Below the pieces are notes generated by a model, which was not told the origin of the DNA, ran no database searches, and saw only the letters and a list, made by a program, of their open reading frames with translations. Of a stretch of DNA of 64,000 nt, positions 1 to 64,000 are shown one piece after another. The translations under genes and the position numbers were made by a program. Source of the DNA: an uncultured Litoreibacter sp. (GTDB lineage Bacteria; Pseudomonadota; Alphaproteobacteria; Rhodobacterales; Rhodobacteraceae); the NCBI GenBank assembly GCA_947493265.1, contig CANLQL010000002.1:372001-436000 (forward strand), written 5' to 3'. Within the stretch, counting starts at the first letter, position 1. Every line of letters begins with the position of its first letter.

Positions 1-759
1 GACTTCGCCCGGGAGACCAACCTGACCCATGACGAATGGCAAAAAGGGATTGCGTTTCTGGAAGGCTGTGCGGCGATTGAAACTGAAGACCGACATGAAT
101 TTGTGCTGGCCTCGGACGTGCTTGGTTTGTCCTCGCTGGTGGATATGCTGCATTCCAGCCCAGAGGCGACATCGTCATCTGTGTTGGGGCCGTTTCACGT
201 CTCGGGGGCTCCTGCCTTGGCCATTGGCGGCGATATGAAGCGCGATTTTGGCGGGCCGGTATTGCTCGCTGAAGGGATGATCAAGGACACAGATGGCAAG
301 CCGATTGCGGGCGCAGAGCTCGACATCTGGCAGACAGCGCCAAACGGGCTTTATGCAAGCCAGGACGCCGAGCAGGATACGTTTTCCTTCCACGGCCTGA
401 TGACGGTTGGCGATGATGGGCGCTACGCATTCACGACGGTCAAACCTGTCGAGTACACTGTGCCAACTGATGGGCCGGTAGGTGACATTCTCAGGGCGTG
501 CGGGCGGCATCCGTGGCGTCCATCGCATTTGCATTTCATCGTCAAAGCACCGGGCTACCGATCCCTTGTGACCGAGATTTTTCCTGATGATGACCCCTAC
601 CTTGATGAGGACACTGTCTTTGGCGTCCGCGATGATCTGGTGATGCACTACGTTGAGAAACCTGCCGCTGATTTTCCATCTGGATTTGAGATATCGGGCA
701 CCGTGTCCGACCCGTACCTTTACGTCGAATTTGACGTGACCTTGAAGCGAGAAGATTAG
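1..759 (+). CDS. Intradiol ring-cleavage dioxygenase, hydroxyquinol/catechol 1,2-dioxygenase type (5' truncated)
   Basis: The reading frame is open from base 1, so the N-terminus lies outside the window; 252 residues are visible. Family members use non-haem Fe(III) to open catechol or hydroxyquinol between the two hydroxyls. The expected Fe ligands are present: a Tyr in DIWQTAPNGLY, a second Tyr in the VEYTVPTDGP stretch, and the two His of RPSHLHFIVKAPGY. The visible N-terminal part (EWQKGIAFLEGC) matches the helical dimerisation domain of the catechol/hydroxyquinol subgroup rather than protocatechuate dioxygenases. It precedes a GNAT-like gene on the same strand. Substrate choice among catechol, chlorocatechol and hydroxyquinol cannot be settled here. 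Confidence 0.88.
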   Translation, partial: DFARETNLTHDEWQKGIAFLEGCAAIETEDRHEFVLASDVLGLSSLVDMLHSSPEATSSSVLGPFHVSGAPALAIGGDMKRDFGGPVLLAEGMIKDTDGKPIAGAELDIWQTAPNGLYASQDAEQDTFSFHGLMTVGDDGRYAFTTVKPVEYTVPTDGPVGDILRACGRHPWRPSHLHFIVKAPGYRSLVTEIFPDDDPYLDEDTVFGVRDDLVMHYVEKPAADFPSGFEISGTVSDPYLYVEFDVTLKRED

Positions 760-860
760 GGTGGTGCCATAAGACGGAGCATCCTCTTGGGCGGCTGTGA
801 CCTGATCCGTGCCGGGTCTGATAGTTGCCAATTGACACTGCCCGACGCATCTTGCCGCCG

Positions 861-1520
861 ATGACCAATCTTTGCACAAACGCACGCCCGGTAGCTATCC
901 GCACCTTGGGTGACGCCGAAATCGTTTCATGTTTCGCCCTCGCGACAGAGGCTTTCGTGCGCGGCAGCACGTTGCATCGCGCGTTGAACATCGGATTGGA
1001 AGACTACCGCGCATACTTATGGCCTTCATTCCGGTCGATGATTTCTGAGGGTCTGTCCGTCGTTGCGGTCGACCCTGCAGACGATCAGATCTTGGGATGT
1101 CTGATCGTGACAGCCTTCAACCCGGAAAATTTTTCGACTAGTGAGGTGGCGCATCAATTCCTGCCTTTAGTGGCGCTAACTTCCGAACTGGTCGCAATGT
1201 ACCAGACGAAGCGTTCACTTTCGCAAGGCGAAGCCGTGCTGGTGGATATGGGGGCGGTTCCGCCGCATGCGGCGGGGCAGGGTGTTTACAAAGCGATGCG
1301 GATGGAGGTTGATCAGATCGCACGGGATCGGGGCTACCGGTTTATATTGGGGGAGCTTTCATCGGCCGCGACCCAGCATGTCGTGCTTGACCTACTGGGG
1401 CATCGGGCTGTCGCCGAGGTGGAATTTTCCAGCTTTATCGTCGATGGCGCGCGGCCGTTCGCCGGGATCTCTGAACCGGCCGGCATCGTGATGTCGGAAG
1501 GCGATTTGAGTTGCGATTAG
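861..1520 (+). CDS. GNAT-like acetyltransferase family protein (weak assignment)
   Basis: A soluble protein of 219 residues. The segment around HAAGQGVYKAM resembles the acetyl-CoA binding Q/RxxGxG/A motif of GNAT enzymes, and the alternating strand/helix pattern around it fits, but the rest is not distinctive. I chose ATG 861; a TTG at 825 would add 12 residues, and neither has a clear Shine-Dalgarno. It follows the dioxygenase by about 100 bp and ends 24 bp before the convergent XRE gene. Substrate unknown. Confidence 0.5.
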   Translation: MTNLCTNARPVAIRTLGDAEIVSCFALATEAFVRGSTLHRALNIGLEDYRAYLWPSFRSMISEGLSVVAVDPADDQILGCLIVTAFNPENFSTSEVAHQFLPLVALTSELVAMYQTKRSLSQGEAVLVDMGAVPPHAAGQGVYKAMRMEVDQIARDRGYRFILGELSSAATQHVVLDLLGHRAVAEVEFSSFIVDGARPFAGISEPAGIVMSEGDLSCD

Positions 1521-1544
1521 GAAAACGGTTCAACGTCCGTGCCA

Positions 1545-2162
1545 CTACCAGCTGATCCGCACGGGCGACATGGCCCAGACCATTGTTGCTTCGCTGTCGG
1601 TGCGGTTGCGAAACCGGTGCGCGATCATTGATGGGTAGGAAAAACTGTCGCCCGCGCGCAGGACGATCACTTCATCACCCAAGCGTAATTCGACCTCCCC
1701 GGTGAGGACGATTGCATGTTGCTCCCCCTCGAACACGTAGCCTTCTGTGGGTTCTGGCGGGGCACCGGCACCGGGGGCAAAACGCGACAGGATCAAGTAG
1801 CATTGTCCCGACAAAGTGCTGGAAAGAAGCTCATCCTCGAAGCCCAGCTCTTCCTTGCTGCGGGTGTACATTCCCGACAAGGGCCTGCGGTTTTCAGCCC
1901 GCACGACATGTTGGCGTTCAAGCGGGCCGTCGCCGGATTGCTGCGGGAAAAACCAATGTGCATCGACATTCAGCGCCGTTCCGATTTCATCCAGCAGCAG
2001 GGCAGAGGCGCGCGCCGTACCAAGTTCAATTCTGCTCAGATAGGCCGCAGAACAGGACAGCTGCGCGCTGAGTGTTTTCAAGGTCAGTCCCCGGGCTTTT
2101 CGGACCTCCCGAATTTCGCTGCCCAAGCGCTTTGCGTCGGCTGTTTCAGAGCTGATTTCCAT
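1545..2162 (-). CDS. XRE-family regulator with C-terminal cupin domain
   Basis: 205 residues. An N-terminal helix-turn-helix (about residues 12-66, with the LTLKTLSAQLSCSAAYLSRIE helix pair) is followed by a small cupin barrel (about 125-195, with EGEQHAIVLTGEVELRLGDE). In this architecture the cupin senses a small ligand and the HTH binds DNA. The gene is divergent from the LLM monooxygenase operon and shares a 94-bp intergenic region with it, so it is the likely local regulator. A 25-bp imperfect palindrome lies just upstream of its start. Confidence 0.85.
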   Translation of the reverse strand: MEISSETADAKRLGSEIREVRKARGLTLKTLSAQLSCSAAYLSRIELGTARASALLLDEIGTALNVDAHWFFPQQSGDGPLERQHVVRAENRRPLSGMYTRSKEELGFEDELLSSTLSGQCYLILSRFAPGAGAPPEPTEGYVFEGEQHAIVLTGEVELRLGDEVIVLRAGDSFSYPSMIAHRFRNRTDSEATMVWAMSPVRISW

Positions 2163-2174
2163 CTTCAGATTTTA

Positions 2175-2199
2175 GTTGATTTTTCCTGGTAAATTCAAC
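2175..2199. promoter_or_regulatory. Imperfect palindrome, candidate operator of the adjacent XRE-cupin regulator
   Basis: GTTGA at 2175-2179 is mirrored by TCAAC at 2195-2199, with further T/A symmetry inside the arms. It begins 13 bp upstream of the XRE start and lies about 60 bp upstream of the LLM gene, where an autoregulatory site controlling both directions would be expected. Function is inferred from position and symmetry only. Confidence 0.4.
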
Positions 2200-2256
2200 A
2201 AGTTTAATTTGGCTGAGAATTTCAACCAGCTTTCAGTCGATGCGGGAGGAAGCACG

Positions 2257-3447
2257 ATGCGTTTTGATTTGATTGCCAATTTCAGTCCGGGGGAGACGAT
2301 CCCGTGGACGCGCACTTTGGAAATGATCCTGGAGCAATGCTCGCTGGCGGAACAGGCAGGGTTTACGACCGCGTGGTTCACCGAACACCATTTTGCCCAT
2401 AATGGCTATATGAACGCCCCGCCAAACCCGGTTCAGATGTGCACCCATGTGGCGGCGCATTGCAAAAAGCTGCGGGTTGGAACCTCGCCGATTATTTTGC
2501 CGGACTGGCATCCGCTTCGCGTCGCCGAAGATGTGGCGATGCTGGACAACATGACGTTGGGGCGCGTGGATTTCGGGGTCGCAAAAGGCATCAACGAACG
2601 CTCCACCATCCAGTTCAACAAGGATGCAGATCGGCGTGACAATGCGAAAGTTATGCGCCTATTTCAGGAAAGCCTGGACGTGATTTTGAAGGCGTGGACC
2701 AACGAATGTTTCACCCATAAAGGCGAATTCTATGAGTTTCCTGTGCCAGGCTGGAAGGAGACAAACCGCTTTTTCGAACCGCTGGACGATCGCTATCACG
2801 GGCCTGATGGAGAATATAAGGCGATGTACGTGCATCCGCGTCCCTATCAGCCGGGGCATCCGCCGGTCTGGTTGATGTCAAATGCGCCGCCGACGTTCAA
2901 ATTGGCGGGCGAAAAGGGTTGGGGTGTGATCTCCATGTCTTCTGCACCGAAACGCACTCTGGCTTGTTGGGAGCCTTACCGCGACGCGTTGGCGAAACGT
3001 GAAGGGCGCGACGTGAAGCTGGGGGAGGGTGTTGGCGTCTGCACGGCCTTCTATGTCGGCGAAACGATGGAAGAGGCTGAACAGACCATCCGCCCCCCGA
3101 TCAATGCCTATTACGATTTTCTGGGTGGGTCGCGTCCTGCCGGAGAGTGGACCAAGCATGGCTATCTCGACATTGGCGAAGAAATGTCGCCGGAAGACGA
3201 AGATGGCGATTGGTTCGATTTTCTGAACAAGCGCGGCATCATAGTGGTGGGCGACGCCGAGTTTGTTGCTGACCGGTTTGCAGAAAAACAGGAAACGACC
3301 GGGTTGGATCATTTGATGTTGATGCAGCAATATACCGGTGTGCCCTATGAGAAAATTCTGGCAAGCTGGCACCGATTGTTTGAACATGTCGTGCCGCGGT
3401 TCGGCACGCAGTCGATTGCCCAAAAACGGAGCCTTTTGGATGCTTGA
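2257..3447 (+). CDS. LLM-class flavin-dependent monooxygenase (luciferase-like)
   Basis: 396 residues from ATG 2257, which has a strong Shine-Dalgarno (GGGAGGA at 2244-2250). A TTG at 2176 would add 27 unconvincing residues. Bacterial-luciferase family features are clear: the N-terminal AEQAGFTTAWFTEHHF stretch, LRVGTSPIILPDWHP and GRVDFGVAKG. Such proteins use reduced flavin and O2 to oxidise an organic substrate, and usually need a separate flavin reductase; none is seen nearby. It is the first gene of an operon with GST, hydrolase and SnoaL genes; its stop overlaps the GST start. The substrate is not evident. Confidence 0.88.
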   Translation: MRFDLIANFSPGETIPWTRTLEMILEQCSLAEQAGFTTAWFTEHHFAHNGYMNAPPNPVQMCTHVAAHCKKLRVGTSPIILPDWHPLRVAEDVAMLDNMTLGRVDFGVAKGINERSTIQFNKDADRRDNAKVMRLFQESLDVILKAWTNECFTHKGEFYEFPVPGWKETNRFFEPLDDRYHGPDGEYKAMYVHPRPYQPGHPPVWLMSNAPPTFKLAGEKGWGVISMSSAPKRTLACWEPYRDALAKREGRDVKLGEGVGVCTAFYVGETMEEAEQTIRPPINAYYDFLGGSRPAGEWTKHGYLDIGEEMSPEDEDGDWFDFLNKRGIIVVGDAEFVADRFAEKQETTGLDHLMLMQQYTGVPYEKILASWHRLFEHVVPRFGTQSIAQKRSLLDA

Positions 3448-4117
3448 GATTTGGGGCCGCCCCTATTCCTCCAACGTGATCCCGGTGATCTGGACCGCCA
3501 ACGAGCTAAAGCTGGACTACACGCTACAACTTGCAGGTGGCAGTTTTGGAAAACTCGACACCGACGCGTATGCTAAGATCAACCCGAACCGGATGATCCC
3601 GGCGATCCGGGATGGGGATTTCGCGCTTTGGGAAAGCCTCGCGATTGTGCGCTATTTGAGTGATCGATATGGGGCTGGCAGCCTCAGCCCTACGGATATC
3701 GAGACTCGCGCTGTTGCCGACCAGTGGATGGAATGGTCGGCCAGCAAGGCGTTTGGTCCGGTGATTTACCTGTTCTTTGCGACGGTTCGGACGCAGCCAG
3801 ATGACAGAGATGCCGCCAAAATCGCAGCGTTGCGTGATGAGGCCCATGCCGCGCTGACTATTCTGGACGCCCATTTGGCAACCCGCAAATATGTATGTGG
3901 CGACACGTTCTCGATGGGGGATATTCCGATTGGATGTGTTGCGTATCGCTATTTCAACGTTGATGTGGACCGCCCGGCCTTGCCGCATGTGGAGGCCTGG
4001 TATCAGCGCCTGACGGAACGGCCGGCCTATCAAGCCCATGTGATGCGCCATTTTGGAACCAACCCGGAGGAGTGGGCCGCGTTGGAACGGGCCTGCGCCT
4101 CGGAAGGAGTGATTTGA
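3440..4117 (+). CDS. Glutathione S-transferase family protein
   Basis: 225 residues from ATG 3440, overlapping the end of the LLM gene by 8 bp. It has an N-terminal thioredoxin-like domain (MLEIWGRPYSSNVIPVIW, with a Ser at the position of the usual catalytic Ser/Cys; cis-Pro in NRMIPAIRDGD; ESLAIVRYLSDRYG) and an all-helical C-terminal domain with the conserved GDTFSMGDIPIG motif. Family members conjugate, dehalogenate or isomerise substrates with glutathione. Its position between an LLM monooxygenase and a hydrolase suggests processing of the monooxygenase product. Confidence 0.88.
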   Translation: MLEIWGRPYSSNVIPVIWTANELKLDYTLQLAGGSFGKLDTDAYAKINPNRMIPAIRDGDFALWESLAIVRYLSDRYGAGSLSPTDIETRAVADQWMEWSASKAFGPVIYLFFATVRTQPDDRDAAKIAALRDEAHAALTILDAHLATRKYVCGDTFSMGDIPIGCVAYRYFNVDVDRPALPHVEAWYQRLTERPAYQAHVMRHFGTNPEEWAALERACASEGVI

Positions 4118-4119
4118 AT

Positions 4120-4998
4120 ATGAATGATGTTCTGCGCTATCACACGCGCTTTTCGCCGGAAGAATTTGACGCGCAGTATAACCTGCGCGCGGGCAGGCCA
4201 GACTACGAACAGACGGTCATTCCGGGGTGGCTGGAGAAAAGCGCCACTGCACGCGAAACGCTGGATGCGACACTCGATATTCGCTATGGCAAGGGTGAAA
4301 AACAGAAGATCGACGTGTTTCGGTGCGGTGACGTCGACGCCCCAACTCTGATCTATTTTCATGGTGGCTATTGGCAGCGGGGCGACAAGGCCATCTACAG
4401 CTTTATCGCCACACCATTCGTGGCTGATGGGGTCAATGTCGTGGTCATGGGCTATGATCTTTGTCCGGCGGTCACGATCACGCAAATTTCAGAACAGGCG
4501 CGCGAAGCGGTTGCCTATGTCTGGCACAACGCGGCCGAATTGGGTGTGAACCAGGACCGGATTACTGTGATGGGACATTCTGCCGGGGGGCACATCACAC
4601 AAATGATGATGGCGACCGATTGGCCATCTTTTGATGCTAAACTTCCTACCGATTTGGTGAAAGCCGGGATCCCTGTCTCTCCCCTCAGCTATCTGGAACC
4701 TGTGCGTCTAACTGAGGCATTGAATGCGGGCATTCGCATGGATGCAGCAGAGGCGGAGGCGGAAAGCCCGATGACCAACCACCCTCCGCTGACCAATGCA
4801 GGGCAAATGGTCGTGGTCGGTGGGGCTGAAACGGATGAGTTTCACCGCCAAGCCCAGATGTATGTGGACAAATTCGCCACCGCTGCGCGGCAGGTCGAAT
4901 TATATGTGGTGCCAAATGTGGACCACTTCGACGAGTTGAATGTACTGGTCGATCCAACCAGCCCGTTTTTCACCAAAACACGCGCCATTTTAGGATGA
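4120..4998 (+). CDS. Alpha/beta hydrolase, arylformamidase (kynurenine formamidase)-like
   Basis: 292 residues from ATG 4120 behind AAGGAGTG (4103-4110); the start lies 2 bp after the GST stop. The oxyanion-hole motif HGGYW begins at residue 81 and the nucleophile motif GHSAGGH carries Ser154; a late VDHFDELN supplies the probable catalytic His. HGGYW together with GHSAGGH is typical of the formamidase/esterase group that includes kynurenine formamidase. No other kynurenine pathway gene is present, so a carboxylester or amide made by the upstream enzymes is a more likely substrate. Confidence 0.82.
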   Translation: MNDVLRYHTRFSPEEFDAQYNLRAGRPDYEQTVIPGWLEKSATARETLDATLDIRYGKGEKQKIDVFRCGDVDAPTLIYFHGGYWQRGDKAIYSFIATPFVADGVNVVVMGYDLCPAVTITQISEQAREAVAYVWHNAAELGVNQDRITVMGHSAGGHITQMMMATDWPSFDAKLPTDLVKAGIPVSPLSYLEPVRLTEALNAGIRMDAAEAEAESPMTNHPPLTNAGQMVVVGGAETDEFHRQAQMYVDKFATAARQVELYVVPNVDHFDELNVLVDPTSPFFTKTRAILG

Positions 4999-5010
4999 TA
5001 AGGACAAGAT

Positions 5011-5385
5011 ATGACTGATGTGACCAGAGAGCTTGTTGACGCAATCGGGGACGCGTTCAATGCCAATGATATTGACGCTGTTATGGCGTTTTTTGCCGAA
5101 GACGCAATCTTCGATCATGCCGTTGGACCTGAGCCGCATGGCATCCGGTTTGAGGGCAGCGCGACCATTCGCACCGTGTTTGCGGGACTTTTTTCCAAAG
5201 TTGAAAACGTGCATTGGGAAACGCTTGATTGCCGCATCTCCGGCGACAAGGCGTTTTGTGAATATCGCCGGATCGCCAATCATATGGACGGCAGCACCGA
5301 GGAATATCTGAGCGTCGATATTCTGACCTTCAAGGATGGCCTGATCTCGCACAAGGACACCTATTATAAGCAGCGAACCGGCTGA
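5011..5385 (+). CDS. SnoaL-like / nuclear transport factor 2-fold protein
   Basis: 124 residues beginning 12 bp after the hydrolase gene, with AAGGA upstream. The sequence has the NTF2-fold signature: an N-terminal helix with FNANDIDAVMAFFAEDAIFDHA, then strands ending in EEYLSVDILTFKDGLISHKDTYYKQ. Proteins of this fold act as small isomerases, cyclases or hydrolases, or bind ligands. As the last gene of the LLM operon it may act on an intermediate of the same pathway. No catalytic residue can be assigned with confidence. Confidence 0.78.
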   Translation: MTDVTRELVDAIGDAFNANDIDAVMAFFAEDAIFDHAVGPEPHGIRFEGSATIRTVFAGLFSKVENVHWETLDCRISGDKAFCEYRRIANHMDGSTEEYLSVDILTFKDGLISHKDTYYKQRTG

Positions 5386-5447
5386 GTGTGACTTGCCGGC
5401 CCAGGCGCGTATTTTGAGCGGTTCGGCTCGATCTGTGGTTGACCTTG

Positions 5448-5476
5448 AGGAAAAATAATTTACCTCTAGGAATATT
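5448..5476. promoter_or_regulatory. Candidate operator upstream of folD (shared AGGnAAAT / ATTTnCCT motif)
   Basis: Two overlapping symmetrical arrangements are visible: AGGAAAAATAATTTACCT (5448-5465) and TTTACCT-CT-AGGAATATT (5459-5476). Closely similar sequences occur upstream of dmmD (21300-21325) and between the XRE-cupin gene and tmoX (26623-26641). The site lies 44-72 bp upstream of the folD start. I infer a shared transcription-factor site. Confidence 0.5.
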
Positions 5477-5519
5477 GATCGAATCCCTTCTGGGGGTGAA
5501 AGCAGATCTGGGCAGGTGA

Positions 5520-6404
5520 ATGAAAGACGTATCGGATACCCACGGCTACCTTGACGGAAAGGCCGTCGCGCAACGAATACTTGATGAGTGTCAGGCTGTT
5601 ACCAAAGGCGTCGACAAGATGCCTCGGCTCGTGTCCGTATCTTTCGGCGAAAAGCCAGAAGTAGCGGTTTACATGCGCAACCAAGCTCGCGCCGCTGCCC
5701 GCGCCGGGATTGAGTTTCAATCGGTTGTCTGGTCCGAGGTGATGGCGCAGGACACAGCCAAGGCCGAGCTCCAAAAAATGAACGACGACGCGGATGTTCT
5801 GGGGATCATTTTGCAACGTCCGGTTCCCGAACATATCAATGTCCGGTCTCTTCAATCGGCGATCCATCCATTGAAGGATGTGGAGGGGATGAACCCGGCC
5901 TCTATCGGCAATATCGTCTATTCCGATGTTGCATTGGCCCCATGTACCGCTGCTGCCAGCGTCGAACTGATAAAGGCCGCAGGCGCGTCGTTAGAAGGCG
6001 CAGAGGTTGTGATGATCGGCCATTCGGAAATCGTGGGCAAACCGGCTGCGATGATGCTGATGGCTGAAGGGGCAACGGTGACGGTTTGTCATCACATGAC
6101 GCGCTCCGTCTCGATGCATTCGCGGCGCGCGGATGTCGTGGTTGTGGCGATTGGCAAACCTGCCTTTATTGGTCCGGATATGATTAAGCCGGGGGCTGTG
6201 GTCATCGACATCGGCATCAATCAGATCACAGACCCTGACGGACAAACAAGGCTGGTTGGCGACGTGGACACTGATGCTGTCAAAAAGGTCGCCGGATGGA
6301 TCACACCCGTGCCCGGCGGGGTAGGACCCGTCACGGTCGCTATTCTGATGCGCAATGCAGTCGTTGCCTATCAGCGCCAATTGGCAGCAGGTTGGGTGGA
6401 ATAA
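5520..6404 (+). CDS. folD: FolD-family methylene-THF dehydrogenase with altered cyclohydrolase site
   Basis: 294 residues from ATG 5520, with GCAGGTGA just upstream. Family motifs are clear: HPLKDVEGMNP (Asp120), GHSEIVGKP, VVIDIGIN and the C-terminal ITPVPGGVGPVTVAILM. Two key positions differ from canonical bifunctional FolD. The catalytic Lys of the YxxxK motif is Gln (Tyr51...Gln55), and the Arg of GRSxIVG, which favours NADP, is His168. In studied FolD enzymes this Lys is needed for cyclohydrolase activity, whereas dehydrogenase activity can survive Lys-to-Gln. The protein may therefore only oxidise 5,10-methylene-THF, the product of the Tdm and Dmm reactions. The AraC-type gene follows 4 bp later. 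Confidence 0.88.
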   Translation: MKDVSDTHGYLDGKAVAQRILDECQAVTKGVDKMPRLVSVSFGEKPEVAVYMRNQARAAARAGIEFQSVVWSEVMAQDTAKAELQKMNDDADVLGIILQRPVPEHINVRSLQSAIHPLKDVEGMNPASIGNIVYSDVALAPCTAAASVELIKAAGASLEGAEVVMIGHSEIVGKPAAMMLMAEGATVTVCHHMTRSVSMHSRRADVVVVAIGKPAFIGPDMIKPGAVVIDIGINQITDPDGQTRLVGDVDTDAVKKVAGWITPVPGGVGPVTVAILMRNAVVAYQRQLAAGWVE

Positions 6405-6408
6405 CGCC

Positions 6409-7437
6409 ATGGGTCTGCGGCACACTGGCTTTTCCAGCGACCTGAGCATTGATGCCCCTGTCGCGCGCGCCAATGGCCAGCGATTGATCGAGCTTTTCGT
6501 GGCTCCGGCGTTTTCTGATCTAGAACTGGCTTCCGTGATCCACACGTTGTCTGCGGCCAATGACATTCTGGGAACCCAAACTTTCGAATGGACATTCGTG
6601 TCTGATACACCCGGTATTGTCGCTGGTGCATCGGGGATGATGGTGCAGGCGGACCCCGTCGCGTCCGATGTCGGGCATTGCGATTTTCTGGTTGTTGTCG
6701 GCGGGGCAAATGCGGTGGATGCCAAGTGGTTGCACCGGGTCCGTGCGATGCAACGTATGGCGCGCCCGGTGGTGCTGCTGTCGCACGCTGCGACGGCCTA
6801 TATCAAGGCAACCAAAGCATCCTCGGGCAAGGTCACGACCCATTGGCGCGACATTGATCCGTTGACGGAAACCGGGTTTCATCCAAACCTTACGGCGCGC
6901 TTTTCGGAGGTTAGCGATGGCGTCATCACCGCAGCGGGGGCTGGAGCCACGTGCGAATTGGTCATCGGACTTATCGCGCCGCTTCTGAATCCGGCGCAGA
7001 TCGCGGAGCTTGGCAATCATCTATTGTTGCAGACAATTCGGAAGTCGGATGCGGAACAGCCGCGCAAGATCGCAGACAACGAAGGGCTGTTTGATACACA
7101 TGTCACCAAGGCCATCCGGCTGATGGAAGACACGATCTCTGATCCGATTTCACTTGCCAGCCTGACGCAGAAACTGGGGTTGTCTGATCGCCATCTAGGT
7201 CGGATTTTCCGGCAAGCGTTCGATGAGACCCCTGCGCGGTTTTACAAGCGGCTCAGAACCAAGCATGCGCGCAAGTTGATTGAAGAAACGCTGCTGCCAC
7301 TGACCGAGATCGCGGTTGCGACAGGGTTTGATTCCTGCACGGCCCTTTCCAAGTCGATCAAAGCGGAATACGGACTTTCGCCGTCGAAAATGCGGACGCG
7401 TAAAACGATTGATCTGTTGCGGTTCAGCGCATCCTAA
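6409..7437 (+). CDS. AraC-family regulator with DJ-1/PfpI (GATase1-like) domain, GbdR/GlxA-like
   Basis: 342 residues from ATG 6409, 4 bp after folD. The N-terminal half (about residues 25-190) is a class-I amidotransferase/PfpI-like sensor domain (CDFLVVVGGANAVDA; ITAAGAGATCELVIGLI). The last 100 residues hold two AraC helix-turn-helix motifs (SLASLTQKLGLSDRHLGRIF; LTEIAVATGFDSCTALSKSI). Regulators of glycine betaine, dimethylglycine and carnitine catabolism such as GbdR share this architecture. Its place next to folD and tdm makes it a likely activator of the methylated-amine genes. It ends overlapping the convergent DMT gene by 4 bp. Confidence 0.85.
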   Translation: MGLRHTGFSSDLSIDAPVARANGQRLIELFVAPAFSDLELASVIHTLSAANDILGTQTFEWTFVSDTPGIVAGASGMMVQADPVASDVGHCDFLVVVGGANAVDAKWLHRVRAMQRMARPVVLLSHAATAYIKATKASSGKVTTHWRDIDPLTETGFHPNLTARFSEVSDGVITAAGAGATCELVIGLIAPLLNPAQIAELGNHLLLQTIRKSDAEQPRKIADNEGLFDTHVTKAIRLMEDTISDPISLASLTQKLGLSDRHLGRIFRQAFDETPARFYKRLRTKHARKLIEETLLPLTEIAVATGFDSCTALSKSIKAEYGLSPSKMRTRKTIDLLRFSAS

Positions 7438-8339
7438 AGGGCCAGATACCCAATCGCGGCAAAGACCAGCAGAACACCCAACCATTGCCGGGCGGTCATC
7501 TTTTCCTTCAAGAAAAGCCATGCCAGAACGACCGTCAGAAGCCCAAACGTTGACGCGGCAACTGCGGCAAATTCCGGATTGTCCTGACCGCCTGCGATCA
7601 TGACGGCCCCAAGCGCTGTTGCATCAAGGCACCCCATCATCGCCAAAACCGGGAGCTGGCCACGCTGGGGGATGAATTTCGACCGCAGCGCGATGGCAAT
7701 TGCCAGAACAACCCCCAAAGCCGCAACGCGCGCGATGGCAATGGTGACCAATTCGTCCCCGCCTGCGGTTGCGATTTGTCCCAGCGCGAAGGTGATTGCA
7801 AAACAGGTGCCTGCCAAGACGGACCACAGAATTGCTTCGAGCGTATTCTGTTCAGACTTCTCTTCATCTGATGAGGCAGCAACGAAGCCTACGCCGCCGA
7901 TGATCAGAAAGACGGCCCCCCATTGCAGGATCGATATGGGCTCTCCGTTGAAGACGGCCCAGCCAACAGACAAGGCTGGATAAGCTCCGATGATCGGAGC
8001 CACCAATCGAACCGGACCGATTGAAAAAGCTTTGAAATGGGCCGTTCCGGCAAATCCGAACATGACGCCGGACATAAGTGCAAATTTCGTCGCTTGCGGG
8101 TCTGGCCATTCGCCTTCGATCCAGAAAGCCAAAGGCACAACGATCAAGCAGCCTACGAACAATACAGTAAAAAACGCCGGCAGAATCCCGGTTCTGTGGG
8201 AGACGTAGCGCACACAGATATCGTGGACGCCCCAGCAAACAGCGGCGATTAAGCCCAGAGTAAGCGCGCCCATCAGCACCCCTGCCGGAATAAGGTCGGA
8301 AATTTCATTGCTGGGCATCCCTTCTCTTGCGGGACTCAC
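7434..8339 (-). CDS. DMT-superfamily (EamA) transporter
   Basis: A hydrophobic protein of up to 301 residues with about ten transmembrane helices in two EamA-like halves (LGLIAAVCWGVHDICVRYV begins the first; an ILWSVLAGTCFAITFALG segment begins the second). Drug/metabolite transporters export or exchange small metabolites. The start is uncertain: GTG 8339, ATG 8318 and ATG 8273 are all in frame, and ATG 8273 has AGGGG at good spacing. It is transcribed divergently from tdm with a short gap, so a role in moving methylated amines or an intermediate is possible but unproven. Confidence 0.8.
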   Translation of the reverse strand: MSPAREGMPSNEISDLIPAGVLMGALTLGLIAAVCWGVHDICVRYVSHRTGILPAFFTVLFVGCLIVVPLAFWIEGEWPDPQATKFALMSGVMFGFAGTAHFKAFSIGPVRLVAPIIGAYPALSVGWAVFNGEPISILQWGAVFLIIGGVGFVAASSDEEKSEQNTLEAILWSVLAGTCFAITFALGQIATAGGDELVTIAIARVAALGVVLAIAIALRSKFIPQRGQLPVLAMMGCLDATALGAVMIAGGQDNPEFAAVAASTFGLLTVVLAWLFLKEKMTARQWLGVLLVFAAIGYLAL

Positions 8340-8409
8340 TGCCCATTGATATTCTCACTGTTAAAGTTTTATTCCGCTCATGCAACATGAGCTTGGGAGG
8401 TACTTCCGC

Positions 8410-10782
8410 ATGCTCGACGATCTGTATCCGAAGGTCCAGCCGGGTCCACCGCGTCCCAGCGAGATTATTCAGCCGCGTGTCTTCTCCATGCCGCCGGGCA
8501 CGGAACGTTATGTGGTGAACGGATCCGGCGCGGTTTTGATCCCAATTGAGGCCGGCGACCAGATTACAGTGACAAATACCGAAGGCGGACAGATTGCCGA
8601 GATCGTAGCCGCCGATGGTAAGGGAAAGATTGACGCAGGCATTCTGGGCGCGTCGGCAAATGCGCCCGCTGCAGGATTGCGCGAACTGCTGACCGGCAGC
8701 GACCAATCCTTGCGCGGGATGCGTATGGGGCTAGATGCGCGCAAGATCGATTTGGCCGACGCGCAAGCGGTCCGGGTTTTTGACGCCCAGACACGTGCGG
8801 GGTCGGAGGAAGAGTTTCGTGCCCAACGCGACGGTGTCGTGATCATTGCGGCACCCGGTGACGCGATGGATTTTGAGGTTCAAAACACGACGACGCCGCT
8901 GACAGTCCTTGTCAAACGCGCGACGGTAAAGTCGCATGTGAAGTTTGAACTTCCCGATCCTCTGGCCGACCCCACGCAAGACATCCGCGTGCATACCCAA
9001 ACGGCGGAAGCGTTCTTCGTGAAAGCCGGCGACTACATTCAGATTATCGATGTAGATGGTCGACAATGCACTGATTTTGAATGCTTTTCGGCGCGCAAAT
9101 TGGATAAGGGTATCGAACATGCTCTGGACGTGACAACGACCCGCACATTGATGGGTCATGCCTACCCAATGCCCGGTCTGCATGCGAAATACTATGATCA
9201 GGAGATGTTGCCGCTGGTCGAGGTTGTGCAAGATACCTGTGGTCGCCATGACGCTTTTGCGCTGGCCTGTTCGGCGAAATACTACGACGATATCGGCTAT
9301 CCCGGGCACAAAAACTGTTCTGAAAATTTCAACCTCGCCTTGATGAAATACGATGTCGGTGCGCGTCCCGGTTGGATGGCGATCAACTTCTTTTTCAACA
9401 CGTTCCTTGATGAACACGGGGTGATGTATTCGGACGAGCCTTGGTCGCGTCCCGGTGACTACGTATTGCTGCGTGCGCTGACCGACATTGTCTGTGTGTC
9501 ATCTGCTTGTCCTGACGACACCACAGCGGCCAATGGCTGGAACCCGACAGATATCCATGTCCGCACCTATAGCGGCAAAGAAACTTTCCAACGCTCGGTC
9601 GCGTACCGGCCCACTCCAGATGCGGAACCCAAGATGACCAAGCAGACCGGCTTTCACGACAGCTTCGCCAAGCACACGCGCAATTTCATTGAATATAACG
9701 GCTATTGGCTGGCCAATTGCTTTGCCGAAGCGGGACCGATCGAGGAATATCATGCCTGCCGCGAACAGTCGGTGATCATGGATCTAAGCCCGCTTCGGAA
9801 GTTCGAAATTACCGGTCCAGATGCCGAAGCGCTTTGCCAATACGTCTTTACCCGCAATATGAAAACGCTGGCCGTGGGGGGCGTCGTCTATACGGCGATG
9901 TGTTACGAGCATGGCGGCATGATCGATGACGGGACGGTTTTCCGGCTTGGCAAAGACAATTTCCGTTGGATCGGTGGCAATGACTACGGTGGTGAATGGA
10001 TCCGCGAGCAGGCCGAGAAGCTTGGCTTGAAAGTGCTTGTCCGGTCTTCGACAGATCAGTTGCACAATGTTGCGGTGCAGGGGCCAGAAAGCCGGGACCT
10101 GTTGCGTAAGATCACCTGGACCGCGCCGCATAACCCTGAGTTTGATCAACTCGGCTGGTTCCGCCACACGCCTGCGCGCCTCCACAATGAAAGCGGGACG
10201 CCGTTCGTGTTGTCGCGCACGGGCTACACGGGCGAGTTGGGCTACGAAGTGATGTGCCACCCGAAAGACTGCACCGAGATTTTCGACGCGATCTGGGAGG
10301 CTGGCAAAGATCATGGCCTGCGCCCAATGGGCTTGGAAGCGCTTGATCTGGTCCGGATCGAGGCGGGCCTGATTTTTGCAGGCTATGACTTTTCCGATCA
10401 GACCGACCCGTTTGAAGCCGGTATTGGCTTTACGGTTCCATTGAAAACGAAGCCGGACGATTTCATTGGCCGCGACGCGTTGATCCGGCGCAAGGAAAAC
10501 CCGCAACGCAAACTGGTGGGGTTGGACGTCGACAGCAATGTCGATGTTGGTCACGGCGATTGCGTTCATATTGGACGTGCGCAAATCGGCGAGGTTACTT
10601 CCGCCATGCGGTCGCCGCTTCTGGGGAAAAACATTGCAATGGCGCGAGTCGATGTCGCCCATGCAGAACCCGGAACCGTTCTGGAGATTGGCAAGCTGGA
10701 CGGCCATCAAAAACGCTTACCGGCAACGATCCGGACAGACCTTGCAGCCTTTGATCCGAAGAAGGAAAGACCGCGCTCATGA
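8410..10782 (+). CDS. tdm: Trimethylamine N-oxide demethylase (DUF1989-GcvT fusion)
   Basis: 790 residues from ATG 8410, preceded by GGGAGG (8395-8400); ATG 8380 lacks a Shine-Dalgarno. Residues about 20-400 are a DUF1989 domain and about 425-785 a GcvT-type tetrahydrofolate-binding domain (RTGYTGELGYEVMCHP; GLEALDLVRIEAGLIF). Tdm converts TMAO to dimethylamine and formaldehyde, and the second domain captures the C1 unit on THF. Candidate metal ligands are visible: Asp222 (CTDFEC), Cys287, His300 and Cys303 (HKNC), and Cys367. Their spacing matches the residues I recall as important in Methylocella silvestris Tdm. It overlaps the next gene by 4 bp (ATGA). Confidence 0.93.
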   Translation: MLDDLYPKVQPGPPRPSEIIQPRVFSMPPGTERYVVNGSGAVLIPIEAGDQITVTNTEGGQIAEIVAADGKGKIDAGILGASANAPAAGLRELLTGSDQSLRGMRMGLDARKIDLADAQAVRVFDAQTRAGSEEEFRAQRDGVVIIAAPGDAMDFEVQNTTTPLTVLVKRATVKSHVKFELPDPLADPTQDIRVHTQTAEAFFVKAGDYIQIIDVDGRQCTDFECFSARKLDKGIEHALDVTTTRTLMGHAYPMPGLHAKYYDQEMLPLVEVVQDTCGRHDAFALACSAKYYDDIGYPGHKNCSENFNLALMKYDVGARPGWMAINFFFNTFLDEHGVMYSDEPWSRPGDYVLLRALTDIVCVSSACPDDTTAANGWNPTDIHVRTYSGKETFQRSVAYRPTPDAEPKMTKQTGFHDSFAKHTRNFIEYNGYWLANCFAEAGPIEEYHACREQSVIMDLSPLRKFEITGPDAEALCQYVFTRNMKTLAVGGVVYTAMCYEHGGMIDDGTVFRLGKDNFRWIGGNDYGGEWIREQAEKLGLKVLVRSSTDQLHNVAVQGPESRDLLRKITWTAPHNPEFDQLGWFRHTPARLHNESGTPFVLSRTGYTGELGYEVMCHPKDCTEIFDAIWEAGKDHGLRPMGLEALDLVRIEAGLIFAGYDFSDQTDPFEAGIGFTVPLKTKPDDFIGRDALIRRKENPQRKLVGLDVDSNVDVGHGDCVHIGRAQIGEVTSAMRSPLLGKNIAMARVDVAHAEPGTVLEIGKLDGHQKRLPATIRTDLAAFDPKKERPRS

Positions 10783-11180
10783 CCCAATCCGTGCTTGACC
10801 AGATCGGCGGCGAAGACGCCTTGCGCGACCTGGTGGAGCATTTCTATGATCTGGTAGAAACGCTACCGGAAGGCAGGCAAATCCTGTCTCTGCATTTGCA
10901 AAACCACGGGCTTGCGCACACACGTGTCGAGCAGTTTAACTTTCTGTCTGGCTTCATGGGCGGGCAGCAATATTATATGGAAAAACATAGGCATATGAAC
11001 GTCAAAGAAATTCATGCTCATGTGCCTATTCATCCTGAAGATGCCGAAAATTGGCTGAAGATCATGGACAAGACCCTCAGTGATCTGAACCATGCAGGCA
11101 GCCATATCGACCGTCTACGTGCGACGCTGCGCCGGGTGGCTATGATCTTGGTGAACAATGGTGAGGTTCAGGGCGCATGA
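10779..11180 (+). CDS. Group II truncated haemoglobin
   Basis: 133 residues. The sequence follows the trHbII pattern: IGGEDALRDLVEHFYDLVETLP (helices A-B), FLSGFMGGQQYYMEKH, a probable proximal His in EIHAHVPIHPEDAENW, and the Trp of NWLKIMD at the G8 position typical of group II. These small haem proteins bind O2, NO or sulfide. The start overlaps the tdm stop (ATGA), so translation is coupled to tdm. Possible roles are O2 or redox supply for TMAO or amine chemistry, or protection from NO; neither is proven. Confidence 0.85.
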   Translation: MTQSVLDQIGGEDALRDLVEHFYDLVETLPEGRQILSLHLQNHGLAHTRVEQFNFLSGFMGGQQYYMEKHRHMNVKEIHAHVPIHPEDAENWLKIMDKTLSDLNHAGSHIDRLRATLRRVAMILVNNGEVQGA

Positions 11181-11557
11181 AACGAAGAACAGTACTTGTC
11201 GCGGCCCTAGCAGTTCTCACGGTGCCGGCAATGGCACAATCCGTCAAACTTAAAGCCCATGAGATTGACGCGCTCTTGTCGGGAAATACGGCGGTCGGAA
11301 CTTGGGAGGGCGCGCCCTATCGTCAGTTTTTTGCCAGCGACGGGTCAACGATCTATGCGCAGGAGGGCAGTCGCTCCACCTTGGGTGAATGGCGGATCGA
11401 CACGGAGCGGGACGAATATCAGTCGATCTGGCCGCGCGACGTGGATTGGGAAGGGTGGTTCGTGATGGAATATGCGGGGACGTATTTCTGGGTGTCCAAG
11501 AAGACGCCGCCGACACCTTTCGAAGTTCTTGAGGGGGAGCAGTTGGTCGCCCGATGA
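11177..11557 (+). CDS. Small exported protein of unknown function
   Basis: 126 residues, overlapping the haemoglobin gene by 4 bp. It begins with a clear Sec signal peptide (basic MKRR, hydrophobic VLVAALAVLTVPA, cleavage probably after AMA). The mature part is rich in aromatic residues and strands (GTWEGAPYRQFFASDGSTIY; STLGEWRIDTERDEY; WEGWFVMEY). I do not recognise a family with certainty; the pattern recalls small periplasmic beta proteins. Its operon with tdm, the haemoglobin and another exported protein suggests a periplasmic role linked to TMAO use. Confidence 0.7.
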   Translation: MKRRTVLVAALAVLTVPAMAQSVKLKAHEIDALLSGNTAVGTWEGAPYRQFFASDGSTIYAQEGSRSTLGEWRIDTERDEYQSIWPRDVDWEGWFVMEYAGTYFWVSKKTPPTPFEVLEGEQLVAR

Positions 11558-11970
11558 GGGTTCTTGTGTTCTCCCTGATGGCTTTCGCCAGTCCGGTAAT
11601 GGGCGACACATTCTGCCAGCAATTGCGCGATGTTTTTGACGCGTCACGCACCATGTCGCTGCCCAGCAGCGCTGATACGCAGGTGACATGTTCAACCTCG
11701 CTTGCGCTATCTGGGGAAACCTCGGTGAATTGTGCCTGGCCGTTTGACTACCGCGCCCCGGACGCCGCCCGCGCGTTTGAGGCGCTTGTGGCTTCCGTCG
11801 CAAGTTGTCTTGAGGTGGACACAAGCGTTCTGGATCAAGATGTGAACCATCCCGACTTTTATGATTTACGAATTTTCAATGCTCCGATTGGCGAGGTCGG
11901 TGTTTCGTTGAAAGACAAGGGCGGTTTGCAGGAAACCTATGTTTTCTTGCGTGCAACGCCTGCCAAATAG
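11554..11970 (+). CDS. Small exported Cys-containing protein of unknown function
   Basis: 138 residues, overlapping the previous gene by 4 bp. The N-terminus MRVLVFSLMAFASPVMGD looks like a short signal peptide. Four Cys are visible in the mature part (FCQQL, VTCST, VNCAW, ASCLE), which suggests two disulfides in the periplasm. No family is recognised. It is the fourth gene of the chain tdm - haemoglobin - exported protein - exported protein, all joined by 4-bp overlaps. Confidence 0.68.
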   Translation: MRVLVFSLMAFASPVMGDTFCQQLRDVFDASRTMSLPSSADTQVTCSTSLALSGETSVNCAWPFDYRAPDAARAFEALVASVASCLEVDTSVLDQDVNHPDFYDLRIFNAPIGEVGVSLKDKGGLQETYVFLRATPAK

Positions 11971-12047
11971 CCGAAAACCGACGTCGCAAACCGGGTAGAC
12001 CTCTTTGTCCTGCGCAACTGATTGTTGCGGAAGGAGGGTTGATCCAG

Positions 12048-13571
12048 ATGACTAGCGCACCGAAACGTCGTGGCAGAAAAGCACGGTTGAGCGTGTCTGA
12101 AACGCGTGCCAGCCCCGCGAAAATGCGCCGCCTGATCCCGCCTTACGCGCCGTTTCCCGACAAAGATATCGACGCGCTGGAAGCCCAGGCCGATTGGCTT
12201 TTGTCTGAGATTGGTATCGATTTTCGTGATGACCCCGAAACCTTGGAACTGTTGCACGGTGCAGGGGCCAAAGTTACGGATGAACGCGTCAGGTTCCCAT
12301 CCGGACTTGCCCAGGACCTTTGCAAAACCGCCCCCGCGCAGTTTGATCTTCATGCGCGCAACCTAAGCAAAACTGTCACGCTTGGGGGCGATCACATCGT
12401 CTTTATGCCTGGCTATGGCTCCCCTTTTGTGACTGATCTCGCGAAAGGTCGCCGCTACGCGGTTTTGGAGGATTTTGAGAATTTCGTCCGCTTGGCCTAT
12501 CTGTCGCCTTACCTGCACCACTCCGGCGGGACTGTCGTAGAACCGACGGATATCCCCGTATCCAAGCGTCACCTTGATATGGTCCGCGCGCATCTCACGC
12601 TTAGCGACAAACCGTTTATGGGGGCCGTCACGGAACCGCACCGCGCCAAAGACAGTTTGGAAATGGCGCGCATCGTCTTTGGTGCGCAGATGGACACGGC
12701 TGCTGTCATTCAGGCAAATATCAATGTGAATTCGCCGATGGTTTATGACGCAACGATGACGGGCGCCTTGAAGGTTTACGCGCAGGCCGGTCAATGCGTC
12801 TGCATTTCGCCTGCAATCTTCGGCGGGGCGATGGGACCGGTGACACCTGCAGCAATTGCCGCGCAAACCCATGCTGAAATTCTGGCAGGCATCGCGCTAG
12901 TACAAATCCTGCGCCCCGGCTGCCCGGTCGTCTATGGCAGCTTTCACAACACAATGAACCTGAAATCAGGCGCACTCACTTTCGGCACACCAGAAGCCAG
13001 TTTGGCCATTTTTGCGCTTGGCCAGCTTGCCCGTCGCTTGGACGTCCCGTTTCGATCCGGTGGCGGTCAGATCACAGGGGCGAATGCCGCAGATGGGCAG
13101 GCAATGGCGGAAAGCGTCGCGGCAATGTGTGCCACAGTTTTGTCCGGCTCGCATCAAGTCTGGCACGCGGCAGGCTGGCTGGAGGGCGGGCTGACAATGG
13201 GGTACGAGAAATTCGTCATGGATTTGGACGCCTGCGGGGCCGTCCTGAAGATGCTCGGCGGTATGGCCGTGTCCGAAGCAACCCTGTCGAAGCCATCTTA
13301 TAGCCAGGCTGGCCCGGGAGAAAACTTCCTGTCGACAGAGCACACGATCGCAAATTTCATGGACGCCAATTACGCGCCCGCCATTGCCGAGCCTGGGCCT
13401 TACGAAACTTGGTCAGAAACCGGCAGCCACACCTCCGAGCAACGTGCAAATCGCCTGTGGCAGGAAATGCTGGAGGCCTACACGCCGCCCGAAATGGACG
13501 AAACAGTCAGATCAGATCTTGACCGTTTCGTCGCAGATCGCAAACTGCAGTTGACGGATGAGTGGTACTGA
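12048..13571 (+). CDS. MttB-family methyltransferase (non-pyrrolysine type)
   Basis: 507 residues from ATG 12048 behind the strong AAGGAGGG (12031-12038). It matches the trimethylamine methyltransferase/MttB superfamily across its length (LPxGxDP-like VVEPTDIPV, GGAMGPVTPAAIAAQTHAEILAG-type segments, GGGQITGANAADGQAMAES). The frame is uninterrupted, so no amber codon is read as pyrrolysine; such members demethylate quaternary amines such as glycine betaine with a corrinoid protein. No corrinoid protein or its reactivase is encoded nearby. It starts 77 bp after the exported-protein gene and is convergent with tmm. Confidence 0.85.
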   Translation: MTSAPKRRGRKARLSVSETRASPAKMRRLIPPYAPFPDKDIDALEAQADWLLSEIGIDFRDDPETLELLHGAGAKVTDERVRFPSGLAQDLCKTAPAQFDLHARNLSKTVTLGGDHIVFMPGYGSPFVTDLAKGRRYAVLEDFENFVRLAYLSPYLHHSGGTVVEPTDIPVSKRHLDMVRAHLTLSDKPFMGAVTEPHRAKDSLEMARIVFGAQMDTAAVIQANINVNSPMVYDATMTGALKVYAQAGQCVCISPAIFGGAMGPVTPAAIAAQTHAEILAGIALVQILRPGCPVVYGSFHNTMNLKSGALTFGTPEASLAIFALGQLARRLDVPFRSGGGQITGANAADGQAMAESVAAMCATVLSGSHQVWHAAGWLEGGLTMGYEKFVMDLDACGAVLKMLGGMAVSEATLSKPSYSQAGPGENFLSTEHTIANFMDANYAPAIAEPGPYETWSETGSHTSEQRANRLWQEMLEAYTPPEMDETVRSDLDRFVADRKLQLTDEWY

Positions 13572-13580
13572 TACCTGCCG

Positions 13581-14915
13581 TCAATTTTGCAGATAGACCT
13601 CTAGACTGTCATCCAGCGCGTCTTTCCAGGGCGTGTGATGAACCGGGGCCATCGTTCCTGTCATGACTGACTTGTAGCTGTTGTTGCGGAAGGTCATGAT
13701 GCCTTGCTTCTTGTGGCCCTTCCATTCCTTGAAGGCCATGCACGCGCCTTCGACATCAAAGCTCGGGTAGTCGGTTTCGGCAATCAGCTCCTTGATATAG
13801 TCGCCCTGGTACCAGATCGCGTCGTAGTCATCTTCACCCGCATCCTCGCGTGCAATACGGTTCAGAATATCGGCATCCATTTCGGTCTTTGACGGCATTG
13901 CAATCTTGCCCATGATCGCGTCGCGCACCCACCAGGCTTGCGCATCGAACATGTTGAACGTGAACCACTGGTCTTGCATTCCGAGGTAGAACAGCGCCGG
14001 GTTATGAACCCAAGCCACACCCTTATACAGATCTGCCGTGGCCAACCTATTTGCCGTTTTCAACCGCAGTTCTTCAGCCATGAAAGGGAAGTGATGCTGA
14101 TAGCCAGTGCACAGCAAAACCGCATCAACATGCTTGCTTGTTCCGTCCTTGAAATGGGCCGTGTTGCCATCAACTTTGGTCAACAGCGGAACTTCTTCCC
14201 AATTATCGGGCCAGTCATAGCCCATCGCCGCGGTCCGGTGCGACACGGTGATCGATTTGGCTCCGTATTTCCAGCACTGCGATCCAATATCTTCGGCGGA
14301 ATAGCTGGTGCCAACAATCAGGATGTCCTGATCTTTGAATTCCAGTGCGTCGCGGAAGTCATGGGCGTGCAGCACGCGGCCTTTGAAGCTTTCGAACCCT
14401 TCAAATTCTGGGACATTCGGTGTGGAGAAGTGACCGGATGCACAAATCACATGATCAAATTCTTCGGTATATTCCCGATCATTCGGCAGGTCCTTGACCG
14501 TTACCGAGAACACCCCGTCTTCAAATTCAACACGGCGCACGACAGTTTCGAACCTGATCCAATCCCGCACGCCGGCCTTTTTGACGCGGCCCTCGATATA
14601 GTCAAACAGGACCGCCCGCGGCGGATAGGACGCAATCTGTTTTCCAAAGTGTTCCTCAAAGGAATAATCTGCAAATTCAAGGCCTTCTTTCGGTCCATTT
14701 GACCACAAGTACCGATACATGGAGCCGTGAACCGGCTCGCCATATTGATCGACACCGGTCCGCCAGGTGTAATTCCACAAGCCGCCCCAATTGGATTGTT
14801 TTTCAAAACAAACGATCTCTGGGATGGCTTCGCCGTTTTCCTTGGCAGATTGAAAAGCCCGCAATTGTGCCAGCCCAGATGGCCCGGCTCCGATAATGGC
14901 AATACGTTTGGTCAT
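13581..14915 (-). CDS. tmm: Trimethylamine monooxygenase (flavin-containing monooxygenase)
   Basis: 444 residues. It oxidises trimethylamine to TMAO with NADPH, FAD and O2. Visible motifs are FAD-binding GAGPSG (9-14), the FMO fingerprint [11 protein letters not shown] (177-187) and NADPH-binding GTSYSAEDI (202-210). Stretches such as [13 protein letters not shown] and [13 protein letters not shown] closely match characterised bacterial Tmm enzymes as I remember them. The start has CGGAGCG upstream. It lies downstream of gmaS in the same direction, separated by 138 bp that hold an inverted repeat, so it may be only partly cotranscribed with gmaS. Confidence 0.95.
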
Positions 14916-14963
14916 AAAGCGCTCCGGTGGTTTTGTGTTGAAAGGGCAGGTGCCTCCGGCGGG

Positions 14964-15020
14964 AGGTATTTTAGCAAGGAGAATGCGGGGTGATTTCGCT
15001 TCCTCTTGCCAAAAATACCT
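14964..15020. repeat. Inverted repeat between gmaS and tmm (possible terminator or attenuator)
   Basis: The arm AGGTATTTTAGCAAGGAGA (14964-14982) is matched by TCCTCTTGCCAAAAATACCT (15001-15020) in reverse complement with one gap and a few mismatches. Directly left of it, CCTCCGGCGGGAGG (14953-14966) can form a second small hairpin. CTCCGGCGGGAG-type elements next to gene ends are common in Roseobacter genomes, as I recall. It could lower read-through from gmaS into tmm. Confidence 0.5.
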
Positions 15021-15053
15021 AATCCCAACCGGGCAACTGCTTGGTCGTTTGGA

Positions 15054-16388
15054 CTAGATGTCCAGCGTGTTGTCTCTTTCCCATTGCGAGAAATACGATG
15101 TGAAGTCGTTCCATTCCTGCTGTTTCATTTTCAGGTAAGCGGCCGAGAATTCGTCCCCCATCGCTGATTTTAGGTCCTTGTCTTTGTCATAGGCGCGCAT
15201 CGCGTCGAGCATGTTTAGCGGCAATTTTGGTGCGCCGCGTACCTTGTGGCCTTCGGCGTACATATCGATGTCATGACGTTTGCCGGGATCGGCTTTGCTG
15301 CGCACCCCGGAAAGACCGGCCGCAATGATAACAGCCTGCAGCAGGTAGGGGTTTGCCGCGCCATCTGGCAGCCGCAATTCGAACCGGCCGGGGCCGGGGA
15401 CTCGGACCATATGTGTGCGGTTGTTGCCGGTCCATGTCACGGTATTTGGGGCCCAAGTCGCACCTGACATTGTCCGGGGCGCATTGATGCGCTTGTAGCT
15501 GTTCACCGTTGGGTTCGTGATCGCAGCCAGCGCGGACGCGTGTTTCATGATGCCGCCCAGGAAATGCCGGCCTTTTTCCGACAGGCCCAGTTCTGCCGTT
15601 TGGGAGCTGTCATTGGGCTCCATCGCGAAGACATTGGTTTTTGCAGCACTTCCCGCCGCATCCCAGACCGAGATATGGGCGTGGCAGCCATTGCCGGTCA
15701 GACCTTCGACGGGTTTTGGCATGAACGTGGCGCGGTAGCCGTGCTTTTCAGCAACGCATTTGGCCATGAACTTGAAGAAGGAATGCTTATCGGCTGTGGC
15801 CAGCGCATCGTCAAAATCCCAGTTCATTTCCCACTGACCGTTGGCGTCCTCGTGGTCGTTTTGATACGGGTTCCAGCCCAGCTCCAACATGTGATCCGAG
15901 ATTTCGCGGATCACATCAAGGCGGCGCATGAAGGCTTGCTGATCGTAGCAGGGTTTGGCGGCGGTATCATATTCATCACTGATCTGATCGCCCGCCGGGG
16001 TCAGCAAGAAGAATTCGGCTTCGATGCCGGTTTTGACATGCATCCCTTCGGCGGCAGCTTCGGCGATGAGCTTGCGCAAGACATTGCGTGGGGCTTGGGC
16101 GACGTCTTCGCCTTCCATCACGCAATTGCCTGGAACCCAGGCGATCTCCTTGTTCCAAGGTAGAATGATCACCGCTTCGGGATCCGGAACAGCCAGCATG
16201 TCTGGATGGGCCGGGGTCAGATCGAGCCATGTGGCAAATCCTGCAAAGCCCGCGCCATCTTCCTGCATATCCGCGATTGCACGCGCCGGAACCAGTTTGG
16301 CGCGTTGACCGCCGAACAGATCGGTGAAGGAAATCATGAAGTATTTGACGCCATTGTCCTTGGCGAATTTTGCAAGATCAGTTGCCAT
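15054..16388 (-). CDS. gmaS: Gamma-glutamylmethylamide synthetase
   Basis: 444 residues. A glutamine-synthetase-fold ligase that joins methylamine to glutamate with ATP. The GS catalytic core is present (KTGIEAEFFLLTP; GLTGNGCHAHISVWD; NSYKRINAP; FELRLPDGAANPYLLQAV). The N-terminal stretch (YFMISFTDLFGGQRAKLVPA) and the context with mgsABC separate it from ordinary GlnA. It starts 66 bp downstream of mgsC, in the same leftward cluster. With MgsABC it forms the indirect methylamine oxidation route of methylotrophic bacteria. Confidence 0.93.
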   Translation of the reverse strand: MATDLAKFAKDNGVKYFMISFTDLFGGQRAKLVPARAIADMQEDGAGFAGFATWLDLTPAHPDMLAVPDPEAVIILPWNKEIAWVPGNCVMEGEDVAQAPRNVLRKLIAEAAAEGMHVKTGIEAEFFLLTPAGDQISDEYDTAAKPCYDQQAFMRRLDVIREISDHMLELGWNPYQNDHEDANGQWEMNWDFDDALATADKHSFFKFMAKCVAEKHGYRATFMPKPVEGLTGNGCHAHISVWDAAGSAAKTNVFAMEPNDSSQTAELGLSEKGRHFLGGIMKHASALAAITNPTVNSYKRINAPRTMSGATWAPNTVTWTGNNRTHMVRVPGPGRFELRLPDGAANPYLLQAVIIAAGLSGVRSKADPGKRHDIDMYAEGHKVRGAPKLPLNMLDAMRAYDKDKDLKSAMGDEFSAAYLKMKQQEWNDFTSYFSQWERDNTLDI

Positions 16389-16454
16389 TGTCGTTTATCC
16401 CTGTTGGTCTTTTGTAGTAAGGGCGCGTGCCATGGTGGCCGCGCCCTATGTTTT

Positions 16455-17801
16455 TTAGAATGAGGTGTTGGGTTTGCCGGGGTACCAGTCAGTGCCAGCC
16501 AGCGGAACTTGAGCCATTGCTGCGGCCTCCATTGTCAATGCGACAAGGTCTTCGGGTTCAAGATTGTGCATATGGTTCTTGCCGCAGGCACGCGCGATTG
16601 TTTGGGCCTCAAGGGTCAGCACCTTGAGGTAGTTTTTCAATCGGCGTCCACCCTCAACCGGATCAAATCGTTTCATCAGGTCAGGATCCTGGGTTGTGAT
16701 CCCGGCCGGGTCCTGACCTTCATGCCAGTCATCATAGGCCCCTGCGGTTGTGCCAAGTGCGTTATACTCCGCCTCCCATTTCGGGTCGTTGTCCCCCAAT
16801 GCGATCAATGCGGCGGTGCCGATGGCAACAGCATCCGCACCAAGCGCCATCGCTTTGGCCACATCTGCGCCGTTACGGATGCCGCCCGAGACGATCAGTT
16901 GAACTTCGCGGTGCATACCAAGGTCCTGCAGCGCTTTTACGGCGGGCCGGATACAGGCCAGCGTCGGTTGGCCGACATGTTCGATGAACACATCCTGCGT
17001 CGCAGCGGTGCCGCCTTGCATACCGTCCAGCACAACAACATCAGCGCCCGCTTTCACGGCGAGCGTTGTGTCAAAATAGGGCCGCGCACCTGCGACCTTT
17101 ACGTAAATCGGGACTTTCCAGCCGGTGATTTCGCGCAGCTCAAGGATCTTGATCTCAAGATCATCGGGGCCGGTCCAATCCGGGTGACGGCAAGACGAGC
17201 GTTGGTCGATCCCTTTGGGAAGATTGCGCATTTCAGCGACACGGTCAGAGATTTTCTGACCCAGCAGCATGCCGCCGCCGCCTGGTTTCGCGCCTTGGCC
17301 GACAACGATCTCGATCGCGTCGGCTTTGCGCAGGTCATCAGGGTTCATCCCGTAGCGTGACGGCAGATACTGATAGACCAGCTTGCTAGAATGTCCGCGC
17401 TCTTCTGGTGTCATGCCGCCGTCGCCGGTGGTGGTCGACGTGCCAGCAGCGCTTGCACCACGGCCCAACGCTTCTTTTGCGGGGCCAGACAATGCGCCGA
17501 AGCTCATGCCTGCAATGGTGATCGGAATATCCAGCTTGATCGGGTTGGTGGCGTGGCGGCCGCCAAGCGTGACGTCCGTGCCGCATTTTTCGCGGTAACC
17601 TTCCAGCGGATAACGCGAGATTGACGCGCCCAGAAACAGCAGGTCGTCAAAATGCGGAACTTTGCGTTTTGCTCCGCCACCGCGAATGTCATAGATGCCA
17701 GTGGCCGCAGCCCGGCGGATGTCGCTGTTGGCGTCTTGGGTAAACGTCGCTGATTGGCGCGGCGTTGTGTGCGGGATGCCCCGTGCGTCATGATCTTTCA
17801 T
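16455..17801 (-). CDS. mgsC: N-methylglutamate synthase subunit C (glutamate synthase FMN-domain protein)
   Basis: 448 residues from ATG 17801, 10 bp after mgsB. It corresponds to the FMN-binding domain of glutamate synthase large subunit: SFGALSGPAKEALGRGA, TGDGGMTPEERGHSSKL, GQGAKPGGGGMLLG, the KVAGA...GADVVVLDGMQGGTAATQ barrel segment and a late GADAVAIGTAAL. In MgsABC the three glutamate-synthase domains are separate polypeptides, and the complex makes N-methylglutamate. A longer frame extends upstream, but ATG 17801 places the start correctly behind mgsB. Confidence 0.92.
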   Translation of the reverse strand: MKDHDARGIPHTTPRQSATFTQDANSDIRRAAATGIYDIRGGGAKRKVPHFDDLLFLGASISRYPLEGYREKCGTDVTLGGRHATNPIKLDIPITIAGMSFGALSGPAKEALGRGASAAGTSTTTGDGGMTPEERGHSSKLVYQYLPSRYGMNPDDLRKADAIEIVVGQGAKPGGGGMLLGQKISDRVAEMRNLPKGIDQRSSCRHPDWTGPDDLEIKILELREITGWKVPIYVKVAGARPYFDTTLAVKAGADVVVLDGMQGGTAATQDVFIEHVGQPTLACIRPAVKALQDLGMHREVQLIVSGGIRNGADVAKAMALGADAVAIGTAALIALGDNDPKWEAEYNALGTTAGAYDDWHEGQDPAGITTQDPDLMKRFDPVEGGRRLKNYLKVLTLEAQTIARACGKNHMHNLEPEDLVALTMEAAAMAQVPLAGTDWYPGKPNTSF

Positions 17802-17811
17802 CGGGTCTTCC

Positions 17812-18495
17812 TTAATAGGCCGCAGCGTTGTCGACGTCGAAATTATACAAGTTTCGGGCAGAACCGTAGCGTTTAAATTCGGACGCTTTGGCATCACACC
17901 CGCCGCGCTCCAGAAGTTCTTCCAGAATCGCGATATGTTCGGGGCGCATTTCTTTCTCGATGCAGTCAGCGCCAAGGGATTTGACCGATCCGCGGACAAA
18001 GAAACGTGCCTCGTAGCAGCTGTCACCCAAAGCGTCGCCTGCGTCACCACACACAACGATATTGCCTGATTGCGCCATGAAGGCGGACATATGGCCGATG
18101 TTGCCATGCACGATAATATCGATGCCTTTCATCGAAATGCCGCAGCGGGAGGACGCATTGCCTTTGATGATCAACGTACCGCCATGGCCCGTCGCGCCCG
18201 CATATTGCGACGCATCGCCTTCAACGATCACAGTCCCCGACATCATGTTTTCGGCTGTACCCGGTCCTGCAGATCCATGCACATGGACGGTCGCCTGCTT
18301 GTTCATACCAGCGCAATAGTACCCGGTGGAGCCTTTGACGTTTACCTCTATCGGCGCGTCCAGACCCACGGCGATTGCGTGGCTTCCCTTGGGATTGATG
18401 ATCTCCCATTGGGTTTGATTGGTGTTTTCCGCCTGTGCATGCAGGGTGGAATTCAAAGCGCGCAGTCCTTGCGCTTCCAGATCGAATGTTTGCAT
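17812..18495 (-). CDS. mgsB: N-methylglutamate synthase subunit B (GXGXG-domain protein)
   Basis: 227 residues, starting at the base next to the mgsA stop codon. It is built of the GXGXG beta-helix of glutamate synthase: repeated glycines such as GSTGYYCAGMNKQATVHVHG, DASQYAGATGHGGTLIIKG and GNIGHMSAFMAQSGNIVVCG. In the GltS fold this domain links the amidotransferase to the FMN domain. Order mgsA-mgsB-mgsC with essentially no gaps shows one translation unit. Confidence 0.92.
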   Translation of the reverse strand: MQTFDLEAQGLRALNSTLHAQAENTNQTQWEIINPKGSHAIAVGLDAPIEVNVKGSTGYYCAGMNKQATVHVHGSAGPGTAENMMSGTVIVEGDASQYAGATGHGGTLIIKGNASSRCGISMKGIDIIVHGNIGHMSAFMAQSGNIVVCGDAGDALGDSCYEARFFVRGSVKSLGADCIEKEMRPEHIAILEELLERGGCDAKASEFKRYGSARNLYNFDVDNAAAY

Positions 18496-19425
18496 TTAAG
18501 CGGCTTTCTCTTGCGCAGTCGGAGCGGCGTTGTGGCTCCAGAAATAGACGGTTGCAGGCTCGGGTTCCCAGACGCGGGCGTCTTCGATGCCCGGAAGGTT
18601 TACCAGCGCTCGATATTCCGAACCGAAGGCCACATATTGATCAGTTTCAGCCATAACAGCGGGTTTGCAGGCAATCGGATCGCGCACAACGCCGAACCCG
18701 TCCTTGGTGCCGACGAGGAAGGTAAAGAACCCATCCAGATCATCAAGCGAGCTTTGCAGCGCTTCGCCCAATGTCGAGCCGGTTTGCATTTTCCATGTCA
18801 GATAAGCCGCGCCAACTTCGGTGTCATTCTCTGTCTCAATGTGAACGCCGAGCCGACGCAATTTGCGGCGCAAAGAGTTGTGGTTCGACAGTGATCCGTT
18901 GTGAACCAGGCACTGATCGGCGCCAGTATTGAACGGATGTGCACCCATTGTTGTGACCGCCGACTCAGTTGCCATGCGGGTGTGACCGATTCCATGAGAA
19001 CCGCTCATTTTTCGCACGTCAAAGCGTTCTGCCACTTTCTTGGGCAGTCCGACCTCTTTATAGATCTCCAGCGTTTCACCGTAGCTCATGACGCGCACAT
19101 CTGGCCGGATTTCGGCAAGTGCGGCCCGCGCAGCGGCCACTTGATCGGCCTGAATATCCAACACGGCATGGGTGTCTTTCACACGCATTGCGACCTTGCC
19201 CGCGATCTTCTTTTGCAGCTCACTATCAAGCTTTGCGAAGTCACTTTCGGGGGTGTCAGACTGCACCGTCAATTTCGTGTTACCCGCTGTTTCGTCACCA
19301 TAAATTGCGATCCCGGCACTGTCTGGGCCGCGATCTGTCATAGTGATCAGCATGTCTGTCAGCATGTTCCCCAATTGAGGCTCAAGCGATTTGTCTTTCA
19401 AGAAAAGTCCGACGATCCCGCACAT
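18496..19425 (-). CDS. mgsA: N-methylglutamate synthase subunit A (class II glutamine amidotransferase)
   Basis: 309 residues starting MCGIVGLF, so Cys2 becomes the N-terminal catalytic nucleophile of a class II (Ntn) amidotransferase. Other conserved elements are TDRGPDSAGIAIY, GIGHTRMATES, HPFNTGADQCLVHNGSLSNHN and ENDTEVGAAYL. It is the first gene of the leftward mgsABC-gmaS cluster and has AGGAGG in its leader. It is divergent from amt; the 215-bp intergenic region must hold both promoters. Confidence 0.92.
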   Translation of the reverse strand: MCGIVGLFLKDKSLEPQLGNMLTDMLITMTDRGPDSAGIAIYGDETAGNTKLTVQSDTPESDFAKLDSELQKKIAGKVAMRVKDTHAVLDIQADQVAAARAALAEIRPDVRVMSYGETLEIYKEVGLPKKVAERFDVRKMSGSHGIGHTRMATESAVTTMGAHPFNTGADQCLVHNGSLSNHNSLRRKLRRLGVHIETENDTEVGAAYLTWKMQTGSTLGEALQSSLDDLDGFFTFLVGTKDGFGVVRDPIACKPAVMAETDQYVAFGSEYRALVNLPGIEDARVWEPEPATVYFWSHNAAPTAQEKAA

Positions 19426-19640
19426 GGCCGGGGCCCTCCTAAAGGTGATAAAAATTCCGACTCAAACGCTAGCACCGAAAATTCAAACGCTCAACCCGTG
19501 GGAAACTAATTTTCACCTAAGTTAAAAAAGGAGTGGCCAGAACGGTCAAGTCGTGCTTCATTTTCGTTAGCATCGCGCGAACGATTTTATCGGAAGATAG
19601 ACGGTGCAGTGAAAACCAACAGAATACACGGGGGTTCATC

Positions 19641-21044
19641 GTGGAAGAACAAATCGCAGAGCTTGTCGCCAAAGTGGCCGAGCTAGAGGCGGCAGGGGGT
19701 GGTGCGAAAGTCACCAACACCATGTTTGCCGAAACATTTTATTATCTAACAATCCCGCTGATGATTATCATCCATGCGGGCTTCTTGGCCTACGAGATGG
19801 GCGCGTCGCGGATGAAGAATGTGCTGTCTTCCGGCGTGAAGAACATTCTGGCCTTCGCCTTTATGATCCCAACCTTCTACTTCTTTGGATGGTGGGTCTA
19901 CTGGGGGTTCCCAACAGGGATCCCGGGCGCACCTGGACCTGCGGGTATCTCGGGCATTGAATATGCCAACGCGATTGCCTGGGGTTGGGGCGAGAGTGCT
20001 CAATATATGGGTCCAAACATCGCAGATCAGGCCTCCGGTGTCTTCTTTGGCGCGTTTGCACTGTTCGCTGCAACCACGGCATCGATCATGTCCGGCGCGG
20101 TGATTGAGCGTATCCAGACTGTGGGTTTCGTGATTCTGGCGATTGTGCTTGGGTCTTTTGCCTGGGTCGTGGCCGCCGCTTGGGGCTGGCATGCAGATGG
20201 TTGGATGGTCACACAATGGGGTGTGCATGACTTCGGTGCAGCGGGCCTTGTGCACGCGGTCGCTGGCTTCTTCGCCCTTGGTGTTCTGATCAACCTTGGA
20301 CCACGGATCGGCAAGTTCAACGCAGATGGAACCGCCAATGATATCAAGGGTCACAACATGCCTATGACAGTTGTCGGCCTGATGTTCATCATCGTCGGTT
20401 TCTGGGGCTTCTTGATGGCCTGTGTGATCGTTCCGGGTGAAGCCTGGAGCTGGTTTGGTGACAAACCTGCGACAATCTACGGCACGCCAATTACGTTGTC
20501 GGCGCTGTCCTTCAATATTCTGATGGCGATTGCAGGTGGTATCATCGGTGCTTGGATCATGACCAAGGATCCGTTCTGGATGATGTCCGGCGCGCTTGCG
20601 GGGATCATCTCGGCCGCTTCTGGTCTGGATATCTACTTCCCGGCTCTGACGTTCATCATTGCCTTCTCGGCAGGTGTCATTCTGAAACCATGTGCGAATT
20701 GGCTTGAGAACCGCGGCATCGATGATGCGGTGGGTGCGGTAACAGTCCACGGCACGATCGGCCTTTACGGTGTGATCATGCTGGGTGTGTTCGCAACCGG
20801 CTATCCTTCCTTGCAAGGTGCGGCAGGCGAAGCTCCGACAATCAGCCTTATCGGCCAGATTGTGGGCGCGGTGGTCTTCTTCCTTCTGGGATTTGTACCG
20901 GGCTACGTGGTCTCGCTTGTTCTCAAAGGTATGGGAATGTTGCGCGTGCCAGAAGGCGCAGAGCTTGCCGGTATGGATACCGTCAAAGTACCAGCTCAGG
21001 GCTACCCCGAAGGCATCCCAGCCTCGGCAGCGCCTGCTGAATAA
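19641..21044 (+). CDS. amt: Ammonium/methylammonium transporter (Amt family)
   Basis: 467 residues from GTG 19641; upstream codons are open but less likely. After a short acidic, helix-prone N-terminus (EEQIAELVAKVAELEAAGGG) come about eleven transmembrane helices with Amt hallmarks: WGWHADGWM, HDFGAAGLVHAVAGFFALG and the twin-His segment AVTVHGTIGLYGV. Amt proteins take up ammonium and also methylammonium. Position beside mgsABC suggests capture of methylamine or recapture of ammonium leaking from demethylation. Codon and residue use look native. Confidence 0.92.
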   Translation: MEEQIAELVAKVAELEAAGGGAKVTNTMFAETFYYLTIPLMIIIHAGFLAYEMGASRMKNVLSSGVKNILAFAFMIPTFYFFGWWVYWGFPTGIPGAPGPAGISGIEYANAIAWGWGESAQYMGPNIADQASGVFFGAFALFAATTASIMSGAVIERIQTVGFVILAIVLGSFAWVVAAAWGWHADGWMVTQWGVHDFGAAGLVHAVAGFFALGVLINLGPRIGKFNADGTANDIKGHNMPMTVVGLMFIIVGFWGFLMACVIVPGEAWSWFGDKPATIYGTPITLSALSFNILMAIAGGIIGAWIMTKDPFWMMSGALAGIISAASGLDIYFPALTFIIAFSAGVILKPCANWLENRGIDDAVGAVTVHGTIGLYGVIMLGVFATGYPSLQGAAGEAPTISLIGQIVGAVVFFLLGFVPGYVVSLVLKGMGMLRVPEGAELAGMDTVKVPAQGYPEGIPASAAPAE

Positions 21045-21065
21045 CGATAGGAAAAGGAGAGAACC

Positions 21066-21239
21066 ATGGGTTTTCCATATGATGAAGCAAGCTGGTCGGT
21101 CGTTGATGGCGCGATGTTCATGGGGTGGGGGTCGGCTGCGCCGGGTTTCTACACCCTGATCGCCGCGGTGATCTGCGCAGCGGTTCTTGTGATCGGCAAC
21201 GCGTCCGAGAAAAAGAAAGCAAAGCGCTTCGATAAGTAA
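21066..21239 (+). CDS. 57-residue single-span membrane protein downstream of amt
   Basis: A short gene with ATG 21066 behind AAAAGGAGAGAACC. The product is MGFPYDEASWSVVDGAMFMG..., then one hydrophobic helix (FYTLIAAVICAAVLVIG) and a basic tail (EKKKAKRFDK). It lies 21 bp after amt and is followed by a strong terminator, so the two form one transcription unit. I do not recognise a named family; it may be an Amt accessory or stability subunit. It is too short to be found by a 60-residue cut-off. Confidence 0.75.
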   Translation: MGFPYDEASWSVVDGAMFMGWGSAAPGFYTLIAAVICAAVLVIGNASEKKKAKRFDK

Positions 21240-21256
21240 GCAATCTAAGCCAGGAA

Positions 21257-21288
21257 AGGGCCGCTCATTCGGGCGGCCCTTTTTTTTA
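21257..21288 (+). terminator. Rho-independent terminator after amt and its small partner
   Basis: AGGGCCGC pairs with GCGGCCCT around an 8-base loop (21257-21280), followed by a run of eight T. It closes the amt unit 18 bp after the small gene. Confidence 0.9.
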
Positions 21289-21299
21289 TCGGGTAAAAC

Positions 21300-21325
21300 T
21301 TGCCTGACAGGAAAATAATTTGCCT
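21300..21325. promoter_or_regulatory. Candidate operator upstream of dmmDABC (shared AGGnAAAT / ATTTnCCT motif)
   Basis: TTGCCT-GAC-AGGAAAAT (21300-21316) overlaps the near-perfect palindrome AGGAAAATAATTTGCCT (21309-21325). A 24-base alignment with the folD upstream site has 18 identities. The site lies 73-99 bp upstream of dmmD. See the finding on a shared regulon. Confidence 0.55.
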
Positions 21326-21398
21326 CACGTTCTTGCTTTTTGATAGCGTGTGAGGCTGAATGAAGTGAACAAAAGACTCAGACAACGGGGGAATAATC

Positions 21399-22547
21399 AT
21401 GGCCATTCTTTGGAGACATTCCGCACTTGCCGGTAGGCACGCAGAAATTGGCGGCGAATTGGAAGACTGGAACGGGATGGGAACCGCTTGGTTCTATGAT
21501 GACACCCCGGAACGGGCCAAGGCAGATTATGAGGCGATCCGCACGAAAGCGGGCCTTATGGATGTATCGGGTCTCAAGAAAGTCCACGTGGTCGGCGCGG
21601 ATGCGGCTTATGTTATCGACCGTGTCACGACACGAAACGTCGAAAAGATTGCACCGGGTCGGTCGACTTATGCGTCGATCCTGAACTCCGAAGGGAAGTT
21701 CGTCGACGACTGCATTATCTACCACCTCGCAGTGAATTCCTGGATGGTTGTGCACGGCACAGGCACAGGGATGGAGCAATTGTCGACAGTTGCGGCTTCG
21801 AAAAATTGCGCGGTTCTGTTTGACGACGATCTGCATGACATGTCGCTGCAAGGTCCGAACGCGGTCGAAATTCTGGCCAAGGACATCGATGGTATTCGCG
21901 ATCTGGCCTATTTCGGTCTGATGCAAACGCGGCTTTATGGTCGCGATGTGATGATCTCGCGCACGGGCTACACTGGTGAGCGGGGCTATGAGATTTTCTG
22001 CGCGCGCAAGGATGCGGTTCATATCTGGGACAACATTCTGGAGAAGGGCAAAGACCTCGGCGTACGGCCGACGCAATTCTCCACGCTCGATATGTTGCGG
22101 ATCGAAAGCTACTTGCTGTTCTATCCTGGCGACAATTCGGAAACCTTCCCGTTCGAGAACGAAACCTGCGGCGACACGCTTTGGGAGCTTGGGCTGGAAT
22201 TCACCGTCTCGCCCGGCAAAGAGGGCTTCATCGGCGCGGAGAACCACTACGCCTCCGAGGGCAAGGAACGCTTCAAGATCTACGGCGTGCAGCTGTCCGA
22301 CAGCATGGATCAGATGGAGATGTATGCCCGCGTCCTGCATGACGGCAAGGATGTTGGCGTGATCACCTATGGTCTGTCGTCTGAGCTGAACAACTATTCC
22401 GTGGCGATTGCGCGGCTTGATCCGTCTGTGGCGAAAGCGGGCACCAAGCTTGTGGTCAAACAGCCCGACGGCACCGAGCTGGCGGCAACCGCAGAAGAGA
22501 TGCCCTTCTACGACAAAGACAAAAAGATCCGCGCCGCGAAGGGGTAA
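21399..22547 (+). CDS. dmmD: Dimethylamine monooxygenase-associated THF-dependent aminomethyltransferase (GcvT family)
   Basis: 382 residues. A stand-alone GcvT-type protein (ISRTGYTGERGYEIFCARKD; LDMLRIESYLLFYPGDNSE; GLEFTVSPGKEGFIG). In dimethylamine oxidation it is expected to transfer the released methyl carbon to tetrahydrofolate, giving 5,10-methylene-THF. It leads the dmmDABC operon and is preceded by the candidate operator at 21300-21325. Confidence 0.9.
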   Translation: MAILWRHSALAGRHAEIGGELEDWNGMGTAWFYDDTPERAKADYEAIRTKAGLMDVSGLKKVHVVGADAAYVIDRVTTRNVEKIAPGRSTYASILNSEGKFVDDCIIYHLAVNSWMVVHGTGTGMEQLSTVAASKNCAVLFDDDLHDMSLQGPNAVEILAKDIDGIRDLAYFGLMQTRLYGRDVMISRTGYTGERGYEIFCARKDAVHIWDNILEKGKDLGVRPTQFSTLDMLRIESYLLFYPGDNSETFPFENETCGDTLWELGLEFTVSPGKEGFIGAENHYASEGKERFKIYGVQLSDSMDQMEMYARVLHDGKDVGVITYGLSSELNNYSVAIARLDPSVAKAGTKLVVKQPDGTELAATAEEMPFYDKDKKIRAAKG

Positions 22548-22601
22548 GGGTTGGGGCGCGCATCGCAAGATGCGCGCCTTTTCGCATTCAAGAGGACACC
22601 G

Positions 22602-23198
22602 ATGTCGAAATTTGAATTTCCGCCTTCCATCAAAAGCCGTCCGGTTTACGGCACTTTGGAAGCGCGTCCGGGCAAGCACCATTTGATGATCGCAGATGCG
22701 GAAGGCGCTGAAGCGATCCTGGGGATCGCGACGCCCGAGTTGATGGCAAACACGCATATTATCTACATCCCGCGCGGCACGGACTATGCCGATAAATTAC
22801 GGGCGTTAAACCCGGCCCAATTCTACGAAGGTCCAACCTACGCGGCCTCAGTCACGCGCATTCAGCGTGTGTTGCAGGACGCGCATATGGGTTTGCAGAT
22901 TTATCTGACGGGAACGGAAGGCTTGATGGGTCAGGCGCAGAACGAAGCGATGCAAGCGGGCTATCCGTTCTCTGCCATCCAGACCGAACATCGCGGATCG
23001 ACCGCGCGGCGTATGCAATGCGTTCACTGCAAGGGCATAACCGAAGACGTGGAGATTGACCCGTTCGTCTGTTCGCATTGCGGGTTGAACCTGTTTGTCC
23101 GCGATCACTATTCCCGCCGTCTGGCCGCCTATCAGGGCGTGTGTATTGATGCGGAGGACCCCGGAAACGTGCCACCATCCAAGGGGATTTACGAATGA
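22602..23198 (+). CDS. dmmA: Dimethylamine monooxygenase subunit A (zinc-ribbon protein)
   Basis: 198 residues from ATG 22602, with AGAGGA upstream. The N-terminal part is alpha/beta; a C-terminal zinc ribbon has Cys140-X2-Cys143 and Cys157-X2-Cys160. DmmA, DmmB and DmmC together form the NAD(P)H- and O2-dependent dimethylamine monooxygenase, giving methylamine. The gene is 54 bp after dmmD and overlaps dmmB by 4 bp. Confidence 0.9.
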   Translation: MSKFEFPPSIKSRPVYGTLEARPGKHHLMIADAEGAEAILGIATPELMANTHIIYIPRGTDYADKLRALNPAQFYEGPTYAASVTRIQRVLQDAHMGLQIYLTGTEGLMGQAQNEAMQAGYPFSAIQTEHRGSTARRMQCVHCKGITEDVEIDPFVCSHCGLNLFVRDHYSRRLAAYQGVCIDAEDPGNVPPSKGIYE

Positions 23199-24181
23199 GT
23201 GCTGCGCCGCAAAAAGCCAAACCCGGTGCCGAGAAGATCGAGGTTACCGTCAGCGCGGTTGTTCCGCTTAATGATCTGGTGACCCGGTTCGAATTCAGCC
23301 GCCGTGACGGCGCTGATTTTCCACCGTTTTCGGGCGGTGCACATACGGTCGTTTCCATGGAAGATAACGGCCGGACACGCCTGAACCCGTATTCGTTGAT
23401 GTCTGATCCCAATGACCTGTCGACCTACGCAATTTCCGTGCGGCGCGATGACGAAGGCCGGGGTGGCTCGCTTTTTATGCACCGCAACGTCAAGCAGGGC
23501 GATGCGATGACGATCACCTATCCGGTGAACCTGTTTTCGCTGGACCTGCGCGCCAAGAAGCACATCTTTTTCGCGGGCGGCATTGGCATCACACCGTTCA
23601 TGGCGATGATCGCGCAGCTTGAAAAAACCAATGGAAATTGGGAACTGCACTACGCGTGTCGAACTGAAAGCCTTGGTAGCTATGTCGATGTTTTGACGTA
23701 TAAATATCCGGGCAAAGTGCATGTCTACTACGACGATCAGAACGAAGCGATTGCGTTGGAAAGCCTATTGGACGGGCAGCCATTGGGCACAAACGCTTAT
23801 GTATGTGGTCCCAAAGGCATGATCGATTGGGTGCATGCAACAGCGTCAGCTGCCGGATGGCCCGATGCCAATGTGCATTCCGAGGAATTTTTGGCCCCGC
23901 AGCCCGGAAAGCCCTTTGAGGTCCGCCTTTGCAAATCCGACAAGACCATCACCGTCGGCGAACATGAAAGTCTGCTGGAAGCGATTGAGCGGGCAGGGGT
24001 CGAAGCGCCATTTCTGTGTCGTGGCGGGTCCTGCGGTCAGTGCGAGACGGATGTCGTCTCAAGCGTCGGGGAGTTCGTGCATCGTGATCACTGGTTGGAT
24101 GACGACGAACACGCCTCGGGCAAGAAAATCATGCCTTGTGTCAGCCGCTTTGTTGGCAAGTATCTGGAGTTAGACCGATGA
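23195..24181 (+). CDS. dmmB: Dimethylamine monooxygenase reductase subunit (FNR domain plus 2Fe-2S ferredoxin)
   Basis: 328 residues. Residues about 15-230 form a flavin/NAD(P)H reductase module (RLNPYSLMSDP; FFAGGIGITPFMAMI; YVCGPKGMIDWV). The C-terminus is a plant-type [2Fe-2S] ferredoxin with Cys275, Cys280, Cys283 and Cys315. It passes electrons from NAD(P)H to the terminal oxygenase subunit. It overlaps dmmA and dmmC by 4 bp each (ATGA), which fits equal synthesis of the subunits. Confidence 0.93.
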   Translation: MSAAPQKAKPGAEKIEVTVSAVVPLNDLVTRFEFSRRDGADFPPFSGGAHTVVSMEDNGRTRLNPYSLMSDPNDLSTYAISVRRDDEGRGGSLFMHRNVKQGDAMTITYPVNLFSLDLRAKKHIFFAGGIGITPFMAMIAQLEKTNGNWELHYACRTESLGSYVDVLTYKYPGKVHVYYDDQNEAIALESLLDGQPLGTNAYVCGPKGMIDWVHATASAAGWPDANVHSEEFLAPQPGKPFEVRLCKSDKTITVGEHESLLEAIERAGVEAPFLCRGGSCGQCETDVVSSVGEFVHRDHWLDDDEHASGKKIMPCVSRFVGKYLELDR

Positions 24182-25245
24182 CCATTCAATTCAACGATGA
24201 AACCTTCCGCGACGACTACACGTTCCGCAATTCCGACTGGGCGATCAAACGCTTCCCGTTTCCGTTTCATGAAGACAGCTACATGTATGCGGTCAATATG
24301 GAGCAGCATCGCGGGGGCCCCGAAGGATCAGTCTATGAAAAGCGGTTTGATGTGGATGAGCATTACGTGGCCGAAATGCGCGACCGGGCGATGGTGTTGG
24401 CGGATGATCCGCTGCGCTGCCAGTCACTGCCGCATATGACGCTGGCGGGATGGGACCTGCTGGAGCTGATCATGGTCTCCAAATCAGAAGACTACCCTGA
24501 CTTGTTCGAGCTGCACCGCGACGGTGACAAGTGGCGCTGGATCAACAAGCCTTTGGGAATTGATGACAGCTTCACCTTTATGGATGAAACAACGCTGCCT
24601 TACGGTCCGATGGAATACATTACCCGCCAGACCCAGGGCGATTTTTGCGTGTTGGATCAACGCGAAGACAACTTGTGGATGGATGCTGGCATCGTTACCA
24701 CGCAAGCCGATTGGTCGCTTGATTTTGACATCGGGATGAACTTCTTTGAATGGCACGCTCCGGTGCCGTTGGCGCATGAAAAAGGTATCTTTGTCAGGGC
24801 GTTGAAGTTTCTTCTTAACATTCAGCAAGGGGCGCCTGCGCGCCGATTGAACTGGACGATGACCGTCAATCCGCTGCTGGATACCAGCCCTGAGAATTAC
24901 CACAAATGGGGCGTTCAGAAGACAACGCTGACACCGGAAAATATCGGCCAAAAGCAGCATTTGCGAGTGGAACTGCAGTCGTTCTTCCGCTTGCCGCGGT
25001 CAAACGCGTTGGTCTTTCCGATCCGGTGCTACCTGTGCTGTTTCGATGATCTGATGACGATGCCAAAATGGGGCCGTCGTCTGCATCGCGTGATCCGGGA
25101 CCTTCCCGAAGAACTGGCGACGTATAAAGGGTTTATCGACAATCGGCCGATGATGCTCGACTACTTGTCAAAATATGATGACGGGCTGCCGACATCCCCG
25201 GGCGTCTTTCCGGACCTGGAAACGGAGCCGCCCTTGAAGACCTGA
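24178..25245 (+). CDS. dmmC: Dimethylamine monooxygenase oxygenase subunit (DUF3445, haem-dependent)
   Basis: 355 residues from ATG 24178. It belongs to the DUF3445 haem-dependent oxidative N-demethylase family (MPHMTLAGWDLLELIMVS-like core; LYVRxExQ-like HLRVELQSFFRLPRSNALVFPIRCYL). The subunit carries haem and performs O2-dependent N-demethylation of dimethylamine. It is the last gene of dmmDABC; a PAS/MCP-like gene follows 72 bp later. Confidence 0.9.
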   Translation: MTIQFNDETFRDDYTFRNSDWAIKRFPFPFHEDSYMYAVNMEQHRGGPEGSVYEKRFDVDEHYVAEMRDRAMVLADDPLRCQSLPHMTLAGWDLLELIMVSKSEDYPDLFELHRDGDKWRWINKPLGIDDSFTFMDETTLPYGPMEYITRQTQGDFCVLDQREDNLWMDAGIVTTQADWSLDFDIGMNFFEWHAPVPLAHEKGIFVRALKFLLNIQQGAPARRLNWTMTVNPLLDTSPENYHKWGVQKTTLTPENIGQKQHLRVELQSFFRLPRSNALVFPIRCYLCCFDDLMTMPKWGRRLHRVIRDLPEELATYKGFIDNRPMMLDYLSKYDDGLPTSPGVFPDLETEPPLKT

Positions 25246-25317
25246 CGCGGTTTGCAGTTAACCGGATATATAGACAATACGCATAGTTAACAGCGAAACT
25301 TCAACTGAGGTACGCGC

Positions 25318-25941
25318 GTGCTAAGTGTATTTGAGAGCATATTTTCCACCATCCCTGCATTTGCTTATCGGTGTCGCAACGACAAGACTTACACGATGGA
25401 GTTCATGGAAGGCGCCGTGACGGAGCTGACGGGCTACGGTGTGGACGATATTCTTGGCAATTCAAAAGTGTCTTATGTTGGTCTGACCCATCTGGATGAT
25501 GTCGACCGGGTCTTTGCAGATGTCGATGCCGCTATTGAAGCGCGAAAACCGTGGGATGTCGCCTACCGGCTGACAAGTTCTGCGGGCGATCTGGTCCATG
25601 TGCGCGAACGCGGGTGCGCGGTCTACAAAGATGGGGAGTTGGCTTACTTGCAAGGGCTTGTGGTCGGGGCGGAACAGGAACAGCTGTTGCAAGACCAGAT
25701 GAAGGCGCACCTGCAGAAAAGCGAAGCAAAGAACAAAGAAATCCTGGACCTGATCGGGCAGATCACAGCGTCTTTGAAGCAGTTGAACATGTTGTCGATC
25801 AACGCGCGGATAGAAGCGGCGCGAAGCGGTCAGGCCGGGCTGGGCTTTGCGGTGGTTGCAGACGAAATCAAAGCGCTGTCAGACCAGAACAGCAATTGGG
25901 CCAACGTGATTGCCACGTCGCTGAAATCCGATGCTGCTTAG
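25318..25941 (+). CDS. Soluble PAS-domain protein with a short MCP-like signalling segment
   Basis: 207 residues from GTG 25318. Residues about 20-125 form a PAS domain (FMEGAVTELTGYGVDDILGN; YRLTSSAGDLVHVRERGC). After a coiled coil (residues 125-155) comes a piece of the methyl-accepting chemotaxis signalling hairpin (LNMLSINARIEAARSGQAGLGFAVVADEIKALSDQ). The rest of the MCP domain and any transmembrane helix are missing. It ends 2 bp from the convergent XRE-cupin gene. It may be a degenerate or specialised cytosolic sensor; downstream of dmm it may report redox or O2 state. Confidence 0.78.
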   Translation: MLSVFESIFSTIPAFAYRCRNDKTYTMEFMEGAVTELTGYGVDDILGNSKVSYVGLTHLDDVDRVFADVDAAIEARKPWDVAYRLTSSAGDLVHVRERGCAVYKDGELAYLQGLVVGAEQEQLLQDQMKAHLQKSEAKNKEILDLIGQITASLKQLNMLSINARIEAARSGQAGLGFAVVADEIKALSDQNSNWANVIATSLKSDAA

Positions 25942-25943
25942 CG

Positions 25944-26573
25944 TCAGGCGTTCTGCGGATAGCTGATGATCGACAAGTAGCGCGCCGGTAATTTGACAAG
26001 CTTCTCTGGCCCGTGCGGGGCATCGGCATCAAAGAACAATGTGTCTTCGGGCTTCAGCGAATAAATCTCATCGCCATGGCGATAGTCGACTTCGCCTTCC
26101 AGCATATAAATCGTCTCAATGCCGCCATGCTGAAAGGTTTGAAAAACATCTGATGTGTCGGTCAGCGTGATCAAATAGGGCTCCACGATCACCCCTGATG
26201 CGTTTGAGCCGATATGTCCAAGCAGGTTGTATTGGTGATTTGCACGGGTTCCTTCCCGGTCGGTTTCGACGCCTTCACCGGACTTCGTATGCACCGCTTG
26301 ACGCGTTTCTTCGAACCGTCGGAAAAATCCCGTCAGGGGTACCGAAAGCGCGTTGGCCAGTGTTTGCAATGTCGTCAGCGACGGGGAGGTGTTGCCGTTT
26401 TCGATCTTCGACAGCATTCCGATTGAAAGGCCAGTAATTTTCGAAAGCTCCGCAACGGTGATATCTTGCTGGCGGCGGAAGGCGCGAACTTCCCGGCCGA
26501 TGGCGACCTCCAGAACCTTTTCGCGTTCACTATCCCGTGTGCTGTGTGGGTCTTGCGTCAGTTTCGTTGCCAT
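25944..26573 (-). CDS. XRE-family regulator with C-terminal cupin domain (second copy)
   Basis: 209 residues. The helix-turn-helix (about 26-81: AELSKITGLSIGMLSKIENGNTSP) precedes a cupin domain (about 130-205: HGGIETIYMLEGEVDYRHGDE). It is divergent from tmoX, and its upstream region holds a site (26623-26641) resembling those in front of folD and dmmD. It is therefore the best local candidate for the factor that binds that motif, sensing a methylated amine or metabolite through its cupin. Confidence 0.85.
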   Translation of the reverse strand: MATKLTQDPHSTRDSEREKVLEVAIGREVRAFRRQQDITVAELSKITGLSIGMLSKIENGNTSPSLTTLQTLANALSVPLTGFFRRFEETRQAVHTKSGEGVETDREGTRANHQYNLLGHIGSNASGVIVEPYLITLTDTSDVFQTFQHGGIETIYMLEGEVDYRHGDEIYSLKPEDTLFFDADAPHGPEKLVKLPARYLSIISYPQNA

Positions 26574-26607
26574 GCCGGGACCGCTTTGTTGTTCTTATTG
26601 CGCACAA

Positions 26608-26641
26608 TTTTTCCTCAGCACATTTTCCTGAGAGGAATATT
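26608..26641. promoter_or_regulatory. Candidate operator between XRE-cupin gene and tmoX (shared motif)
   Basis: TTTTCCT-GAG-AGGAATATT (26623-26641) has the same CCT-N2/3-AGGAA(T/A)AT(T) form as the sites in front of folD and dmmD, and an extra half-site TTTTTCCTCA lies at 26608-26617. The site is 35-70 bp upstream of the XRE start, so autoregulation is likely. Confidence 0.5.
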
Positions 26642-26747
26642 GCGTGAAAATCTTTCAAAAACTCAAGCAGTTTTCTTAACTTTTCCATCGCTGCATCAAT
26701 TTCAGGCAGGTGGGCCCGTATCGCTGCAACGGCGTCCGACCCTTTAT

Positions 26748-26763
26748 TTTATGCATTCATAAA
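26748..26763. repeat. Perfect palindrome upstream of tmoX
   Basis: TTTATG-CATT-CATAAA is a perfect inverted repeat with a 4-base centre, about 170 bp upstream of the tmoX start. It differs from the XRE-type motif and may bind a second regulator such as the AraC-type protein at 6409-7437. Confidence 0.35.
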
Positions 26764-26795
26764 TTGCCCTGTTAAGAAAAAAACTTGATTGCTAG

Positions 26796-27875
<1,080 letters not shown>

Positions 27876-27900
27876 GCCACGAAAAAATGTGTAAGACAAT

Positions 27901-27931
27901 CGCCCGTCCGAGGTTATGCTTCGGGCGGGTG
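27901..27931 (+). terminator. Intercistronic stem-loop between tmoX and tmoW
   Basis: CCCGTCCGAG pairs with CTTCGGGCGGG (ten pairs including G-U) and is followed by GTTTTAAA. It likely stabilises tmoX mRNA or causes partial termination, so the binding protein is made in excess over the membrane components. Confidence 0.6.
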
Positions 27932-27975
27932 TTTTAAACAGCGGTTCTAAAAAGCACCGACGGGGAGAGTAACCA

Positions 27976-28992
27976 ATGACCACCGACACCGTGATTTCCT
28001 GCAAGAACGTCTGGAAAATCTTTGGCGCGGACCCCGCAGGTTATTTGGCGAATATGCCGGAAGGGCACAGTTTCGATGCCATCCGGGCCGATGGGTATAT
28101 CGCGGGCGTGAAAGATGTGTCCATCGAGGTTTCACGCGGTGAGATGCTGGTGATCATGGGGCTTTCGGGCTCTGGTAAGTCGACATTGGTGCGGTGCTTT
28201 TCCAGATTGCATGACATAACAGGCGGAACCATTGAGGTTGAAGGGCAGGACATCATGTCCTTGTCCGAAAAAGAACTGATTGAACTGCGTCGCAACAAGA
28301 TGGGCATGGTGTTCCAGTCCTTCGGGCTGTTACCGCACCGTACAGTTTTGGACAATGTTGCCTTCCCGCTGGAAATGCGTGGACAGGATAAGCACACGCG
28401 CCGCGCACGGGCTTTGGAAGTGGTCAAACTGGTCGGGCTTGAAGGGCGCGAAGACTATTTTCCGCGGGAACTTTCTGGCGGGCAGCAACAGCGCGTTGGC
28501 ATTGCTCGCTCACTGGCGATTGAGCCCGATATCTGGTTTCTGGACGAGCCGTTTTCAGCGCTCGACCCGCTGATCCGCCGTGAAATGCAGGACGAGTTTC
28601 TGCGTCTTCAGGACATGTTGGGCAAAACCATCGTCTTCATCACACACGATTTTGACGAGGCGCTGCGTCTGGCCGACCGGATCGCAATCATGAAGGACGG
28701 TGCGGTGGAACAATGCGACACCCCCGATCAGATCGTGCTGAACCCGGCGACGGAATATGTCCGCAAATTTACCGAAGACATCGATAAGGCGCGCGTCGTT
28801 CATGCCTCCGTGTTGGCCAACAAGGACGTTACCGGGACAGGAGACCCGGTTGACGGCAAGGCATCTGTGCAGGACTTGGCGCGGTTGCTTGTTCAAGACA
28901 CGCGCGAGATCATTCCGGTTGAAGCAAACGGAAAACTTATCGGGGCAATGAAGCGCAACGACGCGCTTGAAGTGTTGTTGGGGACCAGCTGA
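27976..28992 (+). CDS. tmoW: TMAO ABC transporter, ATP-binding protein
   Basis: 338 residues. ProV/OpuAA-type ATPase with Walker A (LSGSGKST, near residue 63), signature LSGGQQQRVG, Walker B FLDEPFSALD and a His-loop ITHDFDEALRLADR. The C-terminal 70 residues resemble a reduced regulatory (CBS-like) extension. Its last base overlaps the start of tmoV. It powers TMAO import. Confidence 0.92.
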   Translation: MTTDTVISCKNVWKIFGADPAGYLANMPEGHSFDAIRADGYIAGVKDVSIEVSRGEMLVIMGLSGSGKSTLVRCFSRLHDITGGTIEVEGQDIMSLSEKELIELRRNKMGMVFQSFGLLPHRTVLDNVAFPLEMRGQDKHTRRARALEVVKLVGLEGREDYFPRELSGGQQQRVGIARSLAIEPDIWFLDEPFSALDPLIRREMQDEFLRLQDMLGKTIVFITHDFDEALRLADRIAIMKDGAVEQCDTPDQIVLNPATEYVRKFTEDIDKARVVHASVLANKDVTGTGDPVDGKASVQDLARLLVQDTREIIPVEANGKLIGAMKRNDALEVLLGTS

Positions 28993-30980
28993 TGGCCGAT
29001 ATAACAACTCAGATGAACACGACGAAACAGATGCAGGCGGGGTTTTCCCGGTCGCAGGTGTCCTTGGCGTTCGTGGCAATCGCGGTTGTTTTGACCATCG
29101 CACAGTATGCGGGGCTTCTGCCCGCCGCCTTGTTCCGTTTGCCCGAAAGCATGATACCGCCTTTTGCAATTTGGCTGGATGCAATCTTCACCTTCGTGAA
29201 GGATGATCTGGGTTTGCTGGCTGTTACGCGGTGGCTGACCGGCGGTTTGCAATGGCTCCTTGATGTGACGGCGAACCTGTTATTCGGCAAACGCCGATGG
29301 CCAAATATTGGCCCCATCCCATGGACCTCAATCGCAGCTGTTGCTGGCGTGATCGGCTACTATTTGGGGGGGTGGCGAATGGCGCTGCTTGGGGCGGGCG
29401 TCTTTACCTGGACCGCGTTGATTGGTCAGTGGAAAATCGCGATGGAAACGATGTCAGTGCTGGTCGTTGCAGCACCGTTGGCCTTTGTGATCGGTCTGAC
29501 GCTGGGCATCCTTGCATGGAAAAAGCCTTGGCTGGACCGGGCGTTGAAGCCGATCTTGTCGGTTCTCCAGACATTGCCGTTCTTTACCTACCTTCTGCCT
29601 GCAGTGATCTTCTTCAAGGTTGGGCCAACTGCCGGGGCCGTTGCGACAACGATCTATGCGATCCCACCAATGATCCTGATGACGACACTGGGGCTTCAAA
29701 AAGTCTCTCCAGAGGTGGTCGAGGCGGGCAATATGAGCGGCTGCACCAAGTGGCAATTGCTGCGCCACGTCTACATTCCCTCCGCCCGGACAGAGATCCT
29801 TGTCGGTGTGAACCAGGTGATCATGCTTTGTCTGGCGATGGTTGTTTTGACCGCCTTTATCGGCATGCCGGGCCTCGGGGCGAAGCTTCTGGCGATGATG
29901 GGCAGCTTCAAACTGGGCAGGTCTTTTGAGATCGGCGTGACGATTGTGTTGCTTGCGGTGATGCTTGACCGCATGTCGAAAGCCTGGGTCGTCAAGCAGC
30001 CTGAGCATTTTGAAAAAGGCACACCTTGGTGGAAGAAGCACGCGATGCTGCTGCTGGGTATTGTTCTTTTCGTGCTGTTCATTCTCGTCTCCAAGGTCAT
30101 ACCGGAGGCGCAGACGCTTGGCCGGACGCAAAACTTCAGCCAGGGCAAAGAGATCGACAACCTGATCAAGGGCTTTCTCAACATTGATATTGTGAAATCG
30201 ACGACCGGGTTCTTACGGGCGTTTTTGAATGTACAAATCCTGATCCCGTTCCGAAACTTCCTTTTGTCCATCCCAACGCCTGCATTTATCTTGCTGATCA
30301 CAGCGTTCTCGCTTTGGTTGGGTGGGCAGCGTCAGGCGGTGCTTGCGGCTGTGTTCTTCTCGCTCGTGGCGCTGTCGGGGTGGTGGGACCGCTCGGTCAT
30401 CACGCTTTATTCTGTCATCTCTGCTGTCGCGCTTGCGTCGCTGATCGGTCTGCCTATTGCAATCGCAGCTGCCCGCAGTCCGAAATGGTCGGAACGCGTG
30501 CTATTGATCTGTGACACCGCGCAGACGTTCCCAAGCTTCGTCTACCTGATCCCGGCGATCATGCTGTTTGGGATCACGGATATCGCGGTGATCTTCTCAA
30601 TCCTGATTTTCGCGATGGTTCCGCTGGTCCGGTACACCATCGAAGGCCTGCGCGGCGTTCCGTCCGAGATGACGGAAGCCGCGGATATGGCGGGTGCGAC
30701 CCGGCTGCAAAAACTGCGAAGCGTTCAGTTACCGTTGGCGCTGCCGGTCATGGCAATCGGGTTCAACCAGGCCATCATGTTCGCCTTCTTCATGGTGATC
30801 ATTGCGGCCTTCATCGGAACCCAGGACCTTGGTCAGGAACTTCAACGCACCTTGGCGGGAACAGATATGGGCAAAAACTTCGTGCTTGGCCTTTGCGTTT
30901 CCCTGATGGCGTTGACCTTCGACATGACCTTGTTGAAATGGGCGAATGATCGAAAGAAAGCCTTGGGTCTGGAAAGCTAA
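28992..30980 (+). CDS. tmoV: TMAO ABC transporter, permease with two fused transmembrane domains
   Basis: 662 residues, about twice a usual ProW permease. Two MetI-type domains are present, each with a coupling segment: EAGNMSGCTKWQLLRHVYIPSA in the first half and EAADMAGATRLQKLRSVQLPLA in the second. About twelve or more transmembrane helices are expected. The fusion replaces the usual homodimer. It begins at the last base of tmoW and ends the tmoXWV operon, convergent with the GNAT gene. Confidence 0.92.
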   Translation: MADITTQMNTTKQMQAGFSRSQVSLAFVAIAVVLTIAQYAGLLPAALFRLPESMIPPFAIWLDAIFTFVKDDLGLLAVTRWLTGGLQWLLDVTANLLFGKRRWPNIGPIPWTSIAAVAGVIGYYLGGWRMALLGAGVFTWTALIGQWKIAMETMSVLVVAAPLAFVIGLTLGILAWKKPWLDRALKPILSVLQTLPFFTYLLPAVIFFKVGPTAGAVATTIYAIPPMILMTTLGLQKVSPEVVEAGNMSGCTKWQLLRHVYIPSARTEILVGVNQVIMLCLAMVVLTAFIGMPGLGAKLLAMMGSFKLGRSFEIGVTIVLLAVMLDRMSKAWVVKQPEHFEKGTPWWKKHAMLLLGIVLFVLFILVSKVIPEAQTLGRTQNFSQGKEIDNLIKGFLNIDIVKSTTGFLRAFLNVQILIPFRNFLLSIPTPAFILLITAFSLWLGGQRQAVLAAVFFSLVALSGWWDRSVITLYSVISAVALASLIGLPIAIAAARSPKWSERVLLICDTAQTFPSFVYLIPAIMLFGITDIAVIFSILIFAMVPLVRYTIEGLRGVPSEMTEAADMAGATRLQKLRSVQLPLALPVMAIGFNQAIMFAFFMVIIAAFIGTQDLGQELQRTLAGTDMGKNFVLGLCVSLMALTFDMTLLKWANDRKKALGLES

Positions 30981-31009
30981 AGCCGTTTTCTTTCGCCGTT
31001 GGCCGCACC

Positions 31010-31603
31010 TTAGATTTGCTTGATCAGCAACAAGACATCGCCCGTGTAATAGGGCTGGCAAGGATGCTCGCGCACCGGGGCTTTGTTATGCAATTCGTAG
31101 CCTAGACGTTGGTACAAGCGCACCGCGCCGTCGTTCTGACCATAGACCTGAATGCTGACCGCTTTATAGCCGTTCTGCTTGGCAAGCTGTTCTGCCCCGG
31201 TCAGAAGTTGCGTTCCTGTGCCTGACCCGCGGTGTCCGGGAAAGACCGCCAAAGCATTGATGTACCATGTCTCGACGGACTGTTTTTCCAGCTCGACAAA
31301 GGGAGCGATCGGGGCGGGCAAATCATCTGGATCGTCTTCTGGCGCGGCATCAATGCCGTAGCTCAGGACCATTCCAAGGGGATTTCCATCCCGTTCAGCA
31401 ATCACGGCGTTTGAGTAGGAAAACCCGCCCTCAGGACGTTTGGCGCGTTCTGTGCCGATCTCCAGCGGGGACTGACCTGCGCTGCATTGCTTTGTCCAAA
31501 GCCAGTTCGGGATACCTTCGCCCGCGATATCGATCAACTTGGCCAGGGTGGCCGCATCTTCCGAGGTCGCAGGGCGGGTTTGTATATCTGTATGTTTCTG
31601 CAT
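31010..31603 (-). CDS. GNAT-family N-acetyltransferase
   Basis: 197 residues from ATG 31603; a longer start at 31642 adds 13 residues and is less likely. GNAT features are clear: TRPATSEDAATLAKL at the start, the acetyl-CoA loop LAVFPGHRGSGTGTQLL and the late SIQVYGQNDGAVRLYQRLGYEL motif. The substrate is unknown. It lies downstream of the methyltransferase gene on the same strand, with a hairpin between. Confidence 0.85.
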   Translation of the reverse strand: MQKHTDIQTRPATSEDAATLAKLIDIAGEGIPNWLWTKQCSAGQSPLEIGTERAKRPEGGFSYSNAVIAERDGNPLGMVLSYGIDAAPEDDPDDLPAPIAPFVELEKQSVETWYINALAVFPGHRGSGTGTQLLTGAEQLAKQNGYKAVSIQVYGQNDGAVRLYQRLGYELHNKAPVREHPCQPYYTGDVLLLIKQI

Positions 31604-31635
31604 GTCGTCTATTCTAAGCGTTTTGGGGGAAGGAG

Positions 31636-31666
31636 GAACCAACCGGACGGAACGCCCGGTTGGTTC
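31636..31666. terminator. Perfect hairpin between the methyltransferase and GNAT genes
   Basis: GAACCAACCGG (31636-31646) and CCGGTTGGTTC (31656-31666) form an 11-bp perfect stem with a 9-base loop, ending 3 bp from the methyltransferase stop. No U-run follows on the minus strand, so it may be an mRNA-end stabiliser rather than a classic terminator. Confidence 0.55.
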
Positions 31667-31669
31667 TGG

Positions 31670-32617
31670 TCAGGCAGCGGATTGCGCGTGGTGGTGGCCC
31701 GCAATGCAGGCAACGTGGCGGTGGTCCGTGCCGCAGCACCCGCCAAGAACGCGGATGTTGGGCAGATAGCTCAACAGATCAGCGCTTAGCTGGCCAAGCT
31801 CTACAGGGTTGCCTGCGTCCAGTTCTTCGGCTTCGTCCAGTTCAGCATGGCTCATCCGTGAGGCGTTGGCGCGTACCCCACCGATACGTTTCGTCCAGGC
31901 CGCATCAGCGTCCAGAATATCGCGGAAATGATCCGGGTGGGCGCAGTTGATCATGTAGTAAATCGGACCGCCGACGGTCGCAGCGTCCACTTCTGCAATG
32001 GCATCCCCGAGCGATTGGCCGGATGGCAGATGGCCATCCGTCTCCAAAGTGAACGCGATCACGACCGGGACATCAACTTCCTGGGCGGCTTGAACGATGC
32101 CGATGGCCTCGCCGGAATGGGTGAGGGTCATCGCGCTGATCATATCTACGCCCGCCCGGCCCAAGGCATGAATTTGCGGTGCGTGGATCAGCAACGCATC
32201 TTGCGGTGCCAAGGCCACATCCGGCGCATAGGCGTCCCCAGCCGGGCCGACCAAACCGTTGACGATGATCGGAAGCGTTTTGTCAGCATGTTGGTCGCGG
32301 ATCGCTGAGACGAAGGCAACAGCGCGCGCGTTGGTGTCCATGACCTCCATCACGGTTTGGCCCAGAGGACCCGCCCAGGCAGTTCCGGCCCGCCATGTTG
32401 GCGCATCGATAATAAACCCGCGGCCCGTTTGCCGTGCGATATCGATATACTTTTCATAATACGCGGTCAGATCGCGACGCCCCGGTTCACAATCCAGCAA
32501 TACTGCAGCCGAAAAGCAGGGCAGGTCATAGCCTTTGTCAAAGATCATGTAGGTTTCGAGCCCTCCATCCGAGAGGAAAAAACGCTTGGTGTTCAGCAGG
32601 TCTAAAATTTTCATCAT
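31670..32617 (-). CDS. Homocysteine S-methyltransferase family protein, betaine-homocysteine methyltransferase-like
   Basis: 315 residues from ATG 32617, with AAAGGATAAC upstream. It has the N-terminal DGGLETYMIF stretch and the Zn-binding cysteines of the family (Cys in INCAHPDH; the Cys pair in LGGCCGTDHRHV). Such enzymes move a methyl group from betaine, S-methylmethionine or dimethylsulfoniopropionate-type donors to homocysteine, giving methionine. In this amine island, glycine betaine is a reasonable donor. It is divergent from a TetR regulator. Confidence 0.85.
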   Translation of the reverse strand: MMKILDLLNTKRFFLSDGGLETYMIFDKGYDLPCFSAAVLLDCEPGRRDLTAYYEKYIDIARQTGRGFIIDAPTWRAGTAWAGPLGQTVMEVMDTNARAVAFVSAIRDQHADKTLPIIVNGLVGPAGDAYAPDVALAPQDALLIHAPQIHALGRAGVDMISAMTLTHSGEAIGIVQAAQEVDVPVVIAFTLETDGHLPSGQSLGDAIAEVDAATVGGPIYYMINCAHPDHFRDILDADAAWTKRIGGVRANASRMSHAELDEAEELDAGNPVELGQLSADLLSYLPNIRVLGGCCGTDHRHVACIAGHHHAQSAA

Positions 32618-32804
32618 CGTTATCCTTTTGAAAATTGATGGGGAGGACCTATCCCATCCTTGCTGCCGGCTGATAGTTGCCGCGTGGTACGGTTGTGTAA
32701 TTTCGGGTTTCTTCATATTTTTGGCGATGTGGGGCCTGCATTGACGAAAGGTTCACCACAGAAACGATGTCAACTGGACTCGCAGTACAGTCAGGACAGG
32801 ACCA

Positions 32805-33416
32805 ATGGACAAGAAAGTTGATACACGCAGTCGAATCCTCGATATCGCCGAGGCGGCCGTGTTGGAAAAGGGGTTCGAAGCCACCTCCATCGAAGAGATC
32901 GTCGCGGGCGCAGAGATTTCGCGCGGTGGGTTCTTCTATCATTTCAAAGACAAAAACGCGTTGGCCCGCGCGATGTTGGAACGCTACATCGAAGTGGAAA
33001 ACGCGCTTTATGACGATTTGTTTGCGCGCGCGCGGGAACTCAATGATGATCCGCTTCACTGCATGTTAATCGGGCTGAAGCTTCTGGCCGAATTGCTTGA
33101 GGAAATGCCCGCCGGACATCCGGGTTGTGTGATTGCTTCGACCGCCTATCAAGATCGGCTGTTTGATCAGGGGGTTCGTGACTTGAACCGCCAAGCCATC
33201 CTTGGTTGGCGCAAGAGGTTCCGCGGCATGTTTGAAGACATCGCAGACGTGTACGAGCCAAGAGAACCCGTCAACATGGATGCGCTGGGCGATATGGTGT
33301 CCGGCGTCGTCGAAGGGGGCTTGGTTTTGCAACGCGCCTTGGGGGAGCATAACAACGCGTCCGAGCAGATCATGCTGTTCCGAACCTATTTGAAGCTTTT
33401 GTTTTCCCCGAGATAG
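32805..33416 (+). CDS. TetR/AcrR-family transcriptional regulator
   Basis: 203 residues. The N-terminal helix-turn-helix is typical (RSRILDIAEAAVLEKGFEATSIEEIVAGAEISRGGFFYHFKDKNALA region, residues 8-55), followed by a helical ligand domain. It is divergent from the methyltransferase gene with 187 bp between them, so it probably controls that gene and itself. Its 3' end converges on the alcohol dehydrogenase gene. Confidence 0.88.
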   Translation: MDKKVDTRSRILDIAEAAVLEKGFEATSIEEIVAGAEISRGGFFYHFKDKNALARAMLERYIEVENALYDDLFARARELNDDPLHCMLIGLKLLAELLEEMPAGHPGCVIASTAYQDRLFDQGVRDLNRQAILGWRKRFRGMFEDIADVYEPREPVNMDALGDMVSGVVEGGLVLQRALGEHNNASEQIMLFRTYLKLLFSPR

Positions 33417-33454
33417 CCGCCAAGCTGCCATACGGGGCTTCGGTGCTAACTGGG

Positions 33455-34600
33455 TCAGAGGATCTTTTGCAAAAGGTTTTTTGTGTTTTCTGCAGTCATC
33501 TCGATCGGGTTGCCGCCCGTGCTCGGGTCTTTCAGTGCGCCCGCAACAATTCGGTCAACATCTGGCGCGTCTATCCCAAGGCCTGACAGCGTTTTGGGGA
33601 TCGCCATTGACCCGTTCAGCTGATCCACAAAGTCGCAAAACCCGTCAAAACCGCCATCGATTTCAAGATAGTGGCTCGCAAGCGCTATCTTTTCTGAAAT
33701 TGCGGGCCGGTTGAATTGCAAGACAGCTGGCATGCAAACCGCGTTGGTTGTGCCGTGATGGGTAAGGTGGATCGCGCCTATCGGGTGGGACAAGGCATGA
33801 ATTGCACCCAACCCTTTTTGAAACGCCGTGGCCCCGATCATCGCCGCTGACATCATTTGCGCGCGCGCTTCCATGTTTGAACCATCCGCATACGCAACCG
33901 GCAGATAGTCTTTCACCAGACGCATACCCTCCAGCGCCATGCCGTGAGACATTGGATGATAATGCGGGGAGCAATACGCCTCCACGCAATGGGCGAATGC
34001 ATCCAGACCCGTGCCCGCTGTGATAAACTTGGGCATGCCGACGGTCAGTTCGGGGTCACAAATGACGACGCTTGGCAGCATCTTGGGATGGAAGATGATC
34101 TTTTTTTCCTGCGTGACGGAATTGCTGATCACTGCAGCGCGGCCAACCTCTGAACCGGTACCAGCCGTTGTGGGAACGGCCACGATTGGCGCGATTGCAT
34201 CCGGGTCGGCCCGGGTCCACCAATCGCCGATATCCTCAAAGTCCCAAAGCGGGCGGGTTTGCCCCGCCATAAACGCAACGGTCTTGCCCAGATCGAGGCC
34301 GGAGCCACCACCAAAAGCCACAACCCCGTCATGACCGCCATCGCGATAAAATTTGAGCCCCTCTGCGACGTTCTTTTCATTCGGGTTCGGATCGACATCC
34401 GCAAAAAGCGCGGAACCCAACCCGGCATCTTCCATCAGCGCCAGCGTTCTGGTTGTGATCTCCATCTGGGCCAAGCCGCGGTCGGTGATCAGCAGCGGTC
34501 GCTTCATGCCCGCGGCATTGCAGCCTTCCGCAAGCTCTTGGATCCGCCCCTCACCAAAGCGGATTGCGGTCGGGTAGGACCAATTTGCTGTCAGTGTCAT
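33455..34600 (-). CDS. Iron-containing alcohol dehydrogenase
   Basis: 381 residues. Family III alcohol dehydrogenase: NAD-binding GGGSGLDLGKT, TAGTGSEV and the metal ligands in LDAFAHCVEAY, SHPIGAIHLTHHGTTNAV. It follows the glutamine-synthetase-like gene by 2 bp and is the last gene of a nine-gene operon. A GS-like ligase with an aldehyde/alcohol dehydrogenase suggests oxidation of an amino alcohol or a polyol moiety. Substrate not determined. Confidence 0.9.
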   Translation of the reverse strand: MTLTANWSYPTAIRFGEGRIQELAEGCNAAGMKRPLLITDRGLAQMEITTRTLALMEDAGLGSALFADVDPNPNEKNVAEGLKFYRDGGHDGVVAFGGGSGLDLGKTVAFMAGQTRPLWDFEDIGDWWTRADPDAIAPIVAVPTTAGTGSEVGRAAVISNSVTQEKKIIFHPKMLPSVVICDPELTVGMPKFITAGTGLDAFAHCVEAYCSPHYHPMSHGMALEGMRLVKDYLPVAYADGSNMEARAQMMSAAMIGATAFQKGLGAIHALSHPIGAIHLTHHGTTNAVCMPAVLQFNRPAISEKIALASHYLEIDGGFDGFCDFVDQLNGSMAIPKTLSGLGIDAPDVDRIVAGALKDPSTGGNPIEMTAENTKNLLQKIL

Positions 34601-34602
34601 CG

Positions 34603-35967
34603 CTAAGCCCTTTCAAATCCGCGCGCGATTTCCCAATCGGTCACGGCACGGTCAAATTCTTCCTGTTCCCATTCGGAGGCGCGTACGTAGTGATCGACCA
34701 CCTCATCGCCCATTGCTGCGCGCAACATTTTTGAGCTGCGCAGCGTGACCGTTGCATCCCGCAGAGTACGGGGAATATCTGCGGCCTTTTCGTTTTCATA
34801 CACATCGCCGGAGGTGTCTGGGGCCAATTCCAACTTGTCTTCTATTCCCTTGATCCCGGCGGCCAGCATTGCGGCCTGCGCAAGATAAGGGTTCAGATCG
34901 GATCCGCCGATGCGGCACTCCACCCGCACACCATTGGTGCCATCCCCGCATAACCTGAACCCGGCGGTTCTGTTGTCGACCGACCAGACAGTTTTTGTTG
35001 GGGCGAAGGTTCCTTTGGAAAACCGCTTGTAGCTGTTCACGTAGGGGGCAAGGAAATAAGTGTAGTCGGGGGCGTATGCGATCAGACCGGCCATGTAGTG
35101 GCGCATGATCTCTGACATGCCGAGCGGGTCATTTGCGTCAAAAAACGCGGGCTTGTCGCCTGTCCACAAGGACTGGTGCACATGGGCGGCGCTGCCAACT
35201 CTGTCAGGATGCCATTTGGGTAGGAAGCTTGCAGCACGGCCGGCCGCCCACGAGATTTCCTTGATCGCATGTTTGGCGATGGTGTGGTGGTCGGCGCAAT
35301 CCAAGGCCTCAGAATACCGAATGTTCAGTTCTTCCTGACCGGCTTCTGCTTCCCCTTTGGTGTTTTCAACCGGGATGCCTGCCGCGAAAAGGTGGTTGCG
35401 CACGGGGCGCATCACAGCCTCTTCCTTGGTGGTCTGGAAGATGTGATAATCCTCATTGTAGCCACTGATCGGCGTCAGATCGCGAAAGCCTGATTTGCGG
35501 ATCTCATCGAAGCTTTTTTCAAACAGGAAGAATTCCAACTCAGTGGCCATCATCGCCGTAAATCCCAATTCCTTCAGTTTGGCGATTTGGCGTTTCAGAA
35601 CGGCACGCGGAGCATGAGGAACCTCTTCATGGGTGTGATGGTCAAGGATATCGCACAGGACCATCGCCGTGCCCTCGAGCCAGGGAACCGGTCGGATCGT
35701 TGTAAGATCAGGCTTCATGACATAGTCGCCATACCCTTTTTCCCAACTTGATGCGGCGTAACCATCCGGTGTTGCCATCTCCAGATCGGTGGCCAGCAGG
35801 TAGTTGCAGCAATGGGTTTCCCGATAAGAAGTCTCGACGAAGTTGTCCGCGTGGAACCGCTTGCCCATCAACCTGCCTTGCATGTCGACAAAACAGGCCA
35901 GCACGGTATCGATTGCGCCGCTTGCAACCTGCGATTTCAGGGCGTCAAAACTTAAAGTGCCGGACAT
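34603..35967 (-). CDS. Glutamine synthetase-like gamma-glutamyl-amine ligase
   Basis: 454 residues. The GS catalytic core is present (ATELEFFLFEKSFDE; GQEELNIRYSEAL; GSAAHVHQSLW; NSYKRFSKGTFAPT; VECRIGGSDLNPYLAQAAML). It differs from both GlnA and the GmaS at 15054-16388 and resembles the PuuA-like group that attaches glutamate to amines. It sits between an MFS transporter and an iron-dependent alcohol dehydrogenase, which hints at catabolism of an amino alcohol such as ethanolamine; this is inference. Confidence 0.82.
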   Translation of the reverse strand: MSGTLSFDALKSQVASGAIDTVLACFVDMQGRLMGKRFHADNFVETSYRETHCCNYLLATDLEMATPDGYAASSWEKGYGDYVMKPDLTTIRPVPWLEGTAMVLCDILDHHTHEEVPHAPRAVLKRQIAKLKELGFTAMMATELEFFLFEKSFDEIRKSGFRDLTPISGYNEDYHIFQTTKEEAVMRPVRNHLFAAGIPVENTKGEAEAGQEELNIRYSEALDCADHHTIAKHAIKEISWAAGRAASFLPKWHPDRVGSAAHVHQSLWTGDKPAFFDANDPLGMSEIMRHYMAGLIAYAPDYTYFLAPYVNSYKRFSKGTFAPTKTVWSVDNRTAGFRLCGDGTNGVRVECRIGGSDLNPYLAQAAMLAAGIKGIEDKLELAPDTSGDVYENEKAADIPRTLRDATVTLRSSKMLRAAMGDEVVDHYVRASEWEQEEFDRAVTDWEIARGFERA

Positions 35968-36050
35968 GATGAACCTACCTGTTTGGTGTCTTTTGAAATG
36001 CGGTGGCGGTGTCGAAAATCAGCTTAACCTGCGCGGCTGGGCTGTCCAGC

Positions 36051-37235
36051 TTATGTCACCTTCCGGCCCAGAAATGTCAGAAGGCCAAACGCCAACACCG
36101 CCCAGATCGTGGAAAGCTGCACGGCCAGACCGAAGCTGAAAAACTGTGCGGTCAATCCCATCAGCGGGCTGGCAATCAAGCCACCCATAAATAGGCTGTT
36201 CATATAAAGCGACGTGGCGCGGGCCATCCTGCCTTTTGCAAAATCCTGCATATAAGTCAGACCGACGGCCGCAAAAATCCCGTAGTAAAGTCCTTCCAAT
36301 GCCGCCCCGAAGATCAGTTGCGGGATCGTGGTGACCCCTGCCAGAATGAAGAATGCGGCGATGGCCAGCAATGCCGCCAGTCTCAGGGCGTCGCGCGCAC
36401 CCAGCTTTTGCATGATCCACGGGGCCAGCAGGATCGCTGTTATTTCTACGAAGGTTTTGACAGAGAGCGAGATACCCGGCGCATATTTCGGCAGGCCCGC
36501 TTCCTGAATGTAGAAAAGGGGCAGGGCGCTCATCGACATTGAATGCGCCAACGCAAACGCAAGGCAGACGGCGGCAGCCAACCACAAGGCTTTGTTTCGG
36601 GACGCGGGAAGAGGGGCGGTGTTGTCGTCGTCAGTGCCGGTTTCCGCGGTGAAGGATTTCGGCATGGTAATGGTCCAGAGGATCGCCCACAGGACGCACA
36701 ACCCAAGCGCTAGCCAAAAGACGGCCCAGGCCGTTGAAATACTGGCGATGTAGAAACTGGCGGCAGGGGCCAACATCCAACCCAGCGATGTCATTGCCCG
36801 CAGGTAGGAATTGTAGCGCGGGATGTCCAAACCCTCGCGGTCTGCCAGCAACCTGCCGAAGCTATACATCGTCGAGACCGCAGCATTCGAGATTGCAAAA
36901 CAAGGGCTGGCAAACAGAACGAGAACCCAGAAGTTTGGAAACAGCAGGATGGAGGCGATCGCCGCGCCAAACGCAACGATTGATGCCAGGACCAGCGGGG
37001 CGATAGCGCTGCCCGCATCAATCCATTCGCCGTATTGGCGGTTCACAATCAGCGTCAGGGTCAAAGTGATCGTGGCGTAGACGCTGATTATCCAAGGGTC
37101 TTTTCCAAGCGTCTCAACAATATAAACGCTCATGTAAGGAATGACGGCGGCGTTGCAGATCACACCGGTCAGAAGCAACAGAAGTGCCGCCTTTGCCTGA
37201 CCCGTCATCGCGCGCTTAGAAGGCATTTTTCTCAT
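36051..37235 (-). CDS. MFS transporter
   Basis: 394 residues with about twelve hydrophobic helices and a charged central loop (MPKSFTAETGTDDDN). The layout recalls the sugar-efflux (SET) type of the major facilitator superfamily. Its start overlaps the upstream permease gene by 20 bp; an internal ATG at 37226 is an alternative. Inside an ABC-uptake operon it may export a product or waste compound. Confidence 0.82.
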   Translation of the reverse strand: MRKMPSKRAMTGQAKAALLLLLTGVICNAAVIPYMSVYIVETLGKDPWIISVYATITLTLTLIVNRQYGEWIDAGSAIAPLVLASIVAFGAAIASILLFPNFWVLVLFASPCFAISNAAVSTMYSFGRLLADREGLDIPRYNSYLRAMTSLGWMLAPAASFYIASISTAWAVFWLALGLCVLWAILWTITMPKSFTAETGTDDDNTAPLPASRNKALWLAAAVCLAFALAHSMSMSALPLFYIQEAGLPKYAPGISLSVKTFVEITAILLAPWIMQKLGARDALRLAALLAIAAFFILAGVTTIPQLIFGAALEGLYYGIFAAVGLTYMQDFAKGRMARATSLYMNSLFMGGLIASPLMGLTAQFFSFGLAVQLSTIWAVLAFGLLTFLGRKVT

Positions 37236-38058
37236 CTGCCAGTGCCTGGAAAAACCAGCGTTGAAAGATCAGCACCAGAATAAGTGGCGGTAGGATGGAC
37301 AGCACGATCAGGGCCATGCCCGGTCCGCTTTCCTGACCAATCAGGCGGATGCCCCGTACCAACGTGTAGCGGCTTTCATCCGTGCTGATCATCAGCGGCC
37401 AAAGATACTGGTTCCAGCCGATCATAAAGGTCACCACGAAGATCGCCCCGCCGCGCTTCCAAGACAAAGGTAGGATGAAATCGACAAAGAAGCGGACCGG
37501 ACCCGCCCCGTCCAATTTGGCAGCTTCCAGATATTCGTTGGGAAAACTTAGGAAAAGCTGCCGGAAAAAGAGTGTGCCCAAGGCGACAGCAAGCGTTGGC
37601 AGAACCATTCCCAGATGTGTGTTAATCAAGCCCATCGCATCGGTCACCAGAAAGGTGGTGATGAACCGGCTTTCCAATGGCAGCAGCAAGGTTGTCAGCG
37701 TCAGCCAAAACAAGATCCCAGCGGCGGGTAGTTGGAAATAGACCAAGCCGTAAGCCCCAAGAAGGGAGATCAGCGTTGTTAGTCCTGCAACACCAATCGC
37801 AATGATGAGGGAATTCTTCATCATATCAAGCGCGGTTATCTGGTCGGTAAATCCCGCCTCCAACGTCAGAACCTTGGTGTAGTTTTCGATAGTCTCGCTG
37901 CCGGGAAACAACTGCAAGCCAGTTGTGACAAGCAGTCCTGTCTCATGGGTGGAGGAGGCGAAAATCAGCAGGATCGGAAGGATCATAAACGCAACGCCAC
38001 ACAGCAAGATCAGGTGATTTCCTGCCGCGCGCAGCATGTGTCGAGCTGAGGATGTCAC
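37216..38058 (-). CDS. ABC transporter permease, UgpE/MalG family (second copy in operon)
   Basis: 280 residues with six hydrophobic helices and the coupling loop EYLEAAKLDGAGPVRFFVDFILPLS. It is clearly paralogous to the permease at 39913-40758 (shared [32 protein letters not shown] versus [22 protein letters not shown]). A second UgpE-like subunit after the phosphatase gene is unusual for a single importer. It overlaps its neighbours by 4 and 20 bp. Confidence 0.88.
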   Translation of the reverse strand: MTSSARHMLRAAGNHLILLCGVAFMILPILLIFASSTHETGLLVTTGLQLFPGSETIENYTKVLTLEAGFTDQITALDMMKNSLIIAIGVAGLTTLISLLGAYGLVYFQLPAAGILFWLTLTTLLLPLESRFITTFLVTDAMGLINTHLGMVLPTLAVALGTLFFRQLFLSFPNEYLEAAKLDGAGPVRFFVDFILPLSWKRGGAIFVVTFMIGWNQYLWPLMISTDESRYTLVRGIRLIGQESGPGMALIVLSILPPLILVLIFQRWFFQALADEKNAF

Positions 38059-38840
38059 GTTTTGTAGGCGACCTCGGACATGGCGAGAAGCTCGTCAAAT
38101 ATGTCCGGCGATCCAGCAACCACCCGGCCACCATGTTCGAGCATGTCAGTCGCGGATTGAACTTCCACCCGGCCCCCGGCCTCAGCAATCAAAAGCTGCC
38201 CGGCAAGACAGTCCCAGGCGTTCATATGCGGCTCGGAATATCCAATGAGCCGTCCAGCCGCCACATAGGCCAGCATCAGTCCGCCGGACGCGTTGCGAAA
38301 GAAGATCCCGCCTTTTTCTGACAGTATCGCAATAACCGCGGCGGCCATATGCGTTTCGACCCGGCCATTCATGCCAATCCCGACGCTGCCGTCGTGAAGT
38401 CCTTCGGTGCGGGCGACAGCCAGTTTGGTGTCGTTTACGAACGCACCTTCACCTTCGGAACCCCAGAACATTTCTTGGGTAGAGGGCTCAAAGATCACGC
38501 CGATCCTAGTCTTGTCCTGATGAACGCAGGCAAGGATCACGCACCATTGCGGGATGCCGCGCACAAAATTTGCGGTGCCATCTATCGGATCAATCACCCA
38601 TGTCCACCCGGACTGCGAGGCCACATTTTCATGCTCTTCGCCGACAATGCCGTCATCTGGGAACTGATCGGCGATCCGCGCACGCACGAAGGTTTCGACC
38701 TCCAGATCGGCGTTGGACACCATGTCCTGCGCACCCTTCGATTTGATGTCGAGCGCGGAAATATCGCGGAAAAAGTCCAGCGCCATCGCTCCGGCCTCAC
38801 GCGCTATAGACTTTGCGGCGCTCAGCCTGTCGGACGTCAT
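38055..38840 (-). CDS. Inositol monophosphatase family protein
   Basis: 261 residues. Mg-dependent sugar/inositol phosphatase fold: Glu in VGEEHEN, the [17 protein letters not shown] motif and the late [24 protein letters not shown]. Metal ligands of the family are present. Located inside the Ugp-like operon between the ATPase and the second permease, with 4-bp overlaps on both sides, it may dephosphorylate the imported compound (for example a glycerol or inositol phosphate). Confidence 0.88.
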
Positions 38841-39913
38841 ATCAAGCGTTCTCCGGTGTCCTTGCGGAACACGAAGGCGGTTGCAGGATCGAAGCCCAAG
38901 GTTAGTTTTCCGTCCAGCTCAGGCAAGGTTTCCTTGCTGGCTTTCAAGCACAGTTCCAGATCTTCGCCTTCCTCATTGGTGGCCCCGGTCAACGCGCCAT
39001 AGACGAGGTTCTCGCCGCCATGTTGTTCCACCAGATCAACCCGCATTTCGAATTGCCCATCTGGCGTTTCGACCAGAACATCTGGTCTGACGCCCAGCAC
39101 CAGGTCCGCGTCTTTGGGCAGGTCCTTGAAACCCGGCAAGCTAAGGTTCCCATTGCTTAAGGCAATGCCATCGAAGCGTACGGGGATCAGGTTGATCTGC
39201 GGTGCGCCAATGAAGGATGCGACAAACAGGGTTTTGGGATCGTTGTAGAGGTCCATCGGCGCGCCCATCTGTTCCACACGCCCGTCATTGATGACAGCCA
39301 GCCGGTCCGCCAATGTCATGGCTTCGGTCTGATCGTGGGTCACGTAGATGGAGGTTACATTCATCCGCCGCTGCAACCTCTTGATCTCGATGCGCATCTG
39401 CACCCGCAGCTTGGCGTCGAGGTTGGACAAAGGCTCGTCAAACAAGAAGACTTGCGGATCGCGCACAATGGCCCGGCCCATCGCGACGCGCTGGCGTTGA
39501 CCGCCGGACAGCTGGTTTGGCTGCCGGTCAAGAAACTGGTCGATTTTCAACATGGTGGCTGCATCGTTGACGCGCTTGTCGATTTCAGCCTTGTCCATTT
39601 TGCGGTTCTTCAAGCCGTAGGACATGTTTCCGCGCACGCTCATATGGGGATAAAGCGCGTAGTTTTGAAACACCATCGCGACATCGCGTTCGGACGGGGA
39701 GACATCGTTGATCACCCGATCCCCGATGCTGATATCGCCGCTAGAAATACTTTCGAGGCCAGCGACCATCCGCAACAAGGTGGATTTGCCGCAACCAGAG
39801 GGCCCGACGAAAACAATCATCTCCCCGCTTTTGATGTCCATATCGACGCCGCGGATCGCTTCGGCACCGTTGGGATAGGTTTTGCGGACAGATTTAAGTT
39901 GAACACCCGACAT
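38837..39913 (-). CDS. ABC transporter ATP-binding protein, UgpC/MalK family
   Basis: 358 residues. Walker [10 protein letters not shown], signature [14 protein letters not shown], Walker [12 protein letters not shown] and the H-loop [15 protein letters not shown]. The C-terminal 120 residues are the OB-fold (TOBE) regulatory domain of the MalK/UgpC group ([16 protein letters not shown]). The start shares one base with the end of the upstream permease gene. Confidence 0.92.
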
Positions 39914-40758
39914 TATTTCTCACTTTCGACGAGGCCCTTAACGAACCAATTTTGGAAGATCAGCACCACCAAAACCGGGGGCAGGGTGGCTAGGATGGTC
40001 AGCGCGAAGGCCTTTTGGAATTGCGGTAGCTCGCCGCCTTCGTTCAGCACCTGATAAATCTGCTTAATCCCGATGACCAAGGTGTAGTTTTCTTCCTTGG
40101 TGGTCATGATGAGCGGCCAGAGATATTGGTTCCAACCCACCACGAACATGATGATCAGGATCGCAGCGATCATGGTTTTGGACAGCGGCACAAGAATGTC
40201 GATGAAAAACCCCCATGAGGTCGCCCCATCTAGGCGTGCGGCTTCAAGCAATTCATCGGGAACAGATCGGAAGAATTGCCGGAAGAAGAATGTCCCCGTG
40301 GCGGATGCAATCAGCGGGATAATTAGGCCGGTATGCGTGTCCAGAAGTCCCAAATCAGCAACGACTTTGTAGGATGGGATGATGCGCACTTCCAAAGGCA
40401 AAAGCAGCGTCATGAAGATGATCCAGAACAGCGGCACCGCAAGCCGGAATCGGAAATAGACGATGGCATAGGCCGCCAGCATGGAGATGATCACCTTGCC
40501 CACGGCAAAACCGATCCCAAGGATCAGGCTGTTTTTCAACATTGCCGTAGCGGTGACCTTCTTCATGACCCCGCCTTCAACGAACAAAACCTCGTTGTAG
40601 GTTTCAAAGAAGTGTCCGCCTGGGATGATCTGCAACCCTTCGCGCAGGATGGTTTCCGGCGCATGGGTGGAGGTGGCAAAGGCGACCCAAACCGGAAGCG
40701 TCATGAAGATCGCGCCGCTGATCAGGATCAGGTGAGTGATGAGCGTGGAACGTGTCAT
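39913..40758 (-). CDS. ABC transporter permease, UgpE/MalG family
   Basis: 281 residues from ATG 40758, which begins next to the UgpA-like stop; a longer start at 40782 is possible. Six hydrophobic helices and the coupling loop [26 protein letters not shown] are present. With the UgpA-like protein it forms the membrane channel of the importer. Confidence 0.9.
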
Positions 40759-40759
40759 G

Positions 40760-41638
40760 TCAGTAATGCACCTTCTTCTCAATAAAGCGGAACTGGATCA
40801 CCGTGAGGACCAGAACCAGCAACATCAATACAACCGATTGTGCAGACGATCCGCCGATATCAGCCCCACGAAAGCCGTCCTGGAACACTTTGAAGACCAG
40901 CGTCGTCGTGGCCCCACCTGGCGCGCCCTGGGTCGTGGTGTCGATGATGCCGAAGGTTTCAAAAAACGCGTAGGTGATGTTGATCACCATCAGGAAGAAT
41001 GTAGTCGGAGCAAGCAGCGGGAAGGTAATCGTCCAGAATCTGCGGGTGGAGCTGTTGCAATCCATCATCGCGGCCTCATTGACCGATTTCGGGATGCCCT
41101 GAAGGCCGGACAGGAAGAAAATGAAGTTCACACTGACCTGTTTCCAGACCGAGATCAGGATCACCACGAAACCCGCGTCATAGGGATCAAGCTTGTGGTC
41201 GAAATCAAAGCCGACTGCATTCATGAACCCATAAAGATCGCCGATCAGGGGATTGAACATCAGATTGCCCATAAGACCTGCGACGGGTGGGGCGATAGCA
41301 TAGGCCCACATTAGCAGCGTTTTATAGGTGCTTGCGCCTTGGATCACTTCATTGGCTTTGACCGCCAGAAGGAGTGCGATCCCCAAAGACAAGAACGTCA
41401 CAAGGGTGGAGAAGATGATCGTGAAGCCAAATGCCTGCAACCAGGCGCTGGAGAAGATCGTGTCGGAATAGTTGCGAAACCAAACGAATTGCGAGGACAG
41501 GCCAAAGGCGTCCTCAAGCAGGAAGGATTGGTAAACAGCTTGTGCAGCAGGCCACAAAAAGAAAATCACAATGATGATGATCTGAGGGGCGACAAACAAA
41601 TAAGGAATAGGGCTGTGTTCGAATTGAACGCGCTTCAT
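40760..41638 (-). CDS. ABC transporter permease, UgpA/MalF family
   Basis: 292 residues with six hydrophobic helices and a coupling loop (IPKSVNEAAMMDCNSSTRRFWTITFPLL). The N-terminus YLFVAPQIIIIVIFFLWPA is typical of the UgpA/MalF family. It lies between the binding-protein gene and the UgpE-like gene. Strong hairpin structure at 41670-41700 precedes it. Confidence 0.9.
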   Translation of the reverse strand: MKRVQFEHSPIPYLFVAPQIIIIVIFFLWPAAQAVYQSFLLEDAFGLSSQFVWFRNYSDTIFSSAWLQAFGFTIIFSTLVTFLSLGIALLLAVKANEVIQGASTYKTLLMWAYAIAPPVAGLMGNLMFNPLIGDLYGFMNAVGFDFDHKLDPYDAGFVVILISVWKQVSVNFIFFLSGLQGIPKSVNEAAMMDCNSSTRRFWTITFPLLAPTTFFLMVINITYAFFETFGIIDTTTQGAPGGATTTLVFKVFQDGFRGADIGGSSAQSVVLMLLVLVLTVIQFRFIEKKVHY

Positions 41639-41669
41639 TTCTGGGAACTTTCAGGGTCTTGCAAAGGTG

Positions 41670-41700
41670 TTGGCCAGCGGGACGCCCTCCCGCTGGCCAA
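41670..41700. terminator. Perfect 12-bp hairpin between the binding-protein and permease genes
   Basis: TTGGCCAGCGGG (41670-41681) and CCCGCTGGCCAA (41689-41700) pair perfectly around a 7-base loop, 6 bp after the binding-protein stop. No U-run follows, so it probably protects the upstream mRNA from 3' decay and lowers expression of the permeases, as in other binding-protein operons. Confidence 0.65.
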
Positions 41701-41706
41701 AGTGTC

Positions 41707-43002
41707 TTAGTTCATGCTTGCGTCGAAGCGTTCGAGCAGCGCGTTGCTCTCTTCTTCCATCGCGTCGAAGGCGGCATCAACTGTAGATGCGCCCGAGAAG
41801 ATGTTGTCATATTGCTTGTACATCGCCTCGCGGATTTGAACGTAGAAACCAAGACGGTAGCCTTTGGTCCATTCGCCGCCCGGTTGGGAAAGCTGAAGGA
41901 TGCCGACTTCTGCGTCTGGTGTTGACTCGTAATAGCCATCAGATTTTGCAAGGTCATAGGCTGCGTTCGTGATTGGAACGTAGCCCGTTTCCTTGTGCCA
42001 GAAATATTGCATCTCCGGGCTGGTCAAGAAGGCCATGAAGTCTGCAACGCCCTTGTTTTCCTCGTCAGGCTTTCCAGCCATCGCGAAGAGTGCCGCGCCA
42101 CCGATAAAGGTGCCTTTCGGCTCTTCAATGATCGACTTCCAGTAAGGCAGGTAGGAGGCGCCAAACTCAAATTCAGCGGATTTGCTCAGACCGCCGAAGG
42201 ACCCGGAAGAGCCCAGCCACATAGCCACTTTTTGTTGAACAAAAGCGTCTTGGTTGTCACCCCAGCCACGGCCGTAGAAGCCATACCAATCGTTGTCCAA
42301 CCATTCTTTTACCTTACTCCAATGCATCTTCATTTCGTCATTGTTGTAGAGGATTTTGACGTCTGTGCTGTCATAGCCATTGTTGCCCGTCGCCAGCTGC
42401 AAGTTGTGGCGCGAGTGGAAGTTTTCAGAGAAAATCCAAGGGCTGTGGCTTTGCGCAAGGGCTTGGTAACCGGCCTCTTTAATTTTCGGGGCCATCGCCT
42501 CGAACTCTTCCCAAGTTGCGGGTGGGGCGTCGATACCAGCCTTCGACAGGATGTCTTTGTTGTAATACAGCAAAGGCGTCGAAGAGTTGAACGGCATGCC
42601 GATCATCTTGCCGTCACTGTCGGCATAGAAGTAGCGCACACCTTCGATATAGTCTTCACCGTTGAACCCGCCTGAATGTTCGGCCATCAGGTCTTCAATC
42701 GGGATCGTTGCGCCTTTCGCATTGATGATTGTCGCGGCACCGGCGTCAAAAATCTGGATGATGTTTGGCTGCTGCTTTGCCCGGAACGCGGCGATGCCAG
42801 CGGTCATGGTGTCTTCGTAGCCGCCTTTGTAGGTTGGAACCAGATTATAGGTGTCCTGGCTGGCATTGTACTTGGTCGCGATCTCTTCAACGACCTCTCC
42901 CAAACGACCACCCATGGCGTGCCAAAACTGGATATCAGTCTGTGCAGCCACGGGGGCTGCAACGGTCATGATGCCCGCCGTCACTAGAGTAAACAATTTC
43001 AT
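41707..43002 (-). CDS. ABC transporter substrate-binding protein, UgpB family
   Basis: 431 residues with a signal peptide (MKLFTLVTAGIMTVAAPVAA) and the cluster-B fold of UgpB/MalE-type proteins (TDIQFWHAMGG; EEIATKYNAS; GMPFNSSTPLLYYNKDIL; GGAALFAMAGKPDEENKGVADFM). The WHAMGG and FNSSTPLLYYN stretches closely match glycerol-3-phosphate-binding UgpB proteins as I recall them, so the substrate is probably sn-glycerol-3-phosphate or a glycerophosphodiester. First gene of the nine-gene operon; AAGGGG precedes the start. Confidence 0.9.
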   Translation of the reverse strand: MKLFTLVTAGIMTVAAPVAAQTDIQFWHAMGGRLGEVVEEIATKYNASQDTYNLVPTYKGGYEDTMTAGIAAFRAKQQPNIIQIFDAGAATIINAKGATIPIEDLMAEHSGGFNGEDYIEGVRYFYADSDGKMIGMPFNSSTPLLYYNKDILSKAGIDAPPATWEEFEAMAPKIKEAGYQALAQSHSPWIFSENFHSRHNLQLATGNNGYDSTDVKILYNNDEMKMHWSKVKEWLDNDWYGFYGRGWGDNQDAFVQQKVAMWLGSSGSFGGLSKSAEFEFGASYLPYWKSIIEEPKGTFIGGAALFAMAGKPDEENKGVADFMAFLTSPEMQYFWHKETGYVPITNAAYDLAKSDGYYESTPDAEVGILQLSQPGGEWTKGYRLGFYVQIREAMYKQYDNIFSGASTVDAAFDAMEEESNALLERFDASMN

Positions 43003-43471
43003 TAATATGCCCCTTTCTTAGGATCTCAGATCACGTCGTCAAAGTGCTATAGAGGGGGTGAGGTAACACGCGTATGACATCGTCATCGCGCTTTAGTGGC
43101 CCCCCGGATATAAACGAAGCATTGTGCGGGACGGACAGCGAGTCAACTGCTGCGATGTTGATCACGCGCGGTTTGAGAAAGCGCACCTTTTGAAGGTATC
43201 CTAGAAAATCTTTATTTAGCAGCGCATTACGTCGCGCTTCTCAAGTTTAAATTTGAGGGTGCTGCCTCGCATTTAGGCGCGAGAGTCCTGATTTTCTGAC
43301 AAGGGTATGCCGAAATTTTTGATCAATTGGACGAATTTTCGGGCGGCACCTGCGAAGCGACTCTCAAAGAAATTAATTTTTTGGATTTGCCGCCTGCCGA
43401 TTGCGTAAGAATTTTCCATTTTATTCCAAAATCGCAAACGTCTTCGGGTTTCCGGTCTTTGTCGTCGTTGT
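43003..43471. other. Intergenic region between the Ugp-like operon and the STAND gene (469 bp)
   Basis: No convincing gene. The side near the binding-protein gene must hold its promoter and contains a palindrome ATGAC-ATC-GTCAT (43074-43086). A second near-perfect palindrome CTCAAGTTTAAATTTGAG lies at 43240-43257. A 73-codon frame at 43273-43494 overlaps the STAND 3' end but has no Shine-Dalgarno or recognisable features. Confidence 0.5.
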
Positions 43472-46400
43472 TCATGGCCACCAACTGGCCACATCGCGGA
43501 TCGCCTGACGCACTTCAGTGATTGCGTGATCCCCGCCCAATCGGTGCAGGGCCGACGTGCCTTGCTGCATCTGTTCAGCGGTCTTGAGTGGTTCGAGGTA
43601 TTTAAAAAAAGCGCCGTTCAATACCAGAAACAGGTTCAACACATCGGGCCGTGACAATTCTTGCGAGGCCTTAATGAATTCTGAAAACGCGACTGGTAGG
43701 TCCGTTTTGTCCATCAGGGGGATAAGCATCGCCAATTGCATGGCGTTTTGCCTTTCTATTTTCGTCTGCCGGACCTCGGTCCACAAAGTACGCGCGGCGT
43801 CGGCCGTCTCGCTTGGGGACAGCTTTGAGAAGACAAGCATGGCCAGGATTCGCAGCATGAGCCAGGCGTCCCGGTCATGCTTTTCGTCCATGCCTTCTAC
43901 CTCCAGACGCAGGAAATCGTTCAGCCGTTCTGCTGTATGATCAGCCGGTTCCATCAGGCCGAACTCCAACCACCGCCGGACTGATTCTTCATTGGGGTCT
44001 TCATGGTCGGATTGCTCATACTCGGCCCGCAAAGTCTTCAGTCTTGCACGCTGATCTTCGGTGGAGAACGGATACAGGAAGGGCAGGATGACAACCAAAT
44101 CATTGTCAGGGTTTTCCTTGATCTCAATCTCAAACTTTTCAATCATCTCGTCGATCATGTCCTTGCGGTCCGGCGCAGGCTTCAACGCGGCGATAAGCAT
44201 CGTTCCCAAGATCTTGTTTTCGAATTGATCAATCCGCCTCGTCTTGTCGATCGATTGTTCCAGCGCTATCGCGCGGTCAGCCTCTGGCAGTGTGGAAATC
44301 ACCAGGCTGGCTGCGAAAATTTCGAAAATGCCATTTTGCAAAACAGTTTTGTCACGCTGTTCGTGCACCAACCGCGAGATTGTTTCAGCAGGCAAATCCT
44401 TGGCGTTCCAGGTCAGGCTGAGAGCCGCAAGATTGCCAAGGTCTTCCTGACCAATCGTAAAGGCCAAACGTTGCGCATCCTCAATTTTTCCGTCCAGGCC
44501 ACGCGCGCGATAAAGTGGGATCAAACTGGCAAGCACTTTGCCGCGGTCGCGCATCTCTGGCAACGCATGGGCCATATTCGCAACCGTCACCAGATTTTCG
44601 TCTGACAGGTGTGGGACAAGTTTGTTCAGGCTGTTTCCGATGTCCCATGCACTGTCAAATTCGCCGATGTTCTCGATGGCGATCTTTTGCAGTGGCTCAG
44701 AAAGATGGGGCCCAACTTGTTCAAGTATTGTCGTTCGATCATAGCTGCTGAACTCGCGAAAGTTATCGAACAAAAAGCGGAGTTCTGACTCGGGAAGGGC
44801 CCAAGGGATCTTCTTTGTCAGTTCAAAAATTGCCTTTGGACCCTCTTTCGCGCCCCGCCCGATATATTGGCTGGCGATCACCTCAACCGGGATCACGGAT
44901 TTGGCGACGTCGAACAGCTTGCGCAGCTCGTAACTTTCGAAACGCTCTGATGCGTAGTCTAGAATTTTAAGCTGCATGGACTGAGGAACAACTGGCAACA
45001 GCGCCTCAAAGAAGTTCAACTCATAGAATGGCTTTGGTGGGTCGATCGTCTTGGCAATTTCCACCATGCGGTCTGTGTATTTCTGGCCCGTCTGCTGCAC
45101 AATTGTTGGAACCAGTTTGCCAAAATACCAAAGCACCCGTTCGTTGTTTGAATTCTCCGCTGTGAAGTCCAAAAATCGCGTTGTCAGATCATCATTTGCG
45201 GCGTCCTGCTGTTCGATGTCGTGCCGAAATTGCCAAGCGTCGTCCTCTATCTTTTTAGTTTCGGCAGACCGGATTTCTGGCTCTGCAGAGGGGGGCGGTT
45301 GGGTTGCAACAGGTTCCTGCGCGTCTTGATCTCGCGAACGGTCTTGCGCTTTTTCTTTTTGCTGTTTCTGGACGTGATCAACAAAGCCGTCGGGCAGTTG
45401 GTCAGTAAATTTTTCCAGTCTGTAAGTGACGAAATAGTCGTCTGGCTCCTCTATCAGGATCTTTTCCAAGGACAGCATTGCGCGGGTTTTGTGATGCTTG
45501 GGCAGCCGCAAAGCGACGGTTAGCAGCGCTTCAAGATAGCGAAACCCTTTCGTCGTTTCTGGCACCTCGCTCAACAGCCCATAGGCTTCGGAGGCAAGTT
45601 CTTCGGGAAGTTCCGCACCAAGCTCGGCGAAAATCTCTGCTTTTGCGTAGTCGTGCTGGTGGCGGGCAAGGGTCAAAACCTGCCGAGGAGAAATACTGCC
45701 CTGTTTATACAGTTCAACCAGCAATTCAGAATGGATGCCGATCCCGATACTGTTGATGGAGGTCAAGCACAGCAACGCCCGCAATTGACCACCCAACCCA
45801 ACCTCTGGTTCCAGAAGGCGTGCCGGATCGGTATCTGCATATGTTTGCAACGCGTCCAGGCATGCAGCGACATCACGGGCAAAACCCTGTTCGCCATCCT
45901 CCAAAGCAAGCCACCCTTTGCGCCAGCCATCTTCCAGCAATTCGCGGTATCGTGGAACCAGATCAGGGCCGGAATAGGTGTTCAGATGTTGGGTGTAGTA
46001 AAGCAACGGATAGGACGGTGCGGCGTCCGGCTTCATCGTTGACGCGTTCAGGTTCTTGGCGACTTGCTGGCACCAATCGTTGAATGCAAGATCTGCGGCT
46101 TTCACGTGGCTGCCATTGTTGAAATGATCTTCCCGAAGATATTCAGAAAGTTTGGGATGCGATAGCGCGTAGCCCGCGTCGCTTCCGTCACCGACCACAA
46201 AACGCTGCAATGGCTCCAACGTTTTCAATGAGATCAACGGTCTTTCGTTCATAACCGCAAAAAGCAGCGCTTCCAGCTCCACGAATTTCAGCGGTCCCAT
46301 CGCGCATGAAAAGATCAGCAATATGTATTCCATGACCTTGGGGTCCAAACGTGCGTGTTCGCGCCATAAACCTCCTTGGTCATCCAACCATTGCTTGAAA

Positions 46401-47254
46401 TAGGCTGAAAAGCCGGGCTCTAGCTTTTTCAGATCTTCCGGTCGCAATCGGGAGGCGTCTTCCCCCATTGCCCAAAGGTCGCTGACATAGAACTCAAGCA
46501 GCAACGGGTCCCCGCGTTCTGTCAAGCGGTGAAGCTCCCCGATCACATCCACATCCGTTGCCAGACCATCCAATGGACAGCCCATGCTTTCGAGAACCTC
46601 CGCAATTCCGCTTCGGCCAAGCGGGCGGGGCTCGATAACGTCGGCGAAGCCACGGCTTCGCGACCAACCCAGTCGCTGCAACCAGTTTTTCGGACCGCGG
46701 TCCCCTGCGAGGACCCGAGCGGATACAAGGATTTTCAGCGTTGCCGGTGGGTCGAGCGGAAAGATATCGGGATCAAATCGCCAACCCGTGGCTTCATCTA
46801 GGCCGTCGATAACGACAAGGGTCGGTATGGCGTCGCGAGAAATACGATCGAAATACTCAATGACTTTTTCGCGGTAGTACTGTGCTGGCTCAGACGGGGC
46901 CGAAGGTAGTTTTTCTCCCAGAATGTCCGCAAGACGGCCCGCAAGTGCCTGATAAAATAGAGGAGCGAGGTTGGTCTCAAACCGAATGGATATGGGGACA
47001 AAAACCTTGTGAAACCCTGTTTCGAGTTGATTGATCCAGCGCACCAGCAAAGCGGATTTACCGCGTCCTGCTGGCGCTGCTACCAACATCGCGGGGCTGG
47101 CGCGTTTGCCGGTAACCCACGCGTTCAGGCCCGCAATTTCTTTGCTTCGTCCCCCGAACGGTTTGGGTCGTCTGGGCGTGCCCAGATAATGCTGCATGAA
47201 CTTGCGGATCGAAAGTTGATACTCAGATGGTCCGACATGCGCGCCAATTTGCAC
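43472..47254 (-). CDS. Large NACHT/STAND-type P-loop ATPase, probable C-terminal part of a frameshift fusion
   Basis: 1260 residues from GTG 47254, which has no good Shine-Dalgarno. Residues about 33-330 are a STAND NTPase: FGGRSKEIAGL, Walker A AAPAGRGKS (59-67), Walker B LVVIDGLDEA (146-155), a sensor segment LKILVSAR, then helical regions. Residues about 400-1260 are mostly helical and look like an alpha-solenoid sensor. STAND proteins act as switches that assemble on ligand binding, many in phage defence. The frame is open 26 codons further upstream without any ATG, GTG or TTG, up to the stop of the small gene at 47332; see the frameshift signal. No separate effector domain is seen. Confidence 0.85.
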   Translation of the reverse strand: MQIGAHVGPSEYQLSIRKFMQHYLGTPRRPKPFGGRSKEIAGLNAWVTGKRASPAMLVAAPAGRGKSALLVRWINQLETGFHKVFVPISIRFETNLAPLFYQALAGRLADILGEKLPSAPSEPAQYYREKVIEYFDRISRDAIPTLVVIDGLDEATGWRFDPDIFPLDPPATLKILVSARVLAGDRGPKNWLQRLGWSRSRGFADVIEPRPLGRSGIAEVLESMGCPLDGLATDVDVIGELHRLTERGDPLLLEFYVSDLWAMGEDASRLRPEDLKKLEPGFSAYFKQWLDDQGGLWREHARLDPKVMEYILLIFSCAMGPLKFVELEALLFAVMNERPLISLKTLEPLQRFVVGDGSDAGYALSHPKLSEYLREDHFNNGSHVKAADLAFNDWCQQVAKNLNASTMKPDAAPSYPLLYYTQHLNTYSGPDLVPRYRELLEDGWRKGWLALEDGEQGFARDVAACLDALQTYADTDPARLLEPEVGLGGQLRALLCLTSINSIGIGIHSELLVELYKQGSISPRQVLTLARHQHDYAKAEIFAELGAELPEELASEAYGLLSEVPETTKGFRYLEALLTVALRLPKHHKTRAMLSLEKILIEEPDDYFVTYRLEKFTDQLPDGFVDHVQKQQKEKAQDRSRDQDAQEPVATQPPPSAEPEIRSAETKKIEDDAWQFRHDIEQQDAANDDLTTRFLDFTAENSNNERVLWYFGKLVPTIVQQTGQKYTDRMVEIAKTIDPPKPFYELNFFEALLPVVPQSMQLKILDYASERFESYELRKLFDVAKSVIPVEVIASQYIGRGAKEGPKAIFELTKKIPWALPESELRFLFDNFREFSSYDRTTILEQVGPHLSEPLQKIAIENIGEFDSAWDIGNSLNKLVPHLSDENLVTVANMAHALPEMRDRGKVLASLIPLYRARGLDGKIEDAQRLAFTIGQEDLGNLAALSLTWNAKDLPAETISRLVHEQRDKTVLQNGIFEIFAASLVISTLPEADRAIALEQSIDKTRRIDQFENKILGTMLIAALKPAPDRKDMIDEMIEKFEIEIKENPDNDLVVILPFLYPFSTEDQRARLKTLRAEYEQSDHEDPNEESVRRWLEFGLMEPADHTAERLNDFLRLEVEGMDEKHDRDAWLMLRILAMLVFSKLSPSETADAARTLWTEVRQTKIERQNAMQLAMLIPLMDKTDLPVAFSEFIKASQELSRPDVLNLFLVLNGAFFKYLEPLKTAEQMQQGTSALHRLGGDHAITEVRQAIRDVASWWP

Positions 47255-47293
47255 AATGATGTCACGACCAGCCGTCAGGTTTTCCGCTGAAAT

Positions 47294-47341
47294 CTGGGCT
47301 CCGCTGGGCGGAGAATAAGTTGAAGCCCCAGTTAGTTTCCC
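47294..47341 (-). promoter_or_regulatory. Candidate programmed -1 ribosomal frameshift signal
   Basis: On the minus strand the small gene ends ...TCG GGA AAC TAA, so the heptamer G GGA AAC (47341-47335, the X XXY YYZ form) sits directly before the stop (47334-47332). Shifting -1 gives GGG AAA CTA ACT..., which stays open into the STAND gene. Immediately after the stop comes a hairpin: CTGGG pairs with CCCAG (47331-47294) and encloses a perfect CTCCGC-CCA-GCGGAG stem. The 3-base spacer to the outer stem is shorter than usual (5-9 bases). GGGAAAC is a known eukaryotic and viral slippery site; lambda uses the similar GGGAAAG. Confidence 0.6.
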
Positions 47342-47784
47342 GAGTTGCCGGAGGTGATTTCGTCAATCTTAATATCGTAGCCAGCCTTCAGGTTATCGAC
47401 CACAACACCGCGCTCCGCTTTGATTTTGCCAAGAATGATCGACCGCTCGGAGGACAGGTTTTTCACAACGATGCCGCCTTCTTCGAGAGCGGAATGCAAG
47501 CCCGTATCCTTTTCGATCTCTTCGATGACCTTCGCAGCAGCTTCGATGACTTTGGCGTCTTTCGGGGCATCGCTGTCTTCAATCTCTTCAGCAGCCGTTC
47601 CCTTAGCGTTTTTCGAGTCGGGATTTTTCTCCAGACTTGGAAAGAATGCTGCTTTGTAAGTGTCTGTCAGAATGGTTTTAAGTCCGTTATAGGCGTCCTT
47701 TACGGCACCGGATGCAACGTCTTTGCTTGCAGCGACAGCGCCGGCGGTCACGGCAGCGACGATTGAAGAAACGATCGGGTCCAA
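47332..47784 (-). CDS. Small effector-associated-type domain protein upstream of (and probably fused by frameshift to) the STAND ATPase
   Basis: 150 residues from TTG 47784, with an excellent AGGAGGAATTCAA leader; a GTG at 47832 is less likely. Residues 1-90 (DPIVSSIVAAVTAGAVAASK; AVKDAYNGLKTIL; KNPDSKNAKG) resemble a helical N-terminal domain that I recall at the start of bacterial STAND and other conflict proteins. Residues 100-150 hold strand repeats (GIVVKNLSSERSIILG; GVVVDNLKAGYDIKI). A related repeat (AQISAENLTAGRDIIVQIG) occurs in the -1 frame just before the ATPase, which suggests a single ancestral protein. Confidence 0.78.
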   Translation of the reverse strand: MDPIVSSIVAAVTAGAVAASKDVASGAVKDAYNGLKTILTDTYKAAFFPSLEKNPDSKNAKGTAAEEIEDSDAPKDAKVIEAAAKVIEEIEKDTGLHSALEEGGIVVKNLSSERSIILGKIKAERGVVVDNLKAGYDIKIDEITSGNSGN

Positions 47785-47832
47785 TTGAATTCCTCCTTCA
47801 AAAATGGGTGTGCTTCGGCGGGTAAAATTCAC

Positions 47833-48135
47833 CGAAATCGCGAAAAAATCTAAAAACTATACGTCTAGAATGCGCGTCGCATGATGCTGCGCATAGGCAA
47901 AAAGTGTACCTTGGCGACCCTGCCTGTCAACAATTCGCTCAGCGCTGCGTTGCAGGTGCTTGATCAGACAGTGCCACCTAAACCCTCTCTTGGTTTCAGA
48001 AATGGCATCTACACAAGTATTGTTTTGGCGTCTAAAGACGTTTGGTAACCTTCCTGTCTGACTGCGTGAAAACTGAAGACAGGACCGCACAACCCAGACG
48101 GCTGTTTGCCTCTGCAAGACCCAAAGGACGAGCCC
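47833..48135. other. Intergenic region before the zinc alcohol dehydrogenase gene (303 bp)
   Basis: Holds the divergent promoters of the small STAND-linked gene and the dehydrogenase. An inverted repeat CCTGTCT (48053-48059) / AGACAGG (48077-48083) lies about 50-80 bp before the dehydrogenase start. A 55-codon frame (47881-48048) has no Shine-Dalgarno and no features, and I do not call it. Confidence 0.5.
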
Positions 48136-49170
48136 ATGGCGCATCAAGCAGCTGTTTATCGCGGGGATAAGCACTTTTCCATCGAACAGACAGAGGTGGC
48201 CGCACCGAAACCCGGTGAGGTTCAGATTGATGTCGCCTATTGCGGGATTTGCGGAACGGACCTGCATATTTACCTGGGACACATGGACGGGCGTGTGGGT
48301 TTTGAACGCACAATTGGTCATGAGATGTCGGGTGTGATCGCGGCCGTTGGGGCGGGCGTTGAGAACCTTGAGCCCGGTCAAAGGATTGTTGTGCGTCCGC
48401 TGGATCATTGCGGTGATTGCCCGGCTTGCAATGCGGGCCACGAGCATGTGTGCCACAACCTGAAGTTTATCGGCATCGACACGGATGGTGCGTTTCAGCA
48501 GAAATGGAATGTGCCCGCGCATACGATCCATGTGTTGCCGAACGACCTCGCGCTTAGCCATGCGGCCTTGATCGAGCCGTTGGCGGTAGCGGTTCATGAC
48601 GTTGGGCGCGGCAAGGTAAAACCCGGCGAAGATGTTCTTGTGATCGGAGGTGGTCCAATCGGTATGCTTGTGGCGATGGCGGCGCGCGATGCAGGTGCAA
48701 ACGTCACGATCTCGGAGATCAATGAGAACCGGCTGGCATTTGCGCAAAAGATCGGCTTTGCGGCGCTGAACCCAAAAACCACGGACGTCGCCGAGGCGAT
48801 CCACAGCAGTACAGGCGGGAAAGGGGCGGACGTCGTTTTTGAGGTTTCCGGCAGCCAACCCGGCGTGGATTTGATGACGGCAGCTGCTGCAACGCGCGGT
48901 CGGATCGTGATGGTCGCCATTCACGCGACGAAACCTCAGATTGATCTGTTCCAGTTTTTCTGGCGCGAGCTTGATCTGATCGGCGCGCGTGTTTACCGCT
49001 CTGAAGACTACGACAAAGCGATGGAAATCCTGGCGCGCGGTGTGATTGATTGCGACGCGTTTATTACGGATATTCAAGGTCTTGACGACATCGAGGCGGC
49101 TTTCAAGTCGCTGACCGAAAACCCAAATGCGATGAAATCTATGATCCGCGTAACGGAGAACTTGCAATGA
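48136..49170 (+). CDS. Zinc-dependent alcohol dehydrogenase, sorbitol/threonine dehydrogenase type
   Basis: 344 residues from ATG 48136 with AAAGGA upstream. Catalytic Zn ligands are visible in CGICGTDLHIY and IGHEMSG; the structural Zn Cys cluster is CGDCPACNAGHEHVC; the NAD motif is VIGGGPIGM. It overlaps the SDR gene by 4 bp. The pair (MDR alcohol dehydrogenase plus KduD-like SDR) points to oxidation of a sugar acid or polyol; substrate not determined. Confidence 0.9.
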   Translation: MAHQAAVYRGDKHFSIEQTEVAAPKPGEVQIDVAYCGICGTDLHIYLGHMDGRVGFERTIGHEMSGVIAAVGAGVENLEPGQRIVVRPLDHCGDCPACNAGHEHVCHNLKFIGIDTDGAFQQKWNVPAHTIHVLPNDLALSHAALIEPLAVAVHDVGRGKVKPGEDVLVIGGGPIGMLVAMAARDAGANVTISEINENRLAFAQKIGFAALNPKTTDVAEAIHSSTGGKGADVVFEVSGSQPGVDLMTAAAATRGRIVMVAIHATKPQIDLFQFFWRELDLIGARVYRSEDYDKAMEILARGVIDCDAFITDIQGLDDIEAAFKSLTENPNAMKSMIRVTENLQ

Positions 49171-49937
49171 GCTTGATGGATAAATTCAGCCTCACGGGGA
49201 AAACCGCACTTGTCACCGGGGCAAAACGTGGCATCGGGCGCGGCATGGCAGAAGCCTTGGCAGAGGCGGGAGCTGATATCATCGGCGTCAGTGCATCGCT
49301 GGACCCGGAAAGTTCGGACGTTGCGAAAAGTGTCACGGCTCTGGGTCGGAAATTCAGCGGTTACGCTTGTGATTTTTCTGATCGCGCGGCGGTCAGCGCG
49401 TTCTGCGCGCAGGTTTTGAAAGATCACCCGCAGATCGATATTCTGGTCAACAATGCGGGAACGATTTTGCGCGAACCCGCAGCAACTCATCCCGACGAGA
49501 TGTGGGATAAAGTGATTGAAGTGAACCTCAACGCGCAATTCATCCTGACCCGGGAGATCGGCCGCGAAATGGTTGCGCGCGGGTCTGGCAAGGTCATTTT
49601 TACCGCGTCCCTGCTGACGTTTCAGGGCGGCATCACGGTGCCTGGATATGCGGCCTCCAAAGGCGGCATCGGTCAATTGACGATGGCTTTCGCGAACGAA
49701 TGGGCTGCAAAAGGCGTAAACGTGAACGCCATTGCGCCGGGCTATATCGACACTGACAACACCGAGGCTTTGCGGGCTGATCCCGTGCGATCGAAATCCA
49801 TTTTGGACCGCATTCCAGCCGGACGCTGGGGCACGCCGGACGATTTCAAAGGGCCTGTGGTCTTTCTGGCATCTGACGCGTCTGCCTATATGAACGGCCA
49901 TACGATGCTTGTGGATGGCGGCTGGATGGGGCGCTGA
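49167..49937 (+). CDS. SDR-family oxidoreductase, KduD-like
   Basis: 256 residues. NAD-binding TGAKRGIGRG, NNAG motif, catalytic YAASKGG and the C-terminal DGGWMGR ending are typical of classical SDRs; FSLTGKTALVTGAKRGIG and the NEWAAKGVNVNAIAPGYIDTDNT stretch match 2-dehydro-3-deoxy-D-gluconate 5-dehydrogenase (KduD) proteins. It is translationally coupled to the zinc dehydrogenase. Uronate catabolism is plausible but no other uronate gene is present. Confidence 0.85.
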   Translation: MSLMDKFSLTGKTALVTGAKRGIGRGMAEALAEAGADIIGVSASLDPESSDVAKSVTALGRKFSGYACDFSDRAAVSAFCAQVLKDHPQIDILVNNAGTILREPAATHPDEMWDKVIEVNLNAQFILTREIGREMVARGSGKVIFTASLLTFQGGITVPGYAASKGGIGQLTMAFANEWAAKGVNVNAIAPGYIDTDNTEALRADPVRSKSILDRIPAGRWGTPDDFKGPVVFLASDASAYMNGHTMLVDGGWMGR

Positions 49938-49981
49938 TCTCAGCGCTTGGCCGCATGCGGGTTTAGTCTTATATTGGCGCG

Positions 49982-49997
49982 TGTCATCTTGATGACA
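49982..49997. promoter_or_regulatory. Perfect palindrome upstream of the beta-helix gene
   Basis: TGTCATC-TT-GATGACA is perfectly symmetrical and lies about 90 bp upstream of the beta-helix protein gene and 45 bp after the SDR gene. Form and place suit an operator; the factor is unknown. Confidence 0.35.
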
Positions 49998-50084
49998 GAA
50001 ATTGACGTTTATTGGTTCGTAACCTGACGCCTGACCGCATTGCCTTGGCGTGCTGTCGGTGTTTGCTTAAAGAGAAAGACCGCC

Positions 50085-51920
50085 ATGACTGCCAAGATCA
50101 TTATTGCGCGCAGATCGACAACGCAGGTCGCCCCGGACGGGATATTCTTTGAGCTTGATATCACGCAAGCCGGGTTCCAGACCAAAGGCCCCCGCAGCGG
50201 CGAGATTTACGATCCGCGCTTTCATGATCTGTATTATTTCTGGGATTTCGGGGACAGCTACCAATTCAAGGCACCGGAAAACCTGCCGGACGCGCATCGC
50301 GATTCTGGGAAGTCCTATGGGCCGATGGTATCGCATACCTACCGCAAACCCGGTCGCTTCAAGGTCACCTGCCTGATTGTGGAGCCATCCACGGGCATCA
50401 CCGCCTTGGCAGAGACGACTATTGCCGTGGGCGATCCCGATCGGATGTTTGCAGCAACAAACACGGTGTTTGTCGATCCCTCGGGCCGGGGTGTAGGCGC
50501 GCCGGATCGTGCGCGGGTTGTCACCTCGATTGCGCAAGCGATCCAAACCGTGTCGGGGCAGGAATCGACACCCAAGCGGATCATGCTGCGCCGGGGGCAG
50601 ACCTATGCCTTTGGCGGGACGTCACTTGGCAGCGGGGCGCATGTCCCAAGCCTTCACATCGTGGCAGGGCCGGGCAATGACACCAATCCTGTTCTCAGAT
50701 GCAGTGGGCAATGGACTTGGAATGATGTGCGGACCGTGACGAACGGACGGTCAAAAGACTGGGTGTTTCAGAACATCGATTTCTATGGACCTTGGGATTC
50801 CACGACAGAGCGTGGCGCGCTTGTGATCGGGATTGGCCCGCAAGAAAACTCCCCCAATTTGACGCTGATTGACGGGTGCCATTTCGACGGGTTCACCGGC
50901 GCATTTGTCCCCACAAGCGGCAACAATGTCCTGCACCGGATGACTGTTATTAACGACACAACGATCACCAATTGGCAGGGGTTCGGTGTCATCGATGGTG
51001 ACAATTCCGGGATCGCGTTGACCGGGTCGTGTATTCGCCAACATGTCGATGCGCTCGCCGGAAAAACCGACCTGAAAGGCAACAATAACGGACCCTTCCG
51101 TAATGGGGCACGGCTGAACCGGACGATCATTACCAATTGCGATATGTTCAGTCGGAACGGCTGGTCCCCCTTTGGCGGTGTGTTTCAAGCCAGCCAAGCC
51201 TGCATTCGGTTTAACACCGATGGGATGGAGGGGCCGCGCGCAAATATTCAAGCCAATGCGCTTGAAGGTGGATATTGGGTTCTGATCTTTACGCCCGAGG
51301 CTGGGTTGGAGGGCAAAGCCGTCAATGCAGTGATCGAAAAGAACTATATTCTGGGCTGCCACCTGACATCGTCGACCGTCGTGATTGCCTATGGCGGAAC
51401 AACCATCCGCAACAACATCCTTGTGCAGCCCAATGAGGCCTCGCTGAAAGTTTCAGGGGAGCTTTATACGTTCATCCAATTGGAAAACGTGCAGGGGAAC
51501 GCGCGCAATGCGCGCACACCGATCAATATCTACAACAACACCTATATCCATCTGACACCGCAATCGAGCTACCAGTTCCCTGATGCCCCGCCCGCATCCC
51601 TGATCGGCAAGCAGTATTTTTCAAACGTCACGGAAGGCAACAACCTGCAGCATATGCCCAACGTCAAACCGGCGACGGTTGTTGATGGGCCGCTGGAGAC
51701 GTCTAAGATCCTGTGGACACCGCGGGAGCGCGGTTACAGATCCAGTGTTCTGGGACTTCAAAAACACACCGCCACGCCGCGCAATGTGGTGGCCACCTAC
51801 GCGCCGCTCTCAGGCTCCGCCGCTTTGGGGGATGCGCTTAGCGGACCGGCCGCTTTTGATGATTTCTACGGCAAGCCAAGGCCGCATTATCCGTCGCGCG
51901 GCGCGTTTGAGATGCCTTAG
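50085..51920 (+). CDS. Right-handed beta-helix protein with N-terminal PKD-like domain
   Basis: 611 residues from ATG 50085. The N-terminal 120 residues hold a PKD-like Ig domain (DLYYFWDFGDSYQF; VSHTYRKPGRFKVTCLI). From about residue 125 on the repeated short strands with Asn-rich turns (ITNCDMFSRNGW; IEKNYILGCH; IRNNILVQPN; INIYNNTYIHL) indicate a pectate-lyase-like parallel beta-helix. No signal peptide is visible, so export by another route or an intracellular role is possible. Such folds occur in polysaccharide lyases, adhesins and phage tail spikes. Confidence 0.75.
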   Translation: MTAKIIIARRSTTQVAPDGIFFELDITQAGFQTKGPRSGEIYDPRFHDLYYFWDFGDSYQFKAPENLPDAHRDSGKSYGPMVSHTYRKPGRFKVTCLIVEPSTGITALAETTIAVGDPDRMFAATNTVFVDPSGRGVGAPDRARVVTSIAQAIQTVSGQESTPKRIMLRRGQTYAFGGTSLGSGAHVPSLHIVAGPGNDTNPVLRCSGQWTWNDVRTVTNGRSKDWVFQNIDFYGPWDSTTERGALVIGIGPQENSPNLTLIDGCHFDGFTGAFVPTSGNNVLHRMTVINDTTITNWQGFGVIDGDNSGIALTGSCIRQHVDALAGKTDLKGNNNGPFRNGARLNRTIITNCDMFSRNGWSPFGGVFQASQACIRFNTDGMEGPRANIQANALEGGYWVLIFTPEAGLEGKAVNAVIEKNYILGCHLTSSTVVIAYGGTTIRNNILVQPNEASLKVSGELYTFIQLENVQGNARNARTPINIYNNTYIHLTPQSSYQFPDAPPASLIGKQYFSNVTEGNNLQHMPNVKPATVVDGPLETSKILWTPRERGYRSSVLGLQKHTATPRNVVATYAPLSGSAALGDALSGPAAFDDFYGKPRPHYPSRGAFEMP

Positions 51921-51937
51921 CCCAGACACTGGTTGCA

Positions 51938-52870
51938 TCACGGCAGGGGGATGAATTCGTCCTTATCGTCCGGGGGCAGCTGAAAGCGCCCATGGGCCCA
52001 GTCGCCCGCCGCCCAAGCGACTTTCGCGGCCTCGATCTTGTCACGCGATGAGGCCACGAAATTCCACCAGATATGGCGTGGTCCGTTCAACGTCTCACCG
52101 CCCAGTGCCATCAGCCTTGCGCCCGCAGGCCCGGCTTTCACCGAGATTGCATCGCCAGGACGAAACACCATCATTTGTCCCGCCTCAAAGACATCACCAG
52201 CAACCTCGATAGATCCAGAGGTCACATAAAGCCCACGGTCCTCATGTTCTTGCGGCAGCGGAATTGCGGCACCGGGGTCAAGCACGACATCGGCGTAGAA
52301 CATTTCTGAGAATGTTTGCACCGGTGCGCGTTCCCCCCAGGCGGTGCCCAGGATCAAGCGCACCTGTTTGCCTTCACCTTCCAGAAACGGCAGCGCGCCT
52401 TCGCTGTGATGCTCAAACCCTGCATCGGTTTCTTCATGCTCTTCAGGCAGCGCAACCCAGGTCTGAATGCCAAAGAGGCTGCTGGGGTTCTGGCGGGTTT
52501 TCGCACTTGTTCGCTCTGAGTGGGTGACGCCGTTGCCGGCGATCATCCAATTGACCTCACCGGGGTAAATCATCTGGTTGGTGCCCAGACTGTCGCGGTG
52601 CTGAAATTCACCCTGATAAAGATATGTCACCGTTGCCAGACCAATATGCGGATGCGGGCGTACATCGATGCCCTGGTCGGTCAGAAATTCCGCAGGCCCC
52701 ATCTGATCAAAGAAGACAAAGGGGCCGACCATCTTGCGCTGGGCCGAGGGCAGGGCCCTGCGGACCTCAAAATCGCCGATGTCGCGCGCACGTGGCACGA
52801 CGATCGTGTCAATCGCGTCCAGCGTGGTGGCATCTGGGTAATGCGGCTCAAGGGCAGGGTTCCAGCTCAT
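51938..52870 (-). CDS. Pirin family protein (first of two)
   Basis: 310 residues, a bicupin. The N-terminal half carries the metal motif HPHIGLATVTYLYQGEFQHRDSLG and MIAGNGVTHSERT; the C-terminal half is the pirin C domain (PLPQEHEDRGLYVTSGSIEVAG). Bacterial pirins act as quercetinase-like oxygenases or redox regulators. Followed on the same strand by nothing; the next pirin gene starts upstream of it in a possible operon. Confidence 0.88.
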   Translation of the reverse strand: MSWNPALEPHYPDATTLDAIDTIVVPRARDIGDFEVRRALPSAQRKMVGPFVFFDQMGPAEFLTDQGIDVRPHPHIGLATVTYLYQGEFQHRDSLGTNQMIYPGEVNWMIAGNGVTHSERTSAKTRQNPSSLFGIQTWVALPEEHEETDAGFEHHSEGALPFLEGEGKQVRLILGTAWGERAPVQTFSEMFYADVVLDPGAAIPLPQEHEDRGLYVTSGSIEVAGDVFEAGQMMVFRPGDAISVKAGPAGARLMALGGETLNGPRHIWWNFVASSRDKIEAAKVAWAAGDWAHGRFQLPPDDKDEFIPLP

Positions 52871-52929
52871 CTTCTATCTCCTTATTGGCGTGACGACTGG
52901 CGGCGGTCCCGCCAGTCGCTATTCTTTGT

Positions 52930-53658
52930 TTAGGGGGCCAGATCGAAGAACAGAATCTCCGCGTCTTGGCCTTGGTCGAACGTCAGCTGGCCTTCGCCCT
53001 CGATGGCCAGACCATCGCCTTTTGACAGGGACACGCCGTTTACACGTAAAGCGCCATCGGCGACCTGCACCCAGGCCTTGCGACCTGCAGAAAGCGTGGT
53101 GGTGATCTGCTGATCACCCCGCAATGTTGCAGCATAAACGCTGGCATCCGCCTGCGTTTTCATCGACCCGTCTCGCCCGTCTCGCGACAAGAACAGCTTC
53201 AACTGCCCATCCTTGTCGGCTGCTGTCAGGTCCATTGTATCGTAGGCGGGCGCGGTGTTGCCAACTTCCGGCAAAAGCCACACCTGCAGGAACCGCATTT
53301 CTTCGGTATTGGAGGGGTTGAACTCCGAATGGGTGACACCGGATCCTGCGCTCATGTATTGAACGCCGCCAGCACCAACGACAGAACCGTTGCCCATGCT
53401 GTCTTTATGCTCAAGCGCGCCACCCATCACGTAGGAGAATATCTCGGCGTTCTGGTGCGGGTGTTCGCCAAACCCCATGCCGCCCGCGACGCGGTCATCG
53501 TTTATCACGCGCAGGTTGCCAAAGCCCATAAACGCAGGGTCATGATATTGGCCAAAGCTGAAACTATGGGCTGACTTTAGCCAGCCGAAGTCGGCTTGCC
53601 CACGATCTTGTGCAGGTCGGTGGGTAAGGCGCAAAGTTGTGTCTGTTACGGTCGTCAT
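52930..53658 (-). CDS. Pirin family protein (YhhW-like)
   Basis: 242 residues from ATG 53658 with AAGGAAC upstream. Metal-binding cupin motif GEHPHQNAEIFSYVMGGALEHKDSMG and SAGSGVTHSEFNPS. The length and sequence match YhhW-type pirins with quercetin 2,3-dioxygenase activity. It lies 13 bp downstream of azoR and 59 bp upstream of the first pirin gene, so the three probably form one operon. Confidence 0.9.
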   Translation of the reverse strand: MTTVTDTTLRLTHRPAQDRGQADFGWLKSAHSFSFGQYHDPAFMGFGNLRVINDDRVAGGMGFGEHPHQNAEIFSYVMGGALEHKDSMGNGSVVGAGGVQYMSAGSGVTHSEFNPSNTEEMRFLQVWLLPEVGNTAPAYDTMDLTAADKDGQLKLFLSRDGRDGSMKTQADASVYAATLRGDQQITTTLSAGRKAWVQVADGALRVNGVSLSKGDGLAIEGEGQLTFDQGQDAEILFFDLAP

Positions 53659-53671
53659 TGATCCGTTCCTT

Positions 53672-54250
53672 CTATGAGAGTTTCGCAATTGCGGACTTCG
53701 CCGCAACAATTTTCTCGTCTGCGTCTTTGCCCAAAGCGTCAGCGGCAATGATGGTTACATCGGTGATACCGATAAATCCCATGATATGGCGCAGATAGGT
53801 TGAGGCAAAGTCGATCTCGCTGCCCATCTTGGTGCCGCCGGATGCGATCAGAAGGATCGCGCGCTTGCCTTCAAGCAACCCCTTCGGGCCCGTTTCGGTG
53901 TATTTGAACGTCACACCGACACGGCAGACCTGATCGATCCAGGCTTTCAGCACAGCCGGTGTCGAGAAATTATAAACAGGCGCGCCGATCACGATTGTGT
54001 CTGCGGCCTGAATTTCATCGATCAGGTCGTCCGACAATGCCAGCGTTTGGCGCTGCTGTTCCGTACGCTCCGCTTCCGGTGTGAAATTTGCAGCCAGCCA
54101 GTCTTCCGTGAGAACCGGGATGGCGTCGGTCAAATCGCGCTCAATCACCTTTTCTGCGCCGAGTTGACGAAGAACGTCGGCTGATAGGTCACGGGTGATC
54201 GATCCCGCATGGCGGGCGCTGGATTGGATATTCAAGACTGTTTGGGTCAT
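53672..54250 (-). CDS. azoR: FMN-dependent NADH:quinone/azo reductase
   Basis: 192 residues from ATG 54250. Flavodoxin-like fold of the AzoR group: LNIQSSARHAGSITR at the phosphate loop, ADTIVIGAPVYNFSTPAVLKAWIDQV and ALLIASGGTKMG. These enzymes reduce quinones and azo compounds with two electrons and protect from electrophiles. It is divergent from a LysR regulator; a 15-bp palindrome lies between them. Confidence 0.9.
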   Translation of the reverse strand: MTQTVLNIQSSARHAGSITRDLSADVLRQLGAEKVIERDLTDAIPVLTEDWLAANFTPEAERTEQQRQTLALSDDLIDEIQAADTIVIGAPVYNFSTPAVLKAWIDQVCRVGVTFKYTETGPKGLLEGKRAILLIASGGTKMGSEIDFASTYLRHIMGFIGITDVTIIAADALGKDADEKIVAAKSAIAKLS

Positions 54251-54321
54251 GTCAAAATCTCTTTCGTTCTTGGTTGAGGGATACATAACCGTTGCAAATA
54301 CAAGAACTAGTGGCGTAAATG

Positions 54322-54336
54322 GCAAATTATATTTGC
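54322..54336. promoter_or_regulatory. Palindrome in the azoR-lysR intergenic region
   Basis: GCAAAT-TAT-ATTTGC is perfectly symmetrical, 13 bp upstream of the lysR-type gene and 72 bp upstream of azoR. LysR regulators bind such A/T-rich dyads to control themselves and the divergent gene. Confidence 0.5.
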
Positions 54337-54349
54337 GATTAGGAGAACA

Positions 54350-55237
54350 ATGTCACGCCTCGATGAAATTGAAACCTTCGTGTCGATTGCGCGCAGCGGG
54401 TCGATCAGCCGGGCAGCGGACCAATTGGGGATCGCCAAATCTGCCGCAAGCCGCCGGTTGTCTGATCTTGAGGCCCGTCTCGGGGTACAGTTGATCTTGC
54501 GTACAACGCGACGGTCCAGCCTGACCGAGGAAGGTATCGCGTTTCTGGATCGGGCTGAACTTGCGCTAGATGCGCTGAACGACGCTGAACGCGCAGTTAA
54601 GGAAGAGCGCGCGCAGTTGTCCGGCATTTTGCGGGTCGCAGCACCCGTGTCCTACGGGCTGTCAAAGATGGAGCCGGTGTTCACGCAATTCATGCTCGAT
54701 AACCCGCAGATTGATCTGTACGTGGATTTTTCTGATCGGCAGGTGGATTTGGTGCAGGACGGGTTCGATGTTGCCATTCGGATTGGTGATTTGCCGGATT
54801 CCTCGCTGATTGTGCGCAAGATTACATCTGTTCGATACCGCGCAGTTGGCAGCCCGTCCTTTTGGCAAACTCATGGCAATCCAAAGACCGCCAATGATCT
54901 GAGCACGCTGCCATTTCTGCGCTACGTCAATTTGCGTCGACGGGACGTTTTACACTTTAACAACCCCGATGGCTCTCCGGGCAAGATCAGTCCGCCGCAA
55001 CGTGTGCGGGCCAGCAATGGTGATTTTCTAGCGCAGATGGCGATTGCAGGTCTGGGCTTCATGGTGGAGCCGGAATTTGTTGTCGATCAACACATTGCGG
55101 ATGGAAAACTGGTCGAAGTTCTGACCGATCACGAATGGCTGGGGCTCAATCTTTATGCGGTGTTCCCGTCGACGCGCCGGATCACCCGCCGGGCAGAGGC
55201 TTTCGTGGATTGTCTGGCCAAAGGGCTGGGATCTTAA
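54350..55237 (+). CDS. LysR-family transcriptional regulator
   Basis: 295 residues from ATG 54350 behind AGGAGA. N-terminal winged HTH (FVSIARSGSISRAADQLGIAKSAASRRLSDLE region, residues 8-45) and a periplasmic-binding-like effector domain. Likely regulator of the divergent azoR-pirin operon, as for quinone- or electrophile-responsive LysR proteins. Confidence 0.9.
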   Translation: MSRLDEIETFVSIARSGSISRAADQLGIAKSAASRRLSDLEARLGVQLILRTTRRSSLTEEGIAFLDRAELALDALNDAERAVKEERAQLSGILRVAAPVSYGLSKMEPVFTQFMLDNPQIDLYVDFSDRQVDLVQDGFDVAIRIGDLPDSSLIVRKITSVRYRAVGSPSFWQTHGNPKTANDLSTLPFLRYVNLRRRDVLHFNNPDGSPGKISPPQRVRASNGDFLAQMAIAGLGFMVEPEFVVDQHIADGKLVEVLTDHEWLGLNLYAVFPSTRRITRRAEAFVDCLAKGLGS

Positions 55238-55240
55238 GGG

Positions 55241-56278
55241 CTACAGGGTCTCTATATTTCTGACGGTTGAGCCGGGGATTAGGTGGAAGCCTGCATCAAA
55301 AACCGTCTGCACCGGTTCGCCTGACAAGCGGCCCACCAAGATCTCCGCCGCTTTTTGGCCGATCTTGAGATGTGGAACCCGAACGGAGGTCAGGCGGGTC
55401 CCCAGAACGGAGGCCACGGGCAAATCTCCCCAACCAGCGATGCCCATTTCGCCCGGCACAGATATTCCGTTGCGGGCGCAATATTGCAATCCACCAAACG
55501 CCATGGAGTCGTTCTGAAAGAAAATACATTCCGCTTGCGTATCACCGGCCAGCAATTGTTCGGTTCCGTAATAGCCGGGGTAGAAGCTTGCTGTGTCATG
55601 CAGGCAAAGCTGGCGTTGGACTTTGCCGCCACCATCTTCAACAGCCTTCGTAAAGCCATCCAGCCGCGCGGTCGCGGCATTGGCGGCGTTATGTGATGTG
55701 CCGACATAGCCAAATTGCCGGTAGCCGCACCCAACCAGATACCGCCCCATGTCAAAGCCGCAGTCAAAGTGGTTAATCCCGACACTCATATCAAGCGGGC
55801 TGGAGTTCAGGTCCCAAATTTCAACCACAGGAATGCCTGCGTTGCGCAACATCTCAAGCGACCGGGCAGAATGCGACCGCCCCGTCAGGATCAGACCCGC
55901 AGGTTGCCAGGATAAAACCGTGCGGATCCAAGTCTCTTCCTGTTCATGGGTATGTTGGGTCAGACCTAAGACAGTTTGATAACCAAAGCTGCCCAGCTTC
56001 TGGTCGATCCCTTCCAGGACTTGCGCAAAGACCTCATTGCCCAGATCAGGGATTGAAACGCCAACAAATGTGGACGTCTGATCGCCCGCAAAGACTGTCG
56101 CCAGCCGATTGGGCAGGTAGCCAAGCTGGTCAATCTTGGCCATCACCTTTTCGCGGGTTTTTTCGGAATATCCACCCTCGCTGCGCAGAACACGGCTGGC
56201 AGTCATCTTTGAAACACCCGCCGCGCGTGCGACTTCGGCAAGGCTTACTTTGTTGTTTTTGCTCGGCTTTTCGGTCAT
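55241..56278 (-). CDS. LacI-family transcriptional regulator, GntR(gluconate)-like
   Basis: 345 residues from ATG 56278. N-terminal LacI HTH (VSLAEVARAAGVSKMTASRVLRSEGGYS) and a sugar-binding domain (STFVGVSIPDLGNEVFAQVLEGI; GIAGWGDLPVAS). It is divergent from a sugar ABC transporter operon, and two GTTAC(C/A)GGTAAC operators lie between them. It most likely represses the transporter until its sugar ligand binds. Confidence 0.9.
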   Translation of the reverse strand: MTEKPSKNNKVSLAEVARAAGVSKMTASRVLRSEGGYSEKTREKVMAKIDQLGYLPNRLATVFAGDQTSTFVGVSIPDLGNEVFAQVLEGIDQKLGSFGYQTVLGLTQHTHEQEETWIRTVLSWQPAGLILTGRSHSARSLEMLRNAGIPVVEIWDLNSSPLDMSVGINHFDCGFDMGRYLVGCGYRQFGYVGTSHNAANAATARLDGFTKAVEDGGGKVQRQLCLHDTASFYPGYYGTEQLLAGDTQAECIFFQNDSMAFGGLQYCARNGISVPGEMGIAGWGDLPVASVLGTRLTSVRVPHLKIGQKAAEILVGRLSGEPVQTVFDAGFHLIPGSTVRNIETL

Positions 56279-56293
56279 ACTCAGATCTATTGC

Positions 56294-56305
56294 GTTACCG
56301 GTAAC
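56294..56305. promoter_or_regulatory. LacI-type operator 1
   Basis: GTTACCGGTAAC is a perfect 12-bp palindrome of the GntR/LacI type, 15 bp upstream of the LacI gene start. A TTGACA (56314-56319) follows it and may be the -35 of the transporter promoter. Confidence 0.8.
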
Positions 56306-56351
56306 TTTAGCTCTTGACAGACTCGGCTTGTCAGGCCGACGATGACACAAC

Positions 56352-56363
56352 GTTACAGGTAAC
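56352..56363. promoter_or_regulatory. LacI-type operator 2
   Basis: GTTACAGGTAAC differs from operator 1 by one base and lies 58 bp away centre to centre, 40 bp upstream of the ABC ATPase gene. Two spaced operators allow looping by a LacI tetramer or double dimer binding. Confidence 0.8.
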
Positions 56364-56402
56364 TCAACACTGCTGAGAATTTCCGTAGCGACAGGGGGGT
56401 GA

Positions 56403-57932
56403 ATGACCGAGCACGCGCAAAAAGGCTTGTTCTTTGATGGGATCGACAAACATTTCGGCGGTACATATGCGCTGAAAGACGTGTCTTTGGCTGTCGGACG
56501 CGGCGAAATTGTTGCGCTGCTTGGCGAAAACGGTGCCGGGAAATCAACGTTGATCAAAGTGCTAGGGGGCATCCATCAACCGGATGCTGGCCAGGTGCGT
56601 ATTGACGGCCAACCTTACCAACACCGCCCGGCAGGGTTTGGTGAACGTCAGAAAGTGGCGTTCATTCACCAAGATCTGGGCTTGATCGAATGGATGACCG
56701 TGGCCGAGAATATTGCGTTGGCGCTGGGCTATTCACGCAAAAAAGGCCTGATCCGCTGGCGTGACGTGGAAGCCTTCGCGACCGACGCGCTGAAGAAAGT
56801 TGACTGCGCATTTGATCCAACAACCCGCGTTGAGGATCTGACCCGCACGGAAAAGTCCTTGGTCGCGATTGCGCGGGCGCTGGCGGTGGACAGCGAGTTT
56901 CTGGTGCTGGATGAACCGACAGCCTCCCTGCCTGCAGACGAGGTTGAGCGATTGTTTGAAGCCCTGCGCCCGTTGCGTGATCGCGGTGTTGGAATGATCT
57001 ATGTGAGCCACCGGCTGGATGAGATTTTTCGGATTGCCGACCGGGTGGCGGTTTTGCGCGATGGGGCAATGGTGGGGGTCAGGTCGATTGATCACACCAC
57101 GCCGGAAGAACTGGTGCAAAAGATTGTCGGACGCAAAACCCGGGTCACGCTGAAGTCGCAGGAAAAGCCGGGCGCGGATATTCTGAACCTCGATCAAGTC
57201 ACGGTTGGTGATATCGGACCGCTTTCGATTACGCTCAGGCATGGGGAGATGGTTGGCTTGGTCGGTTTGCGCGGGGCAGGGCACGAGGTGATCTCCCGGG
57301 CGCTGTTCGGGCTGGTGCCCTATCAAGGAAAAGTCTCTCTGCTGGGGAAGACGCCGAAATTGACCTCCCCCCAGAATGCGCTGGGCGCTGGGATTGGTTT
57401 GGTTGCACGAGACCGCACGGAAGAATCCGTTGCGATGAACCTGACGATCCGTGAGAACACGTTTCTAAACCCGGCAGGTGTCGGACGCCGTTTGATGAGC
57501 CTGCTGACACCAGGGGTTGAGGCGAAGCAGGCTGCGAAAATTGGCGACGATCTTGGATTGTCGCCAAATGACCCGACCCTTGCGATTGAGGCTTTGTCAG
57601 GGGGAAACCAGCAAAAGGTTGTGATCGGCCGTTGGCTTGCGATGAAGCGCAAGCTGTTAATTTGCGAAGACCCGACTGCCGGTGTCGATGTCGGCGCAAA
57701 GGCCGAGATTTATGCGTTGTTGAACGCGGCCTTGGCAGATGGGGTCGGCATCCTCGTCGTGTCGACCGATTTTGAAGAAATTGCCACGATCTGCCACCGG
57801 GCCATCGTCTTTAGCCAAGGTGCAATTGTGGACGAGCTGACGGGAAGTCGGCTGACAACAGAAAACCTGATCCAGTCCGCCTCCGCCGGAAATATCGCTG
57901 AAGAAAAGGAAAATTCGAATGCAATCGCTTGA
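56403..57932 (+). CDS. Sugar ABC transporter ATP-binding protein, RbsA/XylG type (two ATPase domains)
   Basis: 509 residues. The first domain has Walker A GENGAGKST and Walker B LVLDEPTASLPADE; the second carries LSGGNQQKVVIGRWL and LICEDPTAGVDVGAKAEIY. In this CUT2 family one protein bears both ATPase domains. The first-domain signature is LTRTEKSLVAIARAL, degenerate as in other members. It overlaps the permease gene by 14 bp. Confidence 0.92.
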   Translation: MTEHAQKGLFFDGIDKHFGGTYALKDVSLAVGRGEIVALLGENGAGKSTLIKVLGGIHQPDAGQVRIDGQPYQHRPAGFGERQKVAFIHQDLGLIEWMTVAENIALALGYSRKKGLIRWRDVEAFATDALKKVDCAFDPTTRVEDLTRTEKSLVAIARALAVDSEFLVLDEPTASLPADEVERLFEALRPLRDRGVGMIYVSHRLDEIFRIADRVAVLRDGAMVGVRSIDHTTPEELVQKIVGRKTRVTLKSQEKPGADILNLDQVTVGDIGPLSITLRHGEMVGLVGLRGAGHEVISRALFGLVPYQGKVSLLGKTPKLTSPQNALGAGIGLVARDRTEESVAMNLTIRENTFLNPAGVGRRLMSLLTPGVEAKQAAKIGDDLGLSPNDPTLAIEALSGGNQQKVVIGRWLAMKRKLLICEDPTAGVDVGAKAEIYALLNAALADGVGILVVSTDFEEIATICHRAIVFSQGAIVDELTGSRLTTENLIQSASAGNIAEEKENSNAIA

Positions 57933-58941
57933 AAGCAGCGCGCTTGAGCCGACACGGGCCGAGTTGGAAGGTCAAAGCCGGGGCCGGAAAATTCTGCGCC
58001 TCTTGCCTGTCTACGGGCTGGTCATTCTGACGGTCTTTCTGATCATCCTGTTCTCGATCTTGCTGCCCAACACGTTCCCAACAATGCTGAACCTGCGCGC
58101 GATTGTGTCGGACAAGGCAATCATTGCCTTGCTGTCCCTGGGTGCAATGATCCCTATGGCTGCGGGGCGGATCGATCTGACGGTCGGTTACGGAATTGTG
58201 CTGTGGCATATTCTGGCGATTAGCTTGCAGACCCTGCTGGGTCTTCCCTGGCCGATGGCTGTTGCGGTGGTTCTGGTGCTTGGGGCTTTTACCGGGTTTC
58301 TCAATGGGATGCTGGTCGAAGTTGCCAAGATTGACAGCTTCATTGCAACCCTTGGAACGGGCACGGTGCTTTATGCGTTGGCGCTTTGGCATACGGGCGG
58401 CCGGCAATTGGTTGGGGTTTTGCCTGATGGCTTTTATGCGCTGAACAACACGTTCATCTTCGGGCTACCTATCACCGGGTTCTATCTGCTCGCCATTACA
58501 ATCGTGATGTGGATCATCCTCGAATATACGCCTGTGGGCCGATATCTTTACGCGATAGGCGCAAACCAGCGCGCGGCCCAGCTAAATGGCATTCCCACCC
58601 GAAAATATGTGATCAGCGCGTTTATTGCGTCAGGCACGATGACGGCGCTTGCGGGCGTCATTCTGGCCTCAAAATTACGGATCGGGCAGGCCTCGGTCGG
58701 GCTGGAATTCCTGTTGCCTGCGCTGGTGGGCGCGTTTCTTGGATCCACAACAATCAAACCGGGCCGGGTCAATGTCTGGGGCACGATTGTTGGGGTGGCG
58801 ATCCTCGCCGTAGGGATTTCGGGCATTCAACAATTTGGCGGCTCGTTCTGGGTTGAGCCGATGTTTAACGGCGTCACGCTTTTGATCGCCATTGGGATTG
58901 CTGGCTATGCGCAACGGCGCAAAGGCGCAGCAAAGAAGTAA
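57919..58941 (+). CDS. Sugar ABC transporter permease, RbsC/XylH type
   Basis: 340 residues with about ten hydrophobic helices after a short polar N-terminus. GAFTGFLNGMLVEVAKIDSFIATLGTGTVLYALALW and the YAIGANQRAAQLNGIPTRKY coupling loop are typical of CUT2 permeases. It is the middle gene of the importer operon. Confidence 0.92.
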   Translation: MQSLESSALEPTRAELEGQSRGRKILRLLPVYGLVILTVFLIILFSILLPNTFPTMLNLRAIVSDKAIIALLSLGAMIPMAAGRIDLTVGYGIVLWHILAISLQTLLGLPWPMAVAVVLVLGAFTGFLNGMLVEVAKIDSFIATLGTGTVLYALALWHTGGRQLVGVLPDGFYALNNTFIFGLPITGFYLLAITIVMWIILEYTPVGRYLYAIGANQRAAQLNGIPTRKYVISAFIASGTMTALAGVILASKLRIGQASVGLEFLLPALVGAFLGSTTIKPGRVNVWGTIVGVAILAVGISGIQQFGGSFWVEPMFNGVTLLIAIGIAGYAQRRKGAAKK

Positions 58942-58968
58942 ATCAACGACAGCAACTGGGAGGATACC

Positions 58969-60018
58969 ATGCTGAAACGAACGTTCCTGAAAACCTTACT
59001 GACCAGCACAATGATCGCAGGCATGGGCCTGCCAGCCCTTGCGGAAACCCCATTTGATGGCCCGACTTCTGGACCGAAGGCAGCGGAAGGCAAGACCATT
59101 GTTGTGCTTGCGGCTGACTTGAAAAATGGCGGTATTCTGGGTGTAACCAATGGCGTTGAAGAGGCTGCGGCCAAGATCGGATGGGAGGTCCGGGTTCTTG
59201 ACGGTGCAGGCTCCATCCAAGGGCGGACCGGGGCGATTGGTCAGGCCATGGCATTGCAACCCGATGGCTTGATCATCAACGGATTTGACGCGGTCGAACA
59301 GCAGGCAGCACTGGAAGGCGTGGCAGAAGCCGGCATCCCGATGGTGTCCTGGCATTCCGGTCCGACCATTGGCTGTGACGCGCCGGGTGGCATCTTTGCC
59401 AATGTTTCTACAGATGCGATGACGGTGTCCGAGGTCGCGGCCAAATGGGCGATTGAGGATGCAGGCGACGGTGTCGGTGCCGTGATCTTCACTGATTCAA
59501 CTTACCAGATCGCCATCGACAAAGCCGACCGCATCAAGGAAACCATCGAAGCGATGGGTGGCACGGTTCTGGAATATGTGGACACCCCGATTGCCGACAC
59601 CTCGACCCGGATGGGGCCTTTGACGACAAGCTTGTTGCAGAAATACGGGGCAAGCTGGACCCATGCGTTGGCGATCAACGATCTGTATTTCGACTTCATG
59701 GGCCCTGCGCTTGCCGCAGCCGGGATTTCCGGGGATGGCGCACCGAAAGCAGGCTCTGCCGGTGACGGCTCTGAAGCAGCGTTTCAGCGCATTCGCAGCG
59801 CGCAGTATCAGGCGATCACCGTGGCGGAGCCGTTGAACTTGCAAGGCTGGCAGTTGGTGGATGAGCTGAACCGCGCGATCCAGGGCGAGGCGTGTTCCGG
59901 CTACATCACAGCCCCAGCCCTGGTGACGCAAGAAGGATTGGCCAAGTTGGGTGACAGCAATGCGTTCGACCCTGACAGCCCGTACCGCGAAGCCTATGCA
60001 GCGATCTGGGGCAAGTAG
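58969..60018 (+). CDS. Sugar ABC transporter substrate-binding protein (RbsB/CUT2 type)
   Basis: 349 residues with a signal peptide (LKRTFLKTLLTSTMIAGMGLPALA). The type-I periplasmic-binding fold is evident (KTIVVLAADLKNGGILGVTNGV; GLIINGFDAVEQQAALEGV; THALAINDLYFDF). No sugar kinase or isomerase lies next to the operon, so the sugar cannot be named. A terminator follows. Confidence 0.9.
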   Translation: MLKRTFLKTLLTSTMIAGMGLPALAETPFDGPTSGPKAAEGKTIVVLAADLKNGGILGVTNGVEEAAAKIGWEVRVLDGAGSIQGRTGAIGQAMALQPDGLIINGFDAVEQQAALEGVAEAGIPMVSWHSGPTIGCDAPGGIFANVSTDAMTVSEVAAKWAIEDAGDGVGAVIFTDSTYQIAIDKADRIKETIEAMGGTVLEYVDTPIADTSTRMGPLTTSLLQKYGASWTHALAINDLYFDFMGPALAAAGISGDGAPKAGSAGDGSEAAFQRIRSAQYQAITVAEPLNLQGWQLVDELNRAIQGEACSGYITAPALVTQEGLAKLGDSNAFDPDSPYREAYAAIWGK

Positions 60019-60049
60019 TCCCGGAAGACAGCTTGCAAATGATGTGAAG

Positions 60050-60073
60050 CGGGGGCCCAGAGCCCCCGTTTTT
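60050..60073 (+). terminator. Rho-independent terminator after the sugar ABC operon
   Basis: CGGGGGC-CCAGA-GCCCCCG is followed by five T. The convergent RND gene ends 4 bp further on, so it may serve both directions. Confidence 0.85.
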
Positions 60074-60076
60074 CGG

Positions 60077-63000
60077 TCAGGAACCGGGGGCTGGCGCAGG
60101 TTGCGCGCTGCGCTGGAACATTGCGTAGTAGAAGACCGGGGCTGCGATCAGTGTCAGGATCGACGCAAATGCCAGACCACCCATGATCGTCACCGCCATG
60201 GACTGGAAAAACGCGTCCCAGATCAGAGGCGTCATTCCCAGGATCGTTGTCGCCGCAGCCAAGATGACAGGACGAAGCCGCGACATGGAGGCGTTGACGA
60301 TGGCGTCTTGCAACGGCGTGGTCTCGTCCTCCTCGCGGACGATGTCGATTTCCTCGACCAGAACGATGCCGTTTTTGATCAACATGCCAGACAGCGACAA
60401 AAGACCCAGAAGCGCGGTAAACGTGAAAGGCAGGCCAGTGCCTAAAAGGGCCAGACTGACCCCGTTTACCGACATTGGCACCAGCAGCCAGATGATCAGC
60501 GGTTGGCGCAAAGCGTTGAACAGCAGCACGGAGATCAGGACCATAATGATCACGCTCATCGGTAATTGCCGGGCCAAGCTGGCTTGCGCATCGCTGGAGC
60601 TTTCAAGCTCTCCTCCCCATTCCATCTTGTAGCCGGGGGGCAGGGGCATTTCTTCAATCGTGCTTTGCACCTCTGCCTGCACCTGTGCTGCGGTCAGCCC
60701 TTTGGTGATGTCGGCCCCCACGGTCATGGTGAAGACCCGGTCGCGGCGCATTACAAGCGTGTTTTGCGATTCAAATCGCAAGCCGTCCGTGACCTGTTCG
60801 AAGGGCACAAAGCTTTGCCCACTTTCAGAATAGACCACATGATCGGTCAGGGACAAATCCTCCTGCGGGTTCGCGCGCAGGACAATCGGGATCTGACGTT
60901 CCCCTTCGCGGTAGACGCCCGCATCGATGCCCACAGTGGCAAACCGCAGAACGTTGGTGATGTCATCGCGGGTGATGCCCGCTTCCTGTGCGCGATCAGT
61001 TGCATAGACCGGGCGCAGGACCTGTTCCATTTCGCGCCAATCAATGCGCGGCGCGATGATGTTGGGGGAGGCGTCTGAAAGACGCGTCATCGCCTCGGTT
61101 GCCAGATCGCGCAATACTTCAGGATCTGGGCCAGAGAAACGTGCCTGAATTGGATCACCACCACCGGGGCCAAAGGCCAAGCGCTTTGCCCTGAATTCAC
61201 CTTGCGGCAGTTGGGTTGCCGCAAATTCTTCCATCTGCGCAATCAATGGCGCGATCTTGTCGATGGTATCCGTGCGCACGATGATATGGCCGTAGCTTGG
61301 ATTGGGGTCTTCCGCTTGGTAGGTCAGCATGAACCGTGCTGCGCCCTGGCCCGCAAAAGCGGTCGCAGAGACGACGTCGGGTTGATCCGCCAGCCAGGCT
61401 TCCAACACTTCCAGATCTTGTGACGTTTCGTGGATCGATGCGCCTTGGGCAAGCTTGTAATGAACGAAGAAAAGCGGCGTGTTGCTGTCGGGGAAAAACT
61501 GCTGCTTGATCTGTCCAAAGAGCATGAAACACATGACGGTGACGCCCAGAAGAACCGCGGTCACCAGCCACCAAAGCTTCAAGCAGGCGCGAAGGAAATT
61601 GCCATATAGCCGGAACAGCGGACCGCCGTAAGCATCGGCTTCACCACCCGTTCCCTGTTTGAAGAAATAGTGGCCCAAAAGCGGTGTGACGGTCAGTGCC
61701 AACAGCCACGACAACATCAGCGATATCGCGATCACTGCAAAGAGCGAGAACAGAAACTCCCCGGTTGAATCCGGGCTGAGTCCAATCCCGGCAAAGGCCA
61801 TGATGCCTATCACTGTCGCTCCCAATAGCGGGATTTGGGTCTTCTTGGCGGCATCTTCCGCCGCATCCCGAGAACTTTGCCCGCGCCGCATGGCAATCTG
61901 CATGCCTTCTGCCACCACGATGGCGTTATCGACCAGCATCCCCATTGCGATGATCAATGCGCCAAGCGAAATCCGCTCCATCTCGATGGAGAAAAACGCC
62001 ATGAAAAGCAGTGTACCAACAACCGTCAGTAGAAGCGTCGATCCGACAACAATCGCAGCACGCCAGCCCATGAACAGGGCCAACACAATAACAACGATGC
62101 CCACCGACATTGCCAGATTGACCAGAAAATCGTTCGACGCCTTCTCGACAACAAGGTGTTGTTGGTAGATCGGCTGAAGTTCAACACCCAACGGGATTTG
62201 CGGGGCAAGCTCTGCCAGCTTGGCGTCAGCTCTGTGCCCGACATCAACGATGTTTTCAGACGACAATCCGGCGATCCCGAGGGTGAATGCCTCGGCGCCA
62301 TTGTGGCGAATGATCAGGTCGGGGTTCTGTTCGCGCGCGCGAAACACATCGGCAAAGTCGAACAAGTTCAGGATTTCTCCGCCGACACCTACGGTCAGAC
62401 CGGCGATCTCGCGAACACTGTCATTGCCTTCCGGTCCTTGGATCAGGGTACGTCCGTCGGCGCTTTGCAACGACCCGCCATCGGTGACGGTATCGGCATT
62501 GGCAATCGCGTTCTGAATTGCCGATGGTGGCACGTTTTGGTTTGTGCTGATCACCAGATCTGGCTGCACGTAAATGACTTCGTTTGGCAGGCCTGACAGG
62601 TTCACATCCGCCACGCCTGAGACGGTCAAAAGCTCCCGCCTGAGAAAGGTTGCAAGCTCGTAGATTTCCGCGTCCGAATAACCCGGTGCAGTGACCGCAT
62701 AATATATTCCGAACACGTCGCCAAAGCCGTCATTCACAAATGGCTGACCTGCACCACTGGGCAAGCGCGCGCTGCCAACCCGGTTGCGCAATTTTGTCCA
62801 GATTTGCGGCAGCTCGGTGCCGTCATATTGGTCCTTCATGTCGACAGTTATCCAAGACAGGCCCGGTTGGTTCATGGACCGAACCTCTTTGACCTCGGCC
62901 ATTTTCTGGATTTCCGATTCAATCGGTTCGGAGACTTCGCGCGCCACTTGCTGCGCGTCTGACCCGGGGTACTGCGTCACCACGACGGCGGTTTTGATTG

Positions 63001-63121
63001 TGAAGGCGGGGTCTTCTAGGCGGCCCAGCGAAAAGAACCCCCAGATGCCCCCCAATAGGCAGCCAAGAATGATGATCCAGGTCAGGATCGGACGGTCAAT
63101 GGACAGGCGCGCAATATTCAT
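60077..63121 (-). CDS. RND-family efflux pump inner-membrane transporter
   Basis: 1014 residues with the typical RND layout: one N-terminal helix (LTWIIILGCLLGGIWGFFSL), a large periplasmic loop, helices 2-6 with the GMLVDNAIVVAEGM motif, a second periplasmic loop and helices 8-12 (LLSLSGMLIKNGIVLVEEID). It is a proton-driven pump of the hydrophobe/amphiphile type, working with the adaptor encoded just upstream (9 bp) and an outer-membrane channel not seen here. Substrates are unknown. Confidence 0.92.
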   Translation of the reverse strand: MNIARLSIDRPILTWIIILGCLLGGIWGFFSLGRLEDPAFTIKTAVVVTQYPGSDAQQVAREVSEPIESEIQKMAEVKEVRSMNQPGLSWITVDMKDQYDGTELPQIWTKLRNRVGSARLPSGAGQPFVNDGFGDVFGIYYAVTAPGYSDAEIYELATFLRRELLTVSGVADVNLSGLPNEVIYVQPDLVISTNQNVPPSAIQNAIANADTVTDGGSLQSADGRTLIQGPEGNDSVREIAGLTVGVGGEILNLFDFADVFRAREQNPDLIIRHNGAEAFTLGIAGLSSENIVDVGHRADAKLAELAPQIPLGVELQPIYQQHLVVEKASNDFLVNLAMSVGIVVIVLALFMGWRAAIVVGSTLLLTVVGTLLFMAFFSIEMERISLGALIIAMGMLVDNAIVVAEGMQIAMRRGQSSRDAAEDAAKKTQIPLLGATVIGIMAFAGIGLSPDSTGEFLFSLFAVIAISLMLSWLLALTVTPLLGHYFFKQGTGGEADAYGGPLFRLYGNFLRACLKLWWLVTAVLLGVTVMCFMLFGQIKQQFFPDSNTPLFFVHYKLAQGASIHETSQDLEVLEAWLADQPDVVSATAFAGQGAARFMLTYQAEDPNPSYGHIIVRTDTIDKIAPLIAQMEEFAATQLPQGEFRAKRLAFGPGGGDPIQARFSGPDPEVLRDLATEAMTRLSDASPNIIAPRIDWREMEQVLRPVYATDRAQEAGITRDDITNVLRFATVGIDAGVYREGERQIPIVLRANPQEDLSLTDHVVYSESGQSFVPFEQVTDGLRFESQNTLVMRRDRVFTMTVGADITKGLTAAQVQAEVQSTIEEMPLPPGYKMEWGGELESSSDAQASLARQLPMSVIIMVLISVLLFNALRQPLIIWLLVPMSVNGVSLALLGTGLPFTFTALLGLLSLSGMLIKNGIVLVEEIDIVREEDETTPLQDAIVNASMSRLRPVILAAATTILGMTPLIWDAFFQSMAVTIMGGLAFASILTLIAAPVFYYAMFQRSAQPAPAPGS

Positions 63122-63130
63122 GAGGCGCGC

Positions 63131-64000
63131 TTAATTCGAAAAGCCGGTGAAGCGCAAAACCCGCTCCCCGTCAGATAGAAGGTTGGCACCGCTGGCGACG
63201 ACCTCCTGGCCAACCTCAAGCCCGCCGATGACATCAACCAATCCGTTTGGGCTGGGTGTGATCGTAACCTCCACGGCGCTTACGGTACCTTCGTTCTCTG
63301 TGTCAGGTTCGAAAACCATCACAATCGGGGTCCCGTCATTGCGCGTGATCACTGCTGAGTTTGGAATGCGCAGCGTTTCGGGGCCGCCAAAGAGCGTGGC
63401 GAAGACGGTAACCGAAGAGCCTGGCAGAATCACAAGGTTCTCAGGCGGTTGCATGCCAAGCGTGATCTGAAATGTTTGGCCCACTTGGGACGTTTCGGCA
63501 TTAAATTCCCGGGTTTCGAGTTTGAAGCGGTCCTCGCTGGACGGAAACTTCGCCCAAAGTTCGACATCTGGATCGCGACCTGCCCGCTGGAACAGAACTT
63601 CGGGCACGTCAATTTCGACCCGCAGTTCCGACATGTCATGCAGGCGGGCAACCGGGGTACCAGCAGCAATCGTGGAAAACTTGGCGACATTTCGTGCAGC
63701 GACGAGAGCGTCGAAAGGGGCCATCAGCTTGGCATCGTTCAGAGACCGCCGGGCATTCCTGACCGCGATTTCGGCCAATTTTGTCTGTGTTTCTGCGTCA
63801 TCAACAGTGACTTGGCTGACCGAACTTCCCTGAAGTTTTTGCAACCGCTCCAATGTGCGGTCGGCTTGGTCTTTTTGCACCAATGCTTGGTCCAGCGCGA
63901 TCTCAAACGGCTCCAGATCAAGCTGGGCGATGGTTGCGCCCTCGGCGACCGGCTCCCCTTCGACAATCGGGATATCAATAACCTGTCCGCCGACCTGAAA
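63131..64000 (-). CDS. RND efflux pump periplasmic adaptor protein (N-terminus beyond the window)
   Basis: 289 residues are visible; the frame is open to base 64000, so the signal peptide or lipoprotein anchor lies outside. Membrane-fusion-protein features: a biotinyl-lipoyl half-motif (VIDIPIVEGEPVAEGATIAQLD), a coiled-coil hairpin (KDQADRTLERLQKLQGSS; ETQTKLAEIAVRNARRSLNDA), the second lipoyl half (LMAPFDALVAARNVAKFSTIAAGTPVARL) and beta-barrel domains. Pairs with the pump gene 9 bp downstream. Confidence 0.9.
   Translation of the reverse strand, partial: FQVGGQVIDIPIVEGEPVAEGATIAQLDLEPFEIALDQALVQKDQADRTLERLQKLQGSSVSQVTVDDAETQTKLAEIAVRNARRSLNDAKLMAPFDALVAARNVAKFSTIAAGTPVARLHDMSELRVEIDVPEVLFQRAGRDPDVELWAKFPSSEDRFKLETREFNAETSQVGQTFQITLGMQPPENLVILPGSSVTVFATLFGGPETLRIPNSAVITRNDGTPIVMVFEPDTENEGTVSAVEVTITPSPNGLVDVIGGLEVGQEVVASGANLLSDGERVLRFTGFSN

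Follow-up and report, generated by a model that had tools for sequence, protein, structure and literature searches.

A small gene and a STAND ATPase gene of an uncultured Litoreibacter sp. are very probably joined by programmed -1 frameshifting, which would yield much free effector/adaptor protein together with some effector-STAND fusion, and the pair belongs to a conserved family that crosses phyla. They lie in the window, the whole stretch of 64,000 nucleotides that was analysed. The original prediction of frameshifting had been drawn from this stretch alone and is supported by comparison with relatives, namely by constant phasing, in-phase slip motifs, codon choice, RNA folding, natural single-frame fusions and the behaviour of a control class. 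As the arrangement recurs in distant bacteria, it points to deliberate control and not to sequencing error.

The Junction in the Window

The features of the locus, all on the minus strand, are the following.

47792..47798, minus strand: Shine-Dalgarno sequence AAGGAGG of the small gene, 7 nt before TTG 47784
47335..47784, minus strand: small gene, TTG start at 47784, 150 aa
47335..47341, minus strand: slippery heptamer G_GGA_AAC, in phase (sequence reading)
47332..47334, minus strand: frame-0 stop TAA, directly adjoining the heptamer
47294..47331, minus strand: predicted stem-loop past the stop that might stimulate slipping, though by itself unexceptional (z -0.81)
43472..47362, minus strand: open stretch of the -1 frame, from just past the upstream stop to its own stop at 43474-43472
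47246..47293, minus strand: motif ISAENLTAGRDIIVQI at the head of the STAND part, beginning upstream of GTG 47254 (coordinates by arithmetic)
47252..47254, minus strand: GTG, first standard start codon of the -1 frame, use of which would cut the head motif
46790..47158, minus strand: AAA_16/STAND NTPase domain (Pfam PF13191, 33.4 bits, cut-off 32.6)
47054..47077, minus strand: P-loop APAGRGKS (coordinates by arithmetic)

The small gene reads ...TCG GGA AAC TAA at its 3' end on the minus strand, and the claim that its 150 codons end in the heptamer right at the stop is borne out by the sequence (heptamer 47341-47335, TAA 47334-47332). The -1 frame overlaps the small gene for 28 nt upstream of that stop and, as had been proposed, runs open into the STAND ATPase, the residues of which begin at 47335 after the slip. 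Because 1287 residues come after the slip and are added to the 150-aa protein, the predicted fusion measures ~1437 aa (~1435 in the original prediction). The joining region is likewise free of ATG, GTG and TTG up to GTG 47254, which lies 80 nt past the first base of the TAA and is itself inside a motif. In-phase heptamers within the last four codon pairs are rare: of the stop-to-stop ORFs that reach 250 codons in the fetched loci, 9/572 have one, as does one of the window's 81 ORFs that reach 200 codons, an unrelated antisense ORF. This rarity at ORF ends, taken with conservation in relatives, suggests that the arrangement is more than chance. Elsewhere in the window, a second G_GGA_AAC (19500-19506, plus strand) closes an ORF that lies antisense to a gene of 309 aa; it was judged to be chance.

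Constant Phasing Across the Family

Class A comprises the higher-scoring type of small protein, counted as distinct loci in which the ORF downstream reaches 150 codons or more. With a score cut-off that was chosen after the data were seen, its partner lies in the -1 frame in 75 of 77 loci, and in 52 of the 54 outside the profile-building set. The loci come from several phyla and many assemblies; because they are related, family p-values overstate independence. Class B, the lower-scoring relatives, serves as an internal control, and here the partner frames are distributed 8:9:9, i.e., at random. The family also includes two natural single-frame fusions (L164 and L158). Among the irregular loci, L137 pairs a C_CCU site with a partner in frame 0; L149 is without slip site and has its partner in +1, and L121 and L129 lack both the slip site and a long partner. 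The third-position excess of the region that precedes the first start is modest (28, 22, 48; seven non-independent pairs).

Slip Motifs and Codon Choice

An in-phase, shift-prone motif is present within the last 14 codons of all 75 of the -1 class A loci. The motif is C_CCU in 55 loci, C_CCC in 13 and C_CCA in five, and the remaining two are of the G_GGA_AA type (G_GGA_AAC in the window, G_GGA_AAG in L017). The background frequency in 763 upstream 14-codon stretches (81 loci) is 45 for C_CCN and seven for C_CCU. Near the stop, CCCT falls in the slip phase 55 times, vs. three and zero in the other two phases. The codon CCU occupies the slip proline in 55/73 cases, compared with 36/385 of the other prolines in the same genes and 227/2112 in their partners, and the preference persists after thinning to 24 dissimilar loci (14/22 at the site vs. 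16/125).

The original prediction called for a check of heptamer conservation in homologues. What is conserved is an in-phase slippery motif (75/75), the type of which varies between lineages: Alphaproteobacteria have G_GGA_AAR or A-runs (the window itself G_GGA_AAC), whereas Actinomycetota, Chloroflexota and others have C_CCY or C_CCA_AAM. In three other alphaproteobacterial loci, from Rhizobium (A_AAA_AAA), Kaistia (G_GGA_AAG) and Sinorhizobium (A_AAA_AAA/AAC), the partner is likewise in -1 and the stop again has a heptamer near it. All four shift-type alphaproteobacterial loci thus carry such a heptamer, the fourth having been found after the rule had been set. In E. coli measurements, C_CCU and C_CCC are equally shift-prone among C tetramers and C_CCA_AAR is shift-prone among heptamers, and the slip motifs of the family match these; G_GGA_AAC is described as inefficient in E. 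coli (PMC4066793).

Predicted RNA Structure After the Slip Site

The hairpin claimed after the stop is indeed predicted (outer stem 47331-47327/47298-47294, inner stem 47313-47308/47304-47299, -18 kcal/mol), but its stability does not rise above that of same-base shuffles (z -0.81), 40 of 200 of which are at least as stable. For 67 representatives of the family, the mean z is -1.31 directly 3' of the site, compared with -0.43 to 0.01 in six distant folding windows, and the signal is lost 12 nt further downstream (z -0.04).

Alternative Explanations

The two ORFs could instead be expressed as separate proteins, the STAND ORF being started at the weak GTG, through coupled re-initiation or at a non-standard codon such as AUU 47293, which GGAG precedes. 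This is improbable, although class B loci mostly have a start near the stop (23/26 within -60..+63) and the GGAG of the window stands 5 nt before AUU 47293. Coupled re-initiation is also possible in seven of the 75 class A loci, where a -1-frame start codon falls in the interval -30..+15 around the stop; in five of these the two codons overlap. However, separate expression leaves unexplained the constant -1 phasing, the in-phase motif in every locus and the CCU at the slip proline. The distance downstream to the first -1-frame start reaches 50 nt or more in 56/75 loci and 150 nt or more in 9/75, and in L061 that start comes just before the P-loop (manual count). The GGAG itself sits within the stem, and no such signal was seen by eye in L005.

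Transcriptional slippage as the source of the -1 frame is still less likely, and decidedly so. Long A runs are able to slip in transcription, as stated in the part of the source used here (PMC3711429), and the site holds seven As in Rhizobium and nine in Sinorhizobium, but no such run exists in the window (GGGAAAC), in Kaistia (GGGAAAG) or in the C_CCN loci; the in-phase codon position and the choice of CCU point to the ribosome. That a former single ORF was split by a recent mutation, or only appears split through a sequencing error, is barely credible. The original prediction had retained mutation or assembly error as its alternative, and single-frame fusions are indeed known in the family (see above); it nonetheless fails to explain a family in which 75 of 77 loci, across phyla and assemblies, share the same phase and motif. 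Programmed -1 frameshifting by the ribosome is the reading followed below.

Organization of the Two Proteins

The AlphaFold2 model of the small protein (mean pLDDT 80, falling to 52-75 over the final 50 residues) consists of a helical N-terminal domain to residue 102, followed by strands at 105-145 of lower confidence, which are predicted to form two β-arch repeats. This topology suggests a Bell-like effector/adaptor, with a helical domain and then a C-terminal motif region. A PDB fold search with the model gave no match at E<=0.001, nor did Pfam match the protein at E<=0.01 (best 0.22), and NCBIfam did not match any of four small proteins. Strand repeats had been reported on both sides of the junction as if one domain were split in two. 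The similar motifs are there (VVVDNLKAGYDI and ISAENLTAGRDI; p=0.012 by shuffling), but the split domain is better read as two similar motifs, one ending the small protein and the other heading its partner, as in Bell/NLR pairs. The pairing of tail and head motifs has p=0.002 in the Rhizobium locus and is individually significant (p<=0.05) in only 13/75 loci.

The STAND part contains a STAND-type P-loop NTPase domain, for which PF13191 scores above its cut-off and NACHT below. The domain search detected no repeat family in the C-terminal part of ~1000 aa, and tetratricopeptide repeats (TPRs) are found in the STAND partners of two relatives (L022 and L068). PADLOC returned a partial STAND_TPR match to the NTPase part and no system matching over the whole length, and phmmer of the STAND part against the PDB gave no match.

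Distribution and Genomic Neighbourhood

Searches close to the host recovered little beyond it. With the STAND part as query, no genome but its own gave a match among 390 sampled from the order or, with profile A1, among 385 sampled from the class; in 21 genomes of the genus the other matches were marginal (best E 0.04). The small-protein profile A3 found the window's genome only in 385 sampled class genomes, and profile A7 the Kaistia genome only in 397 sampled from Kaistia's order. No relative was confirmed in a first scan of genome contigs with profile A1, or in viral scans with profile A4 and with the window small protein; a further scan brought back the contig already known. Plasmids yielded no match to the window small protein and none at 1e-8 to that of Streptomyces, and phages none to that of Rhizobium. 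The Streptomyces small protein has a match in 7/246 Streptomyces genomes. A neighbouring ABC-transporter gene is common to five congeners, in which the 6 kb beyond it contain no match to the rest of window positions 42501-50000.

Proposed Mechanism and Implications

One mRNA would be translated from TTG 47784. Most ribosomes would end at TAA 47334 and release the free 150-aa Bell-like protein (helical domain and C-terminal β-arch motifs), and a minority, perhaps aided by the downstream structure, would shift by -1 on G_GGA_AAC to make the ~1437-aa fusion of small protein, second motif copy and STAND ATPase. The fusion would be the scarcer sensor. Once its STAND part is triggered, it may oligomerise and seed the abundant free form via the shared motif, in a logic like that of Gag/Gag-Pol. 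The output could be membrane-acting or growth-arresting, directed against phage, and the sensor:effector ratio would be set by the frameshift rate. We infer the immune role as well as the rate and ratio of frameshifting.

A broader and unlikely reading is that of a cross-phylum class of immune-type STAND proteins, in which the effector:sensor ratio is encoded in the frameshift site and the sensor is built as a rarer, tagged copy of the effector polymer. Because the slip occurs near the stop, and in most relatives at a proline codon of low usage, more sensor might be made when infection puts translation under stress, through tRNA starvation or slow release; the ribosome would then itself take part in detection.

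If frameshifting is true, an immune-type STAND family is added to the conserved -1 frameshifting genes known from bacteria, a sensor and a polymerising effector can be held at a fixed ratio without two promoters, dozens of natural C_CCU sites become available for study, and signal transfer from NLR-type switches to effectors becomes testable. It also suggests that STAND database entries of this type start too late, the annotated starts cutting or following the head motif (e.g., Rhizobium WSH04975.1 and Sinorhizobium WP_331375601.1).

Comparison with Known Systems

The closest known system appears to be the Bell/NLR amyloid-signalling gene pairs; Bell-BASS/NLR two-gene amyloid signalosomes were reportedly presented by Dyrka et al. 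in 2020. As in these, a small protein of helical fold, carrying a motif at its C-terminus, adjoins an NLR/STAND protein with what may be a similar N-terminal motif. The literature considered presents the sensor and the effector as two distinct proteins, encoded by adjacent or overlapping genes, mainly in Actinobacteria and Cyanobacteria (PMC7889193, PMC8086366), whereas the sensor here is predicted to be a frameshift fusion with its own effector copy. With the STAND/NACHT/NB-ARC defence NTPases the family shares AAA_16, NACHT or NB-ARC domains, and TPRs in some partners, but it differs in its mode of expression, and the window protein has no full-length PADLOC match. Among the titles and abstract openings listed in literature searches, none concerned frameshifting of bacterial NLR/STAND proteins.

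In phage lambda G/GT and in retroviral Gag-Pol, -1 frameshifting yields a short and an extended form. The genes dnaX and IS1/IS3 (PMC4066793, PMC3711429) have an in-phase tetramer or heptamer like the present loci, together with a downstream structure and two products with a common N-terminus, both of which are predicted for the present loci; A_AAG, U_UUY and A_AAA are named as the main tetramers of IS elements. By contrast, the family described here is a cellular STAND family, with C_CCU or C_CCC at the site in 68/75 loci.

The junction in the window

The small gene and the ATPase behind it are arranged as follows, the first three features being read from the sequence.

47798-47792, minus strand: AAGGAGG ahead of the small gene
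47784 (TTG) to 47334-47332 (TAA), minus strand: small gene
47341-47335, minus strand: heptamer G_GGA_AAC
From 28 nt upstream of the small-gene stop to 43472, minus strand: STAND-type ATPase, open in the -1 frame

The final codons of the small gene are TCG GGA AAC, so that the heptamer is in phase and abuts the stop, as originally noted. The claimed continuity of the -1 frame into the ATPase, which matches AAA_16 narrowly over the Pfam cut-off, is borne out, and so is the lack of ATG, GTG or TTG in the joining stretch, the earliest being GTG 47254. This codon lies within ISAENLTAGRDIIVQI, which is similar to the C-terminus of the small protein (shuffling test, p=0.012), in agreement with the repeats proposed on both sides of the junction. 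The hairpin placed right after the stop is recovered as a predicted stem-loop, and its stability is not above that of shuffled sequence (z -0.81). A second G_GGA_AAC TAA, closing a long ORF at 19500-19506 (plus strand), was judged to be chance; this ORF is antisense to a 309-aa glutamine-amidotransferase-like gene (identity by eye).

Alphaproteobacterial relatives

The STAND part is rare, finding its own genome as the sole match in 390 sampled genomes of the order and in 385 of the class. A plasmid search retrieved a homologue in Rhizobium ruizarguesonis (L005; 33% identity across 40% of the ATPase), which also has an upstream small gene, closing GGA AAA AAA TAA, and an ATPase in the -1 frame, open across that stop and with its annotated GTG start at the motif. 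The small gene of a contig catalogued as viral (L017, 43.9 kb) closes TCG GGA AAG TAG and its partner, the long downstream ORF, is in -1; the junction is identical to that of Kaistia soli (L065). With one copy on a viral-catalogued contig, the module may be carried on prophage. The fourth locus (L168) comes from a plasmid of Sinorhizobium chiapasense; it was discovered once the rule was already formed and stands outside the class A counts. Its small gene closes GGA AAA AAA AAC GAA TAA, the -1 frame is open from -19, and the head motif ILTVGRDFIY lies immediately ahead of the annotated ATG. As the database starts of the L005 and L168 partners (5947 and 5498) fall within or just past the head motif, the annotated proteins are probably N-terminally truncated. 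Of 572 long ORFs counted from stop to stop in the retrieved loci, 9 have an in-phase heptamer in the last four codon pairs. L036 (Rhodospirillales, other class) has an ordinary ATG 11 nt past the stop.

Partner frame and slip sites

A DNA pattern for the small-protein N-terminus, blind to the junction, yielded 65 stretches from genome contigs, to which were added plasmid loci, Streptomyces matches (7 of 246 genomes) and Nocardia loci. In Nocardia, profile A5 has 76 matches in 49 of 148 genomes, and 70 were retrieved, the six omitted belonging to the seven weakest. Four genomes (G1164, G1097, G1060, G1177) hold four or five class A profile matches each, which suggests a diversifying repertoire. 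A profile scan over all loci gave 138 distinct small ORFs, 88 of which form class A (at least 110 bits, a cut-off chosen post hoc from the score table). Exclusion of L158, L164, L159 and the minus strand of L136 (frame-0 ORF of at least 165 aa) and of the truncated L025 leaves 83; the strict count (n=77) also omits L069, L083, L121, L127, L129 and the plus strand of L136, which have no 150-codon downstream ORF.

The partner is in -1 in 75 of the 77 strict loci and in 52 of the 54 outside those behind profile A5, the latter being the fair figure because the profile was built from loci known to be -1; kinship among loci inflates p-values. The exceptions are L137, with a frame-0 partner despite a GAC CCT site, and L149, with a +1, TIR-like partner (by eye) and no site, possibly through a partner switch with signal loss. 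All 75 -1 loci carry an in-phase shift-prone motif in the overlap, among the final 14 codons. It is C_CCU in 55, C_CCC in 13 and C_CCA in 5; the other two loci are the window, with G_GGA_AAC, and L017, with G_GGA_AAG. CCU was favoured by the script in the 10 of 83 loci with several C_CCN. Three of the C_CCA sites are C_CCA_AAA, one is C_CCA_AAC and one is the Rhizobium C_CCA_ACA, where A_AAA_AAA is present as well. What relatives conserve of the heptamer is an in-phase slip motif, the type of which varies.

The slip proline is CCU in 55 of 73 cases and never CCG, against 36 and 228 of the 385 other prolines in the same small genes; among partner prolines CCU accounts for 227 of 2112. The bias is kept when the 81 -1 loci are thinned to 24 dissimilar ones (14/22 vs 16/125). 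Counted by phase, CCCT is present 55 times where it can serve the slip, and 3 and 0 times in the other two phases. For E. coli, Sharma et al. (PMC4066793) place C_CCU and C_CCC above C_CCA and C_CCG, give C_CCA_AAG the top heptamer value and report G_GGA_AAC from insertion elements, at low efficiency; the slip sites here match this order.

The 60 nt directly past the slip codon fold more stably than their shuffled versions: across 67 representatives drawn from the 81 -1 loci the mean z is -1.31, and 42% fall below -1.5. Shifting the start by 6 and 12 nt gives mean z of -1.08 and -0.04, and control windows at -240, -160, -80, +80, +160 and +240 give -0.43 to 0.01, with 3-16% under -1.5. Folds of differing sequence occupy the same position in L043 (z -3.48), L044 (z -2.44) and L069 (z -1.53); the Rhizobium fold is weak (z -0.89).

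Coupled re-initiation, by which the partner would be translated from a start of its own, is feasible at 7 of the 75 -1 loci. Coding constraint in the pre-start region is modest. Comparison of the sequences makes -1 frameshifting at a selected site much the strongest explanation for how the family is expressed, and the programmed event originally proposed for the junction is backed by both partner frame and motif.

Class B relatives and origin

Among the 26 lower-scoring (class B) relatives with a long partner, which serve as a control, frames 0, +1 and -1 number 8, 9 and 9, a start lies at -60 to +63 in 23, and C_CCN is found in 3. One of this class, L007 5001-7906 on an Arthrobacter plasmid, reads GAC CCC TCC TAG followed by 137 nt without a start; it looks like another frameshift case (C_CCC_TCC TAG), possibly with a coupling of independent origin. 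The pair adjoins a Tn3 transposase. A tree built from 61 N-terminal domains is poorly resolved; on it the shift label, hand-set for L007, needs 4 changes vs 19 with shuffled labels. The alphaproteobacterial trio clusters (SH-aLRT 81) apart from the remaining class A rows, so that one origin and several are both compatible with this tree.

Partners and fused forms

NTPase domains (AAA_16, NACHT, NB-ARC) are found in seven of ten partners scanned, some under the Pfam cut-off, and two of the seven have TPRs. The L059 partner (1129-2262) is an FGE-sulfatase protein, and those of L006 and L017 have no domain match. A like small protein and junction also precede partners not recognisable as ATPases in L059, L017, L168 and L006; the L006 partner (5483-6151) has about 220 aa without a Pfam match, and those of L017 (6438-7361) and L168 (5414-6670) have apparent membrane helices (by eye).

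Of the 81 -1 partners, 49 show a GRD-type head motif in their opening 60 codons under a simple pattern, the other two frames giving 0 and 5; in 27 it starts before the earliest start codon. Likeness between tail and head motifs reaches p<=0.05 in 13 of 75 loci. In two class A loci from the Nocardia search both parts lie in a single reading frame, the strict -1 loci being split. In L164 (907 aa) the small protein runs on into an NTPase-like sequence, and in L158 (521 aa) into TPR-like repeats, the domains of both being assigned by eye. These single ORFs are as expected of a working fusion protein.

Proposed mechanism and comparison with Bell/NLR pairs

Frameshifting would supply an abundant free effector and a scarcer fused sensor, with the polymerising part common to both; the shared motif is the weakest part of this scheme. 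The small protein was modelled with AlphaFold2 from 22 sequences (mean pLDDT 80). The model is helical up to residue 102 and has strands beyond it (pLDDT 52-75), which is compatible with a Bell-like domain and an amyloid-type tail; a fold search with the model gave no match among solved folds. The part of PMC7889193 that describes Bell/NLR pairs does not use the word frameshift; it presents these pairs as neighbouring or overlapping genes with motifs in common.
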